Assembly: GCA_029219885.1 (NCBI GenBank)
Contig: JAQXUH010000079.1
Span: 1 to 36,416, forward strand
From: Eubacteriales bacterium
GTDB lineage: Bacteria > Bacillota > Clostridia > Oscillospirales > Acutalibacteraceae
Length of the DNA stretch: 36,416 nt
Direction of reading: 5' to 3'
Shown here: piece by piece, positions 1-36,416 of the stretch
Layout: each line of letters starts with the position of its first letter
How positions within the stretch are numbered: position 1 is the stretch's first letter
Program-made: the position numbers and the translations under genes
The notes under the pieces: model-generated
Databases searched by the model: none
Seen by the model: the letters and a program-made list of their open reading frames with translations, nothing else
What the model was told of the DNA's origin: nothing

Positions 1-2
1 GG

Positions 3-212
3 ACGCCATCCCCTACAAATAAAGCCGTACCATTTTTTATATCAACACTTAAAAGACTTACGAATAAAGAAAGTAATACACAACTTTGGCAACGCTCATA
101 TTACGACCATATTATACGCAACGATGAAGATTATTTAAATATATGGCAATATATTGAAAGTAACCCTTCAAAGTGGCAACAGGATAAATATTTTAACGGA
201 GAAAAACAATGA
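3..212 (+). CDS. REP-associated tyrosine transposase / IS200-like (Y1_Tnp) C-terminal fragment, truncated by window start
   Basis: Frame 3 reads ...TNKAVPFFISTLKRLTNKESNTQLWQRSYYDHIIRNDEDYLNIWQYIESNPSKWQQDKYFNGEKQ*. The 'LWQRSYYDHIIRNDEDY..I..YI..NP..W..D' motif is typical of RAYT/Y1 transposase C-termini. Confidence 0.8.
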   Translation, partial: TPSPTNKAVPFFISTLKRLTNKESNTQLWQRSYYDHIIRNDEDYLNIWQYIESNPSKWQQDKYFNGEKQ

Positions 213-916
213 AAGCAGATATACATTCCTTTGAATCAATGGCGGCATTGGACGGCGACGGAATACGCTATGCGGTGTTCTTTACCGGCTGTCCTTTGCG
301 GTGTGCCTACTGTCATAACCCTGACACCTGGTTTAAATCGGGAAATGAATGGACAAGTGATGACCTTGTAAATAAAATAAAACGCTACAAGCCTTATTTC
401 AAAAAAGGCGGCGGCGTAACCTTTTCAGGGGGCGAGCCTCTCTTAAATGCTGATTTCATAATCGAAACAGGCAAGCTTTTAAAGGCTGAGGGTATCAATT
501 ACGCAGTTGACACTTCAGGCAGCGTACCTTTGACCGACAGCGTCAAAAAGGCTCTTGACGGTGCTGATTTGGTAATTCTCGATGTGAAATTTTACGATGT
601 GGAAAGCTACAAAAAATACACCAAGGGCAATTTTAATAACTTTGTTGAGATTGGAAAATACTGCACAGAAAAAGGCATCAGGCTGTGGCTTAGGACGGTT
701 GTTGTACCTGAAATCAATGATGACGAGGAAAGCATAAAAAAGTACGCAGAGTTTTCAAAGCAGTTTAAGTTTGAAAAATACGAGCTTCTGGCTTTTCATA
801 CAATGGGCTTTTTCAAATACGAGAATTTAGGCGTTGAAAATTCACTTATCAATACGCCTGCTCTTGAAAAATCAAGACTTGAGGAGCTTCAAAAAATCCT
901 TGACGAAAATATATAG
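209..916 (+). CDS. pflA: Pyruvate formate-lyase activating enzyme (radical SAM)
   Basis: Radical SAM CxxxCxxC motif in GCPLRCAYCHNPDTW, plus GGGVTFSGGEPLL and VVVPEINDDEE; about 235 aa, as expected for PflA. Confidence 0.92.
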   Translation: MKADIHSFESMAALDGDGIRYAVFFTGCPLRCAYCHNPDTWFKSGNEWTSDDLVNKIKRYKPYFKKGGGVTFSGGEPLLNADFIIETGKLLKAEGINYAVDTSGSVPLTDSVKKALDGADLVILDVKFYDVESYKKYTKGNFNNFVEIGKYCTEKGIRLWLRTVVVPEINDDEESIKKYAEFSKQFKFEKYELLAFHTMGFFKYENLGVENSLINTPALEKSRLEELQKILDENI

Positions 917-938
917 AATTTTTGCAGTTTAATTTGTG

Positions 939-967
939 TTGTAATAGCACTTTAAATATGGTAAAAT
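939..967 (+). promoter_or_regulatory. Possible weak sigma-A promoter upstream of LRR/dockerin gene
   Basis: TTGTAA (939-944), 17 bp spacer, TAAAAT (962-967). Confidence 0.4.
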
Positions 968-1010
968 ATTCTTATTACTTAGCTGTAAAATGCTGAAAAG
1001 CGGTGAGAAA

Positions 1011-2945
1011 ATGAAAAAAATAATATCGCTGATAATGTGTACTGTTATTCTTGTTACGGCTGTGACCGCAGTATTTCCTGCCTTTGCATTGGTGCAGGAA
1101 ACGGATATTGAAAAAACGCAGATTTTAAGCAGTAATACATATTATTCATATTCGGCAGAAACTAAAACTCTCACTATCAGCGGCAGCGGTGCCGTTCCTG
1201 ACTTTACAAACAGCAGCGGTGCAAGTAATTCTCAGCCGTGGGCGTTGTGGAGAAGTGACGGCTCTGTTGAGCACGTTGTCATTGAAGAGGGCATAACCTC
1301 TCTTGGTGCATACTGCCTTTACAATGTCAGCAAGGCGGATATTTCTCTGCCCTCAACACTCATAACTTTGGGCAGTTATTCAATGGCAGGCACAAGCGGC
1401 AATACCGATGTAGCTTTGCCGAGTTCAGTTAAAACTATTTCAGCTAACGCTTTTTACTATACAACAGGACTGAAAAGCATATACATTCCTGCGTCGGTAA
1501 CAACGATAGGCAGGTCTGCTTTTGAAAACTGTACGGCACTTGCCAAAGTAAAATTTGCAAGCTCTAATATGCAGGTGACAATTGAAAGAAGAGCATTTTT
1601 TAAATGTGCGTCGCTGAAGTCTGTTACTGTACCTAAAAGAGCGTCTCTTGCAGATTACAGTATAGGATATTATTCTGCGTCAAGCGGCTCTGTTTACAGC
1701 GATTTTGTAATGAAAGTTTACAGAGATTCCGCTGCGTATACCTACGCAGTTAATAAAATCGTACCTTATGAGCTTATCGGCTCTATGGAGATTTTTGAGG
1801 GCGATACAATTGAGCGTACATATTATGACGACAGTATAAGCTCCGTTATGACCTTTGTGTTTACTCCGAAATCTGCGGCGAAATATACCTTATTCTCCTC
1901 CGGCGAAATTGACGTGAAGTGCGAGATGACGGATACCGCAGGTAATGTTCTGACAACGGCAGATGATGTTTCAACCTTTGACAGTAATTTTTCATTGACA
2001 GAGGAAATGCAGGCAGGACAGACGTATTATTTCAATGTCAGCAGTAACAACAATACAGGCGATTTTTCAATTTCTCTTATACCTTTTACTGTTGCTCAAA
2101 TTGATGTTGATTCAGATATTATTTCCATTAGTGCTGATGAAAGAGAAAACGGATATTTTGATGTGGAAAGCCATATTGACGGCAGAAATATAACTCTCAC
2201 CTTTGATACGGGATATACTGCCCAGAGCGTGTATTCAAACGGCGTAACAATTTTAGGCAAAGAGATAACATACAGCGACAGTCAGCAGTCAGCCAAGTGG
2301 CTTTGCGGCAGTCATAGCTGTTCACTTTCAGTAGGAGATGTATCTGCTTCAATACCTGTTGAAATCAATCACAGCTACGCAAAAACAGTAGTTGAGCCTA
2401 CTTATAAAGAAAAAGGCTATACTGTCTATACCTGTTCGCTTTGCAAGGATACATTTTATTCCGATTATGTAAACAGTATCGGCGTTAAGGTTACGGGACG
2501 AGTAGTTCTTATGCAGGATACCGACGGCTCTCACAAGGACAATATTCCTGTTGCCATGACTAAAATTCTTGTGGCGTCAAACGAGGTCTGCACAGTAGAA
2601 AATGACGGAACATTTTTGATTTACGTTGACGCAGGAACAGAGAGTATTACTCTTTCTGAAACATACGGACTCACAAAAACAGTACCGCTTAATACCGACA
2701 GTGAAAATGTTGCAGATTTAGGGGACATTCCGTTCTTCCATTTTGACTATAACGGCGACGGATATGTTAATGCAAAAGATTTTGCAATTATAAAAAGAGT
2801 GTACGGAGTATATCCTAAAATTGAAAAGGACAGATATTTGAGCCGTGACTATAATCAGGACGGAGCTATTGACAGCAGCGACTGGTTTGATGTAGGTGCT
2901 CAAAATTTCTACACTATCGGTAAAATAACAGAAGAAATATATTGA
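1011..2945 (+). CDS. Secreted BspA-like leucine-rich-repeat surface protein with C-terminal dockerin-like domain
   Basis: ORF listed from 990; the signal peptide MKKIISLIMCTVILVTAVTAVFPAFA starts at the ATG at 1011. LRR_5-like repeats (LKSIYIPASVTTIGRSAFENCTALAKVKF), the module H.Y.KTVVEPTYKEKGYTVYTCSLCKDTFYSDYV, and C-terminal DYNGDGYVNAKDF / DYNQDGAIDSSDW Ca-binding loops. Confidence 0.8.
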   Translation: MKKIISLIMCTVILVTAVTAVFPAFALVQETDIEKTQILSSNTYYSYSAETKTLTISGSGAVPDFTNSSGASNSQPWALWRSDGSVEHVVIEEGITSLGAYCLYNVSKADISLPSTLITLGSYSMAGTSGNTDVALPSSVKTISANAFYYTTGLKSIYIPASVTTIGRSAFENCTALAKVKFASSNMQVTIERRAFFKCASLKSVTVPKRASLADYSIGYYSASSGSVYSDFVMKVYRDSAAYTYAVNKIVPYELIGSMEIFEGDTIERTYYDDSISSVMTFVFTPKSAAKYTLFSSGEIDVKCEMTDTAGNVLTTADDVSTFDSNFSLTEEMQAGQTYYFNVSSNNNTGDFSISLIPFTVAQIDVDSDIISISADERENGYFDVESHIDGRNITLTFDTGYTAQSVYSNGVTILGKEITYSDSQQSAKWLCGSHSCSLSVGDVSASIPVEINHSYAKTVVEPTYKEKGYTVYTCSLCKDTFYSDYVNSIGVKVTGRVVLMQDTDGSHKDNIPVAMTKILVASNEVCTVENDGTFLIYVDAGTESITLSETYGLTKTVPLNTDSENVADLGDIPFFHFDYNGDGYVNAKDFAIIKRVYGVYPKIEKDRYLSRDYNQDGAIDSSDWFDVGAQNFYTIGKITEEIY

Positions 2946-3002
2946 AATAAAAGTAATTATAATATATAATACTATAAACAATTTTTTATAAGGAGACCTG
3001 CT

Positions 3003-3500
3003 ATGAAAAAGGTTGCAATAATAATGGGCTCGGACAGCGACTTGCCTGTTGTAAGTCCCGCTATCAAACAGCTTAAGGAGTTAGGCATTGAAACTGAGGT
3101 GAGAGTTATGAGTGCTCACCGCACACCGAAAGAGGCTCAGGACTTCGCTTCCTCTGCTATCGAAAACGGCTTTGGTGTTATCATTGCCGCAGCAGGAATG
3201 GCTGCTCATTTAGGCGGTGTGCTTGCCGCTTCAACAACTCTTCCCGTTATCGGTATTCCTTGCTCCGCTAAGGTGCTTGACGGTATGGATGCTATGCTGG
3301 CTACCGTAATGATGCCTCCGGGAGTTCCTGTTGCAACCGTCGGCGTAAATGCAGCTAAGAACGCCGCTTTGCTTGCAGCACAGATTCTTGCAGTCAGCGA
3401 CAGTGCTCTTATGGACAAGCTTATTGCTATGAGAGAGGATATGGCACAGCAGGTAAGAGAAAAAGATAAAGCAATTCAGGAAAAAATCAAAGAGATATAA
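3003..3500 (+). CDS. purE: N5-carboxyaminoimidazole ribonucleotide mutase
   Basis: IIMGSDSDLPV...SAHRTP...IIAAAGMAAHLGGVLAA...GIP motifs of class I PurE. Confidence 0.96.
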   Translation: MKKVAIIMGSDSDLPVVSPAIKQLKELGIETEVRVMSAHRTPKEAQDFASSAIENGFGVIIAAAGMAAHLGGVLAASTTLPVIGIPCSAKVLDGMDAMLATVMMPPGVPVATVGVNAAKNAALLAAQILAVSDSALMDKLIAMREDMAQQVREKDKAIQEKIKEI

Positions 3501-3512
3501 GGAGAAACAATT

Positions 3513-4559
3513 ATGGAAAAAAGCTTCAGCGAAAGCTACGCAGCAGCAGGTGTTGATGTAACCGCAGGCTATGAGTCTGTTGAGCTCATCAAATCACACG
3601 TTAAAAGGACAAACATTCCGGGCGTTATCGGTTCAATCGGTGGTTTCGGCGGTATGTTTGAAATCGGTGCAAAAGATTACAAAAATCCTGTTCTCGTTTC
3701 AGGAACAGACGGCGTTGGCACAAAGCTTAAAATCGCATTTCTTATGGATAAGCACGATACAGTAGGTATTGACTGCGTTGCTATGTGCGTAAATGATGTT
3801 GCCTGCTCAGGTGCCAAGCCGTTGTTTTTCCTTGACTATATCGCTTGCGGTAAGAATTATCCTGAGAAAATTGCTCAGATAGTTGCGGGTGTTGCAGAGG
3901 GCTGTGTTCAGGCAGGATGTGCTCTTGTCGGCGGTGAAACTGCCGAGCATCCGGGACTTATGCCAAATGAGGAATATGACCTTGCAGGCTTTACAGTAGG
4001 TATCGGCGAAAAGGATAAGCTTGTTTCAGGCGAAAATCTTAAGTCAGGTAACGCTCTTATCGGTGTTGCTTCATCAGGCGTTCATTCAAACGGCTTTTCT
4101 CTCGTAAGAAAGGTGTTTAATATTACTGAGGAAAGGCTCGGTATTCAGGTTGCAGAGCTTGGAAAAACTCTCGGCGACGAGCTTCTCACTCCTACAAGAA
4201 TTTATGTTAAACCTCTCCTTGCACTTATGGATAAGGTTAACGTAAATGCTATCAGCCATATTACAGGCGGCGGTTTCTACGAGAATGTTCCGAGAATGTT
4301 AAAGGACGGCTATACTGCTGTTATCGAAAAGGACAAGTGCTTTAAAAAGCCTATCTTCGACCTTATTGCTCAGGAGGGTAATATTCCTGAAAGAGATATG
4401 TATAACACATTCAATATGGGTACAGGTCTTGTTATTGCAGTTGACAGCGACAAGGCAGACGAGGCTGTAAGAATTCTTGAGGAAAACGGTGAGCAGGCTG
4501 CTGTTATCGGCGAAATCAAGGCAGGCGAATTAGGCGAAAAGGGCGTTGAACTCGTATGA
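3513..4559 (+). CDS. purM: Phosphoribosylformylglycinamidine cyclo-ligase (AIR synthetase)
   Basis: [13 protein letters not shown]..., [49 protein letters not shown] motifs. Confidence 0.96.
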
Positions 4560-5179
4560 TGAATATTGCTGTACTTGTTTCAGGCGGCGGAACTAATCTT
4601 CAGGCTCTCATTGACGCCGAGAAGAACGGCGAGATAAAAAACGGTAAAATTACCTGCGTTATCTCATCAAACCCCAACGCCTACGCTCTTGAGAGAGCAA
4701 AGCAGAATAACATCAAAACTGTAGTTTTAAATAGAAAAGACTACGACGACGTACATAAATATTCTGCCGATATGAGAGATACACTTCTTGCAGAAAAAGC
4801 GGACCTGGTTATCTATGCAGGCTTTATGACAATTCTTGACGAGCAGGTTGTTAAAGCCTTTCCAAATAAAATGATGAATGTTCATCCGGCGTTGATACCG
4901 TCATTCTGCGGTAAAGGCTTTTACGGACTTCACGTTCACGAGGCTGTTCTTGCAAGCGGTGTCAAGCTGACAGGTGCTACCGTTCATTTTGTAACAGAGG
5001 AATGTGACGGCGGACCGATTATTATGCAAAAGGCCGTTGAGGTTAAAAACGGCGACACTCCCGAAATTCTCCAAAGGCGAGTTATGGAGGAGTGCGAGTG
5101 GAAAATTCTTCCTATGGCTGCTTCTCTTTTCTGCCAAGGCAGAATAAAGGTAAACGGCAAAATTACTGAAATTATCTGA
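4556..5179 (+). CDS. purN: Phosphoribosylglycinamide formyltransferase
   Basis: [65 protein letters not shown] overlaps the purM stop. Confidence 0.96.
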
Positions 5180-5188
5180 GGTGACAAA

Positions 5189-5890
5189 ATGGAAATTAAA
5201 TCTCTTGCAACAGAGCTGAATACTAATTCATATCCGGGAAGAGGAATTGTTTTAGGTAAATCAAAGGACGGCAAAAACGCTGTAATCGCATATTTCATTA
5301 TGGGCAGAAGTGTCAACAGCCGTAACAGAATTTTTGAAGAAAACGACAGAGGCGGTATTCGCACTAAGGCTTTTGACGAGTCAAAGATGGAGGACCCGTC
5401 ACTTATTATCTACAATCCTGTTCTTAAGCTTGATGGAAAGACAATAGTTACAAACGGCGACCAAACCGATACTATCTATGATTTTATGAAAGACGGTCAT
5501 TGCTACCGCCACGCTTTGCTTACAAGAGAATTTGAGCCTGACGCACCTAACTACACACCGAGAATTTCAGGCGTTGTTAAGGAAAACGGCGACTATGTTC
5601 TGTCAATTTTAAAGTCAAATATGGGCAAACCTCAATGCCTCAGATATTTCTTTGAATATCCTGCTGAAAGCGGTCTCGGTCATTTTATCCATACATATAG
5701 ATGTGACGGCAACCCTATTCCGTCTTTTGAGGGAGAGCCTACTCCTGTGGAAATTGACGGCGATATCGACAGCTTTACAAATATGATTTGGGATAATCTT
5801 AACGAGGATAACAAGGTTTCTCTCTTTACACGTTTCATCAATCTTGAAGATGGAACTGAGGAAACAAGAATTATAAATAAGAATAAATAA
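5189..5890 (+). CDS. PurO-type IMP cyclohydrolase-like protein
   Basis: YPGRGIVLGKSKDGKNAVIAYFIMGRSVNSRNRIF...IVTNGDQTDTIYDFM resembles archaeal PurO (IMP_cyclohyd family); lies between purN and purD. Confidence 0.8.
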   Translation: MEIKSLATELNTNSYPGRGIVLGKSKDGKNAVIAYFIMGRSVNSRNRIFEENDRGGIRTKAFDESKMEDPSLIIYNPVLKLDGKTIVTNGDQTDTIYDFMKDGHCYRHALLTREFEPDAPNYTPRISGVVKENGDYVLSILKSNMGKPQCLRYFFEYPAESGLGHFIHTYRCDGNPIPSFEGEPTPVEIDGDIDSFTNMIWDNLNEDNKVSLFTRFINLEDGTEETRIINKNK

Positions 5891-5897
5891 CGATTAA

Positions 5898-5923
5898 AAG
5901 GGTGACTTTTATCGGTCACCCTT
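5898..5923 (+). promoter_or_regulatory. 9-bp perfect stem-loop between purO-like gene and purD
   Basis: AAGGGTGAC (5898-5906), loop TTTTATCG, GTCACCCTT (5915-5923); no following U-tract. Confidence 0.55.
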
Positions 5924-5948
5924 AAAGTGTCTTAGGAGGTATATGTAT

Positions 5949-7229
5949 ATGAAAGTATTAGTAGTAGGCGGCGGCGGAAGAGAGCACGCCCTTATCAGAA
6001 AAATCAAGGAGTCCAAAAAGGTTGACAGCGTTGCCTGCTGTCCCGGAAACGGCGGTATTTCATATGACGCAGAATGCTATAACGTTTCCGCCACAGATAT
6101 TGACGGCGTTGTAAATCTTGCAAAGGAGATTAAGGCTGACTTTGTAGTAGTTGCACCTGATGACCCGCTTGTTGCAGGTATGGTTGACGCTCTTAACGAT
6201 GCAGGCTTCAAAACCTTCGGCCCTAAAGCGAATGCCGCAATTATCGAGGGCTCAAAGGTATTTTCAAAAGATTTAATGCTTAAATACAATATACCTACAG
6301 CGGAATATAAGGTTTTTGATAACCCGCAGGATGTTCTTGAATATATTAAAGAGAAGAACGAATTTCCAACTGTAATCAAAGCTGACGGCCTTGCTCTCGG
6401 TAAAGGTGTAATCATTCCTGAAAGTCTTGAAGAGGCTGAAAAGGGCGTTAAGGAGATTATGGAGGATAAAATTTTCGGCGAGTCCGGAAATAATGTTGTA
6501 GTTGAGGAATTTCTCACAGGTCCTGAGGTTTCCGTTTTAGCATTTACCGACGGTAAGTGCGTTAAGCCTATGGTTTCATCAATGGACCACAAGCGTGCAC
6601 TTGACGGCGACAAGGGACTTAATACAGGCGGTATGGGTACTGTTTCTCCAAACCCATATTACACCGACGAGGTTGCCAAGGAGTGTATGGAAAAAATTTT
6701 TATCCCTACAATCGAGGCTATGAACAAAGAGGGCAGAACATTTAAAGGCTGTCTTTATTTCGGCTTGATGATTACTCCAAAGGGACCTAAGGTAATCGAA
6801 TATAACTGCCGTTTCGGTGACCCTGAAACTCAGGTTGTTCTCCCAAGACTTAAAACAGATATTATGGATATCTTTGAGGCAATCAATAACGAAACTCTCG
6901 CAGACCTTGACATTGAGTGGTCAGACGATGCCTGCACCTGCGTTATTATGGCGTCAGGCGGATATCCTAAATCATATCCAAAGGGAATTGAAATTACGGG
7001 ACTTGAGAGCGGACAGCTTGACGGCGTTACTGTATATCACGCAGGTACTGCAATCGAGGACGGAAAGCTTGTTACATCAGGCGGCAGAGTTTTAGGCGTT
7101 ACAGCTCTCGGCAAAACTCTTGACGAGGCACTTGATAAATCATACAAGGCTGTAGAAAAAATCACCTTTGAGGGTGCTCATTACAGAAAAGATATAGGAC
7201 AGAGAGCCCTTAAAGCGTTAGATAAGTAA
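5949..7229 (+). CDS. purD: Phosphoribosylamine-glycine ligase
   Basis: MKVLVVGGGGREHALIRKIKES, KADGLALGKGVIIP, EYNCRFGDPETQVVLPRL. ORF listed from 5943; the MKVLVV ATG is at 5949, after the AGGAGG ribosome-binding site. Confidence 0.95.
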   Translation: MKVLVVGGGGREHALIRKIKESKKVDSVACCPGNGGISYDAECYNVSATDIDGVVNLAKEIKADFVVVAPDDPLVAGMVDALNDAGFKTFGPKANAAIIEGSKVFSKDLMLKYNIPTAEYKVFDNPQDVLEYIKEKNEFPTVIKADGLALGKGVIIPESLEEAEKGVKEIMEDKIFGESGNNVVVEEFLTGPEVSVLAFTDGKCVKPMVSSMDHKRALDGDKGLNTGGMGTVSPNPYYTDEVAKECMEKIFIPTIEAMNKEGRTFKGCLYFGLMITPKGPKVIEYNCRFGDPETQVVLPRLKTDIMDIFEAINNETLADLDIEWSDDACTCVIMASGGYPKSYPKGIEITGLESGQLDGVTVYHAGTAIEDGKLVTSGGRVLGVTALGKTLDEALDKSYKAVEKITFEGAHYRKDIGQRALKALDK

Positions 7230-7308
7230 ACCCAAAATAAACTTTTTCAAAAAATTACCGTTAATTTGAAAACAAAATGTTAAAATTTATGAATTTTACA
7301 AAAAGTTG

Positions 7309-7337
7309 TTGACAATTATACAAAACGGAATTATACT
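7309..7337 (+). promoter_or_regulatory. Sigma-A type promoter for adaptor/permease operon
   Basis: TTGACA (7309-7314), 17 bp spacer, TATACT (7332-7337), about 42 bp before the ATG. Confidence 0.8.
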
Positions 7338-7378
7338 ATGACCATACATTAAAAATACATTGAACAGAGGGTTATTTT

Positions 7379-9415
7379 ATGGCAACAGTTAAGAAAAGTA
7401 AAAAGAAAGTTGTTGTGCCGATTTGCATAATTCTTGTTATCGCAATCGTTGCCGGTGTGATTTTCGGTGTTGTTAATTCCAATAGCGGTGAAGAGGTAAC
7501 TCTGTATACTATCGCTACGGATGATATCCACGAATCTGTATCACTTACCGGTGAGGTTACCTCAGGTGCAGCAAAGGAGTACAAGGTCGGCTCAGTTGCA
7601 ACTGTTAAAGAGGTTTTCGTAGAAGTAGGCGATGAGGTTAAAAAGGGCGATGTTCTTGCTACCTTTGATACAGAATCTCTCGATTCACAGGTTGCATCTC
7701 TTCAGTCTGCATATAACGACGCTTGCGACAGCTATGATGACGCAGTAGATGCACAGAAGCAGGCAAAGAGCAAGGCAGAATCTCTTAACAAGTCAATTAC
7801 AAAGCTTCAGAAGAGAATAGACAAGATGGAAAAGGACCTTAACAAAACAACTAAGGCTACCACAACCAAAAAGTCTACCACTAAAGCTTCTACTGACACA
7901 ACAAAGAGCAATCAGCAGAACGTTTCAAACATTCTTGCTACAACTACTACCAAGCCTACTACTACCACCACTCAGCCGTCAACAACAGTTGATGACGGCT
8001 CACCTAAATATGCAGTAAACGCTTCTGCATATCCAAGTGCTTTGGCAGGTACAATCACAGGCGGCGGTGTTTTCAAGCAGTCAGAGAAAACAGTCCTCAA
8101 GGCTGTTCCAAACAATGGTTACTCATTCTTCGGATGGTACACATCTAATACTGATATTATTACAGGTGCTTCACCAATCAGCTATTCACCGTCAATTGAG
8201 GTTAAGTATAACGGCACTGACGTTTTGAATTACTATGCTGTTTTCGTTGAAAATTCAGCAGGTACAGGCACAACATCACCTCAGGCAACTGTTGATGATA
8301 TTGTTGCTACACTTAACACTCTCAACGAAAATATTGCATCTATCACAAATGATGTACAGACAATGACTGCTTTAACTCAGGTTGTTGCAACAACAATCAG
8401 CAACGCAATTTCCAGCGGTCAGCTTAACAACGAGGCTATTGCAAAGCTTGTAGGTGACGAGGTTTCAAAGGCAATCAAGGACGGTATTATTGATTCAACA
8501 AAGCTTCTTGTTGAGGATGACACAGCTGTTAAAATGATTGAATCTGCTGTTTCATCAATCGACTTTGCAGCTCTTGCTAAGGGCGTTTCAGATTCTGATA
8601 ATGCTCAGCTTACAGCAGCACAGATTCAGCTTACTGCTCTTTACGCTCAGTATGAAATTTGCACAGCACAGGCAAGCGGTGCAGTAACAGACGCACAGAA
8701 GAAAGCAGTTGACGCTGCAAAGCAGGCTCTTGATTCAATGAAAGAGCAGCAGCAGGAAATGGCAGAGGGCTGGAAAGCAGACTTTGACGGCACAATTACC
8801 GATGTCAGCATTTCTCCTGACGGAACAACTACCGCTGTTTCTTCAGGTATTACACTTGAAAATATGAATACACTTGCTGTAACTGTAAGCCTTGGCGAAT
8901 ATGATGTACATAAGGTTAAGGTTGGTATGCCTGTAACAGTTACAACTGCTTATGGTACATACGACGGCGAGGTTTCATTTATCGCTCCTACCGCAACAGG
9001 CGGTTCATCATCTTCAATTCTTGACAGCGTAGGCTCAATGGCAGGCATCAGCGGCCTTTCAAGCCTTACTGATTCAGGTGCAGGTGTTGAATGTACAATT
9101 ACAATTGATGACCCTGATGAAAATATAATTGTTGGCTTTGATGCCGATGTTCAGATTGAAACAGGTTCATATCTTGGCGTAACAGTAGTTCCTGTTGAGT
9201 CTATCCAGATGCAGAAGGAAGGCTCATATGTATATCTCTACAATGAGGAAGACGGAACTGTTACAAAGACATTGATTACCACAGGTGCAATTTCCGATAC
9301 AGCATATGAGGTAACAAGCGGTCTTAAGCCTGGCGACAAGATTGTTGCCACACCTTCAACAGAGTATGAAGAGGACACCTTTAAGGTAAAGGTTGTTGAC
9401 AGTAAGAAAAAGTAA
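7379..9415 (+). CDS. MacA/YknX-like membrane fusion (periplasmic-adaptor-like) protein with inserted Thr-rich linker and InlB/Flg_new-like domain
   Basis: N-terminal TM helix; biotinyl-lipoyl-like EYKVGSVATVKEVFVEVGDEVKKGDVLATFDTESL; coiled-coil hairpin; C-terminal LGVTVVPVESIQMQKEGSYVYLYNEEDGTVTKTLITTGAISDTAYEVTSGLKPGDKIVATP. Confidence 0.85.
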   Translation: MATVKKSKKKVVVPICIILVIAIVAGVIFGVVNSNSGEEVTLYTIATDDIHESVSLTGEVTSGAAKEYKVGSVATVKEVFVEVGDEVKKGDVLATFDTESLDSQVASLQSAYNDACDSYDDAVDAQKQAKSKAESLNKSITKLQKRIDKMEKDLNKTTKATTTKKSTTKASTDTTKSNQQNVSNILATTTTKPTTTTTQPSTTVDDGSPKYAVNASAYPSALAGTITGGGVFKQSEKTVLKAVPNNGYSFFGWYTSNTDIITGASPISYSPSIEVKYNGTDVLNYYAVFVENSAGTGTTSPQATVDDIVATLNTLNENIASITNDVQTMTALTQVVATTISNAISSGQLNNEAIAKLVGDEVSKAIKDGIIDSTKLLVEDDTAVKMIESAVSSIDFAALAKGVSDSDNAQLTAAQIQLTALYAQYEICTAQASGAVTDAQKKAVDAAKQALDSMKEQQQEMAEGWKADFDGTITDVSISPDGTTTAVSSGITLENMNTLAVTVSLGEYDVHKVKVGMPVTVTTAYGTYDGEVSFIAPTATGGSSSSILDSVGSMAGISGLSSLTDSGAGVECTITIDDPDENIIVGFDADVQIETGSYLGVTVVPVESIQMQKEGSYVYLYNEEDGTVTKTLITTGAISDTAYEVTSGLKPGDKIVATPSTEYEEDTFKVKVVDSKKK

Positions 9416-9427
9416 GGAGACTTCACA

Positions 9428-10678
9428 TTGAATATTTCAGAAAGTCTGAAAATTGCAGTAAAGTGTATTAAGGCTAACTGGATGCGAAGCCTTCTCACAA
9501 TGCTTGGTATTATCATCGGTATCAGCTCCGTAATTATGATTATCGGTGCCGGTACAGGTGTAAGAGATTATATCGTAGGTCTTATTGAGGATATGGGCTC
9601 TAATGCTGTTCTTGTCAGCGTTGACGCTACTACTGCTCAGGACTCCGATTATATTACACTTGACGATGTAGAAAATATTAAGAATAAGGTTGACGGCGTT
9701 GAAAGATGCTCACCAATGCTTATGGGCTTCGGCAGAGCTACTATTGACAAGTCAGCAACAGAGGCAACTGCAATGCTTATCGGTGTAAACAGCGACGTTC
9801 AGTTTGCTTTGACGAATACATGTGAATACGGGCGATTTTTCACCGATGAGGAGTATAATGCAAATGCTCCCGTGGCGGTAATAGGTACAAATTCCGCTGA
9901 TATGGCTTTCGGCTATCAGGATGTTACAAACGAATATATAACAGTTTCATCCAGCGGTAAGTCTATGAAAATCAAGATTTGCGGTGTTGCAAACATTGAT
10001 GCTCTTGCAAACTCCCTTGGCGGCGGCTCCAATATGGGCGAAATATTTACTCAGGGTACCGACAAGGTTATCGTTGCTCTGTTTATGCCTTGTACCACTC
10101 TTACTCAGATTACAGGTGCAGATGCACAGCTTAGCAGCGTGTTCGTTATTGCCGAAGAGGGTTATGACTATGACGCTTTAGGTAATGCCACCGTAAACTA
10201 TTTAAAGTCAGCTCACGGCAACTATTCAAACAGTATGTATACAGCTCAGAATATGGCTACATACGTTGAGATTGTTGATATCATTATGTCAGTTCTTACT
10301 GCATTTATTGCCTGCGTTGGTGCTATTTCACTTATAGTCGGCGGTATAGGCGTTATGAATATTATGCTTGTTTCCGTAACAGAACGAACGCGTGAGATTG
10401 GTATACGAAAATCTTTGGGTGCCAAGACGAAAGTCATTACTATGCAGTTCTTGACCGAGTCTATAATCTTGTGTCTGATAGGCGGTATAATAGGTGTTAC
10501 CATAGGTGTTGCAGGTGCTTATGCGGCTTGCTCCTTAATTAATATTGCACCTAATATCACTTGGTGGCTTATCCTTGTTGCGTTGCTGTTCTCCAGTGGC
10601 GTAGGCCTGTTCTTCGGTATTTATCCTGCTCGTAAGGCAGCACAGATGAGCCCTATCGATGCACTCAGAAGTGAATAA
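9428..10678 (+). CDS. MacB/FtsX-family ABC transporter permease (TTG start)
   Basis: NISESLKIAVKCIKANWMRSLLTMLGIIIGISSVIMIIGAGTGV...GGIGVMNIMLVSVTERTREIGIRKSLGAKTKVI..QFLTESI...YPARKAAQMSPIDALRSE. Confidence 0.92.
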   Translation: MNISESLKIAVKCIKANWMRSLLTMLGIIIGISSVIMIIGAGTGVRDYIVGLIEDMGSNAVLVSVDATTAQDSDYITLDDVENIKNKVDGVERCSPMLMGFGRATIDKSATEATAMLIGVNSDVQFALTNTCEYGRFFTDEEYNANAPVAVIGTNSADMAFGYQDVTNEYITVSSSGKSMKIKICGVANIDALANSLGGGSNMGEIFTQGTDKVIVALFMPCTTLTQITGADAQLSSVFVIAEEGYDYDALGNATVNYLKSAHGNYSNSMYTAQNMATYVEIVDIIMSVLTAFIACVGAISLIVGGIGVMNIMLVSVTERTREIGIRKSLGAKTKVITMQFLTESIILCLIGGIIGVTIGVAGAYAACSLINIAPNITWWLILVALLFSSGVGLFFGIYPARKAAQMSPIDALRSE

Positions 10679-10690
10679 TTTTTAGATTTT

Positions 10691-10727
10691 AAAGCTGTTT
10701 CGGACGTTGGTTTGAAACAGCTTTTTA
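10691..10727 (+). terminator. Rho-independent terminator after MacB-like permease
   Basis: AAAGCTGTTTC (10691-10701) / GAAACAGCTTT (10714-10724) followed by TT. Confidence 0.85.
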
Positions 10728-10742
10728 TCATTTTAAAGGGTA

Positions 10743-10771
10743 TAGACAAATTTTTTCTTTTATTATATAAT
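10743..10771 (+). promoter_or_regulatory. Sigma-A type promoter upstream of rimM
   Basis: TAGACA (10743-10748), 17 bp spacer, TATAAT (10766-10771). Confidence 0.7.
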
Positions 10772-10803
10772 GATACCTGTAATAAGATTTTTACGGTGAT
10801 ATT

Positions 10804-11313
10804 ATGAAACAGTTTTTAGAAGTGGGAAAGCTTAATAATACCCACGGCATTAAAGGTGAGCTTAAAATGCTCCTTTGGTGCGACGATATAGATTATTTAA
10901 AGCAGTTTAAAACTCTTTATCTTGATGATAAGGGAGAGAAAACGCTGGAGGTTCTTTCTGTCCGTCCTCAAAAGAATATGGCTATAATCAAATTTAAAGG
11001 CGTTGATACTATCAATGATGCAGAGGCTCTCAAAGGCAAGGTTATTTACGGCGACAGAAACGATGCAAAAATTGACGAGGGTGCCAATTATATTGCCGAT
11101 ATCATAGGCTGTTATGTGGTGGATATTGACACGGAAGAAGAATACGGCAAGGTTGTGGATGTGGTAAATTACGGCTCCTGCGATATTTACGATATTGAAT
11201 CTTGGGGCAAGCATAAGCTGATACCTGCAACAGCCGATATTGTCAAGGAGATTAATACGGAATATAAGGTTATAAGAATTAAGGCTATGAAAGGATTATT
11301 TGATGAGGATTGA
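10804..11313 (+). CDS. rimM: Ribosome maturation factor RimM
   Basis: FLEVGKLNNTHGIKGELKM..., PRC-barrel C-terminus; adjacent to trmD. Confidence 0.95.
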   Translation: MKQFLEVGKLNNTHGIKGELKMLLWCDDIDYLKQFKTLYLDDKGEKTLEVLSVRPQKNMAIIKFKGVDTINDAEALKGKVIYGDRNDAKIDEGANYIADIIGCYVVDIDTEEEYGKVVDVVNYGSCDIYDIESWGKHKLIPATADIVKEINTEYKVIRIKAMKGLFDED

Positions 11314-12034
11314 CATTCTTACTCTTTTTCCTGCAATGTGCGAGGCAGTAGTCAGCGAGTCTGTTATCGGTAGGGCACGTCAGGCGGGAAAGGTTGAGAT
11401 TAATTGCATAGACATTAGAGATTACACCCTCGACAAACACAGGAGAGTTGACGACAAGCCCTATGGCGGCGGTATGGGTATGATAATGGCACCGCAGCCT
11501 ATATATGACTGCTTTCAGTCACTTTGCAGTGAAATAGGCAGCAAACCACACCTGATTTATCTTACACCTCAGGGAAAAACGCTGACTCAGGAAAGAGTAA
11601 AAGAGCTTTCAAAGCTTGACAATATTGCACTTCTCTGCGGTCATTACGAGGGAATTGACGAGAGGGTTATCGAGGAGCTTCAGCCGGAGGAAATCTCGGT
11701 GGGCGACTACGTTCTTACAGGCGGTGAGCTTCCTGCTCTTATAGTTGCCGACGCTGTGTCAAGAATGCTTCCCGGTGTTCTCAGCGACGATGAATGTTTT
11801 GAAGAGGAGAGCCATTTTAATTCTCTCCTTGAATATCCTCAATACACTCATCCATCTGAATGGAACGGCAGAACAGTACCCGATGTTCTTCTTTCAGGTC
11901 ATCACGCAAATGTGGAAAAATGGCGTAGAGAAAAATCACTACAGCGTACACTTGAAAGACGTCCCGATATGCTTGAGAACGCAGAGCTTACTAAGAAAGA
12001 CAGAGAGTTCCTGTCGAATTTAAAAAAAGAATAA
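11303..12034 (+). CDS. trmD: tRNA (guanine-N1)-methyltransferase
   Basis: MRIDILTLFPAMCEAVVSESVIGRARQAG, DDKPYGGGMGMIMAPQPIYD, LLCGHYEGIDERVIE..., ISVGDYVLTGGELPALIVADAVSRMLPGVL. ORF listed from a TTG at 11300; ATG at 11303. Confidence 0.96.
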   Translation: MRIDILTLFPAMCEAVVSESVIGRARQAGKVEINCIDIRDYTLDKHRRVDDKPYGGGMGMIMAPQPIYDCFQSLCSEIGSKPHLIYLTPQGKTLTQERVKELSKLDNIALLCGHYEGIDERVIEELQPEEISVGDYVLTGGELPALIVADAVSRMLPGVLSDDECFEEESHFNSLLEYPQYTHPSEWNGRTVPDVLLSGHHANVEKWRREKSLQRTLERRPDMLENAELTKKDREFLSNLKKE

Positions 12035-12115
12035 AAAATTATGTGTAAATTGCACAAATCAAGCCTTTTAATTTTGGTCGCAATTAACAAGTCAAACGAA
12101 CTTGAGCCGAAGTTG

Positions 12116-12143
12116 TTGACCGAAATAATTTTGGTGGTATAAT
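12116..12143 (+). promoter_or_regulatory. Sigma-A type promoter upstream of HPr gene
   Basis: TTGACC (12116-12121), 16 bp spacer, TATAAT (12138-12143). Confidence 0.65.
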
Positions 12144-12214
12144 ATGTAAAGAACAAAGGGAAAATAAGTTTATCCACCATATATTGTATTTTAACTGATT
12201 GAGAGGTTTTAATT

Positions 12215-12478
12215 ATGTTCGTTAAAGATGTTAAAGTAGAAAATCAGGTTGGTCTTCACGCTCGTCCTGCAACATTCTTCATCCAAAAGGCAAATGAGTT
12301 CAAGTCATCAATTTGGGTAGAGAAGGAAGAGAGAAGAGTTAATGCAAAGAGCCTTTTAGGTGTTCTTTCTCTCGGCATTATGGGCGGAACCGATATCAGA
12401 ATTATTGCTGACGGTTCTGACGAAGAGGCTGCTGTTGAGGGTCTTGTTGCTCTTGTTAAGTCAGGCTTTACAGAGTAA
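12215..12478 (+). CDS. ptsH: Phosphocarrier protein HPr
   Basis: VENQVGLHARPATFFIQKA (His15 site) and NAKSLLGVLSLGIMGG (Ser46-type site); 87 aa. Confidence 0.92.
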   Translation: MFVKDVKVENQVGLHARPATFFIQKANEFKSSIWVEKEERRVNAKSLLGVLSLGIMGGTDIRIIADGSDEEAAVEGLVALVKSGFTE

Positions 12479-12502
12479 TTTATTTGTATTTCGATTTTAT
12501 TT

Positions 12503-12541
12503 GCACAGTATTGTTTTTCTGCGATACTGTGCTTTATTTTT
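12503..12541 (+). terminator. Rho-independent terminator after HPr
   Basis: GCACAGTAT (12503-12511) / ATACTGTGC (12524-12532) followed by TTTATTTTT. Confidence 0.85.
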
Positions 12542-12582
12542 TGCTGACTTTATGATAAACTAAAGATATGTGAGGTGATACT

Positions 12583-14403
12583 GTGACCGAAAAGGAGCTT
12601 AGAAAAAAAGCAATGGCACTTCCGCTTCAGCCCGGAGTGTACATTATGAAAAATAAGGATAAAAAAATAATCTACATCGGCAAGGCAAAAAAGCTGAAAA
12701 ACAGAGTTTCCTCTTATTTCGGCTCACATTCAAATCATTCTCTTAAGGTTATCAGAATGGTGGAGAATGTTGACGATTTCGACTATATTCTCTGCGGCAG
12801 CGAGTTTGAAGCTCTTGTGCTTGAATGCTCACTTATCAAACAGCACCAGCCGAAATATAACATTCTTCTTAAAGACGATAAGGGGTATAACTATATAAAA
12901 ATCACAAAAGGCGAATTTCCTCGAATCAGCGAATGTAAGCGAATGGATGATGACGGTGCAACGTATATCGGGCCGTATACGTCTAACTTTTCCGTCAAGC
13001 AGGCAGTTGAGGAAACGCTGAAAATATTTAAACTGCCGAGATGCAGTAAGCAGTTTCCTCGTGATTACAAAAAAAGCCGTCCTTGCCTTAACGGCTTTAT
13101 GGGACTTTGCTCCGCACCATGTGCAGGACGCATAACTCAACAGGAATATGCAAATAATGTTAAAGACGCTGTGTCGTTTTTGAAAGGCGGCAGCGTTAAA
13201 GCAGTTAAAGAAATGGAGGCTCAGATGCTGGAGCTTTCGGAAAATTTGCAGTTTGAAGAGGCGGCAAAGCTCCGGGACAGAATTAAGTCTATAAAAAATC
13301 TTGAGGAAAAGCAGAAAGTAGTTTCAATAAATGTTCCTGAAGAAGACGTTTTCGCTCTTGTAAATTCAAATAAAAAGGCGTGCTTTGAGGTTATCCGATT
13401 TGAACACGGAAAGCTCACCGATTCTGAATTCTGGCTTATTGATGCTGTGGATAATCTCCCTCAAGCAAGATTTGAGCTTATTGAACGTTACTACTCAATG
13501 AGAGACAGAATACCGTCACGAATTGCCGTTGACGGAGAAATTGAGGATGAGGAGCTTCTCAAGGAATTTCTGGAGAGTAAGCGAGAAAAGAAAGTTGAAT
13601 TTATTCATCCGCAGAAAGGTGAGCATCTTTCTATCGTCAATATGTGTATTCAAAACGCCAACGAGCATTTGGCACAGCAGCAGGGACGCCTTGGCAGAGA
13701 GCTTGCTGCTCTTGAGGAGCTAAGACAGCTTTTAGGCCTTGAAAAGCTCCCTGAATATATTGAATCTTACGATATTTCTCATACTTTCGGTGCAGACAAC
13801 GTGGCAGGTATGGTTGTTTTCCATAACGGCAGACCGATGAAAAGTGCCTACAAACGCTTTGCAATAAAAGGCTTTGACGGGCAGAATGATGTGGGCTCAA
13901 TGCAGGAGGTTTTGACAAGACGTTTTAACCATTACTACAATGACGATGAGGGCAGTACCTTTAAAATTCTTCCCGATTTAATTCTTCTTGACGGCGGAGA
14001 GCCTCAGGTCAATGCGGTAATGCCTGTTATTTCTTCAATGGGACTGAATGTTCCTGTATTCGGTATGGTTAAGGATAATAAGCACCGAACAAGAGCTATT
14101 GCCTTAAACGGCGGCGAAATTGAGATAAATTCCCACCGACAGGTGTTCACTCTCGTGTCATCAATTCAGGAGGAAGTGCACCGCTTTGCAATTTCCTACC
14201 ACCACAATAAGCATAAAAAGAGCACTCTTTCCACCTCTCTTACAAAAATTGACGGCATAGGCGACGCTAAAGCAAAGGCACTTTTAAAGCATTTTAAAAC
14301 AGTTACCGCAATTAAAGAAGCAGAGCCTGAAGCTCTTGAGGCGGTCAGCGGAATAAGCAAAAAAAATGCAGAGGATATTTATAATTTTTATCACAAATTG
14401 TAA
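12583..14403 (+). CDS. uvrC: Excinuclease ABC subunit C (GTG start)
   Basis: LPLQPGVYIMKNKDKKIIYIGKAKKLKNRVSSYF (GIY-YIG), UVR motif, YDISHTFGADNVAGMVVF, DLILLDGGEPQVNAV, C-terminal HhH. Confidence 0.96.
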   Translation: MTEKELRKKAMALPLQPGVYIMKNKDKKIIYIGKAKKLKNRVSSYFGSHSNHSLKVIRMVENVDDFDYILCGSEFEALVLECSLIKQHQPKYNILLKDDKGYNYIKITKGEFPRISECKRMDDDGATYIGPYTSNFSVKQAVEETLKIFKLPRCSKQFPRDYKKSRPCLNGFMGLCSAPCAGRITQQEYANNVKDAVSFLKGGSVKAVKEMEAQMLELSENLQFEEAAKLRDRIKSIKNLEEKQKVVSINVPEEDVFALVNSNKKACFEVIRFEHGKLTDSEFWLIDAVDNLPQARFELIERYYSMRDRIPSRIAVDGEIEDEELLKEFLESKREKKVEFIHPQKGEHLSIVNMCIQNANEHLAQQQGRLGRELAALEELRQLLGLEKLPEYIESYDISHTFGADNVAGMVVFHNGRPMKSAYKRFAIKGFDGQNDVGSMQEVLTRRFNHYYNDDEGSTFKILPDLILLDGGEPQVNAVMPVISSMGLNVPVFGMVKDNKHRTRAIALNGGEIEINSHRQVFTLVSSIQEEVHRFAISYHHNKHKKSTLSTSLTKIDGIGDAKAKALLKHFKTVTAIKEAEPEALEAVSGISKKNAEDIYNFYHKL

Positions 14404-14421
14404 AAAATACAGTAAATCATC

Positions 14422-14450
14422 TTGACTAATAAATATCTAATTTGTATAAT
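14422..14450 (+). promoter_or_regulatory. Sigma-A type promoter upstream of rsmD
   Basis: TTGACT (14422-14427), 17 bp spacer, TATAAT (14445-14450). Confidence 0.8.
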
Positions 14451-14466
14451 GGTATGTGATTAGTAG

Positions 14467-14491
14467 ATTGTCTGATAGTGTTTCAGACGAT
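14467..14491 (+). promoter_or_regulatory. 5'-UTR hairpin upstream of rsmD
   Basis: ATTGTCTGA (14467-14475) pairs with TCAGACGAT (14483-14491), with one G-U pair; between the promoter and the ATG. Confidence 0.5.
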
Positions 14492-14507
14492 TATTGAGGG
14501 CTTTTAA

Positions 14508-15050
14508 ATGATGCGTGTTATTACCGGCACCGCAAGGGGAAGACGGCTTGAAACTCTTCCCGGCGAGGATGTCACAAGACCTACAACTGAATCGGTTAAG
14601 GAAGCACTGTTTTCTATGATACAGTTTGAGCTTGAGGACAGTAGAGTGCTTGACCTTTTTGCAGGCTCAGGGCAGCTTGGTATTGAGGCTCTTTCAAGGG
14701 GTGCAAGTCATTGTACCTTTGTGGAGAATAACAGGCAGGCTATGCAGATTACCAAAAATAATGTGGCTCATTGCAGGCTTGAGGATAAGGCAAAATTTGT
14801 TATGTCCGACGCACAGAGCTTTCTTGCTATGAAGAATAATTTTGACATTGCCTTTCTTGACCCACCATATAAGCAGGGAATTATTGAGGGCTGCCTTAAT
14901 AAGCTTCTGCCTATGATGTCCGAGGACGGCGTAGTTATCTGCGAAACCTCCCGTGACGAGAATTTACCTGAAAGTATTTCGGGCTGGTATGCCGACAGAG
15001 TGAGAAGCTACGGCAAAACAAAGCTTACGCTTTACAGGAGGGAAGACTAA
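14508..15050 (+). CDS. rsmD: 16S rRNA (guanine(966)-N(2))-methyltransferase RsmD
   Basis: MRVITGTARGRRLETLPGEDVTRPTTESVKEALFSMIQ, VLDLFAGSGQLGIEALSRGA, FDIAFLDPPY. Confidence 0.95.
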   Translation: MMRVITGTARGRRLETLPGEDVTRPTTESVKEALFSMIQFELEDSRVLDLFAGSGQLGIEALSRGASHCTFVENNRQAMQITKNNVAHCRLEDKAKFVMSDAQSFLAMKNNFDIAFLDPPYKQGIIEGCLNKLLPMMSEDGVVICETSRDENLPESISGWYADRVRSYGKTKLTLYRRED

Positions 15051-15051
15051 T

Positions 15052-15543
15052 ATGAGAATTGCTGTCTGTCCCGGTAGCTTTGACCCTGTTACTCTCGGCC
15101 ATGTGGATATTATTGAAAGGGCGGCCGACCTTTTTGACAAGGTGATTGTCCTTGTTATGAGCAACAGCTCAAAAAAGCCTATGTTCACTCTTGACGAAAG
15201 AGTGGAGCTTATTAAAAAGTGTGTTACTCGACCTAATGTTGAGATTGATACATACAGCGGACTTCTTGTTGATTATGCAAAGGCTCACGACGCTGTGGCT
15301 ATTGTCAAAGGCCTCAGAGCTGTGTCTGATTTCGATTATGAATTTCAGCTTGCACTAATCAATAAAAGTCTTTATCCAAAAATCGAAACTCTGTTTCTTC
15401 CGGCAAAAGGAGAAAATATGTTCCTTTCCTCAAGTATGGTTAAGGAGGTATGCTCTCTTGACGGTGACATTTCCGCCTTTGTGCCGAAAGAGGTAGTAAA
15501 CGATATTTATTTAAGATGTAAAGGAGACGGTTCAAATGACTAA
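15052..15543 (+). CDS. coaD: Phosphopantetheine adenylyltransferase
   Basis: RIAVCPGSFDPVTLGHVDIIERAADLFDKVIVLV, VKGLRAVSDFDYEFQLALINK, FLSSSMVKEV. Confidence 0.97.
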   Translation: MRIAVCPGSFDPVTLGHVDIIERAADLFDKVIVLVMSNSSKKPMFTLDERVELIKKCVTRPNVEIDTYSGLLVDYAKAHDAVAIVKGLRAVSDFDYEFQLALINKSLYPKIETLFLPAKGENMFLSSSMVKEVCSLDGDISAFVPKEVVNDIYLRCKGDGSND

Positions 15544-16105
15544 TACAGATATTTTACTTGAAGATTTAGAGGACGTTCTCGATGACGCTACCTCAATACC
15601 CCTCAGCAAAAAATACGCAGTAGATATTGACAAAATCAAGACTATCATCGAGGATATCCGCCTTAACACTCCTCAGGAGACAAAGCAGGCTAAAGCCATC
15701 GTTGATTCAAGAAACAGCATTATCGAAGAAGCTAAGAAGGAAGCAGCAGACATCGTAGCAAAGGCACAGGAGCAGGCAAGAGAGCTTGTTGCACGTGACC
15801 AGATTACACAGACTGCACAGGCTGAGGCTGCTGACATTATCGCTAAGGCAAAGGCTCAGGGCGATTCTTATGTTGCAGATGCTCAGAATCAGGCATCTGA
15901 AATTCTCGGCAACGCTACAAATCAGGCTAACGAGATGGTTACTACCGCTCAGAATAAGTCAAGAGAAATGCTTACTGCCGTTAACAATTACGCAGATGAT
16001 ACCCTTCTTGCTATCGACGATTCTCTCTATAAAGCTCTTTCAGACGTCAGAAGAATTCGTCAGGGCATTATGGAAAGCCAGAATAAGGGCAAGAAAAACG
16101 GCTGA
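15536..16105 (+). CDS. Alanine-rich coiled-coil protein with hendecad repeats (ATP-synthase-b/V-type-subunit-H-like appearance), unknown function
   Basis: Start overlaps the coaD 3' end; consecutive 11-residue units DIIAKAKAQGD/SYVADAQNQAS/EILGNATNQAN/EMVTTAQNKSR/EMLTAVNNYAD. Confidence 0.75.
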   Translation: MTNTDILLEDLEDVLDDATSIPLSKKYAVDIDKIKTIIEDIRLNTPQETKQAKAIVDSRNSIIEEAKKEAADIVAKAQEQARELVARDQITQTAQAEAADIIAKAKAQGDSYVADAQNQASEILGNATNQANEMVTTAQNKSREMLTAVNNYADDTLLAIDDSLYKALSDVRRIRQGIMESQNKGKKNG

Positions 16106-16124
16106 TTTTAACAGAATTTACACG

Positions 16125-16154
16125 AAGGCTTGGATATTTTCCAGGCCTTTTTTC
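16125..16154 (+). terminator. Rho-independent terminator after coiled-coil gene
   Basis: AAGGCTTGGA (16125-16134) / TCCAGGCCTT (16140-16149, one G-U) followed by TTTTT. Confidence 0.8.
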
Positions 16155-16240
16155 TGTTATCAGGGGAATAAATCGGCATTATTTTGCAGTAACTCTGCAT
16201 TATTAATTAAATATATAATATATAAATATATCCAATTTTC

Positions 16241-16269
16241 TTGATTTTAAGGCGTAATTGTGATAGGAT
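16241..16269 (+). promoter_or_regulatory. Possible sigma-A promoter upstream of ilvD
   Basis: TTGATT (16241-16246), 17 bp spacer, TAGGAT (16264-16269). Confidence 0.4.
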
Positions 16270-16320
16270 AACAAGAAGACAAATATTAAAACTACTTTCA
16301 GTAAAAGAGGTAATATAAAA

Positions 16321-17982
16321 ATGAGATCAGATTTAATCAAAAAGGGTCCGTCAAGGGCTCCTCATCGTTCACTTTTAAGAGCTCTCGGCATTGATGAGCT
16401 TGAAATGGGCAGACCGTTTGTTGCTGTTGTTAATTCAAAGAGCGACTATATTCCTGGCCATATGCATCTTGACAAGATTGCAGAGCAGGTTAAGGCAGGT
16501 ATCAGAAATGCAGGCGGCGTTCCGTTTGAGTTTAACACTATCGGCGTATGCGACGGTATTGCTATGAACCATAAGGGTATGAAATATTCTCTTTGCTCAA
16601 GAGAGCTTATTGCAGATTCTATCGAGGTAATGCTTACTGCACATCCTCTTGACGCAATCGTGTTTATCCCTAACTGCGACAAGATTGTTCCCGGTATGCT
16701 TCTTGCTGCGTGCAGACTTAATCTGCCTTGTATCTTCATCAGCGGCGGTCCTATGCTTCCGGGTAAGAGCACAGAAACTACTAACAGAATCGGTCTTTCC
16801 GAGCAGTTTGAGTATGTTGGTGCAAATTCAGTAGGTAAAATGAGCGACGAAAATCTTGAGTCCTGTGCATTTACCGCTTGCCCGACCTGCGGTTCATGCT
16901 CAGGTATGTATACTGCAAACTCAATGAACTGTCTGACTGAAACTATCGGTATGTCACTTCCGGGCTCAGGTACAATTCCTGCTGTTATGAGTGCAAGACT
17001 TCGCCTTGCTAAAATGGCAGGTGAGAGAGTTATGACTCTCCTTAAAGAGGACATCAAGCCATCTGACATTATCACCGAAAAGGCTATTGAAAACGCTATG
17101 CGTACAGATATGGCTATCGGCTGTTCAACAAATACTATTCTTCATCTTACTGCTATTGCTCACGCAGCAGGTCACGATATCGACCTCAGCGACCTTGACG
17201 CATACGGCAGAAAGACACCGCAGATTTGTAAGCTTAATCCTGCATCATCTGTATTTATTACAGACCTTAACGATGTAGGCGGTATTCAGGCTGTTATGAA
17301 AGAGCTTGCAAGAGGCGGTATGATTAATACTGACGCATTGACAGTAAGCGGAACTGTTGCTGACAGAATTGCCGCTGCTCCTGACGCTGACGGCGAAATT
17401 ATACATACACTTGAAAATCCGTTCTCTGCTGACGGCGGTATCGCTGTTCTTACAGGTAACCTTGCAGAAGAGGGTGCTGTTGTTAAGAAGGGTGCTGTTG
17501 CTCCTGAAATGATGCAGCACAAAGGTCCTGCAAAGTGCTACAACAGTGAGGAAGAGGCAATCGAGGCTATCACAGGCGGTAAGGTTGTTGCAGGTGATGT
17601 TGTTGTTATTCGTTACGAGGGTCCAAAGGGCGGTCCCGGTATGAGAGAAATGCTTTCACCAACCTCTGCTATTATCGGTATGGGACTTGGCTCATCTGTT
17701 GCACTTCTTACTGACGGCCGTTTCTCAGGTGCTACAAGAGGTGCGTCTATCGGTCACGTAAGTCCTGAGGCTGCAATGGGCGGTACAATCGCTCTTGTTG
17801 AGGACGGCGACGAAATCGAAATTGATATTCCTGCAAGAGTTCTCAGAGTTAATGTTTCCGACGAGGTTCTTGCTGAAAGAAAGGCTAAATGGCAGCCTCC
17901 TGTTCAGGAGCTTTCAGGCTATCTCAAGAGATATGCTCAGCACGTAACAAGCGGTTCAAAGGGTGCAGTTTTTGAAGACTGA
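16321..17982 (+). CDS. ilvD: Dihydroxy-acid dehydratase
   Basis: [90 protein letters not shown]. Confidence 0.97.
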
Positions 17983-18000
17983 TTTCCGGAGATTTAGGAT

Positions 18001-18633
18001 ATGAGTGAGAAAAGCGGAAAAAGTAAATCTAAGGGTAAGAATATTGTTAAGGACTATGTTCTGTCTACTGTAATATTCTTAGTTATCGCTCTAGCTGTAA
18101 CTGTTGCAGTAATTTTTGCCGCAATGAAACCGGTAACATCACTTGTTCACGAGGCAGAAAACGCCGCCTCAATATCTGTGGGTGATGTTCAGGTTAAACC
18201 TGCAAAGGAAATGACGGCATTTGATTATGACACTACCGAATACGGAACATATGTAGCAAGAATTGTCTGCGAGGACAGAGGTCTTGATACAGCAGTTTAT
18301 CGTGGCCTTAACAGGGCGTCCACAAGATGCGGTGCAGGCCTTTCAGGCAAAGGTGCGTTCTTTACCGATGACGATACCGCCATCGCAGCAGGCTGTGACG
18401 AAACATATTTTTCAGCCTTGAAGTACGTGGAAAAAGGCGATGTTATAACTGTTTTTACGGCAGATACAGTTGTCAAATATAAAGTGTCCGACGCTTATTA
18501 TGATACGGACGATACTGATTTTGACAGCTTGCAGGGTGATTTGGTGCTTTATTCCGTTTTCTCTGAATTTTCCGATAACGCAGGCAAATGCTATTACGTT
18601 TTTGCAGATAAAATAAGTCAGGAGGGCAATTGA
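18001..18633 (+). CDS. Membrane-anchored sortase-fold-like protein apparently lacking catalytic residues
   Basis: N-terminal TM helix; YGTYVARIVCEDRGLDTAVYRG...GAGLSGKGAFFTDDDTAIAAGCDETYFSALKYVEKGDVITVFTADTVVKYKVSDAYY follows the sortase pattern (I..l.ldtpVy.G...G.g...g....g..iaGH...F..L..v..GD.i.v.t....Y.V), with GC in place of GH and LVLYSVF in place of the TLxTC motif. Confidence 0.6.
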   Translation: MSEKSGKSKSKGKNIVKDYVLSTVIFLVIALAVTVAVIFAAMKPVTSLVHEAENAASISVGDVQVKPAKEMTAFDYDTTEYGTYVARIVCEDRGLDTAVYRGLNRASTRCGAGLSGKGAFFTDDDTAIAAGCDETYFSALKYVEKGDVITVFTADTVVKYKVSDAYYDTDDTDFDSLQGDLVLYSVFSEFSDNAGKCYYVFADKISQEGN

Positions 18634-18635
18634 TT

Positions 18636-19490
18636 ATGGGTAACCGCTCTCACGACACAAAGGGCAATATCAGAGCAAGAGCAGTGCTTTCTTTTCTGCT
18701 TTTTGTGATGATAGTGATTTTAAGTATTTCAATTTGCGGTAAGGCTTTTTTCGTCAACGCTTCGTATATTGAAAAAAAGCTCGACAGTTATAATTATTCC
18801 ACAGAATACAGAACTGATATTGCTCAGTACACAGAAGATATTTTCGTTAAAAACGGTATTCCTGCCGACAATGTGAAAAATATAATTACACAGGAAACGG
18901 CTCAGGGCTTAACCGAGGCATATATCAACAGCATTATTAAAGCTAAGGTTGGTTATACTGCCGATACTGTGGGTCAAAAAATCGACGAAATGAAGTCTTC
19001 GCTTAAGGATGAAATTAAAGCTCAGCTTAAAAATACAGACTACAAATATAATGACGAGGCGGCAGGAAAAATAGTAGACAAAATCGGCAATTACGCTGAC
19101 GAAAGACTGACTATTCCGGCGTCTAATTATTTAGAGGCTCTTGTCAATATCGCACCTGTGGTATTTTCTGTAATTTTAGGCTTGTCGGCTTTCCTTACAG
19201 TAGGTCTTGTGCTGATTATATATTTCCTCGGTGCAAAAAGATACCGCAGCGTAAGGGCTATCGGTATCAGCTTTATGACGGCTGGATTTTATGATTTGAT
19301 TTTATCGCTGATTGTTGTTATAATATCCAAGCTTAAAACAGTTGATATCTTTCCGCTGTATCTCAGGTCGGCATTTATGAGCTATGTAAACGGCTGTATC
19401 GGTGCCGTTGCGGTAACAGGTGCAATTCTTCTTTTGATTTCACTTGTGATTATTACAATTGTTTGGAAGATGAAAAGAAACGAAAAATAA
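18636..19490 (+). CDS. Uncharacterised integral membrane protein (about 4 TM, large extracytoplasmic loop)
   Basis: ORF listed from 18630; TM segments VLSFLLFVMIVILSISIC, APVVFSVILGLSAFLTVGLVLIIYFLGA, FYDLILSLIVVIISKL, IGAVAVTGAILLLISLVIITIVW, with a hydrophilic loop after TM1. Confidence 0.65.
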   Translation: MGNRSHDTKGNIRARAVLSFLLFVMIVILSISICGKAFFVNASYIEKKLDSYNYSTEYRTDIAQYTEDIFVKNGIPADNVKNIITQETAQGLTEAYINSIIKAKVGYTADTVGQKIDEMKSSLKDEIKAQLKNTDYKYNDEAAGKIVDKIGNYADERLTIPASNYLEALVNIAPVVFSVILGLSAFLTVGLVLIIYFLGAKRYRSVRAIGISFMTAGFYDLILSLIVVIISKLKTVDIFPLYLRSAFMSYVNGCIGAVAVTGAILLLISLVIITIVWKMKRNEK

Positions 19491-19504
19491 AAGGCGGTGC
19501 TTTT

Positions 19505-20380
19505 ATGGATAATGATGTTGCGATTTCAGTCAACAATGTCACTATGTCATTTATTCTCAACAGAGAAAAGGTGGACAACCTTAAGGAATACACTATTAAG
19601 CTTTTAACAGGAAAGCTTAAATATAATAAATTTGATGCTTTAAAGAATATTAATTTTGAGGTAAAAAAAGGTGAGCATCTTGCTATTATGGGACTTAACG
19701 GTGCCGGCAAGAGTACACTTCTCAAAACAATAGTAGGCGTATATAAGCCAACTTCGGGAACGGTTAAAAAGCATGGCGTTATTGCACCCCTCTTGGAGCT
19801 TGGTGCAGGCTTTGACGGCAACTATTCAGGCAGGGAAAACATCTTTCTTTACGGTGCAATTCTCGGCTATGACAGAGAATATATCAAGTCAAAATATGAC
19901 GAGATTATTGAGTTTTCCGAGCTTGGAGATTTTATTGACGTTCCTGTTAAAAATTATTCCAGCGGTATGAAAGCACGTCTCGGCTTTTCAATCGCCACAG
20001 CAGTTGAGCCTGATATTCTTATTCTTGACGAGGTTCTGTCTGTAGGCGACGCAGGCTTTAAAAAGAAAAGTCTTGCTAAGGTTAAGTCACTTTTTGACAA
20101 GGGCGTAACAGTTCTTTTCGTTTCTCACAGCATTGACCAGGTTAAGGCTATATGCGATACGGCAATTCTTCTTGAGCACGGCGAAATTATTGCTCAGGGC
20201 AGCGTTGACGAGGTTACTGCGGTTTACGAAACAAAGGTTAAAAAGCCAAAAAAGGAAGCTAAAAAACCTGCCGAGCCAAAGAAAGAAGAGCCAAAGGCGG
20301 AAACAAAAAAAGAGCCGAAGGCAGAGGCTAAAGAAGAAGTTAAGGCTGATGCTGAAAAGGCTAAACAGGATAATAAATAA
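19505..20380 (+). CDS. ABC transporter ATP-binding protein, TagH/polysaccharide-export-like, with Lys/Glu/Ala-rich C-terminal tail
   Basis: ORF listed from 19463; likely start ATG 19505. GLNGAGKSTLLKTIVGVYKPTSGTVKKHGVIAPLLELGAGFDGNYSGRENIFLYG, YSSGMKARLGFSIATAVEPDILILDEVLSVGDAGFKKKS, tail KKPKKEAKKPAEPKKEEPKAETKKEPKAEAKEE. Confidence 0.9.
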   Translation: MDNDVAISVNNVTMSFILNREKVDNLKEYTIKLLTGKLKYNKFDALKNINFEVKKGEHLAIMGLNGAGKSTLLKTIVGVYKPTSGTVKKHGVIAPLLELGAGFDGNYSGRENIFLYGAILGYDREYIKSKYDEIIEFSELGDFIDVPVKNYSSGMKARLGFSIATAVEPDILILDEVLSVGDAGFKKKSLAKVKSLFDKGVTVLFVSHSIDQVKAICDTAILLEHGEIIAQGSVDEVTAVYETKVKKPKKEAKKPAEPKKEEPKAETKKEPKAEAKEEVKADAEKAKQDNK

Positions 20381-20386
20381 TATAAT

Positions 20387-20415
20387 TCCCCAACCGATTC
20401 AGGCTGGGGATTTTT
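20387..20415 (+). terminator. Rho-independent terminator after TagH-like ATPase
   Basis: TCCCCA (20387-20392) / TGGGGA (20405-20410) plus inner CC/GG, followed by TTTTT. Confidence 0.8.
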
Positions 20416-20431
20416 GATAAGAGATTAGATT

Positions 20432-21241
20432 ATGAAAATTTTACTTATTGCAGATGTGCACAACAGGCCAAAGGGCAGCCGTGAAACTCTCGAAAAATTA
20501 GAAAGAGTCATAGCTGATACAGAATGTGATTTGATTGTGTTTTTAGGTGATATTGTTCACGGTCCCGACACTCACGAAAATTATGAACACTATCTCAGGC
20601 AGGTCCTTGATTTAACAGGCGACAAGCCATTCGCTACAGTATTCGGTAATCACGATGACGAGTGTGAAACTACAAAGGACGATATACTTTCGGTTATAAA
20701 AAGCTATAAAAATTCCCTAACCGACGGCAGAAATTATGCTATCAATATGATGGGTGAAACGCTGATTTTCCTTGACAGCGGTTCATATTATGACGGCGAG
20801 GGAAGCTTTTATGATACAGTAAAGCCGGAGCAGATTGAGTTTGCGAAATCTCAAGTGAACGGCGGCAAAGCAATCGTCTTTCAGCATATTATTGTGCCTG
20901 ATATTATGTCTGCTTTAGACAGGTCGATAATATATAAACCCAAATCTGTTTTGGCAAAAGGCGGATTTTACAGATTTAAAAAGAGTATTTCCTACAGCGG
21001 AAAGTTAGGGGAGCTGCCGTGCCCTCCTGATATCAACACAGGCGAGCTTGAGAGCCTTGCACCATATGTTAAAGCGATGTGTTTCGGTCACGACCACAAG
21101 AACACCTTTGAGCTTGATATGATGGGCGTGCGTCTTATTCAGTGTGCAGGCAGCGGCAGCAATTCCTATGACAAAAAATGCCCCTCAACTGTCAAACTGC
21201 TGGATACAGAAACTCTTGATACAAAACTAATTTATGTTTAA
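20432..21241 (+). CDS. Calcineurin-like metallophosphoesterase
   Basis: MKILLIADVHNRP, DLIVFLGDIVHG, VFGNHDDE, FQHI, CFGHDHKN metal-binding motifs. Confidence 0.9.
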   Translation: MKILLIADVHNRPKGSRETLEKLERVIADTECDLIVFLGDIVHGPDTHENYEHYLRQVLDLTGDKPFATVFGNHDDECETTKDDILSVIKSYKNSLTDGRNYAINMMGETLIFLDSGSYYDGEGSFYDTVKPEQIEFAKSQVNGGKAIVFQHIIVPDIMSALDRSIIYKPKSVLAKGGFYRFKKSISYSGKLGELPCPPDINTGELESLAPYVKAMCFGHDHKNTFELDMMGVRLIQCAGSGSNSYDKKCPSTVKLLDTETLDTKLIYV

Positions 21242-21273
21242 ACTAACAGTATTTTACGAAAGGAGGCGGCAAA

Positions 21274-23076
21274 ATGAGATGGATGCCTGTGCACGAAAAG
21301 GTTAAAGTGCCTGTTTTGAAAAATCTTTGGTGGGCGGCTAAAATTCTTTTTAAAGCGGATAAGTGGTTTTTGATAAGCGGGATTCTATCTCAATGTGCCA
21401 CCGACTTTTTCAGGCTGTTTGTTCAGGGAGTGCTGTTTTTAAAGGTACTGCTTTCTGTTATCGAGGGCAACGGTTCTTTTGAATATTATGTAAAAAATCT
21501 TGTGCTGTTTCTTGTTATTGGACTTGTGACGGAAATCATCTCCGTTTGGGGCGACTATGTTACAAATGTTAATCAAAAAAAGATTTTCAAAAACCTCAAC
21601 AATATGATTTTTGAAAAGGCGTCATCTGTTGATATCAGCTGTTACGAGGACCCTGAATTTTACGACAAATATCAGCGTGCTACTGATATTCTTACCGGCG
21701 GATATTTCATTATGTACTCTTGGGACTTGTCTTTGGTGGCAGGTGCGGTACTTGCGTTTGTATCCGTTATTACGGTTATTACGTCTATTGACCCTGTGTA
21801 TCTTCTTTTCTTACTGCCTGTAATTTTGGTGTTCGTTGTGGAAATTTTCAAAAGCAAGGTGTTTTATGACCGCGACCTTGAAATGACAACTAACCAAAGA
21901 GTGAAGTCATATACCCAGAGGACAGTTTATTTAAAAGAATTTGCAAAGGATATAAGAACGTCAAATATATTCAGCGTCATAAAATCACGATTTGAAAATG
22001 CAATCAACCGAAATATTGAAATCATAAAAAAGTACGGAGTAAAGCTTTTTATCTTTGATATGGCGAGCACCTTTTTCGGCGAGCTTATACCTACTATCGG
22101 CACCTATGCTTATGCAGGTTATCAGTTTGTGTTTACAAAGGCACTTGACGTTTCAGGATTTTCGGTGGTGCTTTCCTCAATAAATTCCGTCAGGACTTCT
22201 GCCTTGAATATTGCGGAAAGTTTTGCGGAGCTTTCACAGTCGGCACTCTATTTCCAAAATCTCCGTGACTTTTTTGAGTATGAAAGTAAAATTACATCAG
22301 GGGATGAAATTCCGGGAGAATTTGAAAGTCTTGAACTTAAAAATGTTTCTTTCAAATATCCGTCGGCAGAAAACTATTCTTTAAAAAACGTCAGCCTTAA
22401 AATTGAAAAGGGGCAGACAGTTGCGGTGGTAGGCGTCAACGGAGCAGGAAAAACAACTCTTGTTAAGCTTCTTCTTCGCTTTTACGATGTAACTGACGGC
22501 GAAATTCTCTATAACGGCAGGAATATCAAAGATTATGATGTTGCAGAGTACAGAAAAAGGTTTGCCACAGTTTTTCAGGACTACAAAACCTTTGCCCTTT
22601 CGGTAAATGAAAATGTAATCTGCCACGAATGTAACGATGACGAAAAGGAGCTTGCTCGGCAGGCGTTAATTAAAAGCGGTGCTTGGGATAAAATCAAAAC
22701 ACTTCCAAATAAGGGCGACACAGTTCTAACAAGAGAATTTGACGAAAACGGCACAGGACTTTCAGGCGGTGAAACCCAGAAAACTGCGGCGGCAAGAATA
22801 TTTGCAAGAGATTTCGATATTGCAATTCTTGACGAGCCGTCTTCAGCTCTTGACCCTATTGCCGAGTATAAAATGTACGAAAGCCTTATTTCCGCTACTG
22901 AAAATAAAACGGTAATTTATATTTCTCACAGGCTGTCAAGTGCGGTACTGTCAGATGAAATTTTTGTATTCGGAAAAGGTGAGCTTCTTGAAAGCGGTTG
23001 CCACAGCGAGCTGTTGAAAAATGACGGCGAGTACAGTCGGATGTTCAAGCTTCAGGCTTCTGCCTACAAGGAATAA
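21274..23076 (+). CDS. ABC exporter (fused permease-ATPase), half-transporter 1
   Basis: N-terminal TM domain; Walker A GVNGAGKTTLVKLLLRFYD, signature LSGGETQKTAAARI, Walker B IAILDEPSSALDP. Confidence 0.92.
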   Translation: MRWMPVHEKVKVPVLKNLWWAAKILFKADKWFLISGILSQCATDFFRLFVQGVLFLKVLLSVIEGNGSFEYYVKNLVLFLVIGLVTEIISVWGDYVTNVNQKKIFKNLNNMIFEKASSVDISCYEDPEFYDKYQRATDILTGGYFIMYSWDLSLVAGAVLAFVSVITVITSIDPVYLLFLLPVILVFVVEIFKSKVFYDRDLEMTTNQRVKSYTQRTVYLKEFAKDIRTSNIFSVIKSRFENAINRNIEIIKKYGVKLFIFDMASTFFGELIPTIGTYAYAGYQFVFTKALDVSGFSVVLSSINSVRTSALNIAESFAELSQSALYFQNLRDFFEYESKITSGDEIPGEFESLELKNVSFKYPSAENYSLKNVSLKIEKGQTVAVVGVNGAGKTTLVKLLLRFYDVTDGEILYNGRNIKDYDVAEYRKRFATVFQDYKTFALSVNENVICHECNDDEKELARQALIKSGAWDKIKTLPNKGDTVLTREFDENGTGLSGGETQKTAAARIFARDFDIAILDEPSSALDPIAEYKMYESLISATENKTVIYISHRLSSAVLSDEIFVFGKGELLESGCHSELLKNDGEYSRMFKLQASAYKE

Positions 23077-23109
23077 TTTATAAAAATTTTAAACAGGAGG
23101 TGACAAAAA

Positions 23110-24912
23110 GTGAGCAGTAAAAGTAAAAATGCAGAAAAAGAGCATTCAATGATTTCAAATGTGATTTATTTCATAGCATTGATGTTTAAGCTTTCTCCGG
23201 GACTTGTAATCGGCGAACTGCTTTGGGGCATTGTTACCACTTTGCCCTCAAGAATCATATCGGTTCTCGGCGTAAAATATATTATTGATGTCGTTTCCAC
23301 CGAAAATCCTGCACAAAAAATAATCAGGGCGATTGTAATTATTGCACTTATTCTGATTGTCAGCAAAACTGCGGCGTTTCTTTTCAGGGAATTTTACTGG
23401 AATACTGCAAAGGAAAAGGCGTACAAGGGACTTAACGAAACTCTTTACGAAAAGGCGAAAGCCCTTGACCTTTCTTCGTATGACGACCCTCATTTTTATA
23501 ACAGCTTTATCCTCACTATTGAGTCATCCTCCGATAACATTCAAAATGTTTTGGGTCTTGTGCGAAATTATCTTACCGAGCTTGTGTCACTTGTTACAAT
23601 CGGAACAATTATTTTGACAATCGACCCTGTATGCCTTTTGATTATTCTTGTGATTATTGCAGTTTTTACTCCTATCAGCAAGAAAATCGGCACGCTCCAA
23701 TCTCAAAGACGAATCGACAATAACAGACTTCACAGACGTGCAGATTATTTTGCAAGAATATTTTATCTTCAAGATTACGCAAAAGAAGTGAGAATGAATG
23801 ATATTAAACCTCTTCTTATCAGCAGGTACAATGACGCTGCTCAGGAGGTCTGCGACAATCAGGAAAAATATGTAAGAAAAATTGATATTGCCTATTTCAT
23901 ACAGGAAACAGGCGTGCAGATTATTGGCTTTATGTTTATTCTGCCGTTCTATCTCGGCTACTGCGTTCTTGAAACTAAAACTCTCTCCGCAGGTGATTTC
24001 GTCGCAACATTTAATGGTGCATTTTCAATTGCCTCATCCTTTGCATTTTTAACCGTAACTGCGGTGAGAAATTTCTCCGAGCGAGGAAAGATGATAGAAA
24101 AGTACAGGGAATTTTTAAAGACTGACAGCAAAATCAAAGACGGCGAAAAGGTTGCCGAGGTTGCAGAGCCAAAGACCATTGAGGTGAAAAACCTTTCATT
24201 TACTTATCCGGGAAATTCTCAGCCTACGCTGAAAAATATAAATCTCACCATAAAGCCTTATGAAAAAATTGCACTTGTAGGCTACAATGGTGCAGGAAAA
24301 ACTACACTGACAAATCTGCTTCTCCGCCTTTATGACGCCACAGAGGGTGAGATTGACATTGACGGAATTGATATCAAAGATGTGACAGTAAAATCTCATC
24401 GTGACCGATTTGCAGGTGTATTTCAGGACTTTCAGCTTTTTGCCTGTTCCCTTGGTGAAAACGTGGCACTTGATAAAGATTTTGACGCTGACAGAGTAAT
24501 TCAGTCCCTTAAGCACAGCGGATTTGATAAACCTCTCAAAAACGGCGTGAACACAGAGCTTCTCCGTGAATTTGATGACGAGGGCGTAATGACTTCCGGC
24601 GGCGAGGCACAGAAAATTGCCATTGCCCGAGCTTTTTATAAAAAATGCCCTTATGTAATTCTTGATGAGCCGTCGGCAAATCTTGACCCTGTTGCAGAGT
24701 ATAATCTCAATCAGGCAATGCTTGACGCCGCTCACGACAAGACGGTTATTTTTATTTCTCACCGACTTTCAACAACTATAAACGCCGATAAAATTTATGT
24801 TATGGAAAACGGCGAAATTATCGAAAGCGGCAGCCATACGGAGCTTATGGAGCAAAACGGCACCTACGCCTATATGTTCAATCTCCAGGCAGAAAAGTAC
24901 AGAAAAGGGTAA
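23110..24912 (+). CDS. ABC exporter (fused permease-ATPase), half-transporter 2 (GTG start)
   Basis: N-terminal TM domain; Walker A GYNGAGKTTLTNLLLRLYD, signature TSGGEAQKIAIARA, Walker B YVILDEPSANLDP; preceded by AGGAGGTG. Confidence 0.92.
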   Translation: MSSKSKNAEKEHSMISNVIYFIALMFKLSPGLVIGELLWGIVTTLPSRIISVLGVKYIIDVVSTENPAQKIIRAIVIIALILIVSKTAAFLFREFYWNTAKEKAYKGLNETLYEKAKALDLSSYDDPHFYNSFILTIESSSDNIQNVLGLVRNYLTELVSLVTIGTIILTIDPVCLLIILVIIAVFTPISKKIGTLQSQRRIDNNRLHRRADYFARIFYLQDYAKEVRMNDIKPLLISRYNDAAQEVCDNQEKYVRKIDIAYFIQETGVQIIGFMFILPFYLGYCVLETKTLSAGDFVATFNGAFSIASSFAFLTVTAVRNFSERGKMIEKYREFLKTDSKIKDGEKVAEVAEPKTIEVKNLSFTYPGNSQPTLKNINLTIKPYEKIALVGYNGAGKTTLTNLLLRLYDATEGEIDIDGIDIKDVTVKSHRDRFAGVFQDFQLFACSLGENVALDKDFDADRVIQSLKHSGFDKPLKNGVNTELLREFDDEGVMTSGGEAQKIAIARAFYKKCPYVILDEPSANLDPVAEYNLNQAMLDAAHDKTVIFISHRLSTTINADKIYVMENGEIIESGSHTELMEQNGTYAYMFNLQAEKYRKG

Positions 24913-24914
24913 AC

Positions 24915-24949
24915 AAAACTCCTTAACGGTAAGTCCGTTAAGGAGTTTT
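24915..24949. terminator. Bidirectional rho-independent terminator between convergent genes
   Basis: Perfect 15-bp stem AAAACTCCTTAACGG (24915-24929), loop TAAGT, CCGTTAAGGAGTTTT (24935-24949). Confidence 0.92.
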
Positions 24950-24950
24950 C

Positions 24951-26300
24951 TTATTTTGTATGATTGTTTATGGTTTCGTAATCAACATACTGCTGACCTG
25001 CCTTTGGCTCATTTCCTGTTTTAGCCTCAATCATTTCCGATACAGTAACGATTTGATAGCCTTTTTCAATAAGCTTCGGCACTATCTTTTCAACAGCGTC
25101 TGCGGTGCTTGGATATATATCGTGCATTAAAATTATTGCACCGTCATACGCCTGATTGATTACATTTTTGTATATCTTTTTAGCATTCTTTGAACGCCAG
25201 TCCTCTGTGTCAATAGACCAGTAGGCGAGAGGCATACCCTCTTTTTTGCACTCGTTTCTGATTTCTGCCGTCAGATTTCCACCGGGACAACGGAAAATAT
25301 CAGGGGACTTGCCACAGTATTTCTTTATCCTTTTGCTTGCCTTGCTGATGTCGGAAACAGTAACATTTTCGCCGTAATGGGTGTGGTCATAGGTGTGGTT
25401 GCCAAGCTCACAGCCCAGAGCAATTTCCCTTTGCAGAAGCTCTTTCGTTTCGTTGTTTACACGCTCGCCCACCATAAAAAATGTAGCTCTTGCATTGTAC
25501 TTTTCAAGAACATCGAGTATTCTTGCCGTAGTATTTTCTCCGTCGCTTGTAAATGCAGGGCCGTCATCAAATGTGAACGCTACCATAGGCTTGTTAGGGT
25601 TTATGTTGCCTATGTGCAAATCTTTTTTGTTAATTACCGTGCTTGAAATATTTCCCCAGCTGCCGTAAATTTTCTCTCCGTTATCGTCAAGATACGCTCT
25701 GCCTTTAACAAAATATGTATCTCCCGGATTTAAGCCGTCAAGGGAAATATTACGTGTCTGCCTGTCATCAATATCAATTTGCACAGGCTCCGGGAAATCA
25801 CTGCTTTTGTCATATTGAATTTCGTAGCCTGCAAGATTTTCTCCTGCATCCCACTCAACAGACAAAATTCCTTTACTGCCTGAAAAAGCACTGACCTCAA
25901 GTGCGTCGGGAAGAGAATATACTCTTACACTCTGTGCAGTTTTGCTCTCATATTCCTTATTGAAGTAATTTCTGTACGCACAGACCTTTATGTCATAAAC
26001 GGTTGCACCGCCTAAATCCTTGATTTTAAAGGAACAGGCGTCACCGCTCTGAGTTTTACCGAGTCTTTTGTATTTGCCCGCATCCTGCGACGGTCTGCTG
26101 TTTTTGCAGTAGATATAATAGCCGTCTGCTTTTTTTACCTTATCCCACTTTATAAGGATGGAGTCGGACGAATTTGATTCCATAGCAACTCCGCTGACAG
26201 CCTTGACCTCCTGATTGCTGACAATACCGATGGCCGCTGCTGCGGAAACTACAATTACGACAATAAGAAGAACTGATATGAGCCTTATCTTCTTTGCCAA
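24951..26300 (-). CDS. Polysaccharide deacetylase (NodB homology) with N-terminal fibronectin type III-like domains
   Basis: MVAFTFDDGPAFTSDGENTTARILDVLEKYNARATFFMVG, ELGNHTYDHTHYG, FRCPGGNLTAEIR, LAYWSIDTEDW, GAIILMHDIY; N-terminal TM/signal; FN3-like repeats ESNSSDSILIKWDKVKKADGYYIYCK. Confidence 0.92.
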   Translation of the reverse strand: MAKKIRLISVLLIVVIVVSAAAAIGIVSNQEVKAVSGVAMESNSSDSILIKWDKVKKADGYYIYCKNSRPSQDAGKYKRLGKTQSGDACSFKIKDLGGATVYDIKVCAYRNYFNKEYESKTAQSVRVYSLPDALEVSAFSGSKGILSVEWDAGENLAGYEIQYDKSSDFPEPVQIDIDDRQTRNISLDGLNPGDTYFVKGRAYLDDNGEKIYGSWGNISSTVINKKDLHIGNINPNKPMVAFTFDDGPAFTSDGENTTARILDVLEKYNARATFFMVGERVNNETKELLQREIALGCELGNHTYDHTHYGENVTVSDISKASKRIKKYCGKSPDIFRCPGGNLTAEIRNECKKEGMPLAYWSIDTEDWRSKNAKKIYKNVINQAYDGAIILMHDIYPSTADAVEKIVPKLIEKGYQIVTVSEMIEAKTGNEPKAGQQYVDYETINNHTK

Positions 26301-26331
26301 TAACTCATCTCCTCAAGAAATTTGTAACTTT

Positions 26332-26359
26332 AATATAACACTTAAATTTTAAAAGTCAA
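26332..26359 (-). promoter_or_regulatory. Possible sigma-A promoter for polysaccharide deacetylase
   Basis: Minus strand TTGACT (26359-26354), 16 bp spacer, TATATT (26337-26332). Confidence 0.55.
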
Positions 26360-26400
26360 CATAATGTGACAAAAAAACGAAAAATGTTTAAAAATCGGTA

Positions 26401-26428
26401 AAAATCTGTCATTTTTTTGACAAATTTT
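26401..26428. promoter_or_regulatory. Dyad-symmetric candidate operator upstream of ech operon
   Basis: AAAATcTGTCA-TTTTTT-TGACAaATTTT; TGTCA-N6-TGACA core with flanking AAAAT/ATTTT arms. Confidence 0.4.
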
Positions 26429-26457
26429 TCAAAATTCAAAATTTGTAAAATTTATAA

Positions 26458-26486
26458 TTGACCTTGCTATAACAAAGTGTTATTAT
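26458..26486 (+). promoter_or_regulatory. Sigma-A type promoter for ech-hyp operon
   Basis: TTGACC (26458-26463), 17 bp spacer, TATTAT (26481-26486). Confidence 0.65.
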
Positions 26487-26553
26487 ATCAAGCGGAAAAC
26501 TATATACTTATATGTTATTGTATAATTTAAAATATTAAGAAAGAGGTAGTTAG

Positions 26554-28464
26554 ATGGAAAAAATGATTTTTATCTTGATTGCATTTCCTTTTGTAAGTGC
26601 TTTGCTTCTTAGCATTTTCAAGAATAATGTGGTCAGACAGATTGTCACCTACATCAGCAGTGCCGCAATTATCGGCGTGGCAGTTGCTTTTGCAGTAAGC
26701 TTCTTCTCAGGAGGCAGTCAAGCTGTGGGCTTCTTGACTCACACTCCTGTGATTAACGAGGCAATGCTGGCAATTGAAGTATTTTTAATGGTGCTGGTTT
26801 TTGTGCTGAGCATCAAGTACAAAAAGGTATATATTTCTCTGCTTTCAATTGCACAGACCGGTTTAATGCTTTGGTATGAGCTTGGCGGTCACGCACCTGA
26901 AACAGATACATATAAGATGTACGTTGACCAGCTTACCGTAATTATGGTTCTTATCGTTGCAATTGTCGGTACGCTAATAACAGTTTATGCTTGTGGGTAT
27001 ATGAAAGATTACCACAATCACCATAAAGAATTTATGGACAGAAGAAGATATTTCTTCTCACTCCTTTATGTATTCCTTGGTGCAATGTTCGGTCTCGTTC
27101 TTTCAAACAACATTATCTGGATGTATTTCTTCTGGGAGATTACAAGCGTTGTATCTTTCCTGCTTATCGGATATACAAGAACAGACGAGGCTATCAACAA
27201 CTGCTTTAAGGCTCTTTGGATGAATCTTCTCGGCGGCTGCGGTTTTGCAGTAGGTATTGTTCTTCTCGGTATGAATTTCGGCGTTGAGGACTTCCAGACA
27301 CTTATCAATTTCGACGGAGCAGTAGTTGTAGCACCTGTTATCCTTATTGCGTTTGCAGCTCTTACTAAGAGTGCACAGCTTCCTTTCTCAAGGTGGCTCC
27401 TTGGTGCAATGGTTGCTCCTACACCATCATCTGCACTTCTTCACAGTGCAACAATGGTTAAAGCAGGCGTATATCTTCTTTTGAGATTATCTCCTGTTCT
27501 TCACGGCACATATGCAGGTTCAATGGTAAGTACTATCGGCGGATTTACTTTCCTTATTATGTCAATGCTTGCTATAACAGTCAGCGACGGTAAAAAGGTA
27601 CTTGCTTATTCTACTATCTCAAACCTCGGACTTATTACTGCCTGTGCAGGCGTAGGTGCTGAGGAAACTATTTGGGCAGGTATGTTCCTTCTCACTTTCC
27701 ACGCTGTTTCAAAATCTCTTCTTTTCCAGACTGTTGGTGCTATCGAAAACTCCACAGGCTCAAGAGATATCGAAACAATGCACGGACTTGTTCGCCGTCA
27801 TCCGTATCTTGCTTGGACACTTGTTATCGGTATTGCAGGAATGTTCCTTGCACCGTTTGGTATGCTCTTCTCAAAGTGGGCGGCTCTCAAGGCATTTATC
27901 GACAGCGGCTCAATCTTGCTTGTATTGTTTGTATGCTTTGGTAGTGCAACAACTCTCCTTTACTGGATGAAGTGGATTGCCACCGTTCTCGCATCAAAGA
28001 ACAATGACGTTAAGGCTAAGAACACCACATCTGCAAATCAGTGGGTATCAATTCTTATTCACTCTGCTGCAATGATTCTTCTTTGCTTTACATTCCCATA
28101 TATTTCCGACAACGTAATTATGCCTTACATTGATACTGTGTTTACTAACGCATCTCAGGTAATATCTAAGGATAATATGATAATTATGATGATTATGCTT
28201 GTTGCCATATTCGCTGTTCCGATTGCCGCTTGGGCAGGAGCAAAGCACACAGACTATCGCAAGGCTAACAGATATATCAACGGTGTTAATGCCGGTGACC
28301 AAATGAACTATATTGACTCAGCCGGAGAGAAAAGACGTTTCTTCCTTGCTAACTGGTATATGGAGGATATCTTCGGTGAGAAGAAGCTGTGGCTTCCGTC
28401 AGTCATCATTTCTATTGTTATTATTACAGTAATGACGATAATCGCAGTAGGAGGTGCATTATAA
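26554..28464 (+). CDS. echA: Ech hydrogenase subunit A (NuoL/MrpA-like antiporter subunit)
   Basis: Proton-conducting membrane transporter family: YFFWEITSVVSFLLIGYTRTDEAINNCFKALWMNLLGG, LPFSRWLLGAMVAPTPSSALLHSATMVKAGVYLLLRLSP, LLTFHAVSKSLLFQTVGAIE; first gene of echABCDEF. Confidence 0.92.
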   Translation: MEKMIFILIAFPFVSALLLSIFKNNVVRQIVTYISSAAIIGVAVAFAVSFFSGGSQAVGFLTHTPVINEAMLAIEVFLMVLVFVLSIKYKKVYISLLSIAQTGLMLWYELGGHAPETDTYKMYVDQLTVIMVLIVAIVGTLITVYACGYMKDYHNHHKEFMDRRRYFFSLLYVFLGAMFGLVLSNNIIWMYFFWEITSVVSFLLIGYTRTDEAINNCFKALWMNLLGGCGFAVGIVLLGMNFGVEDFQTLINFDGAVVVAPVILIAFAALTKSAQLPFSRWLLGAMVAPTPSSALLHSATMVKAGVYLLLRLSPVLHGTYAGSMVSTIGGFTFLIMSMLAITVSDGKKVLAYSTISNLGLITACAGVGAEETIWAGMFLLTFHAVSKSLLFQTVGAIENSTGSRDIETMHGLVRRHPYLAWTLVIGIAGMFLAPFGMLFSKWAALKAFIDSGSILLVLFVCFGSATTLLYWMKWIATVLASKNNDVKAKNTTSANQWVSILIHSAAMILLCFTFPYISDNVIMPYIDTVFTNASQVISKDNMIIMMIMLVAIFAVPIAAWAGAKHTDYRKANRYINGVNAGDQMNYIDSAGEKRRFFLANWYMEDIFGEKKLWLPSVIISIVIITVMTIIAVGGAL

Positions 28465-29351
28465 TGGAGATGTCTTGGAGAATTGTTTTAAGTATCGCAG
28501 TGTACCTTGTTTTTGCACCGCTTTTAGGCGGTCTTACATCAGGCTTTGACAGAAAAATTACTGCACGAATGCAGGGCAGACAGGGACCTCCTCTTCTTCA
28601 GCCTTTCTATGATGTAGCAAAGCTTCTTAAGAAAGAAACTGTTGTTGTAAACCACGTGCAGATTTTCTATCTTGCAATTTATCTTGTATTCGTAATTTTC
28701 ACAGGCTGTCTTTTCTTTGGCGGATATGATTTGCTCCTTGTTTTCTTTGCACTTACAACTGCCGATATGTTCCTTGTACTTGCGGCAACAAGCAGCCATT
28801 CACCGTATTCAAATATGGGTGCAAACCGTGAGATGATGCAGATGCTTGCATCTGAGCCTATGATGCTCCTTACAGCAGTGGGCTTCTATCTTGCAACAGG
28901 CTCATTCAAGGTTAAGGATATTGTGGCTCACGACGGCCATATTGCGGCAATGTATCTTCCGGGCGTTTTTGTAGGATTTATTTTCATCCTTACAATTAAG
29001 CTCAGAAAGCATCCGTTCGACCTTTCTACAAGCCACCACGCACATCAGGAAATGGTTAAGGGTATTACAACAGAATTTTCAGGTCAGATGTTTGCAGTAG
29101 TTGAAATTGCACATTGGTATGAAAATATCTTCCTTATGGGTGTAATTGCTCTGTTCTTCTTCAATTCAAATTGGTGGTCTGCAATAGTTGCTCTTGTTGC
29201 TATCGCCGTTTCATATTTCGTATTGATACTTGTTGATAACACTAACGCAAGAATGAAGTGGCAGTTAATGTTCAGAAACTGCTGGATTACTACATTGATT
29301 ATCGGTGCAGTAAACATTTTCATTCTCGATGTATTTGTTAAGGGGGTATAA
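28464..29351 (+). CDS. echB: Ech hydrogenase subunit B (NuoH-like)
   Basis: ORF listed from 28389; the ATG at 28464 overlaps the echA stop. FAPLLGGLTSGFDRKITARMQGRQGPPLLQPFYDVAKLLKKE, LRKHPFDLSTSHHAHQEMVKGITTEFSG. Confidence 0.93.
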   Translation: MEMSWRIVLSIAVYLVFAPLLGGLTSGFDRKITARMQGRQGPPLLQPFYDVAKLLKKETVVVNHVQIFYLAIYLVFVIFTGCLFFGGYDLLLVFFALTTADMFLVLAATSSHSPYSNMGANREMMQMLASEPMMLLTAVGFYLATGSFKVKDIVAHDGHIAAMYLPGVFVGFIFILTIKLRKHPFDLSTSHHAHQEMVKGITTEFSGQMFAVVEIAHWYENIFLMGVIALFFFNSNWWSAIVALVAIAVSYFVLILVDNTNARMKWQLMFRNCWITTLIIGAVNIFILDVFVKGV

Positions 29352-29353
29352 TT

Positions 29354-29791
29354 ATGGCAGATGTTACAAAATCACCTTGGATAATGCACTATGACGGCTC
29401 AAGCTGTAACGGCTGTGATATTGAGGTTCTTGCCTGCCTTACTCCTGTGTATGATGTTGAGCGTTTCGGCGTTATCAATACAGGTAACCCAAAGCACGCC
29501 GACATTCTTCTTATAACAGGTTCTGTAAACGAGCAGAACAAAGATGTTGTAAAACAGATTTACGAGCAGATGACTGAACCTAAGGTTGTTTGTGCAATCG
29601 GTATTTGTGCCTGCAACGGCGGTGTTTTTAAGGACTGCTACAATATTCTCGGCGGTGTTGATAAGGTTATTCCTGTTGACATTTATGTTCCGGGATGTGC
29701 AGCAAGACCTGAGGCTATTATCGACGGCGTTGTTAAATCGTTGGCACTTTTGAAAGAAAAAAGCAAAAAATATCAGGAGGAAAAGAAATGA
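29354..29791 (+). CDS. echC: Ech hydrogenase subunit C (small subunit, NuoB-like)
   Basis: DGSSCNGCDIEVLACLTPVYDVERFGV, GSVNEQNKDVV, AIGICACNGGVF, DIYVPGCAARPEAIIDGV; cluster cysteines present. Confidence 0.94.
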   Translation: MADVTKSPWIMHYDGSSCNGCDIEVLACLTPVYDVERFGVINTGNPKHADILLITGSVNEQNKDVVKQIYEQMTEPKVVCAIGICACNGGVFKDCYNILGGVDKVIPVDIYVPGCAARPEAIIDGVVKSLALLKEKSKKYQEEKK

Positions 29792-30180
29792 GAGAAGAAT
29801 ACAGTCTTGAAACTTTAGAAATTCCTGAGCTTTACAATAAAATGCTTGAAAAGCAGAGAGCAGGCTATCGCCTTGCACAGATTTGTGCAACTGCTTTTGA
29901 GGGCTATAACGAGTTGATTTACTCTGTTGCTTACGGCTATGATTTTGAAAATTACAAAATCATTGTTCCTATTGATACAGAGATTAGTACAATTTCCGAT
30001 TTCTTCCCGTCAGCAATGCTTTACGAGAACGAAATGAAAGAGCTCTTCGGAGTTAAGATTAAATCAATCAATCCTGACTTTAACAACAAATTCTTTAGAA
30101 TCGCTAAGGAAACACCTTTTAAAAAGGAAGTTAAAGACGCAGTTAAGATTGTAAAAAAGGATGAGGAGGCAGCAGAATAA
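29788..30180 (+). CDS. echD: Ech hydrogenase subunit D (NuoC-like)
   Basis: NuoC-like ISTISDFFPSAMLYENEMKELFGVKI; between echC and echE with overlapping starts and stops. Confidence 0.9.
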   Translation: MREEYSLETLEIPELYNKMLEKQRAGYRLAQICATAFEGYNELIYSVAYGYDFENYKIIVPIDTEISTISDFFPSAMLYENEMKELFGVKIKSINPDFNNKFFRIAKETPFKKEVKDAVKIVKKDEEAAE

Positions 30181-31259
30181 TGGGTGAAAAATCAGTAGTT
30201 CCTTTCGGTCCTCAACATCCGGTTCTTCCTGAGCCGATTCATCTTGATTTAGTTCTTGAGGACGAGAAAGTAGTTGAAGCTATTCCGTCTATCGGCTTTG
30301 TTCACAGAGGACTTGAGAAGCTTGCAGAGGTCAGAGATTTTAACGACTATCAGTATGTTATTGAGAGAACCTGCGGTATCTGCTCATTCAAGCATGGTAT
30401 GGCTTACTGCGAGGCAGTAGAAAGAATTTTTGACGCAGAAATTCCTGAAAGAGCACAGTTTCTCCGTACTATCTGGGGCGAGATGAGCCGTATTCATTCT
30501 CATCTTTTGTGGCTTGGACTTCTTGCCGACGCGTTCGGCTTTGATGCACTCTTTATGCAGTGCTGGAGAATGAGAGAAAAGGTACTCGATATGTTCGAGG
30601 CTTCCACAGGCGGAAGAGTAATTTTCTCTGTAAATAAAATCGGCGGTGTCCTTAAGGATATGGACTCCTCTATGCTTAAAAGCTTTGTTGAAATTTTCAA
30701 TTCTATGGAAAAAGATTTGAAAAAAATGACAAAGGTGTTTATGACCGACTATTCTGTTATGTCAAGACTTAAGGGCGTTGGTATTCTCACTAAAGAGGAC
30801 GCTGTCCGTCTTGGTGCAGTTGGCCCAATGGCAAGAGCATCGGGAATTAAGCTTGATATGCGTAAAACAGGCTACGAGGCATATTCTCACGTTGATTTTG
30901 ATATTATCACATCTGAGGACTGCGACGGATACGCAAGATGTCAGGTTCGTATCGGCGAGCTTTTCCAGTCTATCAACATTATAAGACAGCTTGTTGACAA
31001 AATTCCTGACGGTCCTATTGCAAATCAAATTAAGGGTAACCCTGACGGTGAGGCTTTTGCAAGAGTTGAGCAGCCGAGAGGCGAGGCAATCTACTACTGC
31101 AAGGGTAACGGAACAAAGTTCCTTGAAAGAGTCAGAGTACGTACTCCCACATTCACAAATATTGAGGCACTTATACATATTCTTCCAGGTTCTGAGCTTG
31201 CTGATGTTCCGCTTCAGATACTCACAATCGACCCATGTATAAGCTGTACTGAAAGATAA
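30180..31259 (+). CDS. echE: Ech hydrogenase subunit E (NiFe large subunit)
   Basis: GPQHPVLPEPIHL, ERTCGICSFKHGMAYCEAVE (L1 CxxC), terminal DPCISCTER (L2 CxxC). Confidence 0.96.
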   Translation: MGEKSVVPFGPQHPVLPEPIHLDLVLEDEKVVEAIPSIGFVHRGLEKLAEVRDFNDYQYVIERTCGICSFKHGMAYCEAVERIFDAEIPERAQFLRTIWGEMSRIHSHLLWLGLLADAFGFDALFMQCWRMREKVLDMFEASTGGRVIFSVNKIGGVLKDMDSSMLKSFVEIFNSMEKDLKKMTKVFMTDYSVMSRLKGVGILTKEDAVRLGAVGPMARASGIKLDMRKTGYEAYSHVDFDIITSEDCDGYARCQVRIGELFQSINIIRQLVDKIPDGPIANQIKGNPDGEAFARVEQPRGEAIYYCKGNGTKFLERVRVRTPTFTNIEALIHILPGSELADVPLQILTIDPCISCTER

Positions 31260-31273
31260 GGAGGTAAAAAGCT

Positions 31274-31855
31274 ATGGGAATTATGGATTTTACACCACAG
31301 GTACTTAAAAATCTTTTTTCAAAGCCTGCTACCTCAAATTATCCTTTTGAGCCGAGAAAGTATCCTGAAAAGAGCAGAGGTCATGTTGAAATCAATATTG
31401 ACGACTGTATTATGTGCGGTCTTTGCTCACGTAAATGTATGTCAGGTGCTATAACAGTTGACAGAAAAACAAAGACTTGGTCTATCGAGAGAATGGGCTG
31501 TGTTCAGTGCGGCAGCTGTGTTACTGCTTGCCCTAAGAAGTGTCTTTCAATTGTTCCCGGTTATTCCGAGCCGTCAACAGAAAAGACAGTTGATTCATAC
31601 AGTCAGCCTATTCCGGAAACTCCGGCAGGCAAGGTTACTCCTGATATGACAAAATGTATTCTCTGCGGTCTGTGTGCAAGGAAATGTCCGCAGGAATGTA
31701 TTACTGTTGACAGAACAGGCGAGAAAACCTGGACTATTGACCGCGACAAGTGCGTTCAGTGCGGTGCTTGTGTTGATGCCTGCATCAAGTTTAAGGCACT
31801 TTCTATGACCGAAGACGACGGCGAAAAGGGAACAGCAGTATTTCATAAGGAATGA
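31274..31855 (+). CDS. echF: Ech hydrogenase subunit F-like polyferredoxin with four 4Fe-4S motifs
   Basis: CIMCGLCSRKC, CVQCGSCVTACP, CILCGLCARKCP, CVQCGACVDAC; directly follows echE. Confidence 0.88.
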   Translation: MGIMDFTPQVLKNLFSKPATSNYPFEPRKYPEKSRGHVEINIDDCIMCGLCSRKCMSGAITVDRKTKTWSIERMGCVQCGSCVTACPKKCLSIVPGYSEPSTEKTVDSYSQPIPETPAGKVTPDMTKCILCGLCARKCPQECITVDRTGEKTWTIDRDKCVQCGACVDACIKFKALSMTEDDGEKGTAVFHKE

Positions 31856-31856
31856 T

Positions 31857-33944
31857 ATGACTTTAAGATTAAACTTTAACGGAATTGTTCAGGGCATCGG
31901 CTTCAGACCTACTGCTCAAAGACTTGCACTTGAATATAATCTGTGCGGTCAGGTGAAAAATTCCGGCGGAAATGTTGAAATTTTAGTTACAGGTAATTCA
32001 CAGGCGTTGGATATTTTCGTCCAACGTCTTGTTTCTATGTTTGAAATTAAAAGTTATCAAAGTGAATCGGTTGAGGATATGTCCTTTGACGGCTTTAAGA
32101 TTGTCCATTCATCAAGGGATAATGCTCTGCCTTTTATCACTCCTGATATTGCTACCTGCAAGGACTGCGAAAGAGAGCTTAGAAACAGTGGTGACAGAAG
32201 ATACCGCCATCCGTTTATCAGCTGTGTAAACTGTGGTCCGAGATATACGATTATAAATTCGCTCCCTTACGATAGGGAAAATATTACTATGTCACCTTTT
32301 GAAATGTGCGATGATTGCCGTAAGGAATATACAACACCTGAAAACAGACGATGCCACGCACAGACAATAGCCTGCAAGGAATGCGGACCTGAAACAAATA
32401 TTTCTATCGAAAAAGCAGTTGAAATTTTAAAAGACGGCGATATTCTTGCTATTAAGGATATCGGAGGTTACCACCTTGCTTGCAAAGCCGAAAGCATAGA
32501 TAGCGTAAAAAAAATCAGAGCTCTTAAAGGCAGAGAGGAAAAGCCTTTTGCGGTGATGTTTTCTTCTGTTGATGAAATAGAGAAATACTGCTTTGTTAAT
32601 GATAAGGAAAGGGAACTTTTAACCTCTCCTGCAAGACCTATTGTTCTCCTTGACAAGAAGAAAGATTTTGATACTTCCGTCTGCGGTGAAAGTGATTATA
32701 TAGGTGCTTTCCTGCCTTGTAATCCTATGCAAATTATGATTCTTGATTCTGTGTCACCGCTTGTTATGACAAGTGCAAATGTCAGCGGTGAGCCGATTAT
32801 TACTGACGATAGGAAAATTGAAAAATTCGGCGTTGCCATTCTTTCTCACGACAGAGAAATTCTTACGCCTCTTGACGACAGTATTGTTAAGGTGACCGCA
32901 GGCAGAACGCAGTTTATAAGACGTGCCAGGGGATATGTGCCTTTGGCGATTGAAATTGACAAAACCGCAAAAAAAGACACACTCTGCCTTGGCGGAGATT
33001 TAAAATCAGCCTTTGCTTTTCATAGGGATAAATATGTTTTTATGAGTCAGCATTTCGGCGATTTAGAGGATGCCGACGCTTTTGACTGCTACAAAAAGAA
33101 CATCAGCCGTTTTGCAGATTTGCATTCATTCAAGACGGAAAAAATCGTTGCCGACAGCCACCCGAACTACTACTCCTCAAATCTTTATAACAACGATATG
33201 ACAGTTCAGCATCACAAGGCACACGTTGCGTCTGTTATTGCCGAGCATAGGCTGAAGGGTGATGTTTTAGGCTTTGCATTTGACGGCACAGGCTACGGTG
33301 ACGATGGTGCAGTATGGGGCAGCGAGGTTTTTCTCTTTAACAGCGGTGAAAAATCTTTTGAACGCCTTGAGCATTTGCAGTATGTTAAGATGATTGCCTC
33401 TGACGAAATATCAAAAAATGCCGATTTGGCACTTGACTGCTACTTAGGCGGTAACGAGCTTATCGACAAGGCAATTGAAAATAATATAAATACAGTAAAT
33501 TCCTCAAGTATGGGACGGCTTTTTGACGCTGTTTCAGCTTTGCTTGATATAAAGCACTATAATAATTTTGAGGGCGAATGTGCCGTTTCTCTTGAGAGTG
33601 TTGCAAAAAGAGCCAAAAAGTATTATCCTATAAGCGTAAGCCTTAACCCAAAGGAGATTTTGACCGAAATAAAAAATTCTCCTTGCAGTAAAGAGGAGAC
33701 GGCTTTGGGCTTTCATATGATGATTTGCCGTTTGATTTCAGAGCTTTGTGAAAAATACAGAAACATTTACGGCGTAAATCAGATTGCTCTTTCAGGCGGA
33801 ACGTTTAATAATAAAATAATTACAGAAAATACAATAAAGCTTCTTGAGAAAAGTGGCTTTGATGTTTACATAAACGAGCTTGTTCCTTGCGGAGACGGCG
33901 GACTTGCTCTCGGTCAGGCATATATTTCAGCGTTGGAGGGATAG
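31857..33944 (+). CDS. hypF: [NiFe] hydrogenase maturation carbamoyltransferase HypF
   Basis: Acylphosphatase FNGIVQGIGFRPTAQRLA, zinc-finger CKDCERELRNSGDRRYRHPFISCVNCGPRYTI / CDDCRKEYTTPENRRCHAQTIACKECGP, VQHHKAHVASVIAEH, GFAFDGTGYGDDGAVWG. Confidence 0.96.
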   Translation: MTLRLNFNGIVQGIGFRPTAQRLALEYNLCGQVKNSGGNVEILVTGNSQALDIFVQRLVSMFEIKSYQSESVEDMSFDGFKIVHSSRDNALPFITPDIATCKDCERELRNSGDRRYRHPFISCVNCGPRYTIINSLPYDRENITMSPFEMCDDCRKEYTTPENRRCHAQTIACKECGPETNISIEKAVEILKDGDILAIKDIGGYHLACKAESIDSVKKIRALKGREEKPFAVMFSSVDEIEKYCFVNDKERELLTSPARPIVLLDKKKDFDTSVCGESDYIGAFLPCNPMQIMILDSVSPLVMTSANVSGEPIITDDRKIEKFGVAILSHDREILTPLDDSIVKVTAGRTQFIRRARGYVPLAIEIDKTAKKDTLCLGGDLKSAFAFHRDKYVFMSQHFGDLEDADAFDCYKKNISRFADLHSFKTEKIVADSHPNYYSSNLYNNDMTVQHHKAHVASVIAEHRLKGDVLGFAFDGTGYGDDGAVWGSEVFLFNSGEKSFERLEHLQYVKMIASDEISKNADLALDCYLGGNELIDKAIENNINTVNSSSMGRLFDAVSALLDIKHYNNFEGECAVSLESVAKRAKKYYPISVSLNPKEILTEIKNSPCSKEETALGFHMMICRLISELCEKYRNIYGVNQIALSGGTFNNKIITENTIKLLEKSGFDVYINELVPCGDGGLALGQAYISALEG

Positions 33945-33946
33945 AT

Positions 33947-34159
33947 ATGTGTGTTGCAGCACCGGGTAAGGTTGTGGAAATAAACGGCGACACAGCAGTT
34001 GTTGAGTACAATTCAAATAAGGTTAATGCCAATAAGGGTATAGTTGATGTTAAGGTAGGCGACTATGTTCTTGTTCACGCAGGTCTTGTTATTCAGGTAA
34101 TTGACGAAAATGAGGCTTTGGCAATGCAGGAGCTTTTCTCCGAGCTTGAGAATTTGTAA
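33947..34159 (+). CDS. hypC: Hydrogenase assembly chaperone HypC
   Basis: MCVAAPGKVVEINGDTAVVEYNSNKVNANKGIVDVKVGDYVLVHAGLVIQVIDENEA; ORF listed from 33887, true ATG at 33947. Confidence 0.95.
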   Translation: MCVAAPGKVVEINGDTAVVEYNSNKVNANKGIVDVKVGDYVLVHAGLVIQVIDENEALAMQELFSELENL

Positions 34160-34160
34160 T

Positions 34161-35198
34161 ATGGATATAAAAGAGATAGTAAAATTTTTAAGTGAATATG
34201 ACGGCAGGGAATTGAGACTTATGGAGGTCTGCGGTACTCATACGGCGGCCATCAGGGAAAACGGAATACCGTCACTTTTAAGCCATAAAATCAAGCTTAT
34301 CAGCGGTCCCGGATGTCCTGTCTGCGTCACTCCTGCAAGCTATATTGACAGGCTTTGTGACCTTTCTTTGCAGGACAAAACCTGCATTGTTACATTCGGC
34401 GATATGATACGTGTTCCCGGCTCAAAAGAGGCTTTGCAGAACGTGAAGTCAAAAGGCGGTAATGTTAAAATGGTCTATTCGCCATTTGAAATTATTGACC
34501 TTGCAAAAGGGGACAGGGACACAATTTTTATTTTTGCCGCTGTTGGTTTTGAAACTACAACGCCTATTTACGCTGTGCTTTTAGACAAGATAATCAGCGA
34601 GAATATTGAAAATATAAAATTTCTTACCGCACTCAAAACTATGCCGGCGGCTATTGATGTCCTTTGCAGTGACGCAGATAATAAAATCGATGGCTTTATC
34701 GCTCCGGGACACGTCAGCGTTATAACAGGTGCAGACGCTTTTAAGCCTTTGGCGGAAAAATACAGCCTGCCTTTCGTTGTCAGCGGTTTTAAGGGCGAGG
34801 AGCTTTTGGCGTCAATCTACGCTCTTGTTAAATTGCAGGGACAAAGTAAAGTCCTGAACCTTTACAAGTCGGCAGTAGGCGACAGGGAAAACGAAAAGGC
34901 AAAAGCTCTTGTGGATAAATATTTCACTCCGTCCGCTGCCTATTGGCGAGGTATGGGAAGTATTGAAAATTCAGGACTTGAGCTGAAAGAAGAATACAGC
35001 CGATTTGACGCAGGAAGTAAAAATCTTACGGAAGACTTGCCTGCCAACAAAGGCTGTTCCTGTGCAGAGGTTATAACAGGCAGGAAGTCGCCGTTTGATT
35101 GTCCGCTTTTTGCAAAGGTCTGCAATCCTGAAAATCCACAGGGTGCCTGTATGGTGTCAGGCGAGGGTGCTTGTTTCAATTATTTTATAAACAGATGA
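34161..35198 (+). CDS. hypD: Hydrogenase formation protein HypD
   Basis: LMEVCGTHTAAIRENGIPSLL, LISGPGCPVCVTPASYID, FGDMIRVPGS, AVGFETTTPIYA, IDGFIAPGHVSVITG; ORF listed from 34101, likely ATG at 34161. Confidence 0.95.
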   Translation: MDIKEIVKFLSEYDGRELRLMEVCGTHTAAIRENGIPSLLSHKIKLISGPGCPVCVTPASYIDRLCDLSLQDKTCIVTFGDMIRVPGSKEALQNVKSKGGNVKMVYSPFEIIDLAKGDRDTIFIFAAVGFETTTPIYAVLLDKIISENIENIKFLTALKTMPAAIDVLCSDADNKIDGFIAPGHVSVITGADAFKPLAEKYSLPFVVSGFKGEELLASIYALVKLQGQSKVLNLYKSAVGDRENEKAKALVDKYFTPSAAYWRGMGSIENSGLELKEEYSRFDAGSKNLTEDLPANKGCSCAEVITGRKSPFDCPLFAKVCNPENPQGACMVSGEGACFNYFINR

Positions 35199-35207
35199 GG
35201 ACTTAAT

Positions 35208-36188
35208 ATGAAAATTACATTAGCTCACGGTAGCGGCGGAAAATCTACAAACGATTTAATTAACGCTGTTTTTGCAAAGCATTTTTCAAATCCTATACTC
35301 AATATGATGGAGGATAGTGCTGTGGTTGACGGCAGTCAGAAAATCGCTGTCACTACCGATTCCTTTGTAATTACTCCGCTGATTTTTAAAGGCGGAGATA
35401 TCGGCAGGCTTTCCGTCTGCGGTACTGTCAATGACCTGCTTATGCGAGGTGCGATGCCTAAATATATCACATCTGCATTCATAATCGAAGAGGGTGCCGA
35501 TACGGAAACTCTCGAGCAGATTGTTATCTCAATGGCTGAAACTGCAAAAGAAGCAGGCGTTACGGTTATCTGCGGTGACACAAAGGTTATTGAGGGTAAC
35601 GGCGGAATTTACATTAATACCACAGGCGTTGGCTTTGTAAAATACAGCACAAATATCGTTTCAACAAATATTCTTGAGGGTGACGCTGTAATTGTCAGCG
35701 GTAATTTAGGCGACCACCACGCAACTGTTTTATCTCATCGTATGGGCATTGAAAATAACATTCAGTCCGATAATGCACCTCTCGGTGAAATGGTGAGAAA
35801 TATGCTCAAAGGCGGTATTGAGCTTCATTGTATGAGGGATATTACACGAGGCGGTCTTGGTACTGTTCTTAATGAGCTTGCCGACGCCTCATCTGTTAAT
35901 ATCGAAATCGAAGAAAGCAAAATTCCTGTCAGCGACGAGGTGCGTGCTTTTTCAAAAATTCTCGGTCTTGATATTCTTCATATGGGTAACGAGGGAAAGC
36001 TTGTTGCCTTTGTTCCTGAAAGTCAGGCACAGCAGGCAGTTGATATAATCAAAAGCAGTAAATACGGCGAAAATGCGGCAGTTGTGGGTAAGGTCTGTAA
36101 CGGCAGTGGCGTAACTATGCTTACTCCTTTAGGGGGAAAGAGGAATGTAACTGTCCTTTACGGAGAGGGACTGCCGAGAATTTGCTGA
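35208..36188 (+). CDS. hypE: Hydrogenase expression/formation protein HypE
   Basis: LAHGSGGKSTNDLI, DSAVVDGSQKIAVTTDSFVITPLIFKGGDIGRLSVCGTVNDLLMRGA, GDTKVIEG, C-terminal PRIC. Confidence 0.96.
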   Translation: MKITLAHGSGGKSTNDLINAVFAKHFSNPILNMMEDSAVVDGSQKIAVTTDSFVITPLIFKGGDIGRLSVCGTVNDLLMRGAMPKYITSAFIIEEGADTETLEQIVISMAETAKEAGVTVICGDTKVIEGNGGIYINTTGVGFVKYSTNIVSTNILEGDAVIVSGNLGDHHATVLSHRMGIENNIQSDNAPLGEMVRNMLKGGIELHCMRDITRGGLGTVLNELADASSVNIEIEESKIPVSDEVRAFSKILGLDILHMGNEGKLVAFVPESQAQQAVDIIKSSKYGENAAVVGKVCNGSGVTMLTPLGGKRNVTVLYGEGLPRIC

Positions 36189-36219
36189 AAATTGCAGAAA
36201 AGTAAATAAAAACAAAAAA

Positions 36220-36259
36220 ACACCGACTTCATTCAGCTTAACTGATTTGAAGTCGGTGT
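36220..36259. terminator. Bidirectional terminator between hypE and rpmA
   Basis: ACACCGACTTCA (36220-36231) / TGAAGTCGGTGT (36248-36259); A-rich upstream arm, T-rich after. Confidence 0.85.
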
Positions 36260-36277
36260 GTTATTTATTAGCAAAAA

Positions 36278-36416
36278 TTACTGCTCAACAGGATAAACAG
36301 AAACCTTTTTTCTGTCCTTACCCATCTTCTCAAACTTAACAGTGCCGTCGATAAGAGCGAAAAGAGTATCGTCCTTGCCGATTCCAACATTGTTGCCCGG
36401 ATGAATATGAGTTCCT
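36278..36416 (-). CDS. rpmA: 50S ribosomal protein L27, C-terminal part (truncated by window end)
   Basis: Reverse strand reads [45 protein letters not shown]. Confidence 0.95.

Follow-up and report, generated by a model that had tools for sequence, protein, structure and literature searches.

The window analysed here, that is the whole stretch of 36,416 nucleotides, holds a complete echABCDEF operon at positions 26554-31855, followed directly by hypF, hypC, hypD and hypE, all on the forward strand. The six Ech core subunits (two membrane, four hydrophilic) belong to assigned Pfam families, their genes are contiguous, and the order echA-B-C-D-E-F-hypF-C-D-E is syntenic in relatives. EchA (26554-28464; PF00361/PF00662, and synteny in relatives) is a NuoL/antiporter-like membrane subunit of 636 aa and EchB (28464-29351; PF00146) a NuoH-like membrane subunit; EchC (29354-29791; PF01058) is the NuoB-like small subunit with the proximal [4Fe-4S] cluster, and EchD (29788-30180; PF00329) is a NuoC-like protein of 130 aa, unfused here. 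EchE (30180-31259; PF00346/PF00374) is the [NiFe] large subunit, whose translation contains both Ni-binding CxxC pairs, CGIC and DPCISC. The last gene, echF (31274-31855), is the subject of this analysis. Among the [NiFe] maturation genes, hypF (31857-33944) scores above the cut-off of TIGR00143, while hypC, hypD and hypE (33947-36188) were placed from the list of open reading frames and synteny and named from established sequence features. Judged by its genes, the operon encodes an Ech-type energy-converting [NiFe] hydrogenase, and its six-subunit layout suggests subgroup 4e.

Architecture of EchF

EchF is a protein of 193 aa, and both translation and a motif scan find in it four perfect CxxCxxCx3C motifs, at residues 45, 76, 128 and 160. 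C45 and C128 lie at positions 31406 and 31655, exactly where a preliminary description of this DNA had put them when it read the gene as an EchF-like subunit with an internally duplicated two-cluster unit. Motif 1 ends in Cys-Met and motif 4 in Cys-Ile instead of the usual Cys-Pro. Residues 1-36 (31274-31381), which comprise the N-terminal helix and an LFSKPAT..YP stretch, are shared with two-cluster EchF proteins. Module 1, the canonical EchF dicluster domain, spans residues 37-96 (31382-31561, motifs at 31406 and 31499), and module 2, the extra dicluster domain, spans residues 119-180 (31628-31813, motifs at 31655 and 31751). Between them lies a linker (residues 97-118; 31562-31627), noted earlier as Pro/Ser-rich and in fact rich in Pro, Ser and Thr, which is the least conserved region of the protein and is modelled with lower pLDDT.

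The two modules are homologous, as the duplication reading implied: their BLOSUM62 alignment score is 150, and 500 shuffles gave a mean of -8, an SD of 11 and a maximum of 30, which rules out a repeat arisen by chance. At the DNA level they are 64% identical.

The first half of the protein matches known I-type subunits. Residues 1-98 fit the EchF N-terminal profile with an E-value of 6.7e-54 (this sequence was itself among those in the profile), and this half aligns end to end with two-cluster EchFs from other loci and also with MbhN in the solved structure of membrane-bound hydrogenase (6cfw). Because of these matches, module 1 together with the N-terminal helix is assigned as the canonical EchF, and module 2 as an addition. 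A canonical EchF consists of the N-terminal helix region and one dicluster domain, both of which are present here, and has exactly two [4Fe-4S] motifs; this one has four, and it is therefore classed as a variant EchF, a subunit of an Ech-type [NiFe] hydrogenase with four predicted clusters. A separate polyferredoxin subunit of the CooF, HycB or FwdF type is ruled against by the single reading frame that includes the EchF N-terminus.

An AlphaFold model of EchF built with 26 sequences has a mean pLDDT of 70 and a less confident linker; it is of moderate confidence and carries no information on the placement of module 2 relative to module 1. The preliminary description had left room for one half with misplaced ligands, and the spacing of the cysteines turns out to be correct in both halves, each of which is modelled with the strand/helix pattern of a ferredoxin. 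Foldseek matches the model to the I-subunits of complex I and Mbh and to polyferredoxins. The best PDB matches by both sequence and fold are polyferredoxins such as FwdF and MvhB, which are likewise built of tandem dicluster modules; these differ in that they are not complex I-type subunits and have no EchF N-terminal part, and the match is limited to the repeated cluster motifs.

Distribution within the genus

Eighty genomes of the genus were surveyed, of which 34 have an EchF match; all 34 were read, and two loci are cut by contig ends, which leaves 32 readable ones. EchF has four or six motifs in 29 of these, so the possibility that the four-motif form might be the described norm of the lineage applies by half: it is the norm, but we found no description of it in the open-access papers searched. 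The commonest arrangement, in 25 of the 32 loci, is a four-motif EchF alongside an unfused EchD, as far as the contig includes echD. Three loci have a six-motif EchF of 322-327 aa; one (L048) carries a module of the same kind on EchD as well as the four-motif EchF; two (L049 and L050) combine a two-motif EchF with a module on EchD instead; and only one (genome G273) has a two-motif EchF and no extra module anywhere. An extra module on either EchF or EchD is thus found in 31 of the 32 readable loci. The four-motif EchF is also present in Eubacterium coprostanoligenes ATCC 51222, which is a named, sequenced strain and carries no label as a metagenome bin; since the same architecture recurs in this and many other genomes of the genus, an artefact of a single assembly is ruled out.

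In L049 and L050 the EchD protein is 206-210 aa long: an ordinary EchD sequence is followed, after a short linker, by a dicluster module that resembles module 2 of EchF, and EchF consists of its canonical half only. A tree of EchE, EchC and EchB joins these two as sister species with a support of 100/100; on the same tree two changes account for the EchD fusion and six for the expanded form of EchF. In the module tree, which is weakly supported, the EchD-fused modules fall among the second modules of the genus's EchFs. The model of the EchD fusion, with a mean pLDDT of 42, is not informative.

Distribution beyond the genus

Outside the genus EchF is mostly a two-cluster protein as read from frames and motifs, and the expansions are patchy. 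In a class sample of 391 genomes, for which frame length alone was used where the sequence was not fetched, 34 of the 35 other genomes with an EchF match have frames of 122-178 aa and are counted as two-cluster, the sole exception (G1036) having six motifs. In the phylum sample the strong Ech-type matches have frames of 106-170 aa. Expanded forms make up seven of the 48 EchF-type matches in Lachnospiraceae (four motifs in six of them, six motifs in the seventh), and two Negativicutes have an EchF with four motifs. In the Dialister family, ech is carried by three of 12 genomes and EchF is expanded in all three, to 6, 10 and 16 motifs. The 16-motif EchF (L037:5360-8212, 950 aa) directly adjoins echABCDE on its downstream side; with eight modules it is the longest of a series in which the extra modules number from none to seven. 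The 10-motif protein (L099, from genome G726, 620 aa) and the 6-motif protein (L100, from genome G727, 359 aa) belong to close relatives two modules apart. Within the 10-motif gene two units lie in tandem as a 414-bp repeat with 93% matches, and for this reason the expansion there is judged recent, with the reservation that near-identical repeats, as in the 10- and 16-motif genes, are easily misassembled.

In many two-cluster EchFs (L117, L120-L124, L127 and L135-L141) the C-terminal end is a long tail rich in Ala, Lys and Glu, and the C-terminus of L118, which has no such tail, carries a different kind of short repeated unit. The C-terminus of EchF thus seems open to varied additions.

Origin of module 2 and selection on it

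All 16 ligand cysteines of the four-motif EchF are invariant in 22 species or loci of the genus. Across 22 loci the lowest pN/pS, 0.137, is that of module 2; module 1 has 0.168, the N-terminus 0.28 and the linker 0.30. These values point to purifying selection on module 2 as strong as on module 1; together with the invariant cysteines, this rules out a decaying second copy.

A strand signature containing Trp, located between the two motifs, is present in 58 of 58 EchF first modules and 66 of 66 extra modules and is absent from four other ferredoxin domains of the host genome, which places module 2 within the EchF type. Against these four domains module 2 scores 73-98, compared with 150 against module 1; the higher score and the signature held in common with module 1 disfavour the capture of an ordinary ferredoxin gene, and module 2 is most simply seen as a duplicate of module 1. 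The duplication is old, being common to almost the whole genus, which agrees with the earlier statement that it was unlikely to be very recent. The module tree (57 columns) is weak, and constraining the extra modules to a single clade does not make it significantly worse (p-AU 0.74), so one origin of them all is compatible with the data; separate duplications in the different lineages are not established.

Function of the extra module

In Ech, Mbh and complex I, electrons go from EchF to EchC and on to EchE, and Ech enzymes use ferredoxin to gain energy close to what thermodynamics allows. On balance we favour the reading that the extra EchF module is a two-cluster ferredoxin domain on a probably flexible tether, working as a docking or relay unit. 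The tether is supported by the low conservation of the linker and by its lower AlphaFold confidence. Module 1 would occupy the EchF site and supply the Ni-Fe centre of EchE by way of EchC; module 2 would swing at the electron-entry face of the complex, accept electrons either from soluble ferredoxin in its reduced form or straight from an enzyme that reduces ferredoxin, and hand them over to module 1, thereby raising the local supply of electrons. The complex would then hold five [4Fe-4S] clusters, one in EchC and four in EchF, in place of the usual three. The extra modules of the genus have an average net charge of +1.6, compared with -6 for the free 2[4Fe-4S] ferredoxin of the host genome, and for this reason module 2 resembles an acceptor for soluble ferredoxin more than a substitute for it, although charge is a weak argument. 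The module is not essential to the reaction itself, since G273 and most other Ech enzymes lack it.

The preliminary description had offered two functions, a docking module and a longer electron wire, of which the first is now favoured and the second weakened. A fixed wire, in which module 2 sits rigidly on module 1 and shifts the entry of ferredoxin outwards by two clusters, would fit the presence, in a single chain, of two further clusters in the same type of fold. It also has a parallel in Thermoanaerobacter kivui Ech2, which purifies with a HycB2 subunit and has seven predicted clusters, beyond the basic three (PMC9356269); separate cluster subunits, such as this HycB2 or those of formate hydrogenlyase, may act likewise. 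However, the module is found on EchD or EchF, its number varies from none to seven and the linker drifts, being the least conserved region, which makes a mobile docking or relay unit likelier than a rigid extension, and we regard the fixed wire as unlikely.

We consider it improbable that module 2 is an adaptor which binds one specific enzyme, for example pyruvate:ferredoxin oxidoreductase or a bifurcating hydrogenase, and channels its electrons without free ferredoxin. Possible partners are present in the genome as PorD-like, HydB-like and RnfB-like ferredoxin proteins, and Coo hydrogenases (CooMKLXUH) offer a precedent, binding the polyferredoxin CooF in a tight complex with CO dehydrogenase (PMC5861303); against this, the ech operon has no partner-enzyme gene, either fused or adjacent, and the genome does have a free 2[4Fe-4S] ferredoxin. 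The Ala/Lys/Glu-rich tails that replace modules on many Lachnospiraceae EchFs, and the one member of the genus without a module (G273), would suit a non-catalytic passenger on a C-terminus that tolerates additions, serving stability or nothing at all. Such a passenger should hardly be kept in 31 of 32 loci with all its ligand cysteines invariant and a pN/pS no higher than module 1's, and of the explanations considered it seems to us a very improbable one. Returning to the tethered docking or relay unit, the range of modules in the relatives suggests that the enzyme can lengthen or shorten its own electron antenna. We put forward more tentatively, as a conceivable generalization, that the antenna of Ech in gut bacteria is variable in copy number and relocatable, EchF-type modules being gained, lost, multiplied and moved between EchF and EchD so as to tune the capture or storage of low-potential electrons, with a parallel expansion in Mrp-linked Mbh-type hydrogenases.

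Comparison with known systems

The enzyme has the same six subunits as the six-subunit Ech of Methanosarcina barkeri (EchABCDEF), and module 1 corresponds to the two-cluster form of EchF found class-wide; the differences are the four cluster motifs of EchF in place of two, and the EchD module of three relatives. In T. kivui Ech2, for which ferredoxin-dependent H2 formation coupled to ion transport has been shown and the electron pathway has been called unknown (PMC9356269), the extra clusters lie on a separate subunit, whereas in the present enzyme EchF itself carries them, or EchD in relatives. CooMKLXUH likewise has a ferredoxin-type protein on an Ech-type hydrogenase, but there it is a protein of its own, CooF, which makes the link to CO dehydrogenase; here the module is fused, and no CO dehydrogenase gene lies beside the ech operon in the window. 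Modules fused to EchF or EchD are not described in the accounts of T. kivui Ech2 (PMC9356269) or of Coo (PMC5861303), nor did we find a multi-module EchF in the open-access literature, a search outside which most subscription papers fall. As far as that literature goes, an enzyme with a multi-module EchF appears to be a previously undescribed, new form of Ech-type [NiFe] hydrogenase. In rumen butyrivibrios EchD and EchF are reported as the subunits most often missing (PMC4478896), and unusual architectures of these two proteins might contribute to such apparent absences.

How electrons enter Ech enzymes is unsettled, as noted for T. kivui Ech2 (PMC9356269), and the series of modules bears on this question: relatives whose EchF or EchD bears 0, 1, 2, 4 or 7 extra modules constitute a natural experiment on ferredoxin docking domains. 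It is also of relevance to H2 production by common, little-studied gut bacteria.

EchF-type modules outside Ech operons

In Mrp-linked Mbh-type clusters of gut Clostridia the MbhN-like subunit is expanded to a polyferredoxin with 8 motifs (L053:7629-6616 with L134:4677-3595; L055:6685-7707; L133:2373-3452) or 14 motifs (L039:4786-6699); L053/L134 also includes the large subunit of the hydrogenase as well as hyp genes. Like EchF, the subunits of L053/L134, L055 and L133 have a NuoI-like N-terminal domain and extra modules with the Trp signature, but the hydrogenase is of another type, with Mrp genes present and a large subunit 41% identical to EchE. To our knowledge, no account of such an Mrp-linked Mbh-type hydrogenase with a polyferredoxin MbhN-like subunit has been published. 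A single EchF-like dicluster domain occurs in frames of 268-287 aa in Selenomonadaceae (L040-L044, around 5500-6430), with no Ech genes nearby. A dicluster module with an EchF-like Trp signature also forms the C-terminus of a molybdenum hydroxylase that resembles xanthine dehydrogenase (L056:9294-6322, minus strand; 990 aa in the gene call).
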